From Frigoribacterium sp. PhB116 (GTDB lineage: Bacteria > Actinomycetota > Actinomycetes > Actinomycetales > Microbacteriaceae): a DNA stretch of 64,000 nt. Under the pieces are notes generated by a model that did not search any database, was not told the DNA's origin, and saw only the letters and a list, made by a program, of their open reading frames with translations. Below are positions 1 to 64,000 of the stretch, piece by piece; the first letter of the stretch is position 1; every line of letters begins with the position of its first letter. The translations under genes and the position numbers were made by a program. The stretch is from positions 434,001 through 498,000 of the forward strand of contig NZ_SOBE01000001.1 in the NCBI RefSeq assembly GCF_004364285.1, given 5' to 3'.

Positions 1-1141
1 CCTCCACGGCGATGTCGAGGATGCTCGTGCCGGCCGCCAGCGTGCGGAGGAACGTCTCCTCCTCGGCGAAGGCGAGGCCCGAGATCCTGTCCCAGTCGCG
101 CTCGACCTCGGGGTAGGCCGACTTCATCGCGTCGCGGGACGCCGCGAACAGGACCGGGAAGGTGGTGCCCTCGACGCCCAGGAGGCGCATCGAGCGGACC
201 GAGCGTCGCAGCAGGCGGCGCAGGATGTAGCCGCGGCCCTCGTTCGACGGCCGGACGCCGTCGCTCATGAGCATGAGGGCGCTGCGGACGTGGTCGGCGA
301 TGACGCGCATGCGCACGTCGTCGTCGTGGACGGCGCCGTAGCGGCGCCCCGACAGCTCGGAGGCGGCGTCGAGCACGGGACGGACCTGGTCGATCTCGTA
401 CATGTTGTCGACGCCCTGCTTGAGGAACGCGACCCGCTCGAGGCCCATGCCGGTGTCGATGTTCTTGTTCGGCAGCTCGCGGACGATGTCGAAGTCGACC
501 TTCGACCGGACGTTCTCGATCTGGTACTGCATGAACACGAGGTTCCAGATCTCGACGTAGCGGTCGTCGTCCGTGGCGGGGCCGCCGTCGGCGCCGTAGG
601 CCGGGCCGCGGTCGAAGAAGATCTCGGAGCACGGGCCCGCCGGGCCGGGCTGGCCGGTGTGCCAGTAGTTGGTGTCCTTGCCGAGGCGCTGGATGCGCTC
701 GTCGGGGAGGCCCGCCACCTTCTTCCAGAGGGCGATCGCCTCGTCGTCCTCCTCGTAGACGGTGACCCAGAGGTCGTCGGGCGAGAACGCGAGGCCGCCG
801 TCGGCCTCGCTCGAGGTCAGCAGCTCCCAGGCGTAGCCGATCGCCTCCTCCTTGAAGTAGTCGCCGAACGAGAAGTTGCCGTTCATCTGGAAGAACGTGC
901 CGTGCCGGGGGGTCTTCCCGACCTCTTCGATGTCGTTGGTGCGGATGCACTTCTGCACGCTCGTCGCCCGCGCGTACGGGGTCGGGACGAGACCGGTCAG
1001 GTACGGGATGAACGGCACCATGCCGGCCACGGTGAAGAGCAGCGACGGGTCGTCGCTGACCAGCGAGGCGGACGGGACGACGGTGTGCCCGCGCTCCCCG
1101 AAGTAGTCGAGCCAACGGCGGCGGATCTCGGCGGTCTGCAT
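1..1141 (-). CDS. alaS: Alanyl-tRNA synthetase, N-terminal part (gene cut by left window edge)
   Basis: Charges tRNA-Ala with alanine in the cytosol. Only the first 380 or so residues lie in the window, so the editing and C-Ala domains cannot be judged. The visible part is the class II catalytic core: it begins [10 protein letters not shown] and carries the motif-2 segment [18 protein letters not shown] at about residues 79-96. The ATG at 1141 has AGGAG four bases upstream, which fixes the start. It follows the small membrane-protein gene by 67 bp on the same strand and is probably cotranscribed with it. The identification is secure. Confidence 0.97.
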
Positions 1142-1208
1142 GGTTCTCCTGAGGGAGGGGGTCGGTCGGTGGGGCTGCTGACGAGGAGGCGCCGGGCGCC
1201 TCGCGCGG

Positions 1209-1445
1209 TCAGCTCGCGCTGGTGGTGCCGGCCGGCCCTGTCGTGGGGCCGCCGTCGTCGCTCGGGTCGGTGGCGCGGAGCTCGGCGTCACGGGAGCGGT
1301 ACCCGTCGACCACCGCGGCGCGGAAGTGGTCGAGTCCGCCGTCGAGCTCGCCGAAGAAGCGGCGGCCACGCGGGGTCGAGTTGAGGAGGTGCGCACCGAC
1401 GAGGCCGAGCGCGACTCCGACGGACAGCAGGACCAGGTTCTTCAC
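1209..1445 (-). CDS. Small conserved single-pass membrane protein of unknown function
   Basis: A 78-residue protein with one hydrophobic N-terminal segment (about residues 3-22, [19 protein letters not shown]) followed by a short basic, then acidic/Thr-rich tail. I do not recognise a named domain. A small membrane protein between rpsD and alaS is a recurring arrangement in Microbacteriaceae; the DUF948-type gene often found there as well is absent here. It precedes alaS by 67 bp, so the two are probably one transcript. The ATG at 1445 is preceded by GAGGAGCACCCG, a good ribosome-binding site. Real gene likely; function unknown. Confidence 0.75.
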
Positions 1446-1520
1446 GGGTGCTCCTCACGACGTGTCCCGTGACGAGCACACGGGACGACACGTCAGCCTA
1501 CTTCGTCGCCGTCGCCCGTC

Positions 1521-1601
1521 GGGAACTGCGGAGGGAGGAGCTACGCCGGGAACGGCACAGGGAGGAGCTCCGCGGGGAACGACTGAGGGAGCGCCCCACG
1601 C
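1521..1601. repeat. Degenerate 27-bp tandem repeat, about three units
   Basis: Units at 1521-1547, 1548-1574 and 1575-1601 each begin GGGAAC. The first two match at 22 of 27 positions and share GGGAGGAGCT. The third matches over about its first 17 bases and runs into the rpsD terminator stem. It lies between rpsD and the small membrane-protein gene. No gene is supported here. Confidence 0.6.
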
Positions 1602-1619
1602 GACGTGGAGCGCTCCCTC
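1585..1619 (-). terminator. Rho-independent-type hairpin after rpsD
   Basis: Perfect 10-bp inverted repeat: GAGGGAGCGC at 1585-1594 pairs with 1610-1619, with a 15-base loop. It starts 20 bp after the rpsD stop codon. There is no strong T-run, as is usual in GC-rich actinobacteria. Confidence 0.7.
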
Positions 1620-1638
1620 GGAAGTGGTGCGGGTGGTG

Positions 1639-2268
1639 CTAGCGGGCTGCGTAGTACTCGACGACCAGCTGGACCTCGCAGGTCACGGGGACCTCGGCGC
1701 GCTTCGGGCGACGCACGAGGCGGGCCTGCAGCTTGTCGATCTCGACCTCGAGGTAGCTCGGGGTCTTGGGCAGCAGGTCGACGTGACCGCCGGCCGCGGC
1801 GACCTGGAAGGGCTCGGTCGTCTCGCTCTTGGCCTTGACGTGGATCATCTGGCCGGGCTTGACGCGGAACGAGGGGCGGTCGACGAGCTTGCCGTCGACG
1901 AGGATGTGACGGTGCACGACCATCTGGCGAGCCTGCGCCGTGGTGCGGGCGAAGCCGGCACGCAGGACGAGGGCGTCGAGACGGGTCTCGAGCAGCTCGA
2001 CCAGGTTCTCACCGGTCAGGCCCGAGGCCTTACGGGCCTCGTTGAAGACGATCTTGAGCTGGGCCTCGCGGATGCCGTACTGGGCGCGCAGGCGCTGCTT
2101 CTCGCGGAGACGGACGGCGTAGTCGCTGTCGGTCTTGCGCTTGGTGCGGCCGTGCTCGCCGGGAGCGTAGGGACGCTTCTCGAGGTAGCGGGCGGCCTTC
2201 GGGGTGAGGGCGATGCCGAGAGCACGCGAGAGACGCGTCTTGCTCCGGGTGCGGGACTTGGTGGACAT
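1639..2268 (-). CDS. rpsD: 30S ribosomal protein S4
   Basis: Primary 16S rRNA-binding protein that nucleates assembly of the small subunit. The 209-residue product is full length for the family. It begins MSTKSRTRSKTRLSRALG, has the N-terminal S4 domain, and carries the S4 RNA-binding fold around residues 98-160 (LDALVLRAGFA, then the RQMVVHRHILVDGK segment). The stop is followed by a clear hairpin terminator. It is monocistronic, or at most weakly linked to the small membrane-protein gene downstream. The 255-bp upstream gap holds its promoter; a TATGCT -10-like element on the minus strand (2450-2445) is the only candidate I see. Confidence 0.98.
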   Translation of the reverse strand: MSTKSRTRSKTRLSRALGIALTPKAARYLEKRPYAPGEHGRTKRKTDSDYAVRLREKQRLRAQYGIREAQLKIVFNEARKASGLTGENLVELLETRLDALVLRAGFARTTAQARQMVVHRHILVDGKLVDRPSFRVKPGQMIHVKAKSETTEPFQVAAAGGHVDLLPKTPSYLEVEIDKLQARLVRRPKRAEVPVTCEVQLVVEYYAAR

Positions 2269-2523
2269 GCGTGTTCCTATCGAGATCTTGTCGGTGGTGA
2301 TGTTCCGCCAGCCAGGCGCGTGAGCGCCGACGGGCCTAACAAGAGGGATGATCGCCGCGGCGGAGACCGGCTACAGGTCGGACCGCCTTGGTCGGGTCGT
2401 CATCAGCAGCCGCGCGTCGACGCCCGAGTGCAGGCAACCCCCCGAGCATACAGGAGCACGGTCTGGTGGGCGACCCCGACCTGGGCGCGTGTCGTCGACC
2501 AGCCGACGGCCTCTCGCCCCGCA

Positions 2524-3933
2524 TCAGCCGCCGCGGGTGATCCGACGCAGCTTCTCGAGCCGGGCGGCGACGTCGCGCTCGTTGCCGTTGGCCGTCGGGT
2601 CGTAGTACGTGCGGCCGACGAGCTCGTCAGGCAGGTACTGCTGCTCGACGACCCCGAACTCGGAGTCGTGCGAGTACTTGTAGCCCTTGCCGTGGCCGAG
2701 GCGCTTCGCGCCTGGGTAGTGCGCGTCGCGGAGGTGCTTGGGCACCGGGCCGGCCGCGCCGGCGCGGACGTCGGCGATCGCGGCGTCGAGGGCGCTGTAG
2801 GAACGGTTCGACTTCGGTGCGGTGGCCAGGTAGACGACGGCCTCGGCCATCGGGATGCGCCCCTCCGGCATGCCGACCATCTGCACGGCGGTGGCCGCCG
2901 AGACGGCGACCGTGAGGGCGTTCGGGTCGGCCATGCCGATGTCCTCGCCGGCGGACACGATGATGCGCCGGCAGATGAAGCGGGGATCCTCGCCGGCCTC
3001 GATCATCCGGGCGAGGTAGTGCAGCGCGGCGTCGACGTCTGACCCGCGGACCGACTTGATGAACGCGCTGATGACGTCGTAGTGCTCGTCGCCGTTGCGG
3101 TCGTAGCGGAGGAGCGCGCGGTCGACCGACTGGGCGACCGTCTCGGCGGTGATCACGGGCCGGTCGTCGGCGTCGTCCGGGTCGTCGTACTCGGCGTCGG
3201 GGTCGTAGTCGGCGTCCGCGTCGGCGGACGGGTCGTCCGGACGGGCTCCGCGCGCCTCCTCGGCGGTCGCGGCGGCGGAGTGGGCCGAGGCCTCGAGGGC
3301 GGTCAGCGCCCGACGAGCGTCGCCGGACGCGAGGCGGACGATCGTCGCCAGCGCCTCGTCGTCCAGCACGACCCGGTCGGCCAGGCCGCGGGGGTCGACG
3401 ACCGCCCGCCGGACGAGGTCGCCGAGGTCGTCGTCGCTCAGCTGCTCGAGCGTGAGCAGCAGCGACCGGGAGAGCAACGGCGTGATGACGGAGAAGGACG
3501 GGTTCTCGGTCGTCGCCGCGATGAGGATCACCCAGCCGTTCTCGACTCCCGGCAGCAGCGCGTCCTGCTGGGCCTTCGTGAAGCGGTGGATCTCGTCGAG
3601 GAACAGGACCGTCGTCGTGCCGTACAGGTCGCGGTTCGTCAGCGCCTTCTCCATCACCTGCCGGACGTCCTTCACGCCGGCCGTCACCGCCGAGAGCTCG
3701 ATGAACTGCCGCCCCGACGTGTGGGCGATCGCCTGCGCGAGCGTCGTCTTGCCGGTGCCTGGCGGGCCCCAGAGGATGACGGAGACGGCGCCCTGCTCGC
3801 CGGTGGTGTCGCTCGCCAGGGTGACGAGCGGGGAGCCGGGCCGGAGGAGGTGTCGCTGACCGGCGACCTCGTCGAGGCTGGTGGGGCGCATGCGGACCGC
3901 GAGGGGGGTCGAGCTCTGCGGGAGAGGGCTCAT
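2524..3933 (-). CDS. rarA: Replication-associated recombination protein A (RarA/MgsA AAA+ ATPase)
   Basis: AAA+ ATPase of the clamp-loader superfamily that acts at stalled replication forks with SSB. The ATG at 3933 gives 469 residues beginning [17 protein letters not shown], which fits the family N-terminus; the open frame upstream adds 39 residues of low-quality sequence and was not used. Walker A GPPGTGKT lies at about 56-63, Walker B LFLDEIHR at 110-117, and the sensor-1 region at ATTENPSFS. An Asp/Pro/Ala-rich acidic insertion occupies about residues 225-258, just before the C-terminal oligomerisation domain. A TACCAT -10-like element ends 8 bases before the ATG, so the mRNA leader may be very short. 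Confidence 0.95.
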
Positions 3934-3957
3934 GGGGGTCAATGGTAGACCGGGCCG

Positions 3958-3986
3958 CCGACACCGACCGGCGGCTCGGATACAGT
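3958..3986 (+). promoter_or_regulatory. Predicted promoter of the cyclophilin gene
   Basis: CCGACA (3958-3963), a 17-bp spacer, then TACAGT (3981-3986). The downstream gene starts at 4017 with GGAGGA before its GTG. The position upstream supports the shorter start. Confidence 0.5.
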
Positions 3987-4016
3987 CGTCCGGGACATCA
4001 CCGGCATGGAGGACAC

Positions 4017-4802
4017 GTGGCACCGAGCAGGAACCAGGACCGTGAGGCACGCGACCGGCTGAGGGCGTACACGGCCCGCCAGCGGGTGCACGAGACGCAG
4101 GTGCGCCGCCGCCGCCGGGACAACCTCCTCGCCGCCGTCGGCGTCGTGGTCGTGGTCGGCCTGGCGGTCGTCACCCAGGTCGTGTGGAACACGGACGACA
4201 GCGCTGACGAGGCCGCCGCCTCCGCCAGCCCCTCCCCCTCGGAGACGGCGTCGGCGACCGGGGACGTCCCGAGCGCCGACATCGCCGAGGGACGCACCTG
4301 GACGGGGCAGCTCGACCTCAACGACGACGTCCAGCTCGGGGTCGAGCTCGACGGGGCCACGGCGCCCCAGGCCGCCTCGGTGATCATCGACCTCGCTCAG
4401 CAGGGCTTCTACACCGACACGACCTGCCACCGGATGAGCGACGCCGAGACGGCGAAGTTCATCCAGTGCGGCTCGGCGAACGGGGACGGCACGGGCGACG
4501 CGGGCTTCACCTTCGGGCCCCTCGAGAACGTGCCGGCCGACGGCCTCTACCCGACCGGCACCATCGCGATGGCGCGGGGCGAGGCGGCGGACTCGCAGTC
4601 GACCCAGTTCTTCGTCACCTACGGGGACACCTACCTCGACACGTCGACGGGCGGCTACACCGTCGTCGGCCGGGTGACGAGCGGCCTCGACCAGCTCACG
4701 GCGAACATCACGGACGCGGGCCTTACCCCGTCGACCGCCGAGGTCCCCAACGACGGCGCCCCGGTCGTGCCGACCACGATCACGTCCCTGACGCTCGAGT
4801 AG
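4017..4802 (+). CDS. Membrane-anchored cyclophilin-type peptidyl-prolyl cis-trans isomerase
   Basis: Catalyses proline cis-trans isomerisation, probably outside the membrane. The GTG at 4017 is chosen because GGAGGA precedes it and the predicted promoter lies just upstream; an ATG 75 bp earlier overlaps that promoter. The 261-residue product has a basic N-terminus, one membrane segment at about 38-57, a Ser/Pro/Glu-rich linker, and a cyclophilin domain from about 95 ([10 protein letters not shown] and [13 protein letters not shown] segments, ending in a beta strand at TTITSLTLE). Orientation is N-in, C-out, as an anchored extracytoplasmic foldase. It is divergent from rarA. Confidence 0.9.
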
Positions 4803-4925
4803 ACCCGACGCAGGAGCGGCCCGACCACGGAGTAGGCGGGCGTCCCTGCTCGTGCAATAGGCTGGGCACCCATCGCCGGGGCCCGTCCTGGGCTCCGCGA
4901 CGAGCACCTCCAGCAAGGGATGACA

Positions 4926-6158
4926 GTGGCTACTGACGATCAGGCACCCTGGGGCCGCGTCGACGACGACGGAACCGTCTACGTGCGCGAGGGCGACGGC
5001 GAGCGGGCTGTGGGGCAGTACCCCGACGCCACGCCCGCCGAGGCCCTCGCCTACTACGAGCGCAAGTACACCGAGCTGAACGGGCAGGTCACCCTGCTCG
5101 AGCAGCGGGTCAAGCGGGGCGCCTCGGCGTCGGACGTGACCAAGACGGTCGCGCACCTGAAGCAGCTGCTCGTCGAGCCGAACGCCGTCGGCGACGTCGC
5201 CGCGCTCCGCACGCGCGTCGACGCCCTCGACAGCACGGTGGGCGAGCTGACCGAGAAGCAGAGCGCCGAGGCACAGGAGGCGCTGGTCGCGGCCGTCGCC
5301 TACCGCACCTCCCTGGTCGCGGAGGCCGAGGCCCTCGCCGCGCAGGACCCCGCCCGCGTGCAGTGGAAGCAGGTCACCGCCTCCGTCGACGACATCTTCG
5401 CCCGCTGGCAGAAGCACCAGACCGAGGGCCCCCGGATCCCCAAGGGCGAGGGCAACGACCTCTGGAAGCGCTTCCGCGCGGCCCGGTCGACCATCGACCA
5501 GCACCGCAAGGCGTTCTACGCCGACCTCGACGCCACGCACCGCGAGGCTCGCCAGCGCAAGCAGGCGCTCGTCGAGTCGGCCGACACCCTCGCGGGCAAG
5601 GGCGCCGACGGCATCCCCGAGTACCGGCGTCTGCTCGACGACTGGAAGCGCGCCGGTCGTGCGGGCAAGAAGTACGACGACGCGCTCTGGGCCCGCTTCA
5701 AGCGCGCCGGCGACGTGCTCTACGCCGCCAAGGGCGAGATCGTCGCACAGGACGACGCCGAGTACGCCGACAACCTCACGGCCAAGCTCGCCCTGCTCGA
5801 CGACGCCGAGAAGATCCTCACGAACGACGACCGCGTGTCGGCACGGGAGGCCCTGACCACGATCCAGCTCCGCTGGGACGAGATCGGCCGCGTGCCGCGC
5901 GACCAGGTGCGCCCCGTCGAGGACAGGCTGCGCAAGGTCGAGTCGCACGTCCGTCAGCTCGACGAGTCGTACTGGGAGAAGAACAACCCCGAGCGCAGGG
6001 CGCGGTCCGAGGGTCTGGCCAGCCAGCTGCAGGACGCGATCACCAAGCTCGAGGACGAGCTCGCCGCGGCCGAGGCCGGCGGCGACGCCCGCAAGGTGAA
6101 GGAGGCGCGCGAGGCCCTCGACGCTCGTCGCGTCTGGCTGGACGCCCTCGGGTCCTGA
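4926..6158 (+). CDS. DUF349 domain protein
   Basis: A 410-residue, highly charged and largely helical protein made of DUF349 repeats (WKQ...IFARWQ, LWKRFRAARSTID, YRRLLDDWKRAGRAGKKYDDALWARFKRA). The biochemical role of the family is not established. The start at GTG 4926 is preferred to ATG 4920 because AAGGG ends six bases before the GTG but abuts the ATG. A TAGGCT -10-like element lies at 4858-4863. The gene sits between the cyclophilin and the rel region, as in related genomes, and is followed by a strong hairpin. No membrane segment or signal peptide; cytosolic. Confidence 0.9.
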   Translation: MATDDQAPWGRVDDDGTVYVREGDGERAVGQYPDATPAEALAYYERKYTELNGQVTLLEQRVKRGASASDVTKTVAHLKQLLVEPNAVGDVAALRTRVDALDSTVGELTEKQSAEAQEALVAAVAYRTSLVAEAEALAAQDPARVQWKQVTASVDDIFARWQKHQTEGPRIPKGEGNDLWKRFRAARSTIDQHRKAFYADLDATHREARQRKQALVESADTLAGKGADGIPEYRRLLDDWKRAGRAGKKYDDALWARFKRAGDVLYAAKGEIVAQDDAEYADNLTAKLALLDDAEKILTNDDRVSAREALTTIQLRWDEIGRVPRDQVRPVEDRLRKVESHVRQLDESYWEKNNPERRARSEGLASQLQDAITKLEDELAAAEAGGDARKVKEAREALDARRVWLDALGS

Positions 6159-6180
6159 CCCGCGCCTCCCCCGGGCCCTG

Positions 6181-6216
6181 ACCGCCCGCCGTTCTCCACA
6201 GGAGGCGGCGGGCGGT
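6181..6216 (+). terminator. Hairpin terminator after the DUF349 gene
   Basis: An 11-bp perfect stem (ACCGCCCGCCG at 6181-6191 with 6206-6216) and a 14-base loop, 22 bp after the stop codon, followed by TCGTCGTCCT. Confidence 0.75.
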
Positions 6217-6251
6217 TCGTCGTCCTGTGCCTCGGCGGTCATGCTGGGGCG

Positions 6252-6806
6252 GTGACCCCTACCCTGCCGAGACTCCTGACCGCTCGAGACCTGCCCGAGG
6301 TCGAGCTGCAGGCTGCGGCGCTCGACGGCGAGGTCTGCCGGGTGGCCGACAGCTGGGCGTCGATCGCCGATCCCGACGACGCGTGGCGGCGGGCGGAGGC
6401 GCTGGCCGACCGCCTCGGCACGGTGGTCGTGGCAGCGCGGGGCACGGCCGCCTGGATCTGGGGCGCGCGCGCCGCTGCCCCTCGCCGGCTGGAGGCGGTG
6501 GTGCCGTCGTGGGCACGGCACCGCGACGATCGGTCCGACGTCATGGTGGGCGAGGTCCTCATCGACGCCGGCGAGATCTCGCAGGTCGGACGCGTCCGGG
6601 TGACGACCCCGACCCGCACCGTCCTCGACCTGCTCCGGGCCGACGACTGGTCGGCCGACGCGGAGCGCCTCGTGCGCACCCTGCTCGTCGAGCACCACGT
6701 CGATCCGCGTCGGGTCACCGGCCTCGTGCGACGACACGGTCGGCTGCCGGGCCGACGGCGAGCGGCGACTCGGCTGCGGACGCTCGTCGACCCCTTGGTC
6801 GTCTGA
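6252..6806 (+). CDS. AbiEi-like antitoxin-domain protein, no adjacent toxin
   Basis: A 184-residue protein resembling the DNA-binding AbiEi antitoxins of type IV toxin-antitoxin systems. The resemblance rests on the central GTAAWIWGA segment, the LEAVVP strand and the signature-like VTTPTRTVLDLLR followed by a helical C-terminus (about residues 117-160). There is no AbiEii nucleotidyltransferase gene beside it: DUF349 lies upstream and rel lies downstream on the other strand. The start is GTG at 6252 with only a weak upstream purine run. It ends 27 bp from the convergent rel stop. Family assignment is by eye and moderate; the physiological role is unknown. Confidence 0.7.
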   Translation: MTPTLPRLLTARDLPEVELQAAALDGEVCRVADSWASIADPDDAWRRAEALADRLGTVVVAARGTAAWIWGARAAAPRRLEAVVPSWARHRDDRSDVMVGEVLIDAGEISQVGRVRVTTPTRTVLDLLRADDWSADAERLVRTLLVEHHVDPRRVTGLVRRHGRLPGRRRAATRLRTLVDPLVV

Positions 6807-6833
6807 TCCCCGGCGTGAGGTGTCCGCCCCGAC

Positions 6834-9116
6834 TCAGCCGGCGCTGACCCGGTAGACGTCGTAGACGGCGTCGATCCGACGCACGGCGTTGAGCACACGG
6901 TCGAGGTGCGTCGTGTCGCCCATCTCGAAGACGAAGCGGCTGATCGCTAGGCGCTCGTCCGAGGTGGACACGTTCGCCGAGAGGATGTTGACGTGGTGCT
7001 CGGACAGCACCCGCGTGACGTCGGACAGCAAGCCTGCGCGGTCGAGGGCCTCGATCTGGATCTGGACCAGGAAGACGCTCTTCGACGACGGGGCCCACTC
7101 GACCTCGATCATCCGCTCGGGCTCCTGCATGAGGCCCTGCACGTTGTGGCAGGTGGCCTGGTGCACGCTGACGCCCTGCCCGCGCGTCACGAAGCCGACG
7201 ACCTGGTCGCCGGGGACGGGCGTGCAGCACTTCGCGAGCTTGACGAGGATGTCGGGCGCACCGCGGACGAGGACGCCTGAGTCGCTGTTGCGGAGAGGCC
7301 GTGACACGCCCTTGCTCGGGAACTCGTACTCCCCCTCGACCTCGGTCTGCTGCTGGACCGAGGCGAGCACCTTCTCGATGACCGACTGTGTCGACAGGTG
7401 GCCCTCGCCGACGGCGGCGTAGAGGCTCGAGACGTCGTCGTAGCGCAGCTGGGACGCCACCTCGGTGATGCTGTCCTGGTTCATCAGCTTCTGCAGCGGC
7501 AGGTTCTGCTTCCGCATCGCGCGGGCGATCGCGTCCTTGCCCTGCTCGATCGCCTCGTCGCGGCGCTCCTTCGTGAACCACTGCCGGATCTTGTTCCGGG
7601 CACGGGGGCTCTTGACGAAGCCGAGCCAGTCCTGGCTGGGACCGGAGTCGGGGTTCTTCGAGGTGAAGACCTCGACGACGTCGCCGCTGTTGAGCACGCT
7701 CTCGAGCGGGATGAGACGGCCGTTGACCTTGGCGCCCATCGTGCGGTGCCCGACCTCGGTGTGGACCGCGTAGGCGAAGTCGACGGGCGTCGCTCCCGAC
7801 GGGAGGCCGATGACCTTGCCCTGGGGCGTGAAGACGTAGACCTCCTTCGCGCCGATCTCGAAGCGGAGGCTGTCGAGGAACTCCCCCGGGTCGGCCGTCT
7901 CGGCCTGCCAGTCGGAGATGTGCGCCAGCCACGCCATGTCGGTCTCGGTGCGGGCACCGGTGGCCGTGTCGTCGCGACCGCCGTTCATCCTCTGCTTGTA
8001 CTTCCAGTGGGCCGCGACGCCGAACTCGGCCCGCTGGTGCATCTCGTGCGTGCGGATCTGGATCTCGACCGGTCGCCCCTTGGGGCCGATGACCGTCGTG
8101 TGGAGCGACTGGTAGAGGTTGAACTTGGGCGTCGCGATGTAGTCCTTGAAGCGACCGGGGATCGGGTTCCAGCGGGCGTGGATCGAGCCGAGCACGGCGT
8201 AGCAGTCGCGCAGCGACGTGACGAGCACGCGGATGCCGACGAGGTCGTAGATCTCGTCGAACTCGCGACCCCGCACGATCATCTTCTGGTAGATCGAGTA
8301 GTACTGCTTCGGCCGACCGACCACCTCGCCGCGGATCTTCGTCGATTTGAGGTCGGACTTGACCGCGTTGATGACGTTCTGGACGAACTGCTCGCGCTGC
8401 GGGGTGCGCTGCTTGACCAGGTTGTCGATCTCGACGTAGAGCTTCGGGTGGAGGACGGCGAAGCTGAGGTCCTCCAGCTCCCACTTGATGGCCTGGATGC
8501 CCAGCCGGTGAGCGAGGGGGGCGTAGATCTCGAGCGTCTCGGTCGCCTTGCGCGTCGCCGACGACGACTCGACGAAGCCCCACGTGCGCGCGTTGTGCAG
8601 CCGGTCGGCGAGCTTGATCACGAGCACCCTGATGTCTTTCGACATCGCGACGACCATCTTGCGGACGGTCTCGGCCTGGGCGCTGTCGCCGTACTTCAGC
8701 TTGTCGAGCTTCGTCACCCCGTCGACGAGCATGGCGATCTCGTCGCCGAAGTCGCGCTGCAGCATGTCGAGCGTGTAGTCGGTGTCCTCCACGGTGTCGT
8801 GGAGCAGCGCGGCGGCGATCGTCTTCGAGCCGATGCCGAGGTCGGCGAGGATCTGCGCGACGGCCACCGGGTGCGTGATGTAGGGCTCGCCGCTCTTGCG
8901 CAGCTGGCCGCGGTGCGCCTTCTCGGCGACCGTGTAGGCCCGCTCGATGACCACGAGGTCGGCCTTCGGGTGGTGCATGCGGACCGTCTTGACGAGGCGG
9001 TCGACGGCACCGGCGGGCTGGCTGCGGGAGAACAACCTCGGCAGCAGGGTGCGGAGGGAGGCCGTGCCGCCCTGCTCGGGACCCGCGGGGGTCTCCCTCG
9101 TGGTGATCTCGGTCAC
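6834..9116 (-). CDS. rel: Bifunctional (p)ppGpp synthetase/hydrolase (RelA/SpoT family)
   Basis: Makes and degrades the alarmone (p)ppGpp during the stringent response. The 760-residue protein has the full long-RSH architecture: an HD hydrolase domain with the HD pair at about 106-107 (AALLHDTVEDT), the RelA/SpoT synthetase domain around 250-370, a TGS domain (VYVFTPQGKVIGLPSGATP), and a C-terminal ACT domain (LLSDVTRVLSEHHVNI). GTG at 9116 is chosen because AGGAGG lies eight bases upstream; an earlier in-frame start has no such site. It is the single long RSH expected in an actinobacterium and lies downstream of the secDF genes and a rhodanese gene on the same strand. Confidence 0.97.
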   Translation of the reverse strand: MTEITTRETPAGPEQGGTASLRTLLPRLFSRSQPAGAVDRLVKTVRMHHPKADLVVIERAYTVAEKAHRGQLRKSGEPYITHPVAVAQILADLGIGSKTIAAALLHDTVEDTDYTLDMLQRDFGDEIAMLVDGVTKLDKLKYGDSAQAETVRKMVVAMSKDIRVLVIKLADRLHNARTWGFVESSSATRKATETLEIYAPLAHRLGIQAIKWELEDLSFAVLHPKLYVEIDNLVKQRTPQREQFVQNVINAVKSDLKSTKIRGEVVGRPKQYYSIYQKMIVRGREFDEIYDLVGIRVLVTSLRDCYAVLGSIHARWNPIPGRFKDYIATPKFNLYQSLHTTVIGPKGRPVEIQIRTHEMHQRAEFGVAAHWKYKQRMNGGRDDTATGARTETDMAWLAHISDWQAETADPGEFLDSLRFEIGAKEVYVFTPQGKVIGLPSGATPVDFAYAVHTEVGHRTMGAKVNGRLIPLESVLNSGDVVEVFTSKNPDSGPSQDWLGFVKSPRARNKIRQWFTKERRDEAIEQGKDAIARAMRKQNLPLQKLMNQDSITEVASQLRYDDVSSLYAAVGEGHLSTQSVIEKVLASVQQQTEVEGEYEFPSKGVSRPLRNSDSGVLVRGAPDILVKLAKCCTPVPGDQVVGFVTRGQGVSVHQATCHNVQGLMQEPERMIEVEWAPSSKSVFLVQIQIEALDRAGLLSDVTRVLSEHHVNILSANVSTSDERLAISRFVFEMGDTTHLDRVLNAVRRIDAVYDVYRVSAG

Positions 9117-9212
9117 GAGCGCGCCTCCTCGTCGTCGCTCGTGCACGGTGACGCGCCTCCGGGAACGGGCGTCGGGTCGTGCACGAGTCGGGACAACGTT
9201 ACTCGCTCCCGG

Positions 9213-9578
9213 TCAGTCGACCGTCGGGCGGGCGTCGCCCTCGCTGACGACGTCGCCGTCCGCGTCTCGCCAGGCGAGCATGCCGCCCTCGACGTTCACG
9301 GCCCGCAGGCCCGCGCGCCGGAGCGCGGCCGTGGCCCGCATCGAGCGCATGCCCGAGTGGCAGACGACGAGCACGTCGCGGTCCGAGGGGACCTCGTCGA
9401 CCCGCTCGGCCAGCTCGGAGAGCGGGAGGAGCACGGCCCGCGAGGCGTGGCCCTCGTCCCACTCCGACTGCTCGCGCACGTCGAGGAGGTAGGCGCCGTC
9501 GCCCACCAAGGCCACCGCCTCCTGCGCGGTCACCTCGGGCATCGAGGAGGCGGGGCCTCCGCCCAGGGGCGCACTCAC
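9213..9578 (-). CDS. Single-domain rhodanese (sulfurtransferase-like) protein
   Basis: A 121-residue one-domain rhodanese. The active-site loop CHSGMRS has the catalytic cysteine at about residue 73, and the LLDVREQSEWDEGH segment at about 31-44 is the usual CH2A-type motif. Such proteins move sulfane sulfur through a cysteine persulfide. The GTG start overlaps the secF stop (GTGA), so translation is coupled to secF; an ATG 12 codons in is an alternative start. The cytosolic substrate or acceptor is not indicated by the neighbours, which are protein-export and stringent-response genes. Confidence 0.9.
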   Translation of the reverse strand: MSAPLGGGPASSMPEVTAQEAVALVGDGAYLLDVREQSEWDEGHASRAVLLPLSELAERVDEVPSDRDVLVVCHSGMRSMRATAALRRAGLRAVNVEGGMLAWRDADGDVVSEGDARPTVD

Positions 9579-10588
9579 GACGCGATCACCGAGGCCGCGG
9601 CGGCGTCGGCGTCCCGCGCACGATCGTCGCGCTTGCGGTCGTCGCGCTTCTTGATGTCGGGCTCGCCGATCCGGAGCGTCGCGTAGAGCGGGGACGCGAT
9701 GAAGATCGTCGAGTAGGTGCCCACCAGGATGCCGATGAAGAGGGCGAGCGAGATGTCACGGAGCGTGCCGGCACCGAGGACGAACGCGCCGATGAAGAGG
9801 ATCGCGGCGACGGGCAGCAGGGCGACGACCGAGGTGTTGATCGACCGGACCAGCGTCTGGTTGATCGCGAGGTTGATCGACTGGCCGAAGGTGCGCCTGG
9901 AGCCCTCGCCGTCCTCTGCCGTGTTCTCCCGGATCTTGTCGAACACCACGACAGTGTCGTAGAGGGAGTAGCCGAGGATGGTGAGGAACCCGATGACCGC
10001 GGCGGGCGTGACCTCGAAACCGACGATGCCGTAGATGCCGGCGGTGAGCACGAGGTCGTGCAGCAGCGCCGTCATGGCGGCGAGCGACATCTTCCAGGTG
10101 CGGAAGTAGAGCGTCATGCCGATGGCCGCGAGGATCAGGAAGATCACGAGGCCCTTGATGGCCTGGCCCGTGATGTCGGCACCCCAGGAGGCGCCGATGA
10201 ACGAGGAGGTCACCCGCTCGGCGGGCACGTCGTAGGCCGTCGCGAGGGCGTCGGCCACGTCGTTGGTCTGTGTCGCCTCGAGCTGCGAGGTCTGGACGCG
10301 GATGGTGTCGCTGCCGACCTGGGTGACCCGGGGGTTCGCGCCCGGGGCGACGTCGTCGACCGTCCGCGTCGCGAGGTCCTGGTCGAGCTCGGCGGGCTGG
10401 GCCACCTGGAACTCGGAGCCGCCGGTGAACTCGATTCCGAAGTGGTAGCCGCCCCGGAGGAACGGCACCGTCGCGCAGATCACGATGACGACCGCGGCGA
10501 TGATGTACCACGTGCGCCGGCGGCCCACGATGTCGTAGGAACGAGCCCCCGTGTAGAGGTCGTTGCCGAACTTGGAGAAGCTGGCCAT
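9575..10588 (-). CDS. secF: Protein translocase subunit SecF
   Basis: With SecD, uses the proton-motive force to help pull secreted proteins through SecYEG. The 337-residue protein has a first membrane segment after RRRTWYIIAAVVIVICATVP, a periplasmic P1 domain, and five more membrane segments in the C-terminal half (for example VTPAAVIGFLTILGYSLYDT, the conserved SecF TM4-TM5 region). The charged C-terminal tail is Arg/Asp-rich. Its ATG overlaps the secD stop by one base (TGATG) and its own stop overlaps the rhodanese start, so secD-secF-rhodanese form a tightly coupled unit. Confidence 0.97.
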   Translation of the reverse strand: MASFSKFGNDLYTGARSYDIVGRRRTWYIIAAVVIVICATVPFLRGGYHFGIEFTGGSEFQVAQPAELDQDLATRTVDDVAPGANPRVTQVGSDTIRVQTSQLEATQTNDVADALATAYDVPAERVTSSFIGASWGADITGQAIKGLVIFLILAAIGMTLYFRTWKMSLAAMTALLHDLVLTAGIYGIVGFEVTPAAVIGFLTILGYSLYDTVVVFDKIRENTAEDGEGSRRTFGQSINLAINQTLVRSINTSVVALLPVAAILFIGAFVLGAGTLRDISLALFIGILVGTYSTIFIASPLYATLRIGEPDIKKRDDRKRDDRARDADAAAASVIAS

Positions 10589-12348
10589 CAGCTGTCCTTC
10601 CCTTCACCGCGCGCTGAGTCGTCGACCCGGGTGCTCGTGCTCTCTGCCGCCTTGCGTTCGGCGATGGTCTGGCGCTTGGCCGCCTCTCGTCCGCCCGCGC
10701 CCTTTCGGGCCCCCGTGGGGACGGGGGTGCGGAACTGGGCCCGACCGCGGTACACGGCGCCGAGCGCCTTCGGGTTCAGCCCGCTGAACGCGTGGCCCTC
10801 GCCGAAGAACCGCGTGCGGGCGATCAGCTGCAGCATCGGGTGCGTGAAGAGCGCGACGACGATCAGGTCGATCACCGTCGTGATGCCGAGCGTGAGGGCG
10901 AAGCCCTTCACGTTGCCCACCGCGAGGATGAACAGGGTGATGGCGGCGAGGAAGTTCACGGTGTCGGAGGCGACGATCGTGCGGATCGCGCGCTTCCAGC
11001 CGGACTCGACGGCGCTCTCGAGGATGCGGCCGTCGCGCAGCTCGTCGCGGATGCGCTCGAAGTAGACGATGAACGAGTCGGCCGTGATGCCGATCGCGAC
11101 GATCAACCCCGTCACGCCGGCGAGGGAGAGCCGGTAGCCCTCTCGCCAGGACAGGATCGCGATCACGAGGTACGTGAGAAGCGCGGCGATCATCAGCGAC
11201 AGGACGGTGACGAAGGCGAGCGCGCGGTACTGGATCAGCGAGTAGATCACAACGAGGATCAGGCCGATGAGGCCGGCGATCAGGCCGCTCACCAGCTGGG
11301 TCTGGCCGAGGGTCGCAGTGATGTTCTCGTTGCTCTGCACGGAGAAGCTGATCGGCAGGGCGCCGAACTTGAGCTGGTCGGCGAGGGTCTTCGAGGTGTC
11401 CTGCGTGAACGTGCCCGTGATCTGGGCCTTGCCGTCGGTGATCGCGGCGTTCGCGGACGGGGCCGTGATGACCTGGTTGTCGAGCGTCACCGCGAACTGG
11501 TTCTGAGGGGCCTGGAGGGCGACCAATCGTGACGTGACGTCGCTGAACCGGTCGGTGCCCTGGCGGTCGAACTCGAGGTTGACGGCCCACGTGTTCGTCG
11601 AGTTGCCCTGCGAGTCGGTGGCGAGGCCGTTGGTGGCGTCGCTGATGTCGCTGCCCTGCACCTCGACCGGGCCGAGGATGAACTTGGCGGTGCCGTCGGT
11701 CGAGCAGGTGACGAGCGGCTCGTCGTCGCGAGCGGTCGACAGGTCGTTGTCGGCGGCGCACTGGTAGTTCGTGTACTCGTCCGCGAGCTGCTCCGTGATC
11801 CAGTTCAGGTCGGAGGCGTTCGTCGGCGAGGCCGTCGGAGTCGAGTTGAGGTCGGGGTTCGGCGTGTAGGGCGTCGCCGAGGGGCTCGCCGTGGCGTCGG
11901 CGTCGCCGCCGACCGCGGCGTTGCTCACTGCCTCGGTGTAGAGCACGGGCCGGAAGGTCAGCTTGGCCGAGGCCTCGATGCGCTCGAGCGTCTCGTTGTC
12001 GGGCCGACCGGGGATCGACACGACGATGTTCTGCGCGCCCTGGCGGGTGATCTCCGACTCGGAGACGCCGGCGCTGTCGATGCGCTGGCGGATGATCGTG
12101 ACGGCCTGGTCGAGCTGCTGGCTGGACACGGACTGGCCGTTGTCGAGCTGTGCGGCGAGGGTGATCTGCGTGCCGCCCTGCAGGTCGAGCGCCAGCTCGG
12201 GGACCCAGCTCGCACCGTCCCACCAGCCGTCACGGCCCGAGTCGTTGAGGGCGGTGGCGGTGCCGTTCAGCGCGGCGAGGCCGGCGATGATGACGAGCAA
12301 CCACGTCAGGGAACGAATTGCCTTCTTGACCGGCGTCGAACGTGCCAC
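10588..12348 (-). CDS. secD: Protein translocase subunit SecD
   Basis: Partner of SecF in the proton-driven step of protein export. The 586-residue protein has an N-terminal membrane anchor (about 10-28), a large extracytoplasmic P1 region containing LALDLQGGTQITL, and a C-terminal block of five membrane segments ending near FTHPMLQLIAR. A Ser/Thr/Asp/Pro-rich, low-complexity insertion occupies about residues 148-180 within P1, which is common in actinobacterial SecD. The C-terminal tail is basic, then acidic. It follows yajC by 93 bp, a gap that contains two strong hairpins. Confidence 0.97.
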   Translation of the reverse strand: MARSTPVKKAIRSLTWLLVIIAGLAALNGTATALNDSGRDGWWDGASWVPELALDLQGGTQITLAAQLDNGQSVSSQQLDQAVTIIRQRIDSAGVSESEITRQGAQNIVVSIPGRPDNETLERIEASAKLTFRPVLYTEAVSNAAVGGDADATASPSATPYTPNPDLNSTPTASPTNASDLNWITEQLADEYTNYQCAADNDLSTARDDEPLVTCSTDGTAKFILGPVEVQGSDISDATNGLATDSQGNSTNTWAVNLEFDRQGTDRFSDVTSRLVALQAPQNQFAVTLDNQVITAPSANAAITDGKAQITGTFTQDTSKTLADQLKFGALPISFSVQSNENITATLGQTQLVSGLIAGLIGLILVVIYSLIQYRALAFVTVLSLMIAALLTYLVIAILSWREGYRLSLAGVTGLIVAIGITADSFIVYFERIRDELRDGRILESAVESGWKRAIRTIVASDTVNFLAAITLFILAVGNVKGFALTLGITTVIDLIVVALFTHPMLQLIARTRFFGEGHAFSGLNPKALGAVYRGRAQFRTPVPTGARKGAGGREAAKRQTIAERKAAESTSTRVDDSARGEGKDS

Positions 12349-12372
12349 GGAGGTTCTGCTTTCTCATGGGAG

Positions 12373-12394
12373 CGCGCGCCCCGAGGGGCGCGCG
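12373..12394 (-). terminator. Intercistronic hairpin 2 between yajC and secD
   Basis: CGCGCGCCCC at 12373-12382 pairs perfectly with 12385-12394 around a two-base nominal loop. It lies second after the yajC stop in the direction of transcription, 25 bp before the secD start. It may attenuate or protect rather than fully terminate. Confidence 0.55.
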
Positions 12395-12405
12395 TCGTCG
12401 TCTGG

Positions 12406-12431
12406 GCCGGGGCCCACGAGTGGGCCCCGGC
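12406..12431 (-). terminator. Intercistronic hairpin 1 between yajC and secD
   Basis: An 11-bp perfect stem (GCCGGGGCCCA at 12406-12416 with 12421-12431) and a CGAG tetraloop, starting 11 bp after the yajC stop codon. No T-run follows. Confidence 0.6.
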
Positions 12432-12441
12432 TGTCGGCGGG

Positions 12442-12876
12442 TCAGGCCTTGTTCGGCTTGTCCGTGTCGGTGGTGGAGTCGAGGCGCGTCTCGTCGACCC
12501 GCTCGCCGTAGGCGGGCGACGTGCGGTCGGCGGTCGTGGTGTCGTCGACGATCAGGTCGTCGGCCGGGCGGGCGTCGAGCTCGTCCGCGTCGGAGACCAC
12601 GGCGTCGTCGGCGACGACGGGCTCGACGACGCGGCCCAGGGTCTGGCGGTGCACGCGCAGGACGGTGCCGGGCGAGACCTCGACCTCGGCGATGTTGGCC
12701 TCGTCGTCGATCGACACGAGCGTGCCGTAGACGCCGAAGCTCAGCATCACCTCGACGCCGGGGACCATCTTCGACTGCAGCGTCGCCTGCTGGGCGTCGC
12801 GCTTGCGCTTGTTGCGGAACATGAAGAAGACGAGGACCACCAGGAGGAGGACCATGATGATTGTTGTGGCGTCCAT
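12442..12876 (-). CDS. yajC: Preprotein translocase subunit YajC
   Basis: Small membrane protein that associates with SecDF. Residues 5-20 (TIIMVLLLVVLVFFMF) form the single membrane segment. It is followed by the family's RNKRKRDAQQ basic stretch and a cytoplasmic domain with MVPGVEVMLSFGVYGTLVSI. At 144 residues it is longer than typical YajC because of an acidic, Asp/Thr-rich C-terminal tail (about 100-144). It lies between ruvB and secD on the same strand, the standard arrangement. The ATG at 12876 has an AAAGGCAG-type site upstream. Confidence 0.95.
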   Translation of the reverse strand: MDATTIIMVLLLVVLVFFMFRNKRKRDAQQATLQSKMVPGVEVMLSFGVYGTLVSIDDEANIAEVEVSPGTVLRVHRQTLGRVVEPVVADDAVVSDADELDARPADDLIVDDTTTADRTSPAYGERVDETRLDSTTDTDKPNKA

Positions 12877-12958
12877 GAGGAACTGCCTTTCGAAGCTCGT
12901 GGGGATGGGCGGCGCGGGCGGTGGTGAGGGTGCCTCGCGCCGACAGGCCTAGCGGCGA

Positions 12959-13984
12959 TCATAGTTCATCGCCGAACAGCGCCCCTGACGGGCGCGGCAG
13001 CCCGAAGTGCCGCCAGGCCTCCGGCGTGGCCACGCGGCCCCGGGGGGTGCGGATCAGCAGTCCGATGCGGACGAGGAACGGCTCGACGACGGACTCGATG
13101 GTGTCCGCCTCTTCTCCGACCGACACAGCGAGCGTGCCGAGCCCGACGGGCCCGCCGCCGAATCTCGTGAGCACGGTCGACAGGACCTCGCGGTCGAGCC
13201 GGTCGAGGCCCAGGTCGTCGACGTCGTAGAGGGCCAGGGCGTCCCGCACCGTCTCCAGGTCGGCGTCCCGTCCGTGGACGAGCGAGTAGTCGCGGACCCG
13301 ACGGAGCAGGCGGTTCGCGATGCGCGGCGTGCCGCGGCACCGACCGGCGATCTCGGCCAGGGCGTCGCCGTCGACGGGGATGCCGAGCAGGGTCGCGGCG
13401 CGGCGGAGCACCTCGGTGAGCTCGGCGGCGTCGTAGAACTCGAGGTTGGCCGTGAAGCCGAACCGATCGCGCAGGGGGTTCGGCAGCATGCCGCTCCGCG
13501 TGGTGGCGCCGACGAGCGTGAACGGCGACAGCTCGAGCGGGATGCTCGTCGCGCCGGCGCCCTTGCCGACCATGATGTCGATCCGGTAGTCCTCCATGGC
13601 GAGGTACAGCATCTCCTCCGCCGAGCGCGCCATGCGATGGATCTCGTCGATGAAGAGCACCTCGCCGGGGACGAGGGCCGAGAGCACGGCGGCGAGGTCG
13701 CCTGCGTGCTGGATCGCTGGTCCGGACGACATGCGGAGCGGCCGGCCGCTCTCGTGCGCCACGATCATCGCGAGGGTGGTCTTGCCGAGCCCGGGAGGAC
13801 CCGCCATGAGGATGTGGTCGGGGGTCCGCCCCTGCATCGACGCCGCCTTGAGCAGCAGCTCGAGCTGTCCGCGCACCTTCTTCTGGCCGACGAACTCGTC
13901 GAGCGAGGTGGGGCGGAGCGCCCCCTCGAAGGCGAGCTCCGCTTCGGACTCGACGACGGGTCGCGTGAGGTCGGCGTCGGTCAC
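12959..13984 (-). CDS. ruvB: Holliday junction branch-migration ATPase RuvB
   Basis: AAA+ motor that with RuvA drives branch migration of Holliday junctions. The GTG at 13984 overlaps the ruvA stop (GTGA) and gives 341 residues beginning [17 protein letters not shown]. Walker A GPPGLGKT lies at about 62-69 and Walker B LFIDEIHR at 110-117. The [18 protein letters not shown] region carries sensor 1 and the arginine finger, and the C-terminal winged-helix domain contains [17 protein letters not shown]. The longer open frame upstream is ruvA read out of frame. Confidence 0.98.
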
Positions 13985-14595
13985 GCTCGGGCGCCCAGCG
14001 ACTTCTGCGGGCCGAGGTGGCCGAGTGCAGCACGCAGGAGGGAGGGCACGGAGACGGCGACGTCGGGCCCGCGGTCGGCGACCACCGAGTCGACGGCGGC
14101 CTGCGCCTCCCTCTCGGACCAGCCCAGCCCGACGAGCGCCGTGAGGACGTCGGCCGAGGTCGAGGAGGCGGCGGTCACGGAGGGCGCGGCTACCCGGACG
14201 TCGAGCTTGCCCGCCAACGAGAGGACGATCAGCTTCGCGGTCTTGGGCCCGATGCCGGACACGCGTCGGAAGGGCGCGTCGTCGTCGTCGGCGACCGCGT
14301 GCGCGACCTGCGACGGGCTGAGCGTGGCGAGCACGCCCTGCGCCGACTTCGGGCCGACGCCGGTGACGCTCCGCAACAGGTCGAACACCTCGAGTTCTTC
14401 GAGCTCGGCGAAGCCGAAGAGCGAGAGGTCGTCTTCTCGCACGATCAGCGTCGTGAACAGCTGGAGCGTCGTGCCGACCGTCGCCGTGAGGGCGAGCTGG
14501 GGCGTCACTCCGACCCGGAGGCCGACTCCCCCGACCTCGACGACGACGCTGGTTCCGGAGGCGGACAGCACGGTGCCGCGGACGCTCGAGATCAT
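13981..14595 (-). CDS. ruvA: Holliday junction branch-migration protein RuvA
   Basis: Tetrameric junction-binding protein that recruits RuvB. The 204-residue product has the N-terminal OB-fold ([21 protein letters not shown]), the two helix-hairpin-helix motifs ([14 protein letters not shown] and [14 protein letters not shown]), and the C-terminal domain that contacts RuvB ([16 protein letters not shown]). Its ATG overlaps the ruvC stop (ATGA) and its stop overlaps the ruvB GTG, so ruvC-ruvA-ruvB are translationally coupled. Confidence 0.98.
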
Positions 14596-15167
14596 CTGCC
14601 CAGCCTAGGAGTCCGCGCCGACTTCTCCGCCTCGCGCCACGCCTTCTGCGCGGCCGTGAGACCGCCGCCGGCCGGTGCCGAGGGGAGGCCGCCACGACGC
14701 CACGCATGGCAGATCGCCAGCGCCAGGGCGTCGGCGGCGTCGGCCGGCTTCGGCGCTTCGGCGAGGCCGAGCAGGCGGGCGACCATGGCACCGACCTGGG
14801 CCTTGTCCGCCGAGCCGTAGCCGGTCACGGCCGCCTTGACCTCGGACGGCGTGTGCATGGCCACGGGGACGGAGCGCTCGGCGGCGGCGCGCAGCGCCAG
14901 ACCGCTCACCTGGGCGGTGCCCATCACGGTCGACAGGTTGTTCTGCGCGAAGACACGCTCGATGGCCATCGCGTCGGGGCGGTGCTCGTCGACCAGCTGC
15001 TCGATGCCACGCCCGATCGTGAGGAGGCGCTGCTCGAGCGGCATGTCGGCCGGCGACCGGATGACGGTCACCGCCACGAGGGTGGCCCGGCGGGTCGCGT
15101 CGACCTCGACGACGCCGACCCCGCAGCGGGTCAGGCCGGGGTCGATGCCGAGCACCCGCAGGGTCAC
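14592..15167 (-). CDS. ruvC: Crossover junction endodeoxyribonuclease RuvC
   Basis: Resolvase that cuts Holliday junctions after RuvAB-driven migration. The 191-residue product shows the acidic active-site residues in order: D9 in LGIDPGLT, E70 in AMAIERVF, and D143/D146 in [14 protein letters not shown]. The start is GTG at 15167, nine bases past the yebC stop. The C-terminus ends in a variable basic tail. It is the first gene of the coupled ruvCAB set. Confidence 0.98.
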
Positions 15168-15176
15168 CTCGGCGGC

Positions 15177-15941
<765 letters not shown>

Positions 15942-16049
15942 GGTGCTCCTCACTTCCGGTTGACGATCCGGACCATCCTACCGGCAGGCCCGCCGCCGGG
16001 GCGGCAGCGACGGGTCAGGACCGGGCAGGGCGCAGGATGAGGAGGCGCG

Positions 16050-16688
16050 TCAGCGCGAGGACCAGGCGCGAGCCTTGTCGAGGAACCGCGCGTGGAACCG
16101 GAGCTCACCGGTCACCTCGGGGTGGAACGACGTGCCGAGCAGGTTGTCCTGCTCGACGGCGACGACGCGGCCGTCGTCGAGCACGCCGATCGCGGTGGCG
16201 AGCGGGCCGACCTCGGCGACCACGGGCGCCCGGATGAAGACGGCGTGCACGGGGTCGTCGCCCACGACGGGCACGAGGAGATCGGTCTCGAAGGACTCGT
16301 TCTGGCCGCCGAAGGCGTTGCGGCGCACGGCGACGTCGAGCCCGCCGATCGTGCGCTGCCCCGTCAGGTGTCGGCTCGCCGGCCCGTCCACGACGCGGTC
16401 GGCCAGCATGATCAGCCCGGCGCAGGTGCCGTAGAGGGGCAGGCCCGCGTCGACGGCCGCGCGCAGCGGCTCGGCCATGCCGAAGGTGCGGCTGAGCTTG
16501 TCCATCACCGTGGACTCGCCGCCGGGGATCACGAGACCCGACACCGACGCGAGCTCGTCGGGCCTGCGTACCGGGACGGCGACCGCCCCGAGCGAGGTCA
16601 GGACCGCGAGGTGCTCACGGAAGTCGCCCTGGAGGGCGAGGACCCCGACCCGCGGGGCCGCCGCCTCCTCGTGTCGGCTACCAGCCAC
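16050..16688 (-). CDS. pdxT: Pyridoxal 5'-phosphate synthase glutaminase subunit PdxT
   Basis: Glutaminase half of PLP synthase; it releases ammonia from glutamine and passes it to PdxS. The class I amidotransferase triad is visible: C89 in [10 protein letters not shown], and H189 and E191 in SFHPEVTGE, with the GGES oxyanion-type loop at 57-60 and an R-x-R-N-A-F-G-G segment near 122-128. The start is GTG at 16688, overlapping the last 11 bases of pdxS, so the two subunits are translated together. The first 12 residues before [10 protein letters not shown] are poorly conserved in type and could be trimmed. Confidence 0.96.
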
Positions 16689-17598
16689 GCTCGGCGAGGC
16701 GGTGCGGCGCGGGCAAGTCGGGCACGTTGATGCCGACCATGGCCTCGCCGAGGCCGCGCGACGCGTCGGCGACGACCTGGGGGTCGTCGAAGAACGTCGT
16801 GGCCTTGACGATCGCGGCGGCTCGCTCGGCGGGGTTGCCCGACTTGAAGATGCCGGAACCCACGAAGACGCCGTCGGCGCCCAGCTGCATCATCAGCGCC
16901 GCGTCGGCGGGCGTCGCGACGCCGCCGGCGGTGAAGAGGACGACGGGCAGCTTGCCGGTCTCCGCCACCTCCCTGACGAGCTCGTACGGCGCCTGCAGTT
17001 CTTTCGCGGCCACGTACAGCTCGTCGGTCTTGAGCCCCTGCAGCTGCGCGATCTCTCTCGAGATGGTGCGGATGTGCTTGGTCGCCTCGGACACGTCGCC
17101 GGTGCCGGCCTCGCCCTTGGACCGGATCATCGCGGCACCCTCGGTGACGCGACGGAGCGCCTCGCCGAGGTTCGTCGCACCGCAGACGAAGGGGACCGTG
17201 AAGTTCCACTTGTCGATGTGGTTGACGTAGTCGGCGGGGCTCAGCACCTCGGACTCGTCGATGTAGTCGACGCCGAGCGTCTGGAGGATCTGTGCCTCGA
17301 CGAAGTGGCCGATGCGCGCCTTCGCCATGACGGGGATCGAGACGGCTGCGATGATCTCGTCGATCATGTCGGGGTCGCTCATGCGGGCGACGCCGCCCTG
17401 CGAGCGGATGTCGGCGGGCACGCGCTCGAGGGCCATGACGGCGACGGCGCCCGCCTCTTCGGCGATCTTCGCCTGCTCGACGTTGACGACGTCCATGATG
17501 ACGCCGCCCTTCAGCATCTCGGCGAGACCGCGCTTGACGCGGTCCGATCCGGTCGTGCTGCCGGCGGACGGGACGGAGGTGGGGGTGCTGTCGCTCAT
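16678..17598 (-). CDS. pdxS: Pyridoxal 5'-phosphate synthase lyase subunit PdxS
   Basis: Builds PLP directly from ribose 5-phosphate, glyceraldehyde 3-phosphate and ammonia, independently of deoxyxylulose phosphate. The 306-residue product carries the catalytic residues in MDVVN (D36) and MAKARIGHF (K93), plus GEAGTGDV and the phosphate-binding [27 protein letters not shown] region. The ATG at 17598 has GAGG five bases upstream. A TAAACT -10 element ends only nine bases before it, implying a very short leader. pdxT overlaps its 3' end. Confidence 0.98.
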
Positions 17599-17607
17599 GA
17601 TGGCCTC

Positions 17608-17613
17608 AGTTTA
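17608..17613 (-). promoter_or_regulatory. -10 element of pdxS (TAAACT)
   Basis: Minus-strand TAAACT, embedded in a 15-base block (17604-17618) repeated exactly upstream of dxs. The spacing to the ATG suggests a leader of only a few bases. No convincing -35. Confidence 0.45.
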
Positions 17614-17652
17614 GGCGCTGCCCGGGGGCGTGCGTCGCCGATGTGCCGCTCG

Positions 17653-18261
17653 TCACCGAGTGGCCTGGTCTCCCCCGGCGGGCCACGCGGCCGCCAGCGC
17701 CTCGCGGACGTCGCCGAGCAGCTGGGTGACGGCCTTGGTCTGGGCGATGATCGGGAAGAAGTTCGAGTCGCCGCCGTAGCGCGGCACGACGTGCTGGTGC
17801 AGGTGCTCGGCGATGCCGGCACCGCCGACCGACCCCTGGTTCATGCCCATGTTGAACCCTTGGGCGTGCGAGACCTCGCGGACGACGCGCATGGCGGTCT
17901 GGGTCAGGGCACCGATCTCGGCGACCTCGTCGGGCGTGGCCAGGTCGTAGGTCGAGATGTGCCGGTAGGGGCAGACCAGCAGATGGCCGGGGTTGTACGG
18001 GTACAGGTTCAGCAGCACGAACGCGTGCTGTCCCCGGGCGACGATCAGCGCGTCGTCGTCGCTCCGAGAGGGAGCGGCGCAGAACGGGCACGCGTCGTCG
18101 TGGGCGCCCTGGCCGCGGCTGACGTACACGGCACGGTGCGGCGTCCAGAGGCGCTGGAACGCGTCGGGCGCCGACGCGAAGTCGTCCGACGACTCGACGC
18201 GGGCCGACCCGTGGTCGGCCGGGTCGACGTCGGCCGGCAGCTCGTCGGCGCCTGCCCCCAC
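17653..18261 (-). CDS. HIT-domain protein
   Basis: Histidine-triad nucleotide hydrolase/transferase-like protein of 202 residues. The HIT signature HLHQHVVPR lies at about 153-161, with the LNLYPYNPGHLLVCPYRH strand-helix region before it. A CPFC pair at 58-61 with H101-type residues suggests a zinc site, as in longer bacterial HIT proteins of the AP4A-phosphorylase-like branch. The GTG at 18261 lies two bases past the thrS stop, so it is probably cotranscribed with thrS. The substrate is not determined by sequence; dinucleoside polyphosphate cleavage is a family-level guess. Confidence 0.92.
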   Translation of the reverse strand: MGAGADELPADVDPADHGSARVESSDDFASAPDAFQRLWTPHRAVYVSRGQGAHDDACPFCAAPSRSDDDALIVARGQHAFVLLNLYPYNPGHLLVCPYRHISTYDLATPDEVAEIGALTQTAMRVVREVSHAQGFNMGMNQGSVGGAGIAEHLHQHVVPRYGGDSNFFPIIAQTKAVTQLLGDVREALAAAWPAGGDQATR

Positions 18262-18263
18262 GG

Positions 18264-20282
<2,019 letters not shown>

Positions 20283-20318
20283 GGTGGAGGGCTCCTGACG
20301 ATCGAGGGGACGCGCGCC

Positions 20319-20324
20319 AGTTTA
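20319..20324 (-). promoter_or_regulatory. -10 element of thrS (TAAACT)
   Basis: Minus-strand TAAACT followed by G. It predicts a transcription start near 20312 and a leader of about 30 bases containing the AGGAG site of thrS. Confidence 0.45.
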
Positions 20325-20353
20325 GTGCCGCCCGCAGGGGCAGCCTCCGCCGG

Positions 20354-21928
20354 TCAGGCCTCCCTCGGCGCCGTCCAGCCCAGGTCGAGGTCGTGCTGGT
20401 CGACCTCGCCGGGACCGAGCTGCCAGACGTACTCGTTCTTCAGCTTCGCGCCGTCGCGGGCGAAGGGGCCTGTCCGGTGCGCGTAGAAGGCGACGGTGGG
20501 GAGGGTCGCGGGCGCCGCGGTGCGGATCGCGTTCGAGAAGTCGAGGTTCAGGCGCCTCAGGCCGCTCACGACGACGTCGCGCCACGGGCCGGTGTCCACG
20601 TCTCCGGCGTGGGCCGAGAGCTGCAGCGCGATGTGCAGCTGACGGTCGCTCGCCGCGTCCTCGAAGGCGATGAGCCGGTGGTTCTCGACGGCCTGCAGCA
20701 GGGCAGGGTCGCCCTGGAGCACGTCGCGGAGGGCGTCGGGCGCGACGACGGCGCCGTTGTAGTCGACCGAGAGGTCGCTCCGGCCGTAGTGGAAGAGCAG
20801 CGGCAGGTCGAGGAACTTCTCGGCGACGACCGCCGACAGCCCCTTCTCGCGCAGCACCGGCAGGACGTCGCGCATCCGGGTGACGTGGCCCCGGTCATGG
20901 ATGTTGTAGCGGATGCGGGGGCTGATGTTCTCGGCGCGGGCGATCGTGACGACGAGCTCGCCGGCCTCGTTCGTCTCGATCAGGTACCCGAACGGGTTGA
21001 ACTGGAAGATCATCGGCAGCACGCCGTACTCCTGCTGCCGGGTGAGCCGGGCCGCGAGGTCGGGGTCGTCCGCGATCGCGCGGCGGAGGGCCACTGTGAA
21101 CTCGGTCTCGATGCCGAGGTTGATCTCGAGGTCGCTCGCGCCGTACGAGCCGAGGACCGCGCGGGCGTACTCGAGGATGTGCCCGCGCATGTTCTCGCTG
21201 ATGCCCTCGCCCCCGAACGCGGCGACGATCGTGTACTGCGACCAGTCGAGCCGGTCGTCCTCGAAGAGGCCCTTGAGGAACGGCGGGTAGCTGAGGATGA
21301 CGTAGGTGAACCCGGTGCCGAACTCGCGCATCGTCTGGATGATCTTGTCCGGGTCCGGCCCGATCGACTTGATCATCGTCGACTCGGTGAGCGACGCGGT
21401 GACGTTCATGCCGGTGGCCCAGGCCCCGAGCGAGAACGCGTTGAGCACGAACGGCGGGTGCGGCAGCTCGGCCGACGTGCGGGCGAACCCGAGCTGCAGC
21501 AGCTGTCTCGTGGCCTGGCGCTCGTCGGGGCCGCGCACCCAGCTCGTCGGTACGCCCGAGCTGCCCGACGACTCGTCGACGACCACGCCTCGGCGCGGGA
21601 GGCGGCCGCCGAGGCAGCGCTCGGCGATGCTCCAGCGCTTGACGTACGACTCCTTGTCCATCTCGGGCAGTCGGGCGAAAGCCGCCTCGACGCCGTTCCG
21701 CGTGTCGAGTCGACGGCCCTGCCCGTGCTCGCGGAGGAACGCCCGGTAGGCGGGGACCGACCGCGCCGCTCGCTCCATGGTGCGCCAGGCACGCCAGCGC
21801 CCGAGCCGCCAGCGCAGCGGCTCGATGCCGGGGACGAGCAGGAGGCGGTGCGTCTCGACCCGGGGCATCGCGAGCTTCACGAGGCCGTCGACGACCCGGA
21901 GGAGCGTGAAGACCACGAGCCGCTTCAT
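20354..21928 (-). CDS. PaaK/CapK-like AMP-binding adenylase (phenylacetate-CoA ligase family)
   Basis: A 524-residue ANL-superfamily protein of the phenylacetate-CoA ligase/CapK type. It has the Ser/Gly/Thr-rich nucleotide loop DESSGSSGVPTSW at about 118-130, a GASDLEINLGIETE segment matching the A5-like motif, and a Tyr-Gly-Arg-Ser-Asp region (LFHYGRSDLSVDY) resembling the hinge motif. The ATG at 21928 overlaps the upstream nitroreductase stop (ATGA) and has GGAGGG before it, which fixes the start within a longer open frame. The hydrophobic N-terminus (KRLVVFTLLRVVDGLVKLA) may contact the membrane. The carboxylate substrate is unknown. Confidence 0.85.
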   Translation of the reverse strand: MKRLVVFTLLRVVDGLVKLAMPRVETHRLLLVPGIEPLRWRLGRWRAWRTMERAARSVPAYRAFLREHGQGRRLDTRNGVEAAFARLPEMDKESYVKRWSIAERCLGGRLPRRGVVVDESSGSSGVPTSWVRGPDERQATRQLLQLGFARTSAELPHPPFVLNAFSLGAWATGMNVTASLTESTMIKSIGPDPDKIIQTMREFGTGFTYVILSYPPFLKGLFEDDRLDWSQYTIVAAFGGEGISENMRGHILEYARAVLGSYGASDLEINLGIETEFTVALRRAIADDPDLAARLTRQQEYGVLPMIFQFNPFGYLIETNEAGELVVTIARAENISPRIRYNIHDRGHVTRMRDVLPVLREKGLSAVVAEKFLDLPLLFHYGRSDLSVDYNGAVVAPDALRDVLQGDPALLQAVENHRLIAFEDAASDRQLHIALQLSAHAGDVDTGPWRDVVVSGLRRLNLDFSNAIRTAAPATLPTVAFYAHRTGPFARDGAKLKNEYVWQLGPGEVDQHDLDLGWTAPREA

Positions 21929-22977
21929 CGTCCCTCCCCCGCCCCGATCGTCATCGCGGCGGCCGGGCGTCGGTGGGCCACGGGCGGCGGAGCGCTCCGC
22001 CCCAGCCGGAACAGCATCCAGGCCATCCGCCCGTCCTGCTCGTCGACGTCGACGGCGCGGACGAACGCGGCGTGCGACCGCGGGTTGGTGACGACGGTGC
22101 CGAACGGGTGCAGGGCGACGCCGTGCCGCGACAGCTCGAGCCACACCTCGAGGAACGCCCGGCCCGCCTCGACGTGGTCGGCGGGGCCCGCGAACGGGCC
22201 CTCCAGCCAGGCGAGCTGGCGCACGCCCTTCATGGTGCCGAGGTAGACCCGCCTGACGGCGTCGCCGACGACGGGCGCCGTCCAGAGGCCCCGGTGGCCC
22301 ATGGCGAACCGGAGCACCGGCCCCGGCATCAACATGGTCTCGGCGCTCAGGCCGTCGCCGGTCTCCGCGGCCTGCTTCGCCGAGAAGCGCAGCCAGGTCA
22401 TGATCTCGGCGTGCACGTCGTCGTCCTGCAGGTCGTCGAAGAGCGTCTCCTGGTTGATGCGGACCACGTCGTCGACCGTCGCGGCGTCGGTCGTGCTGCG
22501 GAGCAGGTGCCCGTGGGAGGCGGCGATGGCGCGGGCGCCGGCCAACACCTCCTCGTCCACGGTCGTCGCGTCGTAGGGGCGGCGCGACGTCTGCCGGGCG
22601 AGGAAGGCGTCACGGGCGGCGCGGTCGGCGTCGGTCGCCTCATGCGGCTCGATCACGACCTCGGCCAGGCGGTGCAGCCGGGCGTCCCCGCCGAAGTCCA
22701 TCGGTGAGAGGTCGAGCGTCTCGCGGACGACGAAGCCCTGGGCGTGGGCGACGATCGCGAGGCCGGCGAGGAACACCCCTGCGCAGACGTGGGCGAACGG
22801 GATGCCGAACGACTCGGCCGGGAGGCCCCGGTCGAGGTCGTACCAGACGGTCGCGGTCGTCGCGGAGGTCGGCTGCACGACGATCGGCTGCGAGTTGTGC
22901 GGCGACGGGTAGTGCCGCGCCTGGTCGATCAGTGCCGGCCAGGGCGTCGTCGGCCGGTCGCTCCCCCGAGGTTCCAT
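21925..22977 (-). CDS. Nitroreductase-family flavoprotein-like enzyme
   Basis: A 350-residue protein of the nitroreductase/Acg-like superfamily. Clues are the SPHNSQPIVV start of the fold (about 25-34), the RQTSRRPYDATTV segment that corresponds to FMN-phosphate contacts, and the helical FVRETLDLSP/GVALHPFGTVVTNP segments. It would bind FMN and perform a redox or fragmentation reaction, but the substrate cannot be read from sequence. Its stop overlaps the ATG of the PaaK-like adenylase gene, so the two are made together. The ATG at 22977 is the first gene of this two-gene unit; the upstream 85 bp separate it from sufU. Confidence 0.82.
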   Translation of the reverse strand: MEPRGSDRPTTPWPALIDQARHYPSPHNSQPIVVQPTSATTATVWYDLDRGLPAESFGIPFAHVCAGVFLAGLAIVAHAQGFVVRETLDLSPMDFGGDARLHRLAEVVIEPHEATDADRAARDAFLARQTSRRPYDATTVDEEVLAGARAIAASHGHLLRSTTDAATVDDVVRINQETLFDDLQDDDVHAEIMTWLRFSAKQAAETGDGLSAETMLMPGPVLRFAMGHRGLWTAPVVGDAVRRVYLGTMKGVRQLAWLEGPFAGPADHVEAGRAFLEVWLELSRHGVALHPFGTVVTNPRSHAAFVRAVDVDEQDGRMAWMLFRLGRSAPPPVAHRRPAAAMTIGAGEGR

Positions 22978-23062
22978 GGGCCGACACTAGTGCGGCGACT
23001 CGCCCGGGCACCTGCACCTCAGGGATGAACCCTGGACCGCCGCGCCGGGGTGCCCTCGAGGG

Positions 23063-26236
<3,174 letters not shown>

Positions 26237-26243
26237 GGCGAGG

Positions 26244-27068
26244 TCAGTCGTCGAGGGGCTTGAGCACGCGGCGGAGGAACTGCTGCGTGCGCGGCTCGCG
26301 GGGGCGGTTCAGCACCTCGGCGGGGGCCCCGCGCTCGACCACGACGCCGTCGTCCATGAAGACGACCTCGTCGGCGACCCGGCGCGCGAACTCGAGCTCG
26401 TGCGTGACGACGACCATCGTCCAGCCCTCGTCGGCGAGCTCCTTGACGACGGTGAGGACGTCGCCGACGAGCTCGGGGTCGAGGGCGCTCGTGGGCTCGT
26501 CGAAGAGCAGCAGCTCCGGCCGGAGGGCCAGGGCGCGGACGATGCCGACCCGCTGCTGCTGGCCGCCCGAGAGCTCGACCGGCCAGGCGTCGACACGGGA
26601 GGCGAGGCCCACCCGCGTGAGGAGCTCGCGGGCCTCGGCCCGCGCCTCCTCGGGGTCACGGCCCTGGACGCGGATCGGCCCCTCGACCACGTTCTGCAGC
26701 ACCGTGAGGTGCGGGAACAGGTTGAAGTGCTGGAACACCATCGACGACCGGTCGCGGAGGGCGAGCAGGTCGCGCTTCGCGACCTTGCCTCCGAATTCGA
26801 CGACCCGCCCGTCGGACAGGGTCGCCCGTCCGCCGTCGGGGACCTCGAGGCTGTTCAGGGACCGCAGCACGGTCGTCTTGCCCGAGCCGGACGGCCCGAT
26901 GATCGCGACCACGCGGCCGCGTCGCACCTCGAGGTCGATGCCCTTGAGCACCTCCGTGGCGCCGAACGACTTGCGGAGGCCCTCGACGCGGAGGACGAGC
27001 TCGGCAGCCTGGCCGTGCCGGGCGGGACGGGAGGAGGCGCCGGACAGGGGCGGGTCAGCGGGCGACAT
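26244..27068 (-). CDS. Polar amino-acid ABC importer, ATP-binding protein
   Basis: ATPase of a PAAT-type importer. The 274-residue product has Walker A GPSGSGKTT at about 58-66, the Q-loop VFQHFNLFPHLTV, signature LSGGQQQRVGI, Walker B LLLFDEPTSALD and the H-loop VVTHELEF. An extra N-terminal 23 residues (Ala/Pro/Ser-rich) precede the ABC domain. Its ATG overlaps the permease gene by 14 bases. With the permease and lipoprotein it makes a complete importer. The neighbouring sulfur genes make cystine or another sulfur amino acid a possible substrate, but that is inference. Confidence 0.94.
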   Translation of the reverse strand: MSPADPPLSGASSRPARHGQAAELVLRVEGLRKSFGATEVLKGIDLEVRRGRVVAIIGPSGSGKTTVLRSLNSLEVPDGGRATLSDGRVVEFGGKVAKRDLLALRDRSSMVFQHFNLFPHLTVLQNVVEGPIRVQGRDPEEARAEARELLTRVGLASRVDAWPVELSGGQQQRVGIVRALALRPELLLFDEPTSALDPELVGDVLTVVKELADEGWTMVVVTHELEFARRVADEVVFMDDGVVVERGAPAEVLNRPREPRTQQFLRRVLKPLDD

Positions 27069-27720
27069 GTCGGTCCAGTCTCTTCTCGAGGGCGTCCTGC
27101 CCGAACGACAGCACGAGGCAGATCACCCAGTAGATCAGGGCGGCCTCGAGGTAGATCAGCAAGAACTGGTTCGACACGGTCGCGATCTGCTGCGCCTGCC
27201 GGAACAGCTCGACGACGAGGATGACGCTGGCGAGCGAGGTGTCCTTGACGAGGCTGATGAACGTGTTCGACAGCGGGGGCACCGAGACGCGGGCGGCCTG
27301 CGGCAGGATGATGCGCCGCAGCGCCAGGGCGCGCGACATGCCGATGGTGTGCGCCGCCTCCCACTGGCCCTTGGGCACGGAGAGGATGGCCGCCCGGATC
27401 ACCTCGGCCGCGTAGCCCCCGACGTTGAGCGAGAACGCGATGATCGCGCTCGGCCACGGGTCGAGCCGCACGCCGATCGACGGCAGCCCGTAGAAGACGA
27501 CGAACAGCTGCACGAGCAACGGCGTGCCCCGGATCACCGACGTGTAGAACCGGGCCAGCCCGGACAGCCAGGCGCGCCCCGACAACCGCATCATCGCGAC
27601 GACGAGGGCGATGACCAGGCCGATCGCCATGGAGGCGAGGGCCAATGGGATCGAGGCGACCAGGGCACCCGACGCGATCGGCCAGAACGCCCGGCCGAAG
27701 AGGTCGAGTGAGGACTGCAC
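27055..27720 (-). CDS. Polar amino-acid ABC importer, permease
   Basis: Integral membrane subunit of the importer (221 residues, about five membrane segments). The N-terminal stretch IASGALVASIPLALASMAIG and the coupling-helix EAA-type loop EAAHTIGMSRALALRRIILPQA are characteristic of the HisM/GlnP permease family. Another mark is FYTSVIRGTPLLVQLFVVFYGLP. The GTG start at 27720 lies one base past the stop of the binding-protein gene, and the 3' end overlaps the ATPase gene by 14 bases. Confidence 0.95.
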   Translation of the reverse strand: MQSSLDLFGRAFWPIASGALVASIPLALASMAIGLVIALVVAMMRLSGRAWLSGLARFYTSVIRGTPLLVQLFVVFYGLPSIGVRLDPWPSAIIAFSLNVGGYAAEVIRAAILSVPKGQWEAAHTIGMSRALALRRIILPQAARVSVPPLSNTFISLVKDTSLASVILVVELFRQAQQIATVSNQFLLIYLEAALIYWVICLVLSFGQDALEKRLDRHVAR

Positions 27721-27721
27721 G

Positions 27722-28588
27722 TTACTCGCTGACGTCCTGGCCGAAGTACTTGTCCGAGATCTGGGCCAACGTGCCGTCGGCCCCCAGCTCGGCCAGGGCG
27801 TCGTCCATCGCCTGCACGAGGTCGTCGCTGCCCTTGGTCGTCACGAGCGCCGAGCGCGACACGTCGTCGGTCGTCGCCGCGATCTTGATCGCCGCCGCCT
27901 GCTCGGGGTTGGTCTTCACGTAGTCGAGGAAGGTCAGTTCGTCGTTGACGGTGGCGTCGATGCGGCCCTGCTCGACGAGGGCGACCGACTGGGCCCAGCC
28001 CTCGACGACCTGCACGTCGGCGCCGGCGTCCTTCGCCGTGTCGTAGAAGTTGCTCGACTGCGACTGTGCGGTCGTCTTGCCCGCGAGGTCGGCGAGCGAC
28101 GTGATCGAGGTGTCGTCGGCGGCGGTCACGACGACGCCGCGGCTGACCGTGTACGGCGTCGAGAAGTCGAAGGTCGCCTCGCGCTCGTCGGTGATCGAGA
28201 TCTGGTTCGCGACGACGTCGAAGCGGCCGGCGTCGAGGCCCGCGAGCAGCGCGTCGAACTGGGTCTCCTGGAAGCTGGGCTCGACGCCGAGCTTCTCGGC
28301 GACGGCGGTGGCCACGTCGACGTCGTAGCCGGTCAGGGCTCCCGAACCGCCCTCGTGGTAGGTGAAGGGCTGGTAGGTGCCCTCGGTGCCGATGACGAGC
28401 ACGCCGGCGTCCTGGATGTCGGAGAGGCTCTTCGCCGCGCTGGTGTCCGCGGTGGCGCTCCCGGTCTGCGAGACGACGTCGTCGGTCGAGGCGGGCGCGC
28501 ACGCCGTCAGCAGCAGCGCTGCGGCGGAGGCGACGCCGACGGCGAGGATCCGGGTCGTGCGGGAGAGGCGAGGAGTCGAGAACGTCAC
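27722..28588 (-). CDS. Polar amino-acid ABC importer, substrate-binding lipoprotein
   Basis: Extracytoplasmic binding protein of 288 residues with a lipoprotein signal: basic start, hydrophobic core, and lipobox LLTAC with the lipid-modified cysteine at 30. The SBP_bac_3 fold is shown by VLVIGTEGTYQPFTYHEG, LTGYDVDVATAVAEKLG, FDALLAGLDAGRFDVVANQ and LTTKGSDDL-type segments. It is first in the operon (binding protein, permease, ATPase). The GTG start follows AGGAAGACCACCC. The family includes cystine, glutamine and arginine binders; I cannot choose from sequence alone. Confidence 0.94.
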   Translation of the reverse strand: MTFSTPRLSRTTRILAVGVASAAALLLTACAPASTDDVVSQTGSATADTSAAKSLSDIQDAGVLVIGTEGTYQPFTYHEGGSGALTGYDVDVATAVAEKLGVEPSFQETQFDALLAGLDAGRFDVVANQISITDEREATFDFSTPYTVSRGVVVTAADDTSITSLADLAGKTTAQSQSSNFYDTAKDAGADVQVVEGWAQSVALVEQGRIDATVNDELTFLDYVKTNPEQAAAIKIAATTDDVSRSALVTTKGSDDLVQAMDDALAELGADGTLAQISDKYFGQDVSE

Positions 28589-28612
28589 GGGTGGTCTTCC
28601 TGGTCGATGAGC

Positions 28613-28631
28613 GGCCCGGGTCTGCCGGGCC
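28613..28631 (-). terminator. Short hairpin between the NRDE gene and the ABC operon
   Basis: GGCCCGG at 28613-28619 pairs with 28625-28631 around a five-base loop. It is downstream of the NRDE gene and in the leader region of the binding-protein gene on the same strand. Confidence 0.4.
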
Positions 28632-28708
28632 TCCGACCCTAACCGCGCAGGCGCGGCGGTGATTCCCCGTGTCGTCTCATGACGTCGGCGAGGGTGCTCG
28701 GGACAGCA

Positions 28709-29455
28709 TCAGCGGGTGGCGAGGGCACCCGGCAGGTCGACGCCCGAGCCGGCGTCGAGCCGGAGGTGCTCGTGGGCGACGCCGTCGGCGGACAGCGCCA
28801 CGAGGCTGAGCGAGAGCGAGCCGAACCAGGTGCCCTGCAGCAGGTCGGCCCGGACCAGCGCCTCCTCGTCGGACAACGGCAGCGCGCTGCTCTCGCGCAG
28901 CAGGTCGAGCCACGGCCGCCAGCTGCCCTCGTCCTGCTCGGGAAGCGGGCCCACCGGCGCGGCGGCGCCCCGGAACCGGGGCAGCCAGCGCGCCACCCGG
29001 GCCACCTGGTCGTCATCGGGCGCACCGTGCGTGAGGACGTGGACGCCCGGCGAGAGCCGCAGGCTCGCGAGCCGGTCGCCGTCCCAGCTCGTGTGCACGG
29101 CTCCGGAGGCGTCGGCCGAGAGGAGGTTGAAGGTGCGCGTCGAGGGACGTCCGGTCGGCAGTCGGCCGGCGGACACCGCCTCGAGCGGGAGCGCCCCGCG
29201 GGTGCGCCAGCCCCCCTCGGGGACGGGCGGCTGCTCCCGCCGGTTGAGGACGACGGAGGCGCGGGCCGGCCCGGTCGCCGTGGCCAGCCAGGCTCCCCCG
29301 GCCTCGCGGTCGTGCAGGCCCTCGACGCGGTCGCCGAGCTCGGGCCACCAGGCGGCGGGAGGATCCCAGGGGCGGTCGGCCGACTCGTCGCGGAGCCCGA
29401 GGAACACCACCGGCCACTCGGTGCCAGGAGCGACGGACACGACGACGGTGCACAC
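28709..29455 (-). CDS. NRDE/TANGO2-family protein
   Basis: A 248-residue member of the NRDE (TANGO2-like) family. The start is GTG at 29455, with AGGAGG seven bases upstream; it gives VCTVVVSVAPGTEWPVVFLGLRDE, so cysteine is residue 2, as in this family of Ntn-hydrolase-like proteins, and LRDE replaces the eponymous N-R-D-E. Later segments SVVLNRRE, FNLLSADASGAVHTSWDGDR and VHVLTHGAPDDD fit the fold. The biochemical role is unsettled. It is divergent from coaBC with a 106-bp gap. The longer open frame upstream is not supported. Confidence 0.85.
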   Translation of the reverse strand: MCTVVVSVAPGTEWPVVFLGLRDESADRPWDPPAAWWPELGDRVEGLHDREAGGAWLATATGPARASVVLNRREQPPVPEGGWRTRGALPLEAVSAGRLPTGRPSTRTFNLLSADASGAVHTSWDGDRLASLRLSPGVHVLTHGAPDDDQVARVARWLPRFRGAAAPVGPLPEQDEGSWRPWLDLLRESSALPLSDEEALVRADLLQGTWFGSLSLSLVALSADGVAHEHLRLDAGSGVDLPGALATR

Positions 29456-29554
29456 GGTGCGGCCTCCTCCGGCACGATCCGTCGGGATGCGGCATCGTGG
29501 TGGCTGCAACGCTACCCGCCGACGGGCACCAGCTCGGCGGCCGACCGACAGGGG

Positions 29555-29590
29555 CACCATCGTGACCGACAGCACCATCGTGACCGACAG
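29555..29590 (+). repeat. Exact 18-bp tandem duplication over the coaBC start
   Basis: 29555-29572 and 29573-29590 are identical (CACCATCGTGACCGACAG). Each copy contains an in-frame GTG, so the protein begins with two copies of a six-residue unit. Only the first GTG has a ribosome-binding site (AGGGG). Confidence 0.9.
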
Positions 29591-30908
29591 CACCGCCGCA
29601 GCCGCAGACGACCACGCGGTCGGTCCCGACGCCCGCCGGCTGACCGTCGTCGTCGGCATCTGCGGCGGCATCGCCGCCTACAAGGCCGTGTCCGTGGTGC
29701 GCGAGCTCGTGCTCCGGGGCCACGACGTGCACGTCGTCCCCACGGAGGCGGCCCTCCGGTTCGTCGGCGCCCCCACCCTCGAGGCGATCAGCCGCAACCC
29801 GGTGCACACCTCCGTCTTCGACGACGTCGCCCAGGTGCGACATGTCGCCCTCGGCCAGCAGGCCGACCTGATCGTCGTCGCGCCGGCGACCGCGCACACC
29901 CTCGCGAAGCTCGCCCACGGGCTGAGCGACGACCTGCTCGGCACGACCGTCCTCGCGAGCACGGCGCCGCTCGTCGTCGCGCCGGCGATGCACACGCAGA
30001 TGTGGCAGGCGGCCTCGACCACCGACAACGTGGCGCTGCTCCGTGCGCGGGGCGTCGTCGTGGTCGGTCCCGACGACGGCCCGCTGACCGGCGGCGACAG
30101 CGGCCCCGGCCGGCTGAGCGAGCCCGACGTGATCGTCGACGCGGCGCTCGCGGTGGTCGAGGGCCGGGCCGAGGAGGCGCGACGGCGTGACCTGGCCGGT
30201 CGCGACCTCGCCGGCCGGGTCGTCGTCGTCACGGCCGGCGGGACGCGCGAGCCCCTCGACCCGGTGCGCTGGCTCGGCAACCGCTCCAGCGGCAAGCAGG
30301 CCCTCGCCGTCGCCCGCGAGGCCACGGCCCGTGGCGCCCGCGTGGTCTTCCTCGCGGCCCACGTCGACGACGAGGTCGCGGCTGCGGTCGCGCAGCTGGC
30401 GGGCGTCGAGGTGCGGACCGCCGGCACCGCGGCCGAGCTCGACGTCGCCACCACGGCGGCCGCCGAGGAGGCCGACGTCGTCGTGATGGCGGCCGCGGTC
30501 GCGGACTGGACGCCCGCCTCCGTCGCCGACGCCAAGCTGAAGAAGGACGACGCGGGCGACCGCCTCACCCTCGACCTGGTGCGGACCGTCGACGTGCTGG
30601 CCGGCCTCGTGGCACGGCGCCGGACGGGCCAGGTCGTCGTGGGCTTCGCCGCCGAGACCTCGACCGGGCGGGACGACCTGACCGCCCTGGGCCGCCGCAA
30701 GCTCATGCGGAAGCCCGCCGACCTGCTCGTGCTCAACCAGGTCGGCTGGGCCGAGGGCTTCGGCCGGGACGAGTCCGTCGCGGTCCTGCTCGGCCGGGAC
30801 GGCGCCGTCGTCGGGGAGTCGAACGGCACCAAGGCGGACACGGCGCGCGCCCTGCTCGACGCCGTGGTCAGCCTGCTCGGCGCTGCTTCAGCCACAGCAC
30901 GAGAGTGA
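29562..30908 (+). CDS. coaBC: Bifunctional phosphopantothenoylcysteine decarboxylase / phosphopantothenate-cysteine ligase
   Basis: Catalyses two steps of coenzyme A synthesis: ligation of cysteine to phosphopantothenate (CoaB) and decarboxylation to phosphopantetheine (CoaC, an FMN enzyme). The N-terminal CoaC domain shows VGICGGIAAYKAVSVVREL, the catalytic-histidine region SRNPVHTSVFDD and the PAMHTQMW motif. The C-terminal CoaB domain shows VTAGGTREPLDPVRW, NRSSGKQ near residue 240, and AAAVADWTP...KLKKDD. The start is GTG 29562 because AGGGG lies seven bases upstream. The last 41 bases overlap the convergent DUF817 gene. Confidence 0.96.
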   Translation: MTDSTIVTDSTAAAADDHAVGPDARRLTVVVGICGGIAAYKAVSVVRELVLRGHDVHVVPTEAALRFVGAPTLEAISRNPVHTSVFDDVAQVRHVALGQQADLIVVAPATAHTLAKLAHGLSDDLLGTTVLASTAPLVVAPAMHTQMWQAASTTDNVALLRARGVVVVGPDDGPLTGGDSGPGRLSEPDVIVDAALAVVEGRAEEARRRDLAGRDLAGRVVVVTAGGTREPLDPVRWLGNRSSGKQALAVAREATARGARVVFLAAHVDDEVAAAVAQLAGVEVRTAGTAAELDVATTAAAEEADVVVMAAAVADWTPASVADAKLKKDDAGDRLTLDLVRTVDVLAGLVARRRTGQVVVGFAAETSTGRDDLTALGRRKLMRKPADLLVLNQVGWAEGFGRDESVAVLLGRDGAVVGESNGTKADTARALLDAVVSLLGAASATARE

Positions 30909-31674
30909 AGCTGAAGACGACGAGCACCATCCACGACCCGATCTTGCTGGGGTGCACGATCGACCAGCCGTCAGCCTGCGAGGCGTAGGTCCAGGCGCCC
31001 ATCAGGGTCGCGGCGTTCTCGGCGACCCAGATGAAGAAGCCGATCAGGGCGAAGGCGACGAGCAGGGGCATCCTCCGGTCGCGGCCCCGCACCCGGAACG
31101 TCACCCCCTTGCGTCCCAGCAGCACGACGGCCACGCCGAGCAGCGCCCAGCGAAGGTCGACGAACCAGTGGTTCGTGAAGAAGTTGACGTAGAAGGCGAG
31201 CGCGAGGGCGAGGGTCGGCAGCATCCGCAGCCGGTCGACCCGCAGGTCGAGACGCCGCCAGGCCTGGCAGACGTAGCTGCCCACCGCCGCGTACATGAAG
31301 CCGCTGTAGAGCGGGACCTCGCCGATCCGCAGCACGCCCGGCTCGGGGTACGACCACGACCCGACCGCCACCTTGAACACCTCGAGACCGAGGCCGAGCA
31401 GGTGGAACAGGCAGATCACGACGAGCTCGTCCCGGGTCTCGAGCCGGGTCGCGACGAAGACGACCTGCACGAGCACGCACCAGACCAGCATCGCGTCGTA
31501 GCGCGGCAGCCCGACGTCGACGACGCTCGTCAGGGCGAGGCCCGCGAGCACGGCCACGGCGAACGCGCACGACAGTGCCTGCTGCACGCCGAACGCGACG
31601 AGGTCGCGACCGGCCTCGAGGAGGCGGTCGGCGCCTCCTGCGCGGCTGCCCGCGACGGATCGTGCACCGGTCAC
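30868..31674 (-). CDS. DUF817 integral membrane protein
   Basis: A 268-residue polytopic membrane protein with about eight hydrophobic segments and conserved-looking short motifs such as GSWSYPEPG, YVNFFTNHWFVDLRW and IGFFIWVAENAATLMGAWTY. It matches the DUF817 family, whose function is unknown. The start is GTG at 31674 with GGGGAGG upstream. Its 3' end overlaps the coaBC coding region tail to tail by 41 bases. It is divergent from the small gene at 31869. No operon partners are evident. Confidence 0.85.
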   Translation of the reverse strand: MTGARSVAGSRAGGADRLLEAGRDLVAFGVQQALSCAFAVAVLAGLALTSVVDVGLPRYDAMLVWCVLVQVVFVATRLETRDELVVICLFHLLGLGLEVFKVAVGSWSYPEPGVLRIGEVPLYSGFMYAAVGSYVCQAWRRLDLRVDRLRMLPTLALALAFYVNFFTNHWFVDLRWALLGVAVVLLGRKGVTFRVRGRDRRMPLLVAFALIGFFIWVAENAATLMGAWTYASQADGWSIVHPSKIGSWMVLVVFSFTLVLWLKQRRAG

Positions 31675-31800
31675 GACGACCTCCCCCCGACGCCGGGGGT
31701 CGGCGTCGGCTCGACGCTACGAGCAGCGGACCCGACGGCGCGTCGTCCTCGGGGAGCATCTCGTTCGTCCGTCGTGAGGAGATCGACATGTCTCGTGGGC

Positions 31801-31834
31801 GGGGGACGTCGACCGCCGACTGGGGGACGTCGAC
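31801..31834. promoter_or_regulatory. Pair of 13-bp direct repeats upstream of the small gene (operator-like)
   Basis: GGGGGACGTCGAC occurs exactly at 31801-31813 and 31822-31834, 21 bp apart, which is two helical turns. The second copy abuts a candidate -35 element at 31835. If the longer protein start at 31788 is real, the repeats are instead coding. Confidence 0.45.
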
Positions 31835-31862
31835 TTGCGCGTTAACCTCCGTGCGACACAAT
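31835..31862 (+). promoter_or_regulatory. Candidate promoter giving a leaderless mRNA
   Basis: TTGCGC (31835-31840), a 16-bp spacer, then CACAAT (31857-31862). The GTG at 31869 begins six bases after the -10, which is where transcription would start. Confidence 0.4.
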
Positions 31863-31868
31863 GCCCCC

Positions 31869-32141
31869 GTGAGCAAGAAGATCGACGCAGCCCTCAAGTC
31901 CCTCGTCAAGGCCCTCGAGCACCACGGCGAGGTGATGAGCGACCGTCCCGTCAGCGCCAAGCGCGCCGGGCGGGCCACGGAGAAGGTGCGCCAGGCCGCC
32001 TCGGCCTACACACAGGTCGTCGCCGACAAGACGGGCCAGCCGAACCCCTTCGTCGACTTCCTCGACCCCGAGACCGTGCAGTCGCTGCGCGGCGAGCGGG
32101 ACGCCATCGCCACCAAGAAGACGAAGAAGCACGACGACTAG
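31869..32141 (+). CDS. Small conserved-looking protein of unknown function
   Basis: A 90-residue, strongly basic, mostly helical protein: MSKKIDAALKSLVKALEHH, a central Ala/Arg helix, NPFVDFLDPETVQSL, and a Lys-rich tail ending KKTKKHDD. No recognised domain, signal or membrane segment. The start is uncertain. GTG 31869 has no ribosome-binding site but sits six bases after a -10-like element (leaderless model). An in-frame ATG at 31788 has a strong GAGGAG six bases upstream and would add 27 residues, including two RGTST/WGTST repeats encoded by the DNA repeats. Either way the gene looks real and is followed by a hairpin. Confidence 0.65.
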   Translation: MSKKIDAALKSLVKALEHHGEVMSDRPVSAKRAGRATEKVRQAASAYTQVVADKTGQPNPFVDFLDPETVQSLRGERDAIATKKTKKHDD

Positions 32142-32148
32142 CGGGCTC

Positions 32149-32173
32149 GCCGCGGCGGCCCGACCGCCGCGGC
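32149..32173. terminator. Bidirectional hairpin between convergent genes
   Basis: Perfect 10-bp stem (GCCGCGGCGG at 32149-32158 with 32164-32173) and a five-base loop. It lies between the small gene and the end of the ABC importer operon and could serve both strands. Confidence 0.65.
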
Positions 32174-32225
32174 CCTGCCCTCGGACGTGCGCGCCGCGAC
32201 CGCAGCCGCAGCACCAGCCGCCGCG

Positions 32226-33308
32226 TCAGTCGATCGCCGCGACGGCGACCGCCTGTGCCGTGATCGCGAGGCAGACGCCGTCGCCCACGGCGCGACGCCG
32301 GTCGGCCCGGTGGTCGAGGGTGATCAGCACGTCGCCCGCCGTCCGCACGACGGTGCGCACGGTGGCCCCGCGGAACGACACCTGCTCGACCGTGCCGGCG
32401 AGGCCCCGGTCGGCGAAGACCACGTCCTCCGGCCGGACGTAGGCCCAGACCGGGCCGTCCGCGCAGACGCCGACGGCCGGCACCTCTCCCCCGGGCAGCC
32501 GGACCCGCCCCGAGACGACCTCCGAGCGAAGCCGGTTGCTCGTCCCGACGAACTCGGCGACGAACTGCGTCGCCGGCGTCGCGTAGAGCTCCTCGGGGGC
32601 ACCGATCTGCTCGATGCCGCCGGCGCGCATGACCGCCACGCGGTCGGCGACCGCCAGCGCCTCCTCCTGGTCGTGGGTGACGAACAGCGTCGTGATCGAC
32701 AGCTCACGCTGGATCCGGCGGATCTCGTCGCGGAGCTGGACGCGCACCTTCGCGTCGAGGGCGCTCAGCGGCTCGTCGAGCAGCAGCACGCGCGGCCGCG
32801 TGACGAGGGCGCGGGCGAGCGCGACGCGCTGCTGCTGGCCGCCCGACAGCTGGTGCGCGTACCGGGAGCCGAGGTCGCCGAGCCCGACCAGGTCGAGCAT
32901 CTCAGCAGCCCGCCGTGCCCGCTCGGCCCGGGCCACGCGTCGCATCCGAAGGCCGAACTCGACGTTCTGCTGGACCGTGAGGTGCGGGAACAGCGAGTAC
33001 GTCTGGAACACCATCCCGACGTCGCGCCGGTGCGTCGGGACGCCGACGACGTCACGGCCGTCGATCGAGACGGTCCCGCTCGTCACGGCCTCGAGCCCCG
33101 CGAGGCTGCGCAGCGCCGTCGTCTTGCCGCAGCCAGACGGCCCGAGCAGGGCGACCAGCTCGCCGGCACCCAGGTCGAGGTCGAGACCGGTCAGAGCGCG
33201 GTGGCCGGCGTACTCCTTGACCACGGACCGGAAGGCGACGGTCGCGCCGGCGGCGCCGGTCGTCGTCGAGGAGGCGGCGGCGGGCCGCTCGGGCAGGGTG
33301 GCGGTCAC
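32226..33308 (-). CDS. ABC importer ATP-binding protein (PotA/FbpC class)
   Basis: A 360-residue ATPase with Walker A GPSGCGKTT at about 56-64, Q-loop VFQTYSLFPHLTV, signature LSGGQQQRVAL, Walker B LLLDEPLSALDAKVR and H-loop FVTHDQEEAL. A C-terminal regulatory TOBE-like region starts near 270. This layout is that of spermidine/putrescine, ferric iron and 2-aminoethylphosphonate importers. Its GTG overlaps the stop of the upstream permease gene (GTGA). It is the last of four coupled genes. Confidence 0.94.
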   Translation of the reverse strand: MTATLPERPAAASSTTTGAAGATVAFRSVVKEYAGHRALTGLDLDLGAGELVALLGPSGCGKTTALRSLAGLEAVTSGTVSIDGRDVVGVPTHRRDVGMVFQTYSLFPHLTVQQNVEFGLRMRRVARAERARRAAEMLDLVGLGDLGSRYAHQLSGGQQQRVALARALVTRPRVLLLDEPLSALDAKVRVQLRDEIRRIQRELSITTLFVTHDQEEALAVADRVAVMRAGGIEQIGAPEELYATPATQFVAEFVGTSNRLRSEVVSGRVRLPGGEVPAVGVCADGPVWAYVRPEDVVFADRGLAGTVEQVSFRGATVRTVVRTAGDVLITLDHRADRRRAVGDGVCLAITAQAVAVAAID

Positions 33309-34168
33309 GAGAGGGCCTTCCGGGAGGTGGAGGAGGAGACGGCGGGACGCGCCGTGCCGACGGAGCCGACCCGGCCCATCACGACGAGCAGCACGAACGC
33401 GAAGGCGAGTGCGAGCAGGGCGACGATCACGGCGGCGAACGGGTCGCTGCGGCTGATCTGGACGAGCGAGGTCTGCAGGGTGACGCGGTTCAGCAGCGAC
33501 GAGATCGTGTACTCGCCGAGCACGACGGCGACGGTGATGAACCCTGCGGCGAGCAGCCCGCGACGCAGGCTCGGCACGACGACCAGCACGAGGGTCGAGA
33601 GCCAGCTCGAGCCGAGCGTCCGCGACGCCTCGGTCAGGGTCCGGAGGTCGGTCGCCGCGAGGTCCGACTGCACGGCCCGGTAGGCGTAGGGCAAGACGGT
33701 CACCCCGTAGGCGAGGGCGAGGGTCCAGGCCCCCGAGCCGAGGAGGCGCGCCACGACCGAGTAGACCGGCGCGAGCCCGACGACGAGCACGATCGCCGGG
33801 ACCGTGATCGGCACCAGGCAGACGAACTCGAGCACGCGCGACAGCCGCGGGTACCGCAGGTGGACCAGCACCATCGCGGGCACGAGCATCACGAGGACGA
33901 GCACGGCGGTCACGACCGCGAGCACGAGGCTGTTCGTCACGCCCTCGACGAGGTTCCGGTAGGCGCGGCCGTTCTCCGGGTCGGCCAGGGCGAGCCAGTG
34001 GCCGAGGTCGTGGCCGGTGCCGTCGGCGCTCCGCAGCGAGAACGCGACCATGGCGGCGATCGGCACGGCGAAGACGAGGCCGATGACGACGAGGGCCGCG
34101 CGACGGGCGGCGGGCGAGGCGGCGCCGGGGCCGCTGCCGCGGGTCGTGCGGCGGCCGACCGCGCTCAT
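33305..34168 (-). CDS. ABC importer permease, second subunit (PotC-like)
   Basis: A 287-residue membrane protein with about six hydrophobic segments, starting AALVVIGLVFAVPIAAMVAF. The coupling loop EASRTLGSSWLSTLVLVVVP corresponds to the EAA motif of binding-protein-dependent permeases. Its ATG at 34168 overlaps the first permease's stop (ATGA) and its stop overlaps the ATPase start. The upstream continuation of the open frame is the other permease read out of frame. Confidence 0.93.
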   Translation of the reverse strand: MSAVGRRTTRGSGPGAASPAARRAALVVIGLVFAVPIAAMVAFSLRSADGTGHDLGHWLALADPENGRAYRNLVEGVTNSLVLAVVTAVLVLVMLVPAMVLVHLRYPRLSRVLEFVCLVPITVPAIVLVVGLAPVYSVVARLLGSGAWTLALAYGVTVLPYAYRAVQSDLAATDLRTLTEASRTLGSSWLSTLVLVVVPSLRRGLLAAGFITVAVVLGEYTISSLLNRVTLQTSLVQISRSDPFAAVIVALLALAFAFVLLVVMGRVGSVGTARPAVSSSTSRKALS

Positions 34169-35082
34169 CGCGTCCACCGGTCGGTGCGGCGCTGCAACAG
34201 GGAGTAGCCGACCATGAGCACGACCATCACGAGCACCATCCCGAAGGCGAGCACGCCGGCCACGTTCTCGCGACCGAGCACGGTCTCGCTGACGAGGGCG
34301 GCGCGGATCTGCAGCGGCACGATCTGCGAGCCCTGGCTGATCAGGGCCGCGGCGGTCGCGTAGGACGAGAACGCGTTGGCGAAGAGGAGGAGCAGGCTGC
34401 CGGCGAAGGCGGGCGCCAGCACCGGGACGACGACGCGCAGCAGGTGCTGGCGGGACGTCCCGCCCAGGGTGGCGACCGCCTCCTGCCACTGGGGCGCGAG
34501 GCCGGTGACCGCGGGCATGAAGGTGATGACCATCAGCGGCACCTGGAAGTACAGGTAGGGCAGCAGGAGACCGGGTACCTCGTAGATCCACGCCCCGCCC
34601 GCGAAGATGTCGACGCCCGCTCGCGTCAGGAGCAGCTGCGTGACGACGCCCTGGATGCCGATCGTCGCGGTGAACGCGAAGGCGAGCATCACGCCGCCGA
34701 ACTGGGCGAGCACGCTGGCGGCGCCGTCCACGAGGCTGCGGACCAGCCCGTCGGGGCGCAGGGCGGTGAGGCCCCAGCAGACGACGGCGCCGACGACCGC
34801 TCCCCCGACGGCCGTCACGCCCGAGACGAGGAACGAGCTGGCGAAGGTGCGGAGCACGACGGGGTCGCCGAGCGCCGTCAGGTTCGACAGCGTGGGCCGG
34901 CCGTCGCCGTCGACGAGGCCTGTGCCGAGCGCGAGCAGGCACGGCAGCAGGAGGAACGCCAGGACGTACAGCACGAACGGCGTGAGCCCCCACCACGCCG
35001 CGGGACGGCGCCGGGCCCTCGTGGGCACGACGCCGTCCGGGGTGACGGAGGCCTGGGGGACGGTCTCCGCCAGGGTGGTCAC
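34165..35082 (-). CDS. ABC importer permease, first subunit (PotB-like)
   Basis: A 305-residue membrane protein with about six hydrophobic segments (first at WGLTPFVLYVLAFLLLPCLL) and the coupling-loop EAVATLGGTSRQHLLRVVVP. GTG at 35082 is chosen because it lies two bases past the binding-protein stop and gives a sensible N-terminus (VTTLAETVPQ). Together with the second permease it forms the heterodimeric channel. Overlap with the next gene is ATGA. Confidence 0.93.
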   Translation of the reverse strand: MTTLAETVPQASVTPDGVVPTRARRRPAAWWGLTPFVLYVLAFLLLPCLLALGTGLVDGDGRPTLSNLTALGDPVVLRTFASSFLVSGVTAVGGAVVGAVVCWGLTALRPDGLVRSLVDGAASVLAQFGGVMLAFAFTATIGIQGVVTQLLLTRAGVDIFAGGAWIYEVPGLLLPYLYFQVPLMVITFMPAVTGLAPQWQEAVATLGGTSRQHLLRVVVPVLAPAFAGSLLLLFANAFSSYATAAALISQGSQIVPLQIRAALVSETVLGRENVAGVLAFGMVLVMVVLMVGYSLLQRRTDRWTR

Positions 35083-35084
35083 GA

Positions 35085-36218
35085 TCAGCCGATCGCCGCG
35101 GCCCACGACTGCGCGAGCAGGGCCGAGGCGGCCTCGGTCTGCTCGCTCGTCAGCTGCACGGTGTCCTCGGGCTGCTCGCCGACGGCGTCCAGGGCGTCCT
35201 GGTCGACCGTGCCGGCCTCGACCATCGCGGCCAGGCGGACGGGGTAGGCGCCGGCGGCGAGGTACAGGTTCTGCGCCGTGTCGCCCATGATGAATTCCTG
35301 CCACAGGCGCGCGGCGGCCGGGTGCGGCGCGTCGACGTTGATCGCCTGGTTGTAGTAGCTGGCGAGGGCCGTGCCGGGCAGCACGGCGGTCTTCCAGTCA
35401 CGGCCGCCCGCGTCGGCCGCGGCGGCGAGGTTGTTGTAGCTCCAGTCGAAGACGACCGGCGTCTCGCCCGAGGCGATCGTCGCCGGGGTCGGGTCGGTCG
35501 GCAGGAAGTTGCCGGCGTCGGCCAGCTGACCGAAGAAGTCGATGCCCGGCTGGACGTCGTCGGCGCTGCCGCCGTCCTGCAGGGCGGCCCACTGGACGGC
35601 GGCCGCGGCGGCGCCCGCCTGGGTCGGGTCGCCGTTGATCGCGATCTTCCCCTTGTAGTCGTCGCCGAGCAGGTCGTCGAGGCTGGTGGGCTCGGGGACG
35701 GCGTCCGCGTCGTAGCCGACCGACATCAGGCCCGTGTAGTCGTAGACCCAGGTGCCGTCGGCGTCCTTGTGGTCGTCGGCGATGTCGTCCCACGTCGTCA
35801 CCTTGTAGGGCGCGAACTGGTCGGTGTTCGCCAGCGCGACGGCCGAGCCGAGGTCGAAGACGTCGGGGGCGCCGTCCTGCCCCGCCAGGTTCTGCGCCGC
35901 GGTGATCTCCTCGGCGCTCGACACGTCGGGGCTGTCCGAGTTGACCGTGATGTCGTACTCGGCCTCGAAGGCGTCGATGATCTTCCCGTAGTTGGCCCAG
36001 GTGTCGGGCAGGGCGATGACGTTGAGCTCGCCCTCCGCCTCGGCGGCGGCGACGAGGGCGTCCATGCCGCCCAGGTCGGCGGCGCTGGTCGCGGTGGCGG
36101 CGTCGGTGCCGGAGGCGCCTGCCGTGTCGGACGCGTCGGCGGAGGCCGAGCAGCCGGTCAGGCCGAGGGCGAGGGCGCCGAGGGCGGCGGCGGCGGCGAG
36201 GTGTCGCTTGTCGATCAC
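35085..36218 (-). CDS. ABC importer substrate-binding lipoprotein (PotD/AfuA class)
   Basis: A 377-residue extracytoplasmic binding protein with a lipoprotein signal ending LTGCSAS (cysteine at about 23), then an Ala/Ser/Thr/Asp-rich linker and a type II binding fold (GELNVIALPDTWANYGKIIDAFEAEY begins the first lobe; PTSLDDLLGDDYKGKIAINGDP and AAARLWQEFIM follow). It resembles spermidine/putrescine and ferric-iron binders; the ligand cannot be assigned. GTG at 36218 has AGGAGGAC upstream. It is the promoter-proximal gene, followed by two permeases and the ATPase. Confidence 0.92.
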   Translation of the reverse strand: MIDKRHLAAAAALGALALGLTGCSASADASDTAGASGTDAATATSAADLGGMDALVAAAEAEGELNVIALPDTWANYGKIIDAFEAEYDITVNSDSPDVSSAEEITAAQNLAGQDGAPDVFDLGSAVALANTDQFAPYKVTTWDDIADDHKDADGTWVYDYTGLMSVGYDADAVPEPTSLDDLLGDDYKGKIAINGDPTQAGAAAAAVQWAALQDGGSADDVQPGIDFFGQLADAGNFLPTDPTPATIASGETPVVFDWSYNNLAAAADAGGRDWKTAVLPGTALASYYNQAINVDAPHPAAARLWQEFIMGDTAQNLYLAAGAYPVRLAAMVEAGTVDQDALDAVGEQPEDTVQLTSEQTEAASALLAQSWAAAIG

Positions 36219-36413
36219 GGGTGGGTCCTCCTGGTGCTCGGCCGCCGGTCGCGTCTGGGGATCAGCTCGCGGAGGGGCGTCGGTCGGCCTGCGTGCACGG
36301 TAGGGAGGCCCGGCGTCGGTCCGGGGGGCGCCGGGTGGAGCGCGGGTGAACGGTCGATGGCGCGCGGGCCCTCGGCCGTCGGGCGTGCCCGCCCCGGGAT
36401 CGCCCGCCCCGAC

Positions 36414-37802
36414 TCAGTCCCAGCCGCCCAGGTAGGCGGCGAGCGACGGCTCGCCCTCGACGCGCTCGCACCAGGTCGCGGCGACGCGGCGGGTCTCGAA
36501 GAACTCCTCGGTGTCGTGGAGCCGGGCGCGGGCCTCGGCGCGGCTCGAGCGGATGCGCAGGACGGAGGTGCCGCCTCCTTCGTCCGGTGCGCCGTCCTGC
36601 CCGTCGCCCGTCGAGCCTTCCGTGACCTCGACGGTGCCGAGGGCCCCGACGCCCACTGAGGAGACCGCCTCGAGCAGGGGGGCAGCGTCGCGGACGCGCA
36701 CCGGGGCCGGCAGGTCGACGGTCACCCGCGCCGTGCGCGTCGCCTTGGCGGCCACCTCGTCCGAGGCGCCGACGACCCGCGCGTCGGCGGCGAAGACGGA
36801 CAGGTGCTCGTCGGGCACCACGACGACGGAGCCGGGCAGCGCGGCCAGGACGGTGTCGACGCAGAGCCAGGCGGTGCCCGCCGAGGGCGCCGCGGCGAGC
36901 CGCACCAGCACGTCGGGGGTCGCCCCGCGCAGCCCTCGCGGCCGCGATCCCTCGACGGGGACGAGCCCGCTGAGCACGAGCGTCTCGCCGTTCTTCTGCC
37001 GCTGGCGGTCGACCGAGTGGCGGCCGGCCCAGTCCGGGCCGTCGTGCCAGGCGACGGCAGCCGGTTCGTGGGCGAGCAGCGCGCCCCCGCGCCAGGCACG
37101 CCAGGCCCACTCCCAGTCCTCTCCGCCGTAGGTCGTGAAGTCCTCGTCGAAGCCGCCGACGGTCTCGAGGAACGAACGGGAGCACGCGAGCACGGCGCCG
37201 ATGACGTGCCGGTACGAGCGGTCGTCGGAGTCGAGCAGGTCGCGGCTGGCGCGGTAGGCGTCGTCGAGCCAGCGCGGGGCGGGCAGCTCGTGCCGTGGCC
37301 CCTCCTGCTCGACAGGGGCGTCGACGGCGACGCCGCCGAAGTCGGCGTGGCGCCTCGTGCCGACGACGACGGCCTCCGGCGCGAGGGCGGGCAGCCTCGA
37401 CATGGCCGTCACCCAGCCGGGCTCGGGCGCCGTGTCGGCGTCGAGGAAGCAGAGCACCTCGCCCGTCGACGAGCGCACCCCGAGGTTGCGCGCCGCGGAG
37501 AGCCGGAAGCCTTCGTCGGCCTGGACCACCAGCCGGACGCCGTCGGGCACGCGGGGCGCCTCGGGCGAGCCGTCGTCGACAACGACGACCTCGAGCAGCT
37601 CGGCCGGGTGGTCCTGACGCGCGAGGGCGGCGAGGGTCCGGTCCAGCTCGGCCTGCTGGCGGTAGTGGGCCACGACCACGGAGACGGTCGGCAGCGGGTC
37701 GGGCACGAGGCCGTCGAGCAGGTCCCAGCGGTTGCCCGGCACTCCCCTGGGCTCCCTCAGGGCACGGGCGGGCGCCTCCTCGTCTCGTCGCTCGTCGGTC
37801 AC
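36414..37802 (-). CDS. Family 2 glycosyltransferase with GT27-like segment and extra C-terminal domain
   Basis: A 462-residue cytosolic GT-A enzyme. The nucleotide-sugar fold shows VSVVVAHYRQQAELDRTL, DDGS at about 76-79 and the metal-binding DAD at 121-123. Then GGFDEDF (216-222) and YGGED (225-229) mark the acceptor half, as in the galactosyltransferase/GT27-like C-terminal domain. After about 260 there is a further domain of about 200 residues that I do not recognise (LCVDTVLAALPGSVVVVPDE onward). The start is GTG at 37802, overlapping the stop of the upstream gene (GTGA). It is the last gene of the minus-strand arm of the cluster. Confidence 0.9.
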   Translation of the reverse strand: MTDERRDEEAPARALREPRGVPGNRWDLLDGLVPDPLPTVSVVVAHYRQQAELDRTLAALARQDHPAELLEVVVVDDGSPEAPRVPDGVRLVVQADEGFRLSAARNLGVRSSTGEVLCFLDADTAPEPGWVTAMSRLPALAPEAVVVGTRRHADFGGVAVDAPVEQEGPRHELPAPRWLDDAYRASRDLLDSDDRSYRHVIGAVLACSRSFLETVGGFDEDFTTYGGEDWEWAWRAWRGGALLAHEPAAVAWHDGPDWAGRHSVDRQRQKNGETLVLSGLVPVEGSRPRGLRGATPDVLVRLAAAPSAGTAWLCVDTVLAALPGSVVVVPDEHLSVFAADARVVGASDEVAAKATRTARVTVDLPAPVRVRDAAPLLEAVSSVGVGALGTVEVTEGSTGDGQDGAPDEGGGTSVLRIRSSRAEARARLHDTEEFFETRRVAATWCERVEGEPSLAAYLGGWD

Positions 37803-38854
37803 GGCGTCGCCCCCGCTCGCTCGCGGCCGCCCCACCACGCGAGGTACGCCGCCGCGACGTCGTCGATGTCGGGCGCTGTCCAGGCGTCGGGAGCCAGCCA
37901 GGTGGAGTCCGGGTCGGCGACGGCCCGCGCGACGGCCTCGGCGAGGGCGTCGGGATCGTCGTCGATCAGGCTGAGGGTGCCGGGCCGGAGCGCCGCCATC
38001 TCGCGGGAGTACCGCGTGTCGGGCACGATCGGGCGTCGCCCGGCGCCGATCCAGGTCGCGATCGAGCCCGACGCCGAGACGTGTCGGTGCACGGCGACCG
38101 GCACGGAGGCGCGGCGGCAGCGGTCGAGGAGCACCGCGTCGTCGAGGTACCCGGTCACGTCGAGGACGACCCCGTGGGAGGCGGCGTCCGACACGAGCTG
38201 GTCGGTCTCGGCCTCGTGCCCCGCGCTGGCACGGCCGAGCGCGGTGACGCGGAGCGACCCTGCCGCGTCGTCCCCGCGGGCCTGGAGCCGGGCGACGGCG
38301 TCGACGAGCTCCGCGTGGCCCTTGCCGGGGTAGACGAAGCCGATGACGGCGGCGGTGCCGTCGGCCGCGGGCCGTCCGGTCGGCGGCGGGGCGAGGTCCA
38401 CGGGGAGCGGGACGATGCCGGGTCGCACCCCGTCGGTCGTGTGCTCGGCGAGCAGCAGCGCCTCGTGCTCGCTGTTGACGACCGTGCCCGCCACGGCCTC
38501 GACCACGCGCCGGTAGCAGTCGCCGCGCCGGACGAGGTTGCGCTCGCCGTCGGACGGCTGGGGCAGGTCGTGCAGCGTGACCGTCAGGGCGACCCGGCCG
38601 GCGAGGTCGACGAGGCGGTCCGCGGCGTCCTCGGGCGACGTCGCCCACAGCCGGTCGGTGAAGTGCAGGTGGGCCGAGGCGGGCGGCCTGGGCCCGGTCA
38701 GGTCGGACGGCGAGACCGCGAGGTCCCGACCCGTGCGGCGGGCGACCGCGTCGGCGACGCGCCGGGCGAGGACGGTCACGCCGTGCTGCGGGTCGTCGGT
38801 CACGACGAGGGCAGGTGCCTCCGGGTGCGGCGCGGCGCGGTCGTCGGCGCTCAC
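37799..38854 (-). CDS. GT-B-type glycosyltransferase
   Basis: A 351-residue glycosyltransferase-like protein with a Rossmann-type N-terminal half (HLHFTDRLWATSPEDA, VALTVTLHDLPQ, TVVNSEHEALLLAEH) and a C-terminal half resembling GT4 (AVIGFVYPGKGHAELVDAV, VTGYLDDAVLLDRCRRASVPV, GSIATWIGAGRRPIVPD). The EX7E motif is not obvious, so activity is uncertain. The GTG at 38854 overlaps the WcbI-like gene's stop and its own stop overlaps the next glycosyltransferase start. No membrane segments. Confidence 0.82.
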   Translation of the reverse strand: MSADDRAAPHPEAPALVVTDDPQHGVTVLARRVADAVARRTGRDLAVSPSDLTGPRPPASAHLHFTDRLWATSPEDAADRLVDLAGRVALTVTLHDLPQPSDGERNLVRRGDCYRRVVEAVAGTVVNSEHEALLLAEHTTDGVRPGIVPLPVDLAPPPTGRPAADGTAAVIGFVYPGKGHAELVDAVARLQARGDDAAGSLRVTALGRASAGHEAETDQLVSDAASHGVVLDVTGYLDDAVLLDRCRRASVPVAVHRHVSASGSIATWIGAGRRPIVPDTRYSREMAALRPGTLSLIDDDPDALAEAVARAVADPDSTWLAPDAWTAPDIDDVAAAYLAWWGGRERAGATP

Positions 38855-39783
38855 GCGAGCCCCAGCAGCGCCAAGGAGTCGGCGTGGCGGGCGAGGCCGG
38901 CGTCGACGACCTGCGGCTCGCGCTCGTACCACCGGAGGTGCGCCTCCCGGACCTCCTCGCGGGGCACCCGGGTGCCCTCGACGATCCAGTGGTCGGTGGC
39001 CTCGTCGTCGAGCCCGAAGGCGTCGACGACCGCCTGCAGCCGCGGCGCGTGGACGCTGTCGAGCAGCTGCCGTCCGGGGTCGACGACGTGCTCGGACAGC
39101 CCCAGGCGATCGCGGACACGGGACGCGAGCGCCGTCCACACGGGGTTGCCCGGGTGGTTGAGGGTGCGCATCTGCGCGAACGACGGGTCGTCGAACAGGT
39201 CGGACGCGACCACCGCGTCGTGCGCCTCCTCGCGCTTCCGCAGCTCGTGCAGCGAGAGCGCGGCGACCGACCGGACCGACTCTGCGTCCAGCCGTGGGAC
39301 CGGGGTCGTCGTGCCGTCACGCCGGGCGGCCGCCTCGGCCAGCACGACGAGGTCGTGGTAGTCGACCAGCGGCGGCACCAGCGACGGGTCGTGCGGCGGC
39401 CGGACGATCGCCGACGTCGGGTAGAGGCCCGCGAAGCGGACGACGGGCACGGCGACGACGCGTGCCCCGGGGCCGAGCCGGCCGGTCAGCTGCCGCGTGC
39501 CGAGCGGGAGGTCGTGGTAGTCGTCGCGCACCGGCTGGGAGACCAGCACGGAGGCGCGGGCCAGCCAGCGGTCCAGGTGCGGCAGGTCGGCGGTGACGAG
39601 CTCGTGAACAGCAGGTGTCCGGACGGTGCGGAGGCCGCCCCCGTCGAGAGCGACCCGGAGCGACTCGGCCTGGCAGTTGCCGATCACGACGGCGACGGGA
39701 CCGTCGCCCTCGGGCTCGCCGAGACCGTAGAAATGCCCGTAGTGCCGGGTGCGGCCGTCGACGGCCGGGGTGTGCTGGGTCAT
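38851..39783 (-). CDS. WcbI-type polysaccharide biosynthesis putative acetyltransferase
   Basis: A 310-residue protein with the WcbI-like GNCQAESL motif at about 35-42 (VVIGNCQAE), followed by the long helical segments expected of the family (FAGLYPTSAIVRPPHDPSL, VSQPVRDDYHDLPLGTRQL, TLNHPGNPVWTALASRV). WcbI proteins bind CoA and are linked to capsule acetylation in Gram-negative bacteria. Here it leads the minus-strand arm of the glycosyltransferase cluster. The ATG at 39783 has GAGAGGCACC upstream. No capsule export genes are present, so the acceptor is unknown. Confidence 0.85.
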   Translation of the reverse strand: MTQHTPAVDGRTRHYGHFYGLGEPEGDGPVAVVIGNCQAESLRVALDGGGLRTVRTPAVHELVTADLPHLDRWLARASVLVSQPVRDDYHDLPLGTRQLTGRLGPGARVVAVPVVRFAGLYPTSAIVRPPHDPSLVPPLVDYHDLVVLAEAAARRDGTTTPVPRLDAESVRSVAALSLHELRKREEAHDAVVASDLFDDPSFAQMRTLNHPGNPVWTALASRVRDRLGLSEHVVDPGRQLLDSVHAPRLQAVVDAFGLDDEATDHWIVEGTRVPREEVREAHLRWYEREPQVVDAGLARHADSLALLGLA

Positions 39784-40035
39784 GGTGCCTCTCCGTGGCG
39801 TCCCGCAGGTGGCAGACGCGACGACCCCATCGTGCTGGATGGCGCCCCGTGAGGGCCACTCTGCGTCACCGGGCACACAGGCCCTTCTCCGGCTATGGTG
39901 CAGGAAGGCCGCTCCCATCGGCCCCTCCCTCGACGCGAACCGGGCCCCCGGTCTCCCCAGGGTCCCCGAGTCGCCCCGGCTCACCTCCCGACGGTCTGCC
40001 CGACCGTCGCGCCCCGACTGAGCCGAGGAGGCCCG
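39784..40035. promoter_or_regulatory. Divergent promoter region of the glycosyltransferase cluster
   Basis: The 252-bp gap between the two divergent arms must hold both promoters. On the plus strand TATGGT (39894-39899) is a -10 candidate. I see no convincing -35 and no strong operator palindrome. Confidence 0.4.
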
Positions 40036-41238
40036 ATGATCGACACCCCGCCGCCCGCCCGCGACGCCCTGCGCGTCGCGTCCGTGCCCGCCGGCCACCC
40101 CTACGTCCGCCACCTCGAGCCGGTCGACGACTCCGCCGTCGCGCGGGTCGTCGTCCGTCTCGCCGACCCGCTGCCCGACCCCTCGGAGCCCGCCCGCTGG
40201 TGGCCGCCCGTCGTGCTCGACGCCGGCTGGATCGCCGAGCACGCCGCCCAGGTCGACGTGCTGCACGTGCACTTCGGCACCGAGTCGTACGACCTCGAGC
40301 ACCTCCGCCGCGTCGTCGACGCCGCCCGTGCCGCACGGCTGCCGATCGTCCACACCGTGCACGACCTCGTGAACCCGCAGCTGGTGGACCAGGCGCCGCA
40401 CCGCGCCCACCTGGGCCTGCTCGTCACCGAGGCCGACGAGGTGCTCACCCTGACGGAGGGAGCCGCCGACGAGGTCGAGCGCACCTTCGGGCGCCGGCCC
40501 GTCGTCGTGCCGCACCCGCACCTCCTTCCCCTCGACTCGGCAGCCCCGACCGGCGCCGCGCACGACGAGGTCGTCGTCGGCGTCAGCCTGCGCGACCTGC
40601 GCCCCAACGTCGACGGACCGGGCTCCGTCGCGACCCTGATCGCGGCCGCCGGGCTGCTGGCCGAGGACGGTCGGCCCGTCGCCGTGCGGGTCGACGTCAA
40701 CGAGCGCGTCCGCGACGCGGCGGCGCTCGCCGAGGTGCGGGCCCTCGTCGCCGACGCGCCGGGTCATCTCGACGTCTCGCTCGCGGTCCACCCGCGGCTC
40801 GACGACGACGAGCTGGCGGAGGCGCTGGCCGACCTCGACGTCGTCGTGCTGCCGTACTCGCACGGGACGCACTCCGGCTGGGTCGAGCTGAGCTGGGACC
40901 TGGGCGTGCCCGTCGCAGCACCGCGGGTGGGCCACGTCGCCGACCAGCACCCCGCCGCCGTGGACACCGCGTCCTTCGACGCCGGCGACGCCGGCCAGCT
41001 GGCGGCCGCCGTCTCCTCGCTCCTGCGGGCGCGCGGCGACGCTCCCACCCGGCCCGGCTCAGCGGCCCGACGGGCCCTCGTGGCGGAGCGCCGCGAGCAG
41101 CGACGGGCCCAGCGGGGCGAGATCGCGCAGGCGCACCTCGCGGCGTACGAGCGCGCCGTCGTCACGGCCGCGGCCCGTCACGCGTCCGGTGCCACCGAGC
41201 CCACCTCCTCCGCCCGGCCCTCGGAGCTGGTCTCGTGA
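40036..41238 (+). CDS. GT-B-type glycosyltransferase, first gene of plus-strand arm
   Basis: A 400-residue glycosyltransferase-like protein. An N-terminal Rossmann half contains VDVLHVHFGTESYDLEHLRR, IVHTVHDLVNPQL and TLTEGAADEVERTFGRRPVVVPHP. The C-terminal half contains VAVRVDVNERVRDAA and the DLDVVVLPYSHGTHSGWVEL region, where a GT4 nucleotide-sugar site would lie; the classical EX7E is not clear. The ATG at 40036 follows GAGGAGGCCCG, an excellent ribosome-binding site. The stop overlaps the next gene's GTG. The Arg-rich C-terminal 40 residues look disordered. Confidence 0.85.
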   Translation: MIDTPPPARDALRVASVPAGHPYVRHLEPVDDSAVARVVVRLADPLPDPSEPARWWPPVVLDAGWIAEHAAQVDVLHVHFGTESYDLEHLRRVVDAARAARLPIVHTVHDLVNPQLVDQAPHRAHLGLLVTEADEVLTLTEGAADEVERTFGRRPVVVPHPHLLPLDSAAPTGAAHDEVVVGVSLRDLRPNVDGPGSVATLIAAAGLLAEDGRPVAVRVDVNERVRDAAALAEVRALVADAPGHLDVSLAVHPRLDDDELAEALADLDVVVLPYSHGTHSGWVELSWDLGVPVAAPRVGHVADQHPAAVDTASFDAGDAGQLAAAVSSLLRARGDAPTRPGSAARRALVAERREQRRAQRGEIAQAHLAAYERAVVTAAARHASGATEPTSSARPSELVS

Positions 41239-42452
41239 CGGCCGTGTCCGGGACGGGCGCCGCCTCCTCGTCGACCGGGCTCGTCGAGCCAGCGCGCACG
41301 GCCGCGCGCCCGCGCCGCATCGTCGTCGTGGCTCCTCTGCGCTACCCGATCGCCGAGCCCCACGCGGGCGGCCTGGAGTCGAGCGTGTGGCACCAGGTGC
41401 GCGTCCTCCGTTCCCGTGGCCACCAGGTGCTGCTCTGCGCGGTCGAGGGCAGCGACCACCTGCTCGGCGGGCCCCCCGAGTTCGCCCTTCCCGCCGTGCA
41501 CTGGGACGACCCGGCCGACGCCACCGACTCGACCTACCCCGCCGGCTACCTGGACGTGGCCGTGCCGGCGCTCCACCGCGCCCTGGACTGGATCCGCGAC
41601 CACGCCGACCAGATCGACGTCGTCGAGAACCACTCACTCAGCGGCCACGTGCTCTCGCGGGCCGGCGAGCTCGGCGTGCCCGTCGTCTCGACCCTGCACA
41701 CCCCGACGCTGCCCGACCTGCTCGAGCACCACCGGGCCGGCGTCGAGCCGCGCAGCGCGTTCCTCGCCGTGAGCGAGCACACGGCGGCCGTCTGGCGAGC
41801 CGAGGGCGTCGAGGCGCGCGTGCTGCCCAACGCGGTGGACACGGACCTCTGGCCCCTCGGCCCCGGCGGCGACGACCTGGTCTGGACCGGGCGGATCGTG
41901 CCCGAGAAGGGGCCGCACCTCGCGATCGAGGCCGCGCGCCTCGCCGGCCGACGCATCGTGCTGGCCGGGCGGGTCGGGGACGTCGACTACCACGAGTCGA
42001 TGGTCGTGCCCCTGCTGGGGGCGGACGCCGAGCACGTGGGGCCGCTGCGGCAGCCCGAGCTCGCCGACCTCGTCGGCCGGTCGGCCTGCGCCCTCGTCAC
42101 GCCCTGCTGGGAGGAGCCGTTCGGGCTCGTCATCGCGGAGGCGTTGTCGACCGGCACGCCCGTCGCCTCCTTCGCGACCGGCGGCGTCCCCGAGGTCGTC
42201 GGCTCGAGCATCGGGGCAGGTCTCGTCCCGCGGGACGACGTGGCCGGGCTCGCGCACCTCGTGGCCGGGCTCGCCGCGGAGGCCTCGACGACGCCGGGCT
42301 TCCGCCGCAGGGTGCGGGCCGACGCGGTGGCACGCTTCTCGTTGCACCGCCGTGCCGAGGTGGTCGAGGAGGTGCACGAGGCTCTGGTCGCGGGCCACCT
42401 CACCGGTGCCGGGAGGGCCAGGGCCCTGCTCGCCCCCGAGGCCGTCGCGTGA
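41235..42452 (+). CDS. GT4-family glycosyltransferase
   Basis: A 405-residue GT-B enzyme with clear GT4 features: RIVVVAPLRYPIAEPHAGGLE at the N-terminal Rossmann fold, LPNAVDTDLW, VWTGRIVPEKGPHLAIEAARL, and the nucleotide-sugar EX7E motif in EEPFGLVIAEALSTG (about 291-305). The GTG at 41235 overlaps the previous stop (GTGA). It is the best-preserved GT-B enzyme of the cluster. Cytosolic; donor sugar unknown. Confidence 0.92.
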   Translation: MTAVSGTGAASSSTGLVEPARTAARPRRIVVVAPLRYPIAEPHAGGLESSVWHQVRVLRSRGHQVLLCAVEGSDHLLGGPPEFALPAVHWDDPADATDSTYPAGYLDVAVPALHRALDWIRDHADQIDVVENHSLSGHVLSRAGELGVPVVSTLHTPTLPDLLEHHRAGVEPRSAFLAVSEHTAAVWRAEGVEARVLPNAVDTDLWPLGPGGDDLVWTGRIVPEKGPHLAIEAARLAGRRIVLAGRVGDVDYHESMVVPLLGADAEHVGPLRQPELADLVGRSACALVTPCWEEPFGLVIAEALSTGTPVASFATGGVPEVVGSSIGAGLVPRDDVAGLAHLVAGLAAEASTTPGFRRRVRADAVARFSLHRRAEVVEEVHEALVAGHLTGAGRARALLAPEAVA

Positions 42453-43513
42453 CCGCGCGTCCCCTCGTCGGCTGGTATGTGCACCACCACGGTGCCGGCC
42501 ACCTGACGCGGCTGCTGGCGGTGCGGCCGCACCTCGAGGCCGACGTGGTCGTCTTCAGCTCCCTCGCTGCACCGGCCGTCCTGCCCGAGGCCACGACCTG
42601 GCTGCAGCTCCCGCGGGACGACCACGACGTGGTCGCGCCCGACGGCACGACCCGGGCCCCCGGCGACCCCGAGTCGGGCACCGACCCGACGGTGCGCGGC
42701 ATGCTGCACTGGGCGCCGCTGCACCACGACGGCCACGCCGGGCGCCTCGCCGCCGTCGCGGCCTGGATCGCGCACGCCCGGCCCCGGGCGTTCGTCGTCG
42801 ACGTCTCCGTCGAGGTCACGCTGCTCGTCCGCCTGCTCGGGGTGCCGCCCGTCGTCGTCGCCCAGCCCGGCGACCGCTCGGACGCTCCGCACGCCCTCGG
42901 CTGGGACGCGGCTGACCGTGTCCTCGCGCCCTGGGCGGAGGGGCTGCACGTCTCGTCCGCTCTCGACCGCGTCCGGGACAGGGTCCGGTTCGTGGGCGGG
43001 ATCTCCCGGCACGACGGCCGGGTCGACGGCCCCGGCTCACCGGCCCCCGGCACCGTCCTGGTGCTGGCCGGCGGGGGCGCGGAGGGTCGCGAGGGGCTCG
43101 CGCAGCGCGTCGCCGAGGCCTCGAGGGCCACGCCTGCCTGGCGCTGGTCCCTGCTCGGCGCCTCGGCCGACAGCTGGGTCGACGACCCGTGGCCTCTCCT
43201 CCGCCGAGCCGAGGTCGTCGTCTCGGCCGCCGGCCAGAACAGCGTCGCCGATCTCGCGGCCGCCGGCGCCCGCGCCGTCGTCGTCCCCCAGGACCGCCCG
43301 TTCGACGAGCAGCGGACGACGGGGCGCCTCCTCGCCGAGCGCGGGCTCGCCGTCGTGCCCGATCACGGCCGTGCCGACCACGGCTGGCCCGCGCCGGACG
43401 CGTGGCCCGAGCTGCTCGACCGGGCGTGCGCGCTCGCTCCCGACTGGTCGCTCTGGCAGGTGGACGGCGCCGCTGCCCGAGCGGCCGCGGTGATCTCCGA
43501 GGTCGCCCGGTGA
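42449..43513 (+). CDS. MurG-like (GT28-type) glycosyltransferase
   Basis: A 354-residue GT-B protein. The N-terminal GWYVHHHGAGHLTRLLAV has the Gly/His-rich loop of MurG/UGT-like enzymes, and the C-terminal half has LVLAGGGAEGREGLAQRV and SAAGQNSVADLAAAGARAV followed by VPQDRPFDEQ, matching the donor-binding region of GT28. The GTG at 42449 overlaps the previous stop, and its own stop overlaps the next start. It is not the cell-wall murG, which belongs to the dcw cluster; here the acceptor is unknown. Confidence 0.86.
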   Translation: MTARPLVGWYVHHHGAGHLTRLLAVRPHLEADVVVFSSLAAPAVLPEATTWLQLPRDDHDVVAPDGTTRAPGDPESGTDPTVRGMLHWAPLHHDGHAGRLAAVAAWIAHARPRAFVVDVSVEVTLLVRLLGVPPVVVAQPGDRSDAPHALGWDAADRVLAPWAEGLHVSSALDRVRDRVRFVGGISRHDGRVDGPGSPAPGTVLVLAGGGAEGREGLAQRVAEASRATPAWRWSLLGASADSWVDDPWPLLRRAEVVVSAAGQNSVADLAAAGARAVVVPQDRPFDEQRTTGRLLAERGLAVVPDHGRADHGWPAPDAWPELLDRACALAPDWSLWQVDGAAARAAAVISEVAR

Positions 43514-44358
43514 CGGGGCGGCAGCCCGCGCCGACCGGCTCGACGGTCGCGGTCACGCTCTGCTCGGCCGCCCGTCTCGACCACCTCCTGCCGCAGCGCG
43601 AGGCCCTGGCGCGCCTCCGGCCGTCGGTGCCCCACGTCGTCGTCTGGCTCGACGAGACGCCGGCGCCCGCGCTCCCCGAGCTGGCCGAGGCCCACGTGCT
43701 GCACGTGCCGCCGGGACCCGACGGCCTGCGCCTCGCGGCCGGCAGGAACGCAGGTGCCGAGCAGGCGATCGCCCTCGGTGCCTCGCTCGTGGTGTTCCTC
43801 GACGCGGACTGCGTTCCCGGCCCCGACTTGGTCGTGCGGTACGAGGCCGCCGCGTCGGCGCACCCCGACGCGCTGCTCTGCGGCCCGGTCACGTACCTGC
43901 CCGAGGGCCACGTCGGCCTCGACGACCACTCGCTCGACGCCGCGACGCGGCCGCACGCGGCGCGCCCCTCGCCCGAGGCCGGCGAGACCGTCGTCGCGGG
44001 GCACGACCAGTACGCGCTGTTCTGGTCGCTCTCGTTCGCCCTCGCCGCCGACACCTGGGCGCGGACGGGCGGCTTCGAGCCCGGCTACGAGGGCTACGGC
44101 GGCGAGGACACCGACTTCGCCTTCACCGCCCGGTCGCTCGGCCTCCCGCTCGTCTGGGTCGGCGGCGCGCACGCGTACCACCAGTGGCACCCCACGACGG
44201 CGCCGCCCTGGCAGCACCTCGACGACATCCTCCGCAACGGCCGGCGGTTCGCCGAGCGGTGGGGCGAGTGGCCGATGGGCGGCTGGCTCGAGGCGTTCCG
44301 CGAAGGAGGCGCGGTGCGCGTCGCCGAGGACGGCGGCTGGGAGCGCGTCACGGCCTGA
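43510..44358 (+). CDS. Family 2 glycosyltransferase with GT27-like C-terminal segment
   Basis: A 282-residue GT-A enzyme. VAVTLCSAARLDHLLPQREAL begins the fold, LAAGRNAGAEQAI and VVFLDADCVPGPDLV (DAD at about 98-100) form the donor/metal site, and GGFEPGYEGYGGEDTDFAF (188-206) is the acceptor-side motif also found in the last gene of the other arm. The GTG at 43510 overlaps the previous stop. No signal or membrane segment. It ends the plus-strand arm. Confidence 0.9.
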   Translation: MTGRQPAPTGSTVAVTLCSAARLDHLLPQREALARLRPSVPHVVVWLDETPAPALPELAEAHVLHVPPGPDGLRLAAGRNAGAEQAIALGASLVVFLDADCVPGPDLVVRYEAAASAHPDALLCGPVTYLPEGHVGLDDHSLDAATRPHAARPSPEAGETVVAGHDQYALFWSLSFALAADTWARTGGFEPGYEGYGGEDTDFAFTARSLGLPLVWVGGAHAYHQWHPTTAPPWQHLDDILRNGRRFAERWGEWPMGGWLEAFREGGAVRVAEDGGWERVTA

Positions 44359-44407
44359 GCGGTCTGCGCACCTCGCCTCTCCGCTCGGCGCGGGAGACGG
44401 CCCTCGG

Positions 44408-44755
44408 TCATCCCGACCGGAGCCGGGCGTGCTCGGCGGTGCGCTCGCTGAGGAACGAACAGAGCCGTGCGACGGCGCTCACCTCGGCCGCCAGGGCCGT
44501 GACCTGCGCTGACGTCGCCTCGGCGGCGTGCTCGCGGGCCTCGAACGTGACCGTCCACTCGGGCGACCCACCGATCTTGCGGCGCAGGTACACCTCGGTC
44601 CCGGACGTCTCGAGACGCAGGACGACGAGCCCGGTGTCGACCGTCGTCTCGTCCCACGACGTGTCCACGGCCTGCGGTGCGGCGGCGTCGACTTGCTCGG
44701 ACGAGTGGAACTCGTCGATCCAGCCCGTGAGCTCGTCCATCGCCAGTCGCGGCAC
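44408..44755 (-). CDS. Hypothetical protein, 115 residues
   Basis: Small acidic protein with a predicted beta-rich middle (TGLVVLRLETSGTEVYLRRKIGG, then WTVTFEARE) and a helical C-terminus (VTALAAEVSAVARLCSFLSER). No domain, signal peptide or membrane segment recognised. The GTG at 44755 has AGGAGGAG eight bases upstream, which supports a real gene. It lies between the plus-strand glycosyltransferase arm and the alcohol dehydrogenase gene on the minus strand. Confidence 0.6.
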   Translation of the reverse strand: MPRLAMDELTGWIDEFHSSEQVDAAAPQAVDTSWDETTVDTGLVVLRLETSGTEVYLRRKIGGSPEWTVTFEAREHAAEATSAQVTALAAEVSAVARLCSFLSERTAEHARLRSG

Positions 44756-44890
44756 CGCGGTCTCCTCCTGGGTCGGCGTCGGCTCGTCCTGCCGGCGAGC
44801 CCTGTCCGTCCATCTTGCCCTGGTCCCGAGGCGAGGTCCCCGAGGAGGCCGTCCCGGCGTGCGCCCGAGAGGCCGCTCAGTTCCGAGTCG

Positions 44891-45922
44891 TCAGAAGACG
44901 GCGACCGTCATCCCGGCGGTGGTCGCCGGACGCTCCATGGCGGCCAGGGCGCCGGGGAGGTCATCGAAGCCGATCGTCAGGCCGATCGACTCCGCGGGCC
45001 GCAGCCGGCCCGTGACGACGTCGGCGATCATCGCGGCGTACTCCCCGACCGAGATGCCGTGGCTGCCCAGCAGCTCGAGCTCGTCGGCGATGACCCTGCC
45101 CATCGGGATGACGGGGGCGGCCTCGTCGTGGAGGAGGAGCCCGACCTGGACGTGCCGCCCCCTGGGCCGGAGCGAGCGGACCGAGGCGGCGGACGTGGCG
45201 CGGCTGCCGTAGGCGTCGAGGGCGACGTGCGCACCGCCTCCGGTGAGGCTACGGACAGCGTCGACGGCCTGCTCGTCCATCGGGACGACGTCGGCACCGA
45301 GGGCGGCCGCCCGCTCGAGGGCCGCGGGCGAGACGTCGACGGCGACGACGCGGGCACCGGCGGCGACGGCCACCGCGATCGCCGAGAGGCCGACCCCACC
45401 GCAGCCGAAGACGGCGACCTGCTCGCCCGATCGGACCCGGGCCCGGTCGTGGAGCGCGTGGTAGGCGGTCCCGAAACGGCAGCCGAGCGCGGCGGCCGCC
45501 GCGAACCCGACGGCGTCCGGCAGGGCGATCACGTTGACGTCGGCGTGCGGCACGACCACGGACTCGGCCCAGGAGCCAGCAAGGGTGAAGCCGGGCTGCT
45601 CTTGACGCGTGCACACCTGCGTGGCGCCCGCGCGGCACTCGTCGCACGTGCCGCACGCGAAGACGAAGGGAGCGGTCACGCGGTCCCCGACCGAGACCCG
45701 GGCGACGTCCGGGCCCACGGCCGCGACCACGCCGGCGAACTCGTGCCCGGGGACGTGCGGCAGCCGGACCGAGTCGTCGTGTCCCTTCCAGGCGTGCCAG
45801 TCGCTGCGGCAGACGCCGGTCGCGGCGACCCTGACGACGACACCGTCAGCCGGGGGCACGGGATCTGGGAGCTCGACGATGGACGGGACGGACCCGAAGT
45901 GGTCGTACTGGACGGCGCGCAT
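44891..45922 (-). CDS. Zinc-dependent medium-chain alcohol dehydrogenase
   Basis: A 343-residue MDR-family oxidoreductase. The catalytic zinc ligand cysteine is in ATGVCRSDWHAWKG (about C38), with GHEFAGVV next; the structural-zinc cysteines are in CGTCDECRAGATQVC (about 90-104); the NAD(P)-binding loop is VFGCGGVGLSAIAVAVAAGA. The family oxidises or reduces alcohols and aldehydes, but the substrate is not evident. The ATG at 45922 is used. It stands alone between the hypothetical gene and the tRNA cluster, and a hairpin lies between it and the tRNA-Val gene. Confidence 0.93.
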   Translation of the reverse strand: MRAVQYDHFGSVPSIVELPDPVPPADGVVVRVAATGVCRSDWHAWKGHDDSVRLPHVPGHEFAGVVAAVGPDVARVSVGDRVTAPFVFACGTCDECRAGATQVCTRQEQPGFTLAGSWAESVVVPHADVNVIALPDAVGFAAAAALGCRFGTAYHALHDRARVRSGEQVAVFGCGGVGLSAIAVAVAAGARVVAVDVSPAALERAAALGADVVPMDEQAVDAVRSLTGGGAHVALDAYGSRATSAASVRSLRPRGRHVQVGLLLHDEAAPVIPMGRVIADELELLGSHGISVGEYAAMIADVVTGRLRPAESIGLTIGFDDLPGALAAMERPATTAGMTVAVF

Positions 45923-45967
45923 CCCCCGATCCTGGCACCGTCGGGTGACGGCGCCCGGGCATGACGA

Positions 45968-45993
45968 GAGCCCCGGCTGGCGGGCCGGGGCTC
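45968..45993 (-). terminator. Hairpin terminator after tRNA-Val(CAC)
   Basis: GAGCCCCGGC at 45968-45977 pairs perfectly with 45984-45993 around TGGCGG. It begins 18 bp beyond the CCA end of the tRNA gene. Confidence 0.65.
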
Positions 45994-46010
45994 GTGGTCG
46001 TTCAGACTCG

Positions 46011-46086
46011 TGGTGGGCGATACCGGACTCGAACCGATGACCTCTTCCGTGTGAAGGAAGCGCGCTACCAACTGCGCCAATCGCCC
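46011..46086 (-). tRNA. tRNA-Val (anticodon CAC), CCA encoded
   Basis: Minus-strand cloverleaf: acceptor GGGCGAT pairs with ATCGCCC, discriminator A, then encoded CCA. The anticodon stem CTTCC/GGAAG holds the loop TTCACAC (CAC, reads GUG). The T-arm contains GGTTCGAGTCC. A TAGTAT -10 element lies at 46109-46104. Confidence 0.95.
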
Positions 46087-46103
46087 CTGATCGGGACTCG
46101 TCG

Positions 46104-46109
46104 ATACTA
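46104..46109 (-). promoter_or_regulatory. -10 element for tRNA-Val(CAC)
   Basis: Minus-strand TAGTAT, about 18 bases before the mature tRNA 5' end. The -35 region is not convincing. Confidence 0.4.
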
Positions 46110-46201
46110 GTGGATCTTGTGACCCGGGCGCCATTCGAGGAGGCCGGCTGCGCCTCCGGCGAGGCGTCGAGGAGGCGACCAAGACACGAACATCTCTCGA
46201 T

Positions 46202-46230
46202 TTGTTTTCTGTCCAGGGTCTGGGTAGTGT
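46202..46230 (+). promoter_or_regulatory. Promoter of the Gly-Cys-Val tRNA cluster
   Basis: TTGTTT (46202-46207), a 17-bp spacer, then TAGTGT (46225-46230). Transcription would begin near 46237, about 25 bases before the first tRNA. Confidence 0.6.
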
Positions 46231-46261
46231 TCTTCTTGTTCGCAGGAATGCAGAACGAAGT

Positions 46262-46333
46262 GCGGATGTGGCGCAGTGGTAGCGCATCACCTTGCCAAGG
46301 TGAGGGTCGCGAGTTCGAATCTCGTCATCCGCT
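46262..46333 (+). tRNA. tRNA-Gly (anticodon GCC)
   Basis: Acceptor GCGGATG pairs with CATCCGC; discriminator T; no encoded CCA. The anticodon loop CTTGCCA carries GCC. The T-arm includes GAGTTCGAATCTC. First of three plus-strand tRNA genes. Confidence 0.95.
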
Positions 46334-46395
46334 CGAGTGTAAAGCTCACCAGAGGGAGTCCACCGATGGTGGCTCCCTCTGGGAGTATCTCATCT

Positions 46396-46469
46396 GGTGG
46401 AGTGGCCGAGAGGCGAGGCACCGGCCTGCAAAGCCGTTCACGCGGGTTCAAATCCCGTCTCCACCTCCA
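46396..46469 (+). tRNA. tRNA-Cys (anticodon GCA), CCA encoded
   Basis: Acceptor GGTGGAG pairs with CTCCACC, discriminator T as expected for tRNA-Cys, then encoded CCA. The anticodon loop CTGCAAA carries GCA. The T-arm includes GGGTTCAAATCCC. Confidence 0.95.
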
Positions 46470-46531
46470 TGGATCATCCTCTGGGTCTATGATCGATTCG
46501 TCTCCCGAGACGATGACAACTGAACAAGCAT

Positions 46532-46603
46532 GAGCGATTGGCGCAGCGGTAGCGCGCTTCCCTGACACGGAAGAGGTCGCTGGTTCGATCCCAGTATCGC
46601 TCA
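46532..46603 (+). tRNA. tRNA-Val (anticodon GAC)
   Basis: Acceptor GAGCGAT pairs with ATCGCTC, discriminator A, CCA not encoded. The anticodon loop CTGACAC carries GAC. The T-arm includes TGGTTCGATCCCA. Its D-arm and anticodon stem are nearly identical to those of tRNA-Val(CAC) on the other strand. Confidence 0.95.
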
Positions 46604-46610
46604 CACAGAG

Positions 46611-46636
46611 AAGGCCCCCGAGAGATCGGGGGCCTT
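46611..46636 (+). terminator. Terminator of the tRNA cluster
   Basis: An 11-bp perfect stem (AAGGCCCCCGA at 46611-46621 with 46626-46636) and a GAGA tetraloop, seven bases after tRNA-Val(GAC), followed by CGTCGTTC. Confidence 0.85.
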
Positions 46637-46972
46637 CGTCGTTCCCGGACTCGGGCTCGTGTCGTTCGCCGACCCGGCCCACGCTGTCCGAGACTCCCCC
46701 GCGTGCCCGGCCCACGCCTCCTCGGTTGCTGGACCCCTGAGATCCGCGCACACCATGCTCCGCGGCGCTCCGTGGTCCGCGCGGGTTCGGCGGGTGCAGC
46801 CCCCCGCGCGTGCGCGCGGCCCGTCGGGGACACCACGAGCGGCGCGCAGCAGGCCCGGCGACAGCACGAGCGGCCGCAGAGGCCGCAGGACCAGCGCGAC
46901 GCCCTCAGAGCGCACAGGACGGCCCCGGTCGCGAGGACCGGGGCCGCCGGGGAGGTGCGGTGAGGCCGAGCG
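46637..46972. other. 336-bp region without a gene
   Basis: Between the tRNA terminator and the amtB stop. Apart from the amtB terminator near its right end, I see nothing supportable: short open frames in all frames, no ribosome-binding sites with conserved-looking products, no repeats and no tRNA remnants. Confidence 0.5.
46920..46946 (-). terminator. Terminator of amtB
   Basis: CGGCCCCGGT at 46920-46929 pairs with 46937-46946 around a seven-base loop, 26 bp past the amtB stop. Confidence 0.65.
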
Positions 46973-48253
46973 CTAGGCGCGCGCGTTCTCGAGCACGTAG
47001 CCCTCCTCGCCGTGCAGGGCGAGGTCGATGCCGGCCACCTCGTCCTCGTTCTTGACGCGGAAGCCGATGGTCTTCTCGATCACGAAGCCGATGACGAAGG
47101 CGAGCACGAACGAGTAGAGCATGACGGCCACGGCCGAGAGCGCCTGGATGCCGAGCTGCGTGAAGGTGCCGGAGAAGATCAGGCCGGTCTCGTTCGCGAA
47201 GATGCCCAGGTAGAGCGTCCCGAGCAGACCGCCGACGAGGTGGATGCCCACGACGTCGAGCGAGTCGTCGAAGCCGAGCTTGAACTTGAGGTCGATGGCG
47301 AGGGCGCAGACGGCGCCGGCGACGACGCCGAGCACGACCGCCCAGCCGGGCGTCAGCGCGGCGCAGGCCGGGGTGATGGCGACGAGTCCGGCGACGGCGC
47401 CCGAAGCGGCGCCGACCGACGTGGCCTTGCCGTCCTTGAGCTTCTCGACGACGAGCCAGCCGAGGACGGCAGCGGCGGGGGCGGCGATGGTGTTGAGGAA
47501 CGCGAGGGCGGCGACGCCGTCGGCAGCGAGCTCCGAGCCGGCGTTGAAGCCGAACCAGCCGAACCAGAGGAGCCCGGCGCCCAGCAGCACGAAGGGCGGG
47601 TTGTGCGGCTTGTCGGCGCCCTTGGCGAAGCCGACGCGCTTGCCGAGCACCAGCGCCAGGGCGAGCGCCGCAGCACCGGCGTTGATGTGGACGGCCGTGC
47701 CGCCGGCGAAGTCGATGACGCCCATGGCGGCGATCCAGCCGCCGACCACGTTGCCGTCGTCGTCCGTGGTGAAGTTGAAGACCCAGCTCGCGACGGGGAA
47801 GTAGACGACCGTGGCCCAGACGCCGGCGAAGATCATCCACGCGCCGAACTTGGCGCGGTCCGCGATGGCGCCGGAGATGAGGGCGACGGTGATGATCGCG
47901 AAGGTCGCCTGGAAGGCGGCGAAAGCGATCGTCGGGTAGTCGCCGGCCGGGGCGAGGCTGTCCTGGAAGGCGCTGTCGAGGCCGAGCGACGCGGTGTCGA
48001 TGCCGAACCAGCCCTGGATGCCGACGAAGGCGTCGGAGCCGCCGGGGATCGAGGTCGGGTTGCCGAACGCGATCGCGTAGCCGTAGAGCACCCAGAGGAC
48101 GCCGATCAGGCCCATCGCACCGAAGCTGAGCATCATCATGCTGATGACGCTCTTGGCCTTGACGAGGCCGCCGTAGAAGAACGCCAGTCCGGGCGTCATG
48201 AGCAGCACGAGTGCTGCGCAGATCAGCATGAACGCGGTGTTGCCTTGATCCAT
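46973..48253 (-). CDS. amtB: Ammonium transporter AmtB
   Basis: Integral membrane ammonium channel of 426 residues with about eleven membrane segments. Family marks: MTPGLAFFYGGLVKAKSVISMMM near the N-terminus, DFAGGTAVHINAGAAALA (pore histidine of the first half), GAGLLWFGWFGFNAGSEL, and DVVGIHLVGGLLGTL with the second pore histidine. The charged C-terminus (RVKNEDEVAGIDLALHGEEGY) is where a GlnB/GlnK protein binds in this family. The ATG at 48253 follows GAGAGGTACCACCC. No glnK or glnD gene follows, which is unusual. GlnR-type half-sites lie upstream. Confidence 0.97.
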   Translation of the reverse strand: MDQGNTAFMLICAALVLLMTPGLAFFYGGLVKAKSVISMMMLSFGAMGLIGVLWVLYGYAIAFGNPTSIPGGSDAFVGIQGWFGIDTASLGLDSAFQDSLAPAGDYPTIAFAAFQATFAIITVALISGAIADRAKFGAWMIFAGVWATVVYFPVASWVFNFTTDDDGNVVGGWIAAMGVIDFAGGTAVHINAGAAALALALVLGKRVGFAKGADKPHNPPFVLLGAGLLWFGWFGFNAGSELAADGVAALAFLNTIAAPAAAVLGWLVVEKLKDGKATSVGAASGAVAGLVAITPACAALTPGWAVVLGVVAGAVCALAIDLKFKLGFDDSLDVVGIHLVGGLLGTLYLGIFANETGLIFSGTFTQLGIQALSAVAVMLYSFVLAFVIGFVIEKTIGFRVKNEDEVAGIDLALHGEEGYVLENARA

Positions 48254-48370
48254 GGGTGGTACCTCTCGAGTTCGGGAGCCAGGGGCGCACCGGTCCCGAC
48301 CCGTCCGCGAGGGTGAGCGGGCTGTGAGCACGGGGCTCGGGCGGTGCGGTCCCCAGTGTCGCGGCGCCTC

Positions 48371-48408
48371 GTTTCGGACCGTGTGCACCCGTGTTTCGGC
48401 GATGTAAC
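48371..48408 (-). promoter_or_regulatory. GlnR-type operator: four half-sites with 11-bp period
   Basis: On the minus strand, reading from 48408: GTTAC, six bases, GAAAC, six bases, GCACA, six bases, GAAAC. The first pair matches the actinobacterial GlnR consensus (GTnAC-n6-GnAAC) fully; in the second pair only the GAAAC half matches. It lies about 118 bp upstream of the amtB ATG. Confidence 0.65.
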
Positions 48409-48489
48409 AGGATCCGGCCCCGTGTGAACAACGCGTTTCCCGAGGCTCCCCGGCAGCCGGGACGACGCCCCGGAACTGCTCGGAGAGGT

Positions 48490-49506
48490 CTAGGAGGAGG
48501 TCAGCGCGACGAGCCGCGACGTCGCGCGCAGGTACTTCTTGCGGTAGCCGCCGGCGAGCATCTCGTCGCTGAACACCTCGTCGAGGGGGGTCCCGGTCGC
48601 GAGCACGCGCACCTGCGCGTCGTAGAGGCGGTCGACGAAGGCGACGAAGCGCAGGGCGTCGGTCTGGCTCGTGAGCGGCGTCACGTCGCGCAGCCCGACG
48701 GCGTCGAGGCCGCCGATGAGCTTGACGTAGCGGCTGGGGTGCACCGTCGACAGGTGCTGCACGGCAGCCCCGAAGTCGTCGAGGGAGGCGGTGCCCGCGA
48801 CCGCGGCGACGGCCGCGTCCAGGTCGTCCACGACGTGCGCCCGTGCCTCGACCTCGCGGCGCCGGTAGTCGTTCCCGTCGATGCGGAGGGTGCGGAACCG
48901 GTCGGAGAGCCCCTGGATCTCGCGGAGGAAGTCCGCCGCGGCGAAGCGCCCCTCGCCGAGTGCGCCGGGCGGCGTGTTCGAGGTCGCCGCGATGCGGGTG
49001 CCCGCGTCCGCGAGGTCGCCGAGCAGGCGGGTCATCATCATCGTGTCGCCCGGGTCGTCCAGCTCGAACTCGTCGATGCAGACGAGCGCCGCGCCCTCGA
49101 GCTGCTTCGCCGCCCCTGCGTAGCCGACCGCGCCGACGAGGGCCGTGTACTCGATGAAGGTGCCGAAGTAGCGCCGGCCTGCCGCGCGGTTGTACGCCGC
49201 GGCCAGCAGGTGCGTCTTGCCGACGCCGAAGCCGCCGTCGAGGTAGAGGCCGGGAGGCGCCTCCTGCGTCTCCGGACGACGTCGGAACAGCCCGCGCCGG
49301 GCCGGGCGCTCGGCGGCGGCCCAGAAGGAGGCGACGGCCTCGACCGCCTCGGCCTGGGAGGGGAACGCGTCGTCGGGCCGGTAGTTCTCGAGCGAGGCCT
49401 CGGCGAACTGCCGCGGCGGCACGAGCTCGGCCACGATCTCGGCGCCCGTGATGGTCGGTGCCCGGTCGACGAGCGACACGACGCTGCGGAGGGGATCGGT
49501 GGGCAT
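48490..49506 (-). CDS. zapE: ZapE/AFG1-family ATPase
   Basis: P-loop ATPase of the AFG1/ZapE family (cell-division-associated in E. coli, mitochondrial in eukaryotes). ATG at 49506 gives 338 residues ([17 protein letters not shown]), with GAGGT eight bases upstream; an in-frame start 90 bases earlier adds an Asp/Pro-rich stretch and is less likely. Walker [10 protein letters not shown] lies at about 91-99 and Walker B is in [19 protein letters not shown]. Sensor region [16 protein letters not shown] and a C-terminal [19 protein letters not shown] follow. It is divergent from the rhodanese operon. Confidence 0.92.
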
Positions 49507-49694
49507 CGGTGCGACCTCGCAGGCGTCGGGACGGGCGCCCGCGGGAATGTCCGGGACGCGATCTGTGTCAGAGTCAGAGGGACCCGGCCGGGGCACACCG
49601 AGGGTGCGTAGCCTCGACGGGGCCGCGCGGCGATCCTATCCGCCGCCCCCACGACACCGCCCAGCCCCTCGGGGCCGACCCAGGAGGTACAGCA

Positions 49695-50594
49695 ATGGTC
49701 GTCGAGCACGACACGTCCGCACGGTTCAGCGAGTACGCCCACCCCGAGCGCCTCGTCAGCACCGACTGGCTGCAGCAGAACCTGGGCACGCCCGGCCTCG
49801 TGGTCGTCGAGTCCGACGAGGACGTGTTGCTCTGGGACACCGGCCACATCGCGGGCGCCGTCAAGATCGACTGGCACCTCGACCTCAACGACCCCGTGCA
49901 GCGCGACTACGTCGACGGCGAGGCGTTCGCCGCACTGATGTCGCGCAGCGGCATCTCCCGCGACAGCACCGTCGTGATCTACGGCGACAAGAACAACTGG
50001 TGGGCCGCCTACGCCCTGTGGGTCTTCTCCCTCTTCGGCCACGACGACGTACGCCTGCTCGACGGCGGACGAGCCGCGTGGGAGGCGGAGGGCCGTGGGT
50101 ACACGACCGACGCACCCGAGCCGGTCGCCACCGACTACCCCGTCGTCGAGCGGGACGACAGCCGCATCCGCGCCTACAAGGACGACGTGCTCGCGCACCT
50201 CGGCTCGCCGCTGATCGACGTCCGCTCCCCCGAGGAGTACTCGGGTGAGCGCACCACCGCGCCGGCCTACCCCGAGGAGGGCGCGCTGCGCGCCGGCCAC
50301 ATCCCGTCGGCCCAGAACGTGCCGTGGGGCAAGGCGGCGGCCGAGGACGGCCGCTTCCGCAGCCTTGGCGAGCTCGACGCGATCTACCGCGACGGCGCCG
50401 GCCTCTCCGACGGCGACGACGTCGTGGCGTACTGCCGCATCGGCGAGCGGTCGAGCCACACGTGGTTCGTGCTGCACCACCTGATGGGGTTCGAGAACGT
50501 CCGCAACTACGACGGCTCGTGGACCGAGTGGGGCAGCGCCGTGCGCGTGCCGATCGTGCAGGGCGTCGAGCCCGGCACGGTCCCGGGGCGCTGA
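49695..50594 (+). CDS. Two-domain rhodanese (thiosulfate sulfurtransferase)
   Basis: Moves sulfane sulfur from thiosulfate-like donors to thiol acceptors. The 299-residue product has an inactive N-terminal rhodanese domain ([21 protein letters not shown]) and an active C-terminal one with [13 protein letters not shown] and the catalytic loop CRIGERSS, cysteine at 247. The ATG at 49695 follows AGGAGGTAC. It is followed after five bases by a sufE gene, so the pair is probably one operon for sulfur transfer. Cytosolic, no signal. Confidence 0.95.
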
Positions 50595-50599
50595 GCGCG

Positions 50600-51049
50600 G
50601 TGTCGGCCTCCGAGCCCGGGGCGCTCCCCCGCGTCCTGGCGGAGACCCGCGAGGACTTCCTCGCCCTCGACGTGAAGGACCGGCTGCAGCTGCTGCTCGA
50701 GTTCTCGGACGAGCTGCCGTCGCTGCCCCCCGAGTACGAGGGCCACCCCGACCTGCTCGAGCGCGTGGAGGAGTGCCAGTCGCCCGTGTTCATCTTCGTC
50801 GAGGTGTCCGACGACGTCGTGACGATGCACGCGACGGCTCCTCGCGAGGCGCCGACGACACGCGGCTTCGCGTCGATCCTCGCCCAGGGGCTGAGCGGCC
50901 TGTCGGTGCGCGAGGTGCTCGAGGACGTCCCCGACGACTACCCGCAGACGATCGGCCTCGGCGTGGCGGTCAGCCCGCTCCGAGTGCGGGGCATGACGGC
51001 GCTGCTCGCCCGCGCCAAGCGCCAGGTCCGAGAGAAGTCGGCGGCGTGA
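50600..51049 (+). CDS. sufE: SufE-family sulfur acceptor protein
   Basis: A 149-residue SufE protein that accepts persulfide sulfur. The conserved cysteine is C59 in VEECQSPVF. FSDELPSLPPEYEGHPDLLERV precedes it, and ILAQGLSGLSVREVLEDVPDDY follows. The GTG at 50600 lies five bases after the rhodanese stop, and the ribosome-binding site is weak. The gene overlaps the following RibD-like gene by four bases (GTGA). SufE usually partners a SufS desulfurase; here it is separated from sufS by 26 kb and paired with a rhodanese. Confidence 0.94.
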   Translation: MSASEPGALPRVLAETREDFLALDVKDRLQLLLEFSDELPSLPPEYEGHPDLLERVEECQSPVFIFVEVSDDVVTMHATAPREAPTTRGFASILAQGLSGLSVREVLEDVPDDYPQTIGLGVAVSPLRVRGMTALLARAKRQVREKSAA

Positions 51050-51861
51050 CCCTGCGGGTGCTGCACCCGGCTCCTGCGCGGGGTGCGGGCACCGGCACGC
51101 TCGTCGAGGCGGACCGTGTCGTCGGGGCGGACCCTGTCGTCGAGGCAGGCACGGTCGTCGAGGCAGGAACCGACGAGGGGCGGGCGCGTCTGCGCGAGCT
51201 CTACGCGCCTCCTGCGGCCGACTGGCTGCGCCTCAACCTGATCGCAGCCGTCAGCGGCGACGCGGCGGGCGAGGACGGCACGTCCGACACGCTGAGCAAC
51301 GCGGACGACCGCGCCGTGCTGGCCGCGATCCGCGACCTCGCCGACGGGGTGCTCGTGGGCGCCGCGAGCGTCCGCGCCGAGGGCTACCGGGTGCCCCGGT
51401 CCGCCCAGCTCGTCGTGCTCACGGCCAGCGGCGACCTCAGCGGACACCGGATGGACCCCGACCGCGCCGACCGTGTCGTCGTCGTCTGCCCCGCCGCGGC
51501 GGTCGATCGCGTCACGGAGACCCTCGGCGTCGACGTCGCAGCCCGGGCGACCGTCCTCGTCGTCGACGACGACCACGGCGTGGTCGCTCCCGCAACCCTG
51601 GTCGACCGCCTCCGCGGCCACGGCCTGCGCTCGCTCGTCTGCGAGGGCGGCCCCTCGCTGGCCGGGCAGCTGCTGCACGACGGCCTCGTGGACGAGCTCT
51701 GCCTCTCCACCTCGCCCGTCGTCATCGGGAGCGGGCTGCCCGTCTTCGGCCGGGAGCGCTTCGACCCGTCGCGGCTCTCGCTCAGCCAGCTGATGATGGA
51801 CGACCAGAGCGCCCTGTACGCACGCTGGCTCGTGGCAGACGGCCCAGCCACTCGGCGATGA
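51046..51861 (+). CDS. RibD C-terminal-like (pyrimidine) reductase
   Basis: A 271-residue protein matching the reductase half of RibD without the deaminase half: LRLNLIAAVSGDAAGEDGTSDTL, NADDRAVLAAIRDLADGVLVGAASVRAEGYR, and SLVCEGGPSLAGQLLHDGLVDELCL. The family reduces pyrimidine or pterin intermediates, using NADPH. An Ala/Asp/Val repeat-like stretch (VVGADPVVEAGTVVEAGT) fills about 26-43. The GTG overlaps the sufE stop. Its 3' end overlaps the convergent hydrolase gene by 80 bases. Confidence 0.9.
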   Translation: MTLRVLHPAPARGAGTGTLVEADRVVGADPVVEAGTVVEAGTDEGRARLRELYAPPAADWLRLNLIAAVSGDAAGEDGTSDTLSNADDRAVLAAIRDLADGVLVGAASVRAEGYRVPRSAQLVVLTASGDLSGHRMDPDRADRVVVVCPAAAVDRVTETLGVDVAARATVLVVDDDHGVVAPATLVDRLRGHGLRSLVCEGGPSLAGQLLHDGLVDELCLSTSPVVIGSGLPVFGRERFDPSRLSLSQLMMDDQSALYARWLVADGPATRR

Positions 51862-53023
51862 CCGCCTCGAAGCGCTCGGGGTCGTAGTTCCAGATCTTCG
51901 TGTGCCGGGCGACCTCGAACACCTCGAGCTGCACGATGTCGGGCCGGGCGGCGGCGAGGGCGTGCGAGGCCGTCGACGGCACGAAGCCGTCGTCGTCGCT
52001 GTGCAGCACCAGCACGGGGACGCGCAGCTCGCCGGCCCGCTCCACCAGGTCGAGACGATCGAGGTCCAGGGGCTCGGCCCGGCCGCTCAGCCGTGACGCC
52101 CGAGGGGACTGCAGGAGGCGCATCGCCAGCTCCTGCACGACCCGCGGCACGCGCATGGCCGTCCCCTGGTAGCGGAGGGTGGTGCGCCAGTCGACCACGG
52201 GCGACTCGAGCACGACGCCGACCACGCGGTCGCGGTGCTCGGCCCGGGTCACCGCCTGCAGCACGGTGGCGCCGCCCATCGACCAGCCCATCAGCACGAT
52301 CGACGTCGCGCCGTGGTCGACGGCCCAGCTCATCGCGGCCTCGACGTCGGTCCACTCCGCGTCGCCGAGCGCGTACCGGCCGTCGGCCGACCGGGGTGCC
52401 TCGGTGTCGTTGCGGTACGACACGAGCAAGGAGGTCAGCCCCTCCCGGTGGAAGACCGGCGCTGCGCGCACGGTCTCGGCCCGCGTCACGCCGCGCCCGT
52501 GCACGCCGATCATCCAGGGCCCCTCCGTGCCGTCCGGACCGGGCACGAGCCAGGCCGGCGCCGGCCCGACCGGGGTCCCGACCTCGACGTCCTCGACCGT
52601 CAGCCCGGCGTCGCGCGGCGACCGCCACAGCCAGCCGCCGATCCGTCCGGCCCGCGCCGTGGCCAGGTCGCCTTCGTCGACGGCCTCGACACGGCGCACG
52701 ACGCGGCCCCGCTCCTCCCGCACGACCTCGCCGAGGCGGGCGTGCCCCCTCCCGTGGTCGAACCAGAAGCTGTAGCGGCCGGGCAGGCGCGTGTCGGCGT
52801 TCGCCGCGAGGGTCACCGTCGCTGCCGCCGGGTCGTGCCCGAGCACCCGGACGTCGTCAGGGCGGCGCCGCGCCGGCGTGACGACCTTCCGCGCCATCGT
52901 GACGGCGCCCACCGCCAGGGCGAGCGACGCCGCGACCACGGTGCCGCCGAGGGAGACGGACACGACGAGGCCGGCGACGGCCGCCGGCGTGCGGCGAGGG
53001 CGTGTGCGTGGGCGACGGGACAT
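51782..53023 (-). CDS. Membrane-anchored alpha/beta hydrolase
   Basis: A 413-residue protein with an Arg-rich start, one membrane segment at about 14-45 and a cytoplasmic or exported alpha/beta-hydrolase domain. The nucleophile elbow is GWSMGG with serine at about 248; an Asp is in LHSDDDGF and a histidine in ARHTKIW. The VESPVVDWRTTLRYQG segment is also typical. The substrate is unknown (esterase, lipase or peptidase-like). The 3' end overlaps the RibD-like gene by 80 bases. It is divergent from the DUF3000 gene. Confidence 0.88.
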   Translation of the reverse strand: MSRRPRTRPRRTPAAVAGLVVSVSLGGTVVAASLALAVGAVTMARKVVTPARRRPDDVRVLGHDPAAATVTLAANADTRLPGRYSFWFDHGRGHARLGEVVREERGRVVRRVEAVDEGDLATARAGRIGGWLWRSPRDAGLTVEDVEVGTPVGPAPAWLVPGPDGTEGPWMIGVHGRGVTRAETVRAAPVFHREGLTSLLVSYRNDTEAPRSADGRYALGDAEWTDVEAAMSWAVDHGATSIVLMGWSMGGATVLQAVTRAEHRDRVVGVVLESPVVDWRTTLRYQGTAMRVPRVVQELAMRLLQSPRASRLSGRAEPLDLDRLDLVERAGELRVPVLVLHSDDDGFVPSTASHALAAARPDIVQLEVFEVARHTKIWNYDPERFEAVIAEWLGRLPRASVRTGRSGRPSSAG

Positions 53024-53113
53024 CGAGACCTCCGGGCGGGCGGGGCGGAGCTACGGGGCACGTGCGCGGGGGCACCTGCGGCGTGCCGCTCGGCTGTGAG
53101 CCGAGTGGGAGCC

Positions 53114-53119
53114 TAGTCT
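53114..53119 (+). promoter_or_regulatory. -10 element of the DUF3000 gene (TAGTCT)
   Basis: TAGTCT ends six bases before the GTG at 53126, the geometry expected for a leaderless mRNA. The -35 region is weak. Confidence 0.4.
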
Positions 53120-53125
53120 GCTGAG

Positions 53126-53719
53126 GTGTCCGACACCTCCTCGCCGCCGGTCCCGGCCGCGTTCGCCGCCGCGTCGGCCGCCGTCCGCGAGGCCCTCTCG
53201 CGCGACGACCTCGCCGTGTCCGAGATCCCTGCTCCCGGCGGCCTCGCCCCGCACGCCCTCGCCCTCGCCGGCGACGTGGTGGGCGCGTCCGGGCGGGCCG
53301 ACGCCGAGCTCGGCACCGGGCGCTTCGTCCTGCTGTACGACGAGAGCGCGCCCGAGGCGTGGGGCGGCGTCTTCCGCGTCGTCTGCTTCGCGCAGGCCCC
53401 GCTCGAGACCGACCTCGCCCTCGACCCCTTCGTCGCGGACGTCGCGTGGTCCTGGCTGGTCGACTCGCTCGACGCAGGAGGCGCCTCCCGGCACTCCGCC
53501 TCGGGCACCGCCACGAAGGTGCTCTCGTCCGGCTACGGCGAGCTCGCCGCCCAGGGCGACGGGGCGCAGCTCGAGCTGCGCGCCTCGTGGACCCCCACCA
53601 GCACCGACCTCGCCCCCCACGTCGCGGCGTGGAGCGAGCTGATCTGCACCCTCGCGGGCCTGCCGCCGACCGTCGAGGGCGTCACGCTCCTCGCGTCGCG
53701 TCGCGTCGGCCGCGACTGA
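53126..53719 (+). CDS. DUF3000 family protein
   Basis: A 197-residue protein of the actinobacterial DUF3000 family, function unknown. Features: VPAAFAAASAAVREALSRDDLAVSEIPAPGGLAPHALALAG near the N-terminus, GTGRFVLLYDESAPEAWGGVFRVVCFAQAPLE in the middle, and DVAWSWLVDSLDAGGASRHSASGTATKVLSSGYG. It precedes the rnd gene by 19 bp, an arrangement I know from other actinobacteria, suggesting one transcript. The GTG start has no clear ribosome-binding site but follows a -10 element by six bases. Confidence 0.88.
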   Translation: MSDTSSPPVPAAFAAASAAVREALSRDDLAVSEIPAPGGLAPHALALAGDVVGASGRADAELGTGRFVLLYDESAPEAWGGVFRVVCFAQAPLETDLALDPFVADVAWSWLVDSLDAGGASRHSASGTATKVLSSGYGELAAQGDGAQLELRASWTPTSTDLAPHVAAWSELICTLAGLPPTVEGVTLLASRRVGRD

Positions 53720-53738
53720 CCCCCGGAACGACGGAGAC

Positions 53739-55052
53739 ATGAGCGCCCCCACACCCGAGTCATCCCCGGTCGACGAGTCGTCGCCCTCCTCCCCCGCCGT
53801 CACGGTCGTCCCGGAGACGATCGTCCCGCGCGCCGCGACCGCCGACTCCGTGCACGGCGAGGTGCACGTCATCGCGGACCGCGAGGCCTACCTCGAGGCC
53901 GTGGAGGCGATCGCCGCGGGGCACGGACCGGTCTCGATCGACGCCGAGCGCGCCTCCGGCTACCGGTACTCGCAGCGCGCCTACCTCATCCAGGTGTTCC
54001 GCCGGGGCAGCGGCGTGTTCCTCTTCGACCCCCCGGCCATCGGCTCGTTCGACGAGCTGCAGGCCGTCATCGGCCACGAGGAGTGGGTGCTGCACGCCGC
54101 GAGCCAGGACCTCGCGTGCCTGCGCGAGGTCGGGCTCGACCCCGACCTCGTCTTCGACACCGAGCTCGGCGCCCGTCTGGCGGGCCTGCCCAAGGTCGGC
54201 CTCGGCGCCGTGGTCGAGCAGCTGCTCGGGGTGCACCTCGCCAAGGAGCACTCGGCCGCCGACTGGTCGACGCGGCCCCTGCCGCAGAGCTGGCTCGTCT
54301 ACGCCGCCCTCGACGTCGAGCTCCTCGTCGACCTCCGCGACGCCATGGCCGAGCTGCTCGAGCGCGACGGAAAGCTCGACATCGCGCGCCAGGAGTTCGC
54401 GGCGACGGTGGCTCGTGAGGCGAAGCCGGCCAAGGCCGAGCCCTGGCGGCGCCTGACCGGCCTGCACACCGTCCGCGGCGCCCGCTCGCTGGCCGTCGCC
54501 CGCGAGCTCTGGCAGGCCCGGGACGACTACGCCCGCCAGGTCGACACGGCCGCCGGCCGGCTCGTGCCCGACCAGTCGCTCGTCGCCGCGACGAAGGCGC
54601 AGCCCGCCGACAAACGCGCCCTCGCCGGCGTCAAGGAGTTCGTCGGTCGCGCCAGCCGCAGCGAGCTCGACCGCTGGTGGGCCGCGATCGAGCGCGGCAT
54701 GGCGACCCGTGACCTGCCCTCCTCCCGCGGGCCGGCGGGCGACACCCTGCCGCCTCCCCGCAGCTGGGCCGACAAGAACCCGATGGCCGACGCGCGCCTC
54801 CGGCACGCACGCCCCGCGGTGGCCGAGATCGCCGAGGGACTCGACCTGCCCGTCGAGAACCTGCTCACGCCCGAGCTGCTGCGGCGCCTCTGCTGGGAGC
54901 CGCCGATCCCGTTCGACACCGAGACGCTGGCGGCGGCCCTCGTCGAGCTCGGCGCCCGCCCGTGGCAGGTCGACGCAGTCGCCGAGCGGCTGGCCGAGGC
55001 CTTTGTCGACGCCCACCAAGAACCCGAGAGCGACCCCGCCGACGCTTCGTAG
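53739..55052 (+). CDS. rnd: Ribonuclease D
   Basis: 3'-5' exoribonuclease of the DEDD family, implicated in tRNA 3'-end trimming. The 437-residue product has a Ser/Pro-rich N-terminal 35 residues, then the nuclease domain with SIDAERASGYRYS (acidic pair D68/E70), HAASQDLACLREVG, and the YAALDVELLVDL motif. A C-terminal HRDC-like domain (EPWRRLTGLHTVRGARSLAVARELWQ) completes the usual layout. The ATG at 53739 lies 19 bp after the DUF3000 stop. Cytosolic. Confidence 0.94.
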   Translation: MSAPTPESSPVDESSPSSPAVTVVPETIVPRAATADSVHGEVHVIADREAYLEAVEAIAAGHGPVSIDAERASGYRYSQRAYLIQVFRRGSGVFLFDPPAIGSFDELQAVIGHEEWVLHAASQDLACLREVGLDPDLVFDTELGARLAGLPKVGLGAVVEQLLGVHLAKEHSAADWSTRPLPQSWLVYAALDVELLVDLRDAMAELLERDGKLDIARQEFAATVAREAKPAKAEPWRRLTGLHTVRGARSLAVARELWQARDDYARQVDTAAGRLVPDQSLVAATKAQPADKRALAGVKEFVGRASRSELDRWWAAIERGMATRDLPSSRGPAGDTLPPPRSWADKNPMADARLRHARPAVAEIAEGLDLPVENLLTPELLRRLCWEPPIPFDTETLAAALVELGARPWQVDAVAERLAEAFVDAHQEPESDPADAS

Positions 55053-55090
55053 CAATCCGCCAAGGATTCTCCCGGCAGCAGGCCCCTCCC

Positions 55091-55096
55091 TAGGAT
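55091..55096 (+). promoter_or_regulatory. -10 element of the thiolase gene (TAGGAT)
   Basis: TAGGAT, 28 bases before the GTG. TTCTCC at 55067-55072 is a weak -35 with an 18-bp spacer. The ribosome-binding site GGAGGC follows. Confidence 0.4.
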
Positions 55097-55124
55097 CGGA
55101 GCAGTTCCGAGCACTGGAGGCACT

Positions 55125-56330
55125 GTGGCCGACACGACAGACGTGGTCTTCGTCGACGGGGTACGCACCCCGTTCGGCAGGGCCGGAGAAAAAGGCATGT
55201 ACTGGGGAACGAGGGCCGACGACCTCGTCGTGAAGGCCATGAAGGGGCTGCTCGAGCGCAACCCGTCGCTCCCCCGCGACCGCGTCGACGACGTCGCGAT
55301 CGCGGCCACGACGCAGCAGGGCGACCAGGGCCTGACCCTGGGTCGCACCACGGCCCTCCTGGCGGGGCTGCCCCGGTCGGTGCCAGGCTTCGCGATCGAC
55401 CGGATGTGCGCCGGCGCCATGACGAGCGTCACGACCCTCGCCGGCGGCATCGCGTTCGGCGCCTACGACGTCGTCCTCGCGGGCGGCGTCGAGCACATGG
55501 GTCGGCACCCGATGGGCTTCGCGGCCGATCCCAACCCCCGGTTCCTCACCGAGAAGCTGGTCAGCGGCGACGCCCTGAACATGGGCTCGACCGCCGAGCG
55601 GATCCACGACCGGTTCCCGCAGCTCACCAAGGAGCGCTCCGACCGTTTCGCCCTGCGGTCGCAGCAGAAGCTCGCCGCCGCCTACGACGCGGGCCACATC
55701 CAGCCGGACCTGGTGCCGGTCGCGGTGCAGACGCCCGAGGGCTGGGGCCTGGCCACGCGCGACGAGGCGCCACGGCCCGAGACCACGATGGAGGGGCTGG
55801 CCGGGCTCCGCACGCCGTTCCGCCCCCACGGGCGGGTCACCGCCGGCAACTCGTCGGGGCTGAACGACGGTGCGACCGTCAGCCTGCTCGCCTCCCGCGG
55901 AGCCGCCGACGAACTCGGCCTCGGCGTCAAGATGCGCCTCGTCAGCTTCGCCTACGCCGGGGTCGAGCCCGAGATCATGGGCATCGGCCCGGTGCCCTCG
56001 ACCGAGAAGGCCCTCCGCAAGGCAGGGCTGACGATCGACGACATCGGCCTGTTCGAGCTGAACGAGGCCTTCGCCGTCCAGGTCCTCTCGCTGCTCGACC
56101 ACTTCGGCGTCGACGACGACGACCCGCGCGTCAACCCCTGGGGCGGCGCCATCGCCGTGGGCCACCCGCTCGCGTCGTCGGGCGTCCGCCTGATGATCCA
56201 GCTGGCCCGCCAGTTCGAGCAGCACCCGGAGGTCCGCTACGGGCTCACGGCCATGTGCGTCGGCCTCGGCCAGGGCGGCAGCGTCATCTGGGAGAACCCC
56301 CACCACTCACGGAAGGCGGCTCGATCGTGA
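55125..56330 (+). CDS. fadA: Thiolase-family acetyl-CoA acyltransferase (beta-oxidation, FadA-like)
   Basis: Cleaves 3-ketoacyl-CoA with CoA. The 401-residue product has the active-site cysteine C95 in DRMCAGAMTS, a histidine in WGGAIAVGHPLASSG and the second cysteine in TAMCVGLGQGG. The GTG at 55125 follows GGAGGCACT. The GTG of the next gene overlaps its stop (GTGA), making an alpha/beta beta-oxidation pair. GEKGMYWGTRADDLV and IDRMCAG are typical of actinobacterial FadA. Cytosolic. Confidence 0.95.
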   Translation: MADTTDVVFVDGVRTPFGRAGEKGMYWGTRADDLVVKAMKGLLERNPSLPRDRVDDVAIAATTQQGDQGLTLGRTTALLAGLPRSVPGFAIDRMCAGAMTSVTTLAGGIAFGAYDVVLAGGVEHMGRHPMGFAADPNPRFLTEKLVSGDALNMGSTAERIHDRFPQLTKERSDRFALRSQQKLAAAYDAGHIQPDLVPVAVQTPEGWGLATRDEAPRPETTMEGLAGLRTPFRPHGRVTAGNSSGLNDGATVSLLASRGAADELGLGVKMRLVSFAYAGVEPEIMGIGPVPSTEKALRKAGLTIDDIGLFELNEAFAVQVLSLLDHFGVDDDDPRVNPWGGAIAVGHPLASSGVRLMIQLARQFEQHPEVRYGLTAMCVGLGQGGSVIWENPHHSRKAARS

Positions 56331-58471
56331 GCAGCGCAGTCGACCAGCTCACCGCCCTCAGCGCCGACGAGGTGGTGACGCACTCGTTCGTCCGCGACGT
56401 GCCGCTGCCCTCGGGCGGCGTCCTCGCCCTCGTCACGCTCGACAACGGCCGCGACCACAAGCGGCCGAGCACGCTGGGGCCCGCGACCCTCGTCGAGCTG
56501 TCCGCGACCCTCGACGGCCTCCGGGCCCGCGCCTCCCACGGTGAGGTCCAGGCCATCGCGGTCACCGGCAAGCCGTACTTCCTGGCGGCCGGTGCGGACC
56601 TCAGCAAGGTCAGCCAGATCCCGAGCCGCGACGTCGCCCGCGAGCTGGCCCGTCTGGGCCACTCGACCCTCGGCAAGCTGCACGATGCCGGTGTCCCCAC
56701 GTTCGTCTTCGTGAACGGCCTGGCCCTGGGAGGCGGGCTCGAGATAGCCCTGCACGCCGACTACCGCACGGTCGACTCGTCCGCGGCGGCCATCGCCCTG
56801 CCCGAGGTGTTCCTCGGCATCGTCCCCGCGTGGGGCGGCGCCTGGCTGCTGCCGAACCTGATCGGGATCGAGAACGCGCTGAAGGTCGTGCTCGAGAACC
56901 CGCTCAAGAACAACCGCACGCTCAAGGCCGCGCAGGCCCTCGAGCTCGGCATCGTCGACGTCGAGTTCGGCCCGGCCGCGTTCCTCGAGGACTCGATCCG
57001 CTGGGCCGACGGGGTCGTGGCGGGCCGCACGAAGGTCGCCCGGCCGAACGTGCCCGGGAAGATCGAGCGGGCCGTGAAGTGGGGCGCCGCGATCTCGATC
57101 GCCCGCAAGTCGCTCGAGTCGAAGATCGGCCGGGTGGCGCGGTCTCCCTGGGTCGCCCTCGACCTGCTCGAGGCGGCACGGAACACCGACCGGGCGACGG
57201 GCTTCGCCGCGGAGGACGAAGCCCTCGCCGAGCTCGTGTCGGGCGACCAGTTCCACGCCAGCATGTACGCCTTCGACCTGGTGCAGAAGCGGGCGAAGAA
57301 GCCTGCGGGGGCTCCGTCGCCCGACGTCGCGCGGAAGGTCGGCAAGGTCGGCGTCGTGGGGGCCGGCCTGATGGCCAGCCAGTTCGCGCTGCTCTTCGTC
57401 CGGAGGCTGCAGGTCCCGGTGGTCATCACCGACATCGACCAGGCCCGCGTGGACGCCGGAGTGGAGCGCATCCGCGGCGAGATCCTGCAGCTGGCCGAGA
57501 AGGGGCGCATCTCGGGCGACGAGTCGAACCGGCTCACCGCGCTCGTGACCGGCACGACCGACCTCGCCGACTTCGCCGACGCGGACTGGGTCATCGAGGC
57601 CGTCTTCGAAGAACTCGGCGTCAAGCAGGAGGTCTTCGCGAACGTCGAGGCCGTCGTCTCGGAGACGACGGTGCTGGCGACGAACACGTCGTCGCTCAGC
57701 GTCGAGCAGATCGGGGCGCGCCTCGCGCACCCCGAGCGCCTCGTGGGCTTCCACTTCTTCAACCCGGTCGCGGTGATGCCGCTGATCGAGGTCGTGAAGG
57801 CACCGGCGACCGACGAGGCGACCCTCAGCACGGCCATGGTGACGGCAGCCGCACTGCGCAAGAACGCCGTGATCACCGCCGACACGCCCGGCTTCGTGGT
57901 CAACCGCGTCCTGGCCAAGCTGCTCGGCGAGGCCATGCACGCCGTCGAGACGGGCACCCCCTTCGAGACGGTCGAGCGGGCCATCGCACCGTTCGGCCTC
58001 CCGATGACGCCCTTCGAGCTGCTCGAGCTCGTCGGCCTCACCGTCGGGGCGCACGTGCTCGACACGCACAACGCGGCGTTCCCCGACCGATTCTTCGCCA
58101 GTGACGGCCTGCACCGGCTCGCCGAGCACGGGCGGGTCTTCGAGCGCGACGCCAAGGGCCGTCGCAAGGGGTTCGACAAGAAGGCCGTCGCGCTCGTCGC
58201 CGGCGAGGGCACTCCCCTCACGGACGACGAGCTGCGGCGCCGCATCGAGGACGGCCTCGCCGACGAGGTGGGCCGGATGCTCGACGACGGGGTCGTCTCG
58301 GCGGCCGAGGACGTCGACCTGTGCATGGTCCTCGGCGCCGGCTGGCCGTTCCAGATGGGCGGCGTGACGCCCTACCTCGACCGTGTCGGAGCCTCCGAGC
58401 GGGTGCGGGGACGCACGTTCCACGACCCCCTCGTGGTCGGCCCGGAGCACGCGGTGCGCGTCCCGGCCTGA
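56327..58471 (+). CDS. fadB: Fatty-acid beta-oxidation multifunctional protein (enoyl-CoA hydratase / 3-hydroxyacyl-CoA dehydrogenase)
   Basis: A 714-residue fusion. The N-terminal enoyl-CoA hydratase half (about 1-300) has FLAAGADLSKV, GLALGGGLEIALHADYRT and LPEVFLGIVPAWGG. The C-terminal dehydrogenase half (from about 340) has the NAD loop KVGVVGAGLMASQFA, the VFEELGVKQEVF and HPERLVGFHFFNPVAVMPLIEVV segments, and DTPGFVVNRVLAKLLGEA. The GTG at 56327 overlaps the thiolase stop. With FadA it forms the trifunctional complex. A 19-bp hairpin follows. Confidence 0.95.
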   Translation: MSSAVDQLTALSADEVVTHSFVRDVPLPSGGVLALVTLDNGRDHKRPSTLGPATLVELSATLDGLRARASHGEVQAIAVTGKPYFLAAGADLSKVSQIPSRDVARELARLGHSTLGKLHDAGVPTFVFVNGLALGGGLEIALHADYRTVDSSAAAIALPEVFLGIVPAWGGAWLLPNLIGIENALKVVLENPLKNNRTLKAAQALELGIVDVEFGPAAFLEDSIRWADGVVAGRTKVARPNVPGKIERAVKWGAAISIARKSLESKIGRVARSPWVALDLLEAARNTDRATGFAAEDEALAELVSGDQFHASMYAFDLVQKRAKKPAGAPSPDVARKVGKVGVVGAGLMASQFALLFVRRLQVPVVITDIDQARVDAGVERIRGEILQLAEKGRISGDESNRLTALVTGTTDLADFADADWVIEAVFEELGVKQEVFANVEAVVSETTVLATNTSSLSVEQIGARLAHPERLVGFHFFNPVAVMPLIEVVKAPATDEATLSTAMVTAAALRKNAVITADTPGFVVNRVLAKLLGEAMHAVETGTPFETVERAIAPFGLPMTPFELLELVGLTVGAHVLDTHNAAFPDRFFASDGLHRLAEHGRVFERDAKGRRKGFDKKAVALVAGEGTPLTDDELRRRIEDGLADEVGRMLDDGVVSAAEDVDLCMVLGAGWPFQMGGVTPYLDRVGASERVRGRTFHDPLVVGPEHAVRVPA

Positions 58472-58515
58472 GACGGGCGTCCCGGCGTCTGCCGAGGAGG
58501 CGCCCGTCACGTCAC

Positions 58516-58556
58516 GAGGGAGGGCCCCGACGACCTGGTCGTCGGGGCCCTCCCTC
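58516..58556. terminator. Very strong bidirectional terminator between fadB and dxs
   Basis: Perfect 19-bp stem (58516-58534 with 58538-58556) around a CTG loop, between the convergent fadB and dxs genes. It can serve both strands. Confidence 0.85.
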
Positions 58557-58584
58557 GTCGTGCGCCGTCCGCTGTACGGACGCC

Positions 58585-60525
58585 CTAGTCCTGCTGCGCG
58601 TCCACCCGGCGCGACGAGGCGTCGTCCAGCGGGCGGGCCACGGGGATCTTGCTGCCGAGGACCTGGGCCACCACGTCCCGTGCGATGTGCTGCGGGGTGA
58701 GGCCCGCCTCCTCGAGGATCTCAGCGCGAGAGCCGTGCTGCAGGAACTCGTCGGGGAGCCCGAGCTCGGTGAGCGCGGTGTCGACGCCGGCCTCGCGCAG
58801 GTCCTGACGGACACGGGTGCCGATCCCGCCGACGCGCACGCCGTCCTCGATGGTGACGACGAGGCGGTGCTCAGCGGCGAGCTCGATGACGGACCGCGGC
58901 ACGGGGACCACCCAGCGCGGGTCGACGACGGTCGCCCCGATCCCCTGCGCCGCGAGGCGCTCGGCGACGTCCAGGCCGACGGTGGCCATCGGCCCCACGC
59001 AGACCAGCAGCACGTCGCGCCGCTCGTCGCTCGCGAGGACGTCGACGCCGTCCGGGAGGCGCGACTCGGCCTCGTGCTCGGTGCCGACGCTGCCCTTCGA
59101 GAAGCGCACCACCGTCGGTGCGTCGGTCACGGCGACGGCCTCCCGGAGCTCCTCGCGCAGACGAGACGCGTCCCGCGGGGCGGCGAGGCGGATGTGCGGG
59201 ACGATCTGGAGGAGCGCCAGGTCCCACATGCCGTGGTGGCTGGGCCCGTCGGGGCCGGTGACGCCCGCCCGGTCGAGGACGAACGTCACGCCCGCCCGGT
59301 GCAGGCCGACGTCCATGAGCACCTGGTCGAAGGCGCGGTTGACGAAGGTGGCGTAGAGGGCCACGACGGGGTGCAGGCCGCCGAAGGCGAGGCCGGCCGC
59401 GCTCGTCACGGCGTGCTGCTCCGCGATGCCGACGTCGAGGACGCGGCTCGGGAAGCGCTCGGCGAGCTTGTGCAGCCCGACGGGACGGAGCATGGCGGCG
59501 GTGATGCCCACGACGGTCTCGTCGCGCTCGGCGATCGAGACGATCTCGTCCGCGAAGACGCTCGTCCACGAGGGGGCGTTGGCCGTCTCGAGCGGCTCGC
59601 CCGTCTCAGGGTCGATCTGGCCGACCGCGTGGAACTGGTCGGCGACGTCGGCACGAGCCGGGTCGTAGCCACGGCCCTTCTCCGTGATGGCGTGGACGAT
59701 GACCGGGGCGCCGTAGTCCTTCGCCTGGGTGAGCGCCTCCTCCATCGCCTTCTGGTCGTGTCCGTCGACCGGGCCGAGGTACTTGATGTCGAGGTTCGAG
59801 TAGAGCGCCTCGTTGTTCGTGAAGCGGCTGAGGAAACCGTGCAGGCCGCCCCGCACGCCGCGGTAGAGCGCACGGCCGGGGTGCCCGAGGTGGTCGAAGA
59901 CGGCCTCGGAGCCGCGGTGCATGTCGCGGTACGTGCTGCGGGTGCGGACGGTGTTGAGGAACCGCGCCATGCCGCCGATCGTCGGCGCGTACGAGCGGCC
60001 GTTGTCGTTGACCACGATGATCAGCCGGCGACCGTTGTCGTCGCTGATGTTGTTCAGGGCCTCCCACGTCATGCCGCCGGTGAGGGCGCCGTCGCCCACC
60101 ACCGCGACGACGTGTCGGTCCGACTGACCTGTGAGCTGGAAAGCCCGGGAGATCCCGTCTGCCCACGAGAGGCTGCTGGAGGCGTGGGAGCTCTCGACGA
60201 TGTCGTGCTCGGACTCGGAGCGCTGCGGGTAGCCCGCCAGGCCGCCGCGCAGCCGGAGCCCGCTGAAGTCCTGCCGCCCGGTGACGAGCTTGTGCACGTA
60301 CGACTGGTGGCCGGTGTCGAAGACGAAGGCGTCGTGCGGCGACTCGAAGACCCGGTGCATGGCCAGCGTCAGCTCGACGACGCCCAGGTTCGGCCCCAGG
60401 TGCCCGCCGGTCTTGGACACCTCGGTCACGAGGAAGCGGCGGATCTCGGCGGCCAGCGCGATCATCTGCTGGTCGGTGAGGAGATCGAGGTCGCGGGGAC
60501 CCTTGATCGTCTCGAGGATGCTCAT
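58585..60525 (-). CDS. dxs: 1-deoxy-D-xylulose-5-phosphate synthase
   Basis: First enzyme of the MEP isoprenoid pathway; joins pyruvate and glyceraldehyde 3-phosphate with TPP. The 646-residue product has the TPP site [19 protein letters not shown] and [37 protein letters not shown] for the second domain, and a C-terminal transketolase-like domain. The ATG at 60525 follows AAAGGAAATCCCG. A TAAACT -10 element lies upstream. It faces fadB across a strong bidirectional terminator. Confidence 0.97.
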
Positions 60526-60564
60526 CGGGATTTCCTTTCCGGCAGCCCGGAGGCGGCGATCCTC

Positions 60565-60570
60565 AGTTTA
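60565..60570 (-). promoter_or_regulatory. -10 element of dxs (TAAACT)
   Basis: Minus-strand TAAACT in a 15-base block (60561-60575) identical to that before pdxS. It predicts a leader of about 33 bases. Confidence 0.45.
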
Positions 60571-60589
60571 GGCGCGGACCGCCGGGAAC

Positions 60590-60606
60590 GCCGGGAGGCC
60601 CCCGGC
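60590..60606 (-). terminator. Short hairpin after acnA
   Basis: GCCGGG at 60590-60595 pairs with CCCGGC at 60601-60606 around five bases, 38 bp past the acnA stop. Stem only six bp, so weak. Confidence 0.35.
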
Positions 60607-60643
60607 GCCGTGCGGACACGACGTCGAGGGCCTCGGGGTGCGG

Positions 60644-63460
60644 CTAGACCAGGCTGCGGAGGACGTACTGCAGGATGCCGCCGTTGCGGTAGTAGTCCGC
60701 TTCGCCCGGCGTGTCGATCCGGACCACGGCGTCGAACTCGATCGTGCGGGCGCCGTCGGCCGAGTGCTCGGTCGGCTCCGCAGTCACGTGCACGGTCTTG
60801 GGCGTCGTGCCCTCGTTCAGCTGCTCGAGCCCGTGGATGCTGAGGGACTCGGTGCCGTCGAGGCCCAGGGACTCCCAGGTCTCGCCCGCCGGGAACTGCA
60901 GCGGGACGACGCCCATGCCGATCAGGTTCGAGCGGTGGATGCGCTCGAAGCTCTCGGTGATGACCGCCTTGACGCCGAGGAGGCTCGTGCCCTTCGCCGC
61001 CCAGTCACGCGACGAGCCGGAGCCGTACTCCTTGCCGCCGAGGATGACGAGGGGCGTGCCCTGCTCCTGGTACCGGGCGCTCGCGTCGTAGATGAACGAC
61101 TGGGGGGCGTCGGCCTGCGTGAAGTCGCGCGTGTAGCCGCCCTCGACGCCGTCGAGCAGCTGGTTGCGCAGCCGGATGTTGGCGAAGGTGCCGCGGATCA
61201 TGATCTCGTGGTTGCCGCGACGCGACCCGTAGGAGTTGAAGTCCTTGCGGTCGACGCCGTGCTCGGCCAGGTAGTGGCCGGCGGGGCTGTCCGTCTTGAT
61301 CGACCCGGCGGGGCTGATGTGGTCGGTCGTGACCGAGTCGCCGAGCTTTGCCAGCACGCGCGCCCCGACGATGTCCGTCACCGGGGTCGTCTCGAGCGTC
61401 ATGCCCTCGAAGTACGGGGGCTTCCGGACGTAGGTCGACTCCGGGTCCCACTCGAAGGTCGCGCCCGTGGGCGTCGGAAGCGACCGCCAGCGCTCGTCGC
61501 CGTCGAAGACGCCGGCGTACTCGTGCGTGAACATGTCGGTGTCGATCGACGAGTCGATGGTCGACTGCACCTCGGCCGCGTCGGGCCAGATGTCGCGCAG
61601 GTAGACGTCGCTGCCGTCCGGCGACGTACCGAGCGCGTCGGCCTCGAAGTCGAAGTTCATCGACCCGGCCAGCGCGTAGGCGATCACCAGCGGCGGGCTC
61701 GCCAGGTAGTTCATCTTGACGTCGGGGTTGATGCGGCCCTCGAAGTTGCGGTTCCCCGAGAGGACGGCCGTGACGGCGAGGTCGTTGTCCTGGACGGCAG
61801 TCGAGATCTCGTCCAGCAGCGGGCCCGAGTTGCCGATGCAGGTCGTGCAGCCGTAGCCGACGGTGTAGAAGCCCAGGTCTTCGAGGTAGCTGGTGAGACC
61901 GGCCTTCTCGTAGTAGTCGGTGACGACCTTGGAGCCGGGCGCCAGGGTCGTCTTGACCCACGGCTTGGCCTTCAGGCCCTTCTGGCTGGCGTTGCGGGCG
62001 AGCAGGCCGGCCGCCAGCATCACCGAGGGGTTCGACGTGTTGGTGCAGGACGTGATGGCCGCGATGGCGACCGCGCCGTGGTCGAGCGTGAACGAGGAGC
62101 CGTCGTCGAGGGCGACCTGGGTCGGCTTCGACACCGTCGACGGGGCGTGCGAGGTGTGCGTGTGCGAGTGGGCGTGCGAGGACTCCTCGTCCTGCGCGGT
62201 GAAGCCCACGGGGTCGGACGCCGGGAACGTGCCCTCGACCGCGGCGTCGACCATCGAGTGGTCCGTCGTGGCGTAGTTGTCGAGGTCGACCCCGAACTGG
62301 CTCTTCGCGTTCGTCAGCTCGATGCGGTCCTGGGGACGCTTCGGCCCGGCGATCGACGGGACGACGGTCGCGAGGTCGAGCTCGAGGTACTCGCTGAAGA
62401 CCGGCTCGACCGACGGGTCGTGCCAGAGGCCCTGGAGCTTCGCGTACTTCTCGACGAGCTCGATCTGCTCGTCGCTGCGGCCGGTGAGGCGCAGGTAGTC
62501 GAGGGTGACGTCGTCGATCGGGAAGATCGCGGCCGTCGAGCCGAACTCGGGGCTCATGTTGCCGATCGTGGCGCGGTTCGCCAGGGGCACCTCGGCCACG
62601 CCGTCGCCGTAGAACTCGACGAACTTGCCGACGACGCCGTGGCGACGCAGCTGCTGCGTGATCGTCAGCACCACGTCGGTCGCGGTGACGCCGGTCGGGA
62701 TCGAGCCGCTGAGCTTGAAGCCCACCACCTTGGGGATGAGCATCGAGACGGGCTGGCCGAGCATGGCCGCCTCGGCCTCGATGCCGCCCACACCCCAGCC
62801 GAGCACGCCGAGGCCGTTGACCATCGTCGTGTGCGAGTCGGTGCCGACGAGGGTGTCCGGGTAGGCCTGGAGGACCCCGCCGACCTCGCGGCTGTAGGTG
62901 ACACGCGCGAGGTACTCGATGTTGACCTGGTGCACGATGCCCGTGCCCGGCGGCACGACCTTGAAGTCGTCGAAGGCCGTCTGGCCCCAGCGGAGGAACT
63001 GGTACCGCTCGCCGTTGCGCTCGTACTCGATCTCGACGTTGCGCTCGAGGGCGTCGGCCGAGCCGAACAGGTCGGCGATGACCGAGTGGTCGATCACGAG
63101 CTCGGCCGGGGCGAGGGGGTTGATCTTGGTGGGGTCGCCGCCGAGGGCCGAGACCGCCTCGCGCATCGTCGCGAGGTCGACGATGCAGGGCACCCCCGTG
63201 AAGTCCTGCATGACGACGCGCGCCGGCGAGAACTGGATCTCGGTGTCGGGCTCGGCGGTCGGCTGCCACGAGCCGAGCGCGCGGATCTGGTCGCCCGTGA
63301 CGTTCGCGCCGTCCTCGGTGCGGAGCAGGTTCTCGAGCAGGACCTTGAGGCTGAAGGGCAACTTCTGCGAGCCGTCCACCGCGTCGATGCGGTAGACCTC
63401 GTAGTCGGTGCCGCCGACCGTCAGGACGTCTTTCGAGCTGAAGCTGTTGATTGCAGACAC
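60644..63460 (-). CDS. acnA: Aconitate hydratase (AcnA type)
   Basis: TCA-cycle enzyme with a [4Fe-4S] cluster that isomerises citrate to isocitrate. The 938-residue product has the cluster cysteines in [15 protein letters not shown] and [11 protein letters not shown], and [26 protein letters not shown] in the N-terminal domain. The C-terminal swivel domain contains [19 protein letters not shown] His/Ser/Thr-rich insertion ([13 protein letters not shown]) lies at about 427-440. The GTG at 63460 follows AGGGAGACGGCAC. The 150 bp upstream hold a -10 element, an imperfect palindrome and an iron-box-like site. Confidence 0.97.
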
Positions 63461-63520
63461 GTGCCGTCTCCCTTGCTGGACTTCGCCCTCATCATGACCC
63501 GACGACGAGGGACCGCACCA

Positions 63521-63540
63521 GCGAGGTCAGCCTAAGTCGC
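63521..63540 (-). promoter_or_regulatory. Iron-box-like sequence in the acnA leader
   Basis: Minus-strand GACTTAGGCTGACCT matches 11 of 15 core positions of the DtxR/IdeR consensus (AGGTTAGGCTAACCT), with the right half almost complete. It lies about 65 bases before the GTG. Weak evidence. Confidence 0.3.
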
Positions 63541-63569
63541 CGACGGACTGCGGGCGCATGTCGTCGAAC

Positions 63570-63593
63570 TGTCTTGATGTCGAGACAAACCTA
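63570..63593 (-). promoter_or_regulatory. acnA promoter -10 with overlapping operator-like palindrome
   Basis: Minus-strand TAGGTT (63593-63588) is followed directly by an 18-base imperfect palindrome (63587-63570, TGTCTCGACATCAAGACA): TGTCT and AGACA arms are perfect and the inner mismatches are all purine/purine or pyrimidine/pyrimidine swaps. It covers the expected transcription start, as a repressor site would. Confidence 0.45.
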
Positions 63594-63610
63594 GCACCGG
63601 AGGCGGTGGG

Positions 63611-64000
63611 CTAGCTGACGGTGCCCTGCGCGTCGACGACATCGTCGCCGGAGGCGCGACCGCGGTAGACGGTCCGGACGAGCAACCACGTGACCCAGAG
63701 GAGGCCGGCGTAGAGGGGCACGCCCATGAGGAGCTTGAGGGTCGCGAGGGCGGTGATCTGCCCGCTCAGCAGGAGCGGGAGCTGCACCGCGAGGCGAGCC
63801 GCGAACAGCCCTGCCCACAGCCACGTGACCAGCACGAGGACGCGGCGCTTGGCACGGTCCTGCCGCCAGGCGCCTCCTTCGTTGGTGAGGAGGCCGACGA
63901 TGATGCCGACCAGGGGCCAGCGAACGGCGATGCTGACGACCATCGCCAGGAGCGAGATGGCGTTGATCACGATGCCGGGGACGAAGTTCCCCTCGGCCCG
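63611..64000 (-). CDS. DUF3159 membrane protein, C-terminal part (gene cut by right window edge)
   Basis: The open frame continues past the window end. The visible 129 residues begin RAEGNFVPGIVINAISLL and match DUF3159, an actinobacterial membrane-protein family of unknown function. About four hydrophobic segments are visible (INAISLLAMVVSIAVRWPLVG, RVLVLVTWLWAGLFAARLAVQ, LATLKLLMGVPLYAGLL). A GTG at 63970 is inside the domain and is not the true start. The stop lies 150 bp before acnA on the same strand. Confidence 0.8.
   Translation of the reverse strand, partial: RAEGNFVPGIVINAISLLAMVVSIAVRWPLVGIIVGLLTNEGGAWRQDRAKRRVLVLVTWLWAGLFAARLAVQLPLLLSGQITALATLKLLMGVPLYAGLLWVTWLLVRTVYRGRASGDDVVDAQGTVS

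Follow-up and report, generated by a model that had tools for sequence, protein, structure and literature searches.

A conserved two-module set of six glycosyltransferases and a WcbI homologue in actinobacteria, a candidate pathway to an acetylated oligosaccharide or glycoside

The mycobacterial polymethylated polysaccharides MGLP and MMP are cytosolic oligo- or polysaccharides with acylation. Chondroitin polymerase K4CP (2z86, 2z87) has a two-domain GT-A architecture. The GT4 enzyme glucosylsucrose synthase (TeGSS, 7fg9) was characterised acting by itself. Salt and heat stress lead cyanobacteria to accumulate glucosylsucrose (PMC9909042). WcbI (4bqn) comes from the capsule cluster of Burkholderia pseudomallei, a locus with export genes; its acetyltransferase activity is putative even for WcbI itself, and it has been proposed to require a partner protein that presents the acceptor (PMC4104973). 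The wps and gsf EPS clusters of Actinoplanes missouriensis are actinobacterial multi-gene glycan clusters that carry Wzx/Wzy or GtrA membrane proteins and, in the case of wps-1, sulfotransferases (PMC13390465).

We analysed a 64,000-nucleotide stretch of a Frigoribacterium chromosome (contig 1, 434001-498000; hereafter the window), which contains seven open reading frames coding for six glycosyltransferases and one WcbI homologue (C1:470414-478358 in the genome). As an earlier note on this DNA had described, the genes form two divergent arms, C-B-A (minus strand) and D-E-F-G (plus strand), and are joined by 4-bp GTGA overlaps; we confirmed all seven reading frames and found the overlaps at 5/5 intra-arm junctions. 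In window coordinates, the features are as follows.

36414..37802, minus strand: gene A, third gene of the C-B-A arm
37799..38854, minus strand: gene B, second gene of the C-B-A arm
38851..39783, minus strand: gene C, first gene of the C-B-A arm
39784..40035, no strand: intergenic region with the start regions of both arms, as read from the sequence
40036..41238, plus strand: gene D, first gene of the D-E-F-G arm
41235..42452, plus strand: gene E of the D-E-F-G arm
42449..43513, plus strand: gene F of the D-E-F-G arm
43510..44358, plus strand: gene G of the D-E-F-G arm

The set is directly flanked by an ABC uptake operon and a gene for a Zn-alcohol dehydrogenase, and no exporter, polymerase or sugar-nucleotide gene adjoins the seven genes at this locus. 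Hydropathy in 19-residue windows revealed no membrane-like segment in any of the seven proteins, as the earlier note had stated: their maxima (0.98-1.93) lie below those of three membrane proteins encoded in the window (2.67-2.72).

The product of gene A contains the GT2 domain PF00535 (2.3e-18) and Glyco_transf_7C (PF02709). Its AlphaFold model (pLDDT 89) has the chondroitin polymerase structure 2z87 as the best Foldseek match (1.7e-26), and the D-x-D and GGED motifs are present in 26/28 and 28/28 sequences, respectively. Gene A is thus predicted to encode a two-domain GT-A glycosyltransferase with a chondroitin-polymerase-like fold, matching K4CP over nearly its whole length; unlike K4CP, it has a shorter second domain and belongs to a set without polymer-export genes. 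Gene G combines a Glyco_transf_7C match (PF02709, 4e-5) with a match to chondroitin synthase (9e-9) and the motifs LD[AV]DC and GYG[GA]EDTD (21/21), and probably encodes another GT-A enzyme of the GT2/GT27-like type. Gene B matches Glyco_trans_1_4 (PF13692, 7e-4) below the cut-off and sucrose-phosphate synthase 6kih weakly (5e-4), and is homologous to D (hhalign, 96%); its product would be a divergent GT-B (GT4-like) glycosyltransferase. The product of gene D matches no Pfam family, and its AlphaFold model (pLDDT 88) predicts a GT-B glycosyltransferase whose Foldseek matches (1e-12 to 1e-11) include MshA (3c48, 3c4q), BshA and the methylmannose polysaccharide mannosyltransferase 7qsg; the motif GT[HQ]SGW occurs in 24/24 sequences. 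The likeness of D to MshA/BshA-type enzymes was counted in favour of the pathway proposed below. With 7qsg among the best fold matches of D, MGLP and MMP are a natural comparison, and no methyltransferase, hydrolase or branching enzyme was conserved as a partner in any locus set. Gene F has matches to Glyco_tran_28_C (PF04101, 1.1e-5), MurG (7d1i, 1e-5) and YjiC (2e-3), which suggest a MurG/GT28-like GT-B glycosyltransferase.

Gene C is a clear member of the WcbI family (PF18588, 6.7e-68; 229 bits against a cut-off of 29.2) and a putative O-acetyltransferase. Its profile matches WcbI 4bqn (5e-10), the equivalents of the CoA-contacting residues Cys14 and His201 align, and the motifs GNCQAE and NHPGN are kept in 28/28 sequences. 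In contrast to WcbI with its capsule locus, C stands among soluble glycosyltransferases. A and G also resemble the GT27 polypeptide GalNAc-transferase fold. In serine-rich-repeat (SRR) adhesin systems, soluble glycosyltransferases work in sequence with an acetylating partner, and by the same logic the seven enzymes could successively glycosylate a cytosolic or exported protein that is then acetylated; we regard this as very improbable, given that neither a conserved repeat-protein target nor an accessory Sec gene was seen in the neighbourhood of any locus.

Gene E encodes a GT4 enzyme (PF00534/PF13439) with the motif E-x-FG-x3-AE in 21/23 sequences. Its best full-length profile matches are TeGSS (7fg9, 1e-45) and UDP-Glc:tetrahydrobiopterin glucosyltransferase (5zer, 2e-44), compared with 5e-19 for PimA; a further tetrahydrobiopterin glucosyltransferase, 9v0l, is matched at ∼ 2e-44. 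These nearest solved relatives are soluble enzymes that use sucrose and tetrahydrobiopterin as acceptors (PMC9909042), and the likeness fits a small molecule or a defined oligosaccharide as the product. E retains the equivalents of the UDP-contacting residues Arg179 and Lys184 of TeGSS and the W-x-EPFGL motif but not Tyr18, which contacts both sucrose and UDP, and the TeGSS segment PPPAYGGVE aligns with the E consensus EPHAGGLE; the acceptor of E therefore probably differs from that of TeGSS. That GT4 homology does not fix the acceptor of E was counted against the proposed pathway. While TeGSS acts by itself, E is one of seven.

None of the seven proteins scored above the cut-off of any NCBIfam model. 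A limited search of open-licence papers on WcbI, Frigoribacterium, Stf0, SigF and glycosyltransferase clusters returned no description of the set. The enzymes come from known families; what appears to lack any description, as far as our searches of databases and papers reach, is their conserved combination. The sporangium clusters wps and gsf of Actinoplanes were considered as a published match and rejected because they consist of different genes; anti-phage defence was likewise dismissed, with no match in PADLOC.

Using the WcbI homologue as the query in named genomes, we collected 59 loci, called the surrounding genes with a codon-usage caller suited to GC-rich DNA and searched all loci with profiles of the seven genes. 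The full set was contiguous in 33 of the 59 WcbI-carrying genomes, representing about ten genera: Frigoribacterium, Frondihabitans, the Actinoplanes group, Subtercola, Serinibacter, Agrococcus, Labedella, Microbacterium, Rhodococcoides and, in a rearranged form, one Nocardioidaceae MAG. A further 18 genomes had split layouts with a checked second locus, and the remaining eight loci included one at a contig end. In all of the split genomes tested (18/18), the E profile detected an orthologue elsewhere and the second locus completed the seven-gene set, in four different break-ups (C|ABDEFG, CBA|DEFG, DCBA|FGE and CA|DEFGB). Since the split genomes still hold all seven genes, these genes are not independently scattered. 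Beyond the seven genes, the flanks of the loci are unrelated between genomes. Carriers of the gene set are soil and leaf actinobacteria.

Among 119 relatives, C was present in 28, B in 31, G in 34 and D in 35, in a nested pattern (C within B within D/G), and there were no cases (0) of C without B or D. For C and D, the counts of both, C only, D only and neither were 28:0:7:84, which by Fisher's test gives p ∼ 5e-21 by genome and 2e-11 by genus, shared ancestry being ignored in both figures. The 4-bp overlaps recur across loci at the junctions CB (50/50), BA (55/57), DE (54/56), EF (55/64) and FG (55/60). Together with protein identity of ∼ 50% retained across families, these recurring overlaps indicate that the set is more than a product of chance, and co-occurrence and overlap conservation rule out a chance cluster of glycosyltransferases. 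Thus, the seven genes represent a genuine co-inherited pathway with translational coupling. The earlier note had treated them as a single cluster and proposed looking for all seven together in related genomes, where conserved co-occurrence was indeed found. It did not recognise that there are two modules, that they have spread horizontally and that some copies lie in stress islands or beside sulfotransferase genes, as described below.

A scan of 396 Actinomycetota genomes with D gave strong matches in 23 (∼ 6%). The D-E-F-G genes are found alone in many lineages across Actinomycetota, sometimes with two D-like genes, and other lineages have C-B-A with D alone. C was absent from the entire genome in 14 of 15 core-only or D-only genomes. 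Pairwise protein distances correlate at 0.85-0.92 among the D-E-F-G proteins and at 0.78-0.83 among those of C-B-A; correlations between the two modules are lower. The set in the window accordingly consists of two sub-modules, D-E-F-G and C-B-A, each of which is also found separately. D-E-F-G would make a core product, which B, A and C would extend and decorate; we infer these roles from the separate occurrence of the modules, the absence of C from core-only genomes and the distance correlations. Owing to this nested modular design, the biosynthetic order could be tested on natural genotypes, and a complete natural set containing a WcbI homologue offers a way toward the missing acceptor partner of the WcbI family.

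The module is horizontally spread among actinobacteria. In the concatenated tree, six species of the Actinoplanes group branch beside Frigoribacterium, and Microbacterium, a member of the same family as Frigoribacterium, is placed elsewhere. Two distant versions with different layouts occur in each of the genera Frigoribacterium, Frondihabitans and Microbacterium; such replacement by a foreign version within one genus is also typical of surface glycans and was counted against the proposed pathway. The D-E-F-G core is present on Rhodococcus megaplasmids, and the plasmid records searched with D contained only this Rhodococcus core and no seven-gene set. That the set has come through horizontal transfer and gene shuffling intact, and yet is nameless in NCBIfam, suggests a conserved metabolite that merits isolation.

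The two distant versions per genus bear on a reading in which the oligosaccharide made by the seven enzymes is linked to polyprenol or a lipid and, once exported by a general flippase encoded elsewhere, decorates the cell wall or a surface polymer. The founding member of the WcbI family comes from a capsule locus (PMC4104973), and F (MurG-like), A and G (both K4CP-like) are similar to enzymes for exported polymers. An initiator of the PF02397 (Bac_transf) family is encoded in 98 of the 119 relatives, including all D-positive ones but one (whose assembly is 73% complete); two such genes lie in the Frigoribacterium genome, at C1:310305 and C5:87619, both distant from the module. However, a flippase, polymerase, ligase or initiator was a conserved partner in 0 of >60 loci, and no conserved Wzx/Wzy or ABC-type partner was found among the genes called near the 59 loci with WcbI, 20 distant loci with D and the 18 second loci, or in a Pfam tally of 109 neighbours of core-only loci. 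A scan for PF01943 alone found no flippase of this family above the cut-off in 8 of 28 C-positive genomes, including that of the window, and the enzyme set is constant, whereas capsule loci swap members. Export thus seems possible to us but doubtful. That a lipid-linked product could be exported by unlinked MOP or ABC proteins was counted against the pathway proposed here. A capsule, O-antigen or teichuronic acid locus was rejected, there being no linked membrane, nucleotide-sugar or PF02397 genes. The earlier claim that no exporter is linked to the set extends to these >60 loci, and the set was nowhere found beside flippase or polymerase genes as a conserved arrangement.

Because a linked membrane protein was never a conserved partner, assembly in the cytosol is the simplest reading. 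In the pathway that we propose, D, E, F and G, the ancestral core, would build a short defined oligosaccharide in the cytosol; the acceptor is most likely a sugar or a small soluble molecule. This oligosaccharide would next be lengthened by B and A and acetylated by the WcbI homologue C. Among deep-branching relatives, decoration may be the task of sulfotransferases; Stf0 or Sulfotransfer_3 genes stand beside D or the core at five deep-branching loci (L135-L139). The end product, probably an oligosaccharide or glycoside that is decorated and soluble, might have a protective role under general stress. We see an even chance that the seven genes make up a self-contained, horizontally spread two-module pathway to a cytosolic, defined, acetylated oligosaccharide or glycoside. 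The logic of the pathway has good support, and we infer the product, its acceptor and donor sugars, the sequence in which the steps occur, the destination in the cytosol and the role in stress. The suggestion in the earlier note of a cytosolic glycoconjugate of defined length stands as far as an undescribed pathway and soluble enzymes are concerned, and the small-molecule or oligosaccharide option that it named fits through E. The storage glycan that it also allowed is disfavoured as a polymer, for the set comes with no enzyme for polymerisation or branching.

In several distant relatives, the core lies in a stress-island context. On the Rhodococcus plasmids pRhX5 and pLP1, genes for a SigB/SigF-type sigma factor and an ATP-binding regulator are located within ∼ 10 kb of the core, whose surroundings also encode TspO and GAF or ANTAR proteins; on a third plasmid, the core adjoins FUSC, YihY and DUF3618 genes, with no sigma gene in view. 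A SigF-type motif (GGTT-type -35 and GGGTA -10) precedes the first gene in 4 of 35 distant arms, compared with 0.12 expected, a count reached by 0 of 200 Markov shuffles when several patterns had been tried; it is also found upstream of D on the USK10 plasmid. Stricter patterns detected no such motif in the Microbacteriaceae versions, including the divergent intergenic region, which leaves no basis for claiming stress control in the lineage of the window; nor did we see stress genes at any Microbacteriaceae locus examined. The Pfam tally of 109 neighbours of core-only loci, with no matched background, lists catalases, ANTAR and GAF proteins and short-chain dehydrogenases. Photolyase-like and other stress-type neighbours were recognised by eye.

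The photolyase-like genes adjoin the set at two loci (L006 and L133) and would fit a glycosylated redox cofactor or pterin-type molecule, with E adding glucose to a pterin or a related cofactor and the rest of the set building on it. The matches of E to 5zer and 9v0l point the same way, as does the mycofactocin glycosyltransferase MftF, the second NCBIfam match of A, but the latter score is far under the cut-off (87 against 280 bits), cofactor biosynthesis genes are unlinked and the photolyase-like neighbours are just two of many contexts. We consider such a cofactor product unlikely.

A broader form of the oligosaccharide pathway can be put forward only tentatively: a widespread actinobacterial class of intracellular acetylated or sulfated hetero-oligosaccharides, made by a mobile module of soluble glycosyltransferases that is wired into the general stress response, might serve as a stress-protective solute or signal.

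In a number of Microbacterium loci (L045, L049, L051, L053, L056, L057 and L059), gene C, which encodes the WcbI homologue, stands by itself in a conserved neighbourhood, with a 183-aa CGNR-type protein on one side and a TetR/MFS pair on the other. Both solitary-C genomes that were checked (those of L045 and L049) carry the remaining six genes of the module at a second locus.

Multiple genes resembling D, the GT-B glycosyltransferase gene of the D-E-F-G core, are found in deep-branching Actinomycetota, where they are present in two or three copies (L134, L137 and L139; genomes G345, G268 and G395), some of them flanking E-F, a pattern that points to an ancestral core containing D paralogues. 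Stf0 or Sulfotransfer_3 sulfotransferases adjoin D or the core at L135, L136, L137, L138 and L139, so that sulfated products are possible in these lineages.

Other enzymes are encoded close to the module at L126 (12714-17883; a PIG-L deacetylase/NodS-type methyltransferase fusion protein) and L133 (1454-3901; an acyl-CoA-dehydrogenase-like protein and a methyltransferase). Together with an extra GT2, these genes possibly represent another unnamed cluster.

In the window, gene G is followed by:

44408-44755, minus strand (opposite to the adjoining G): ORF of 115 aa without a Pfam family
46011-46604, ∼ 1.7 kb past the module: tRNA cluster Val(cac), Gly, Cys, Val(gac)

The tRNA cluster is a possible integration hotspot.
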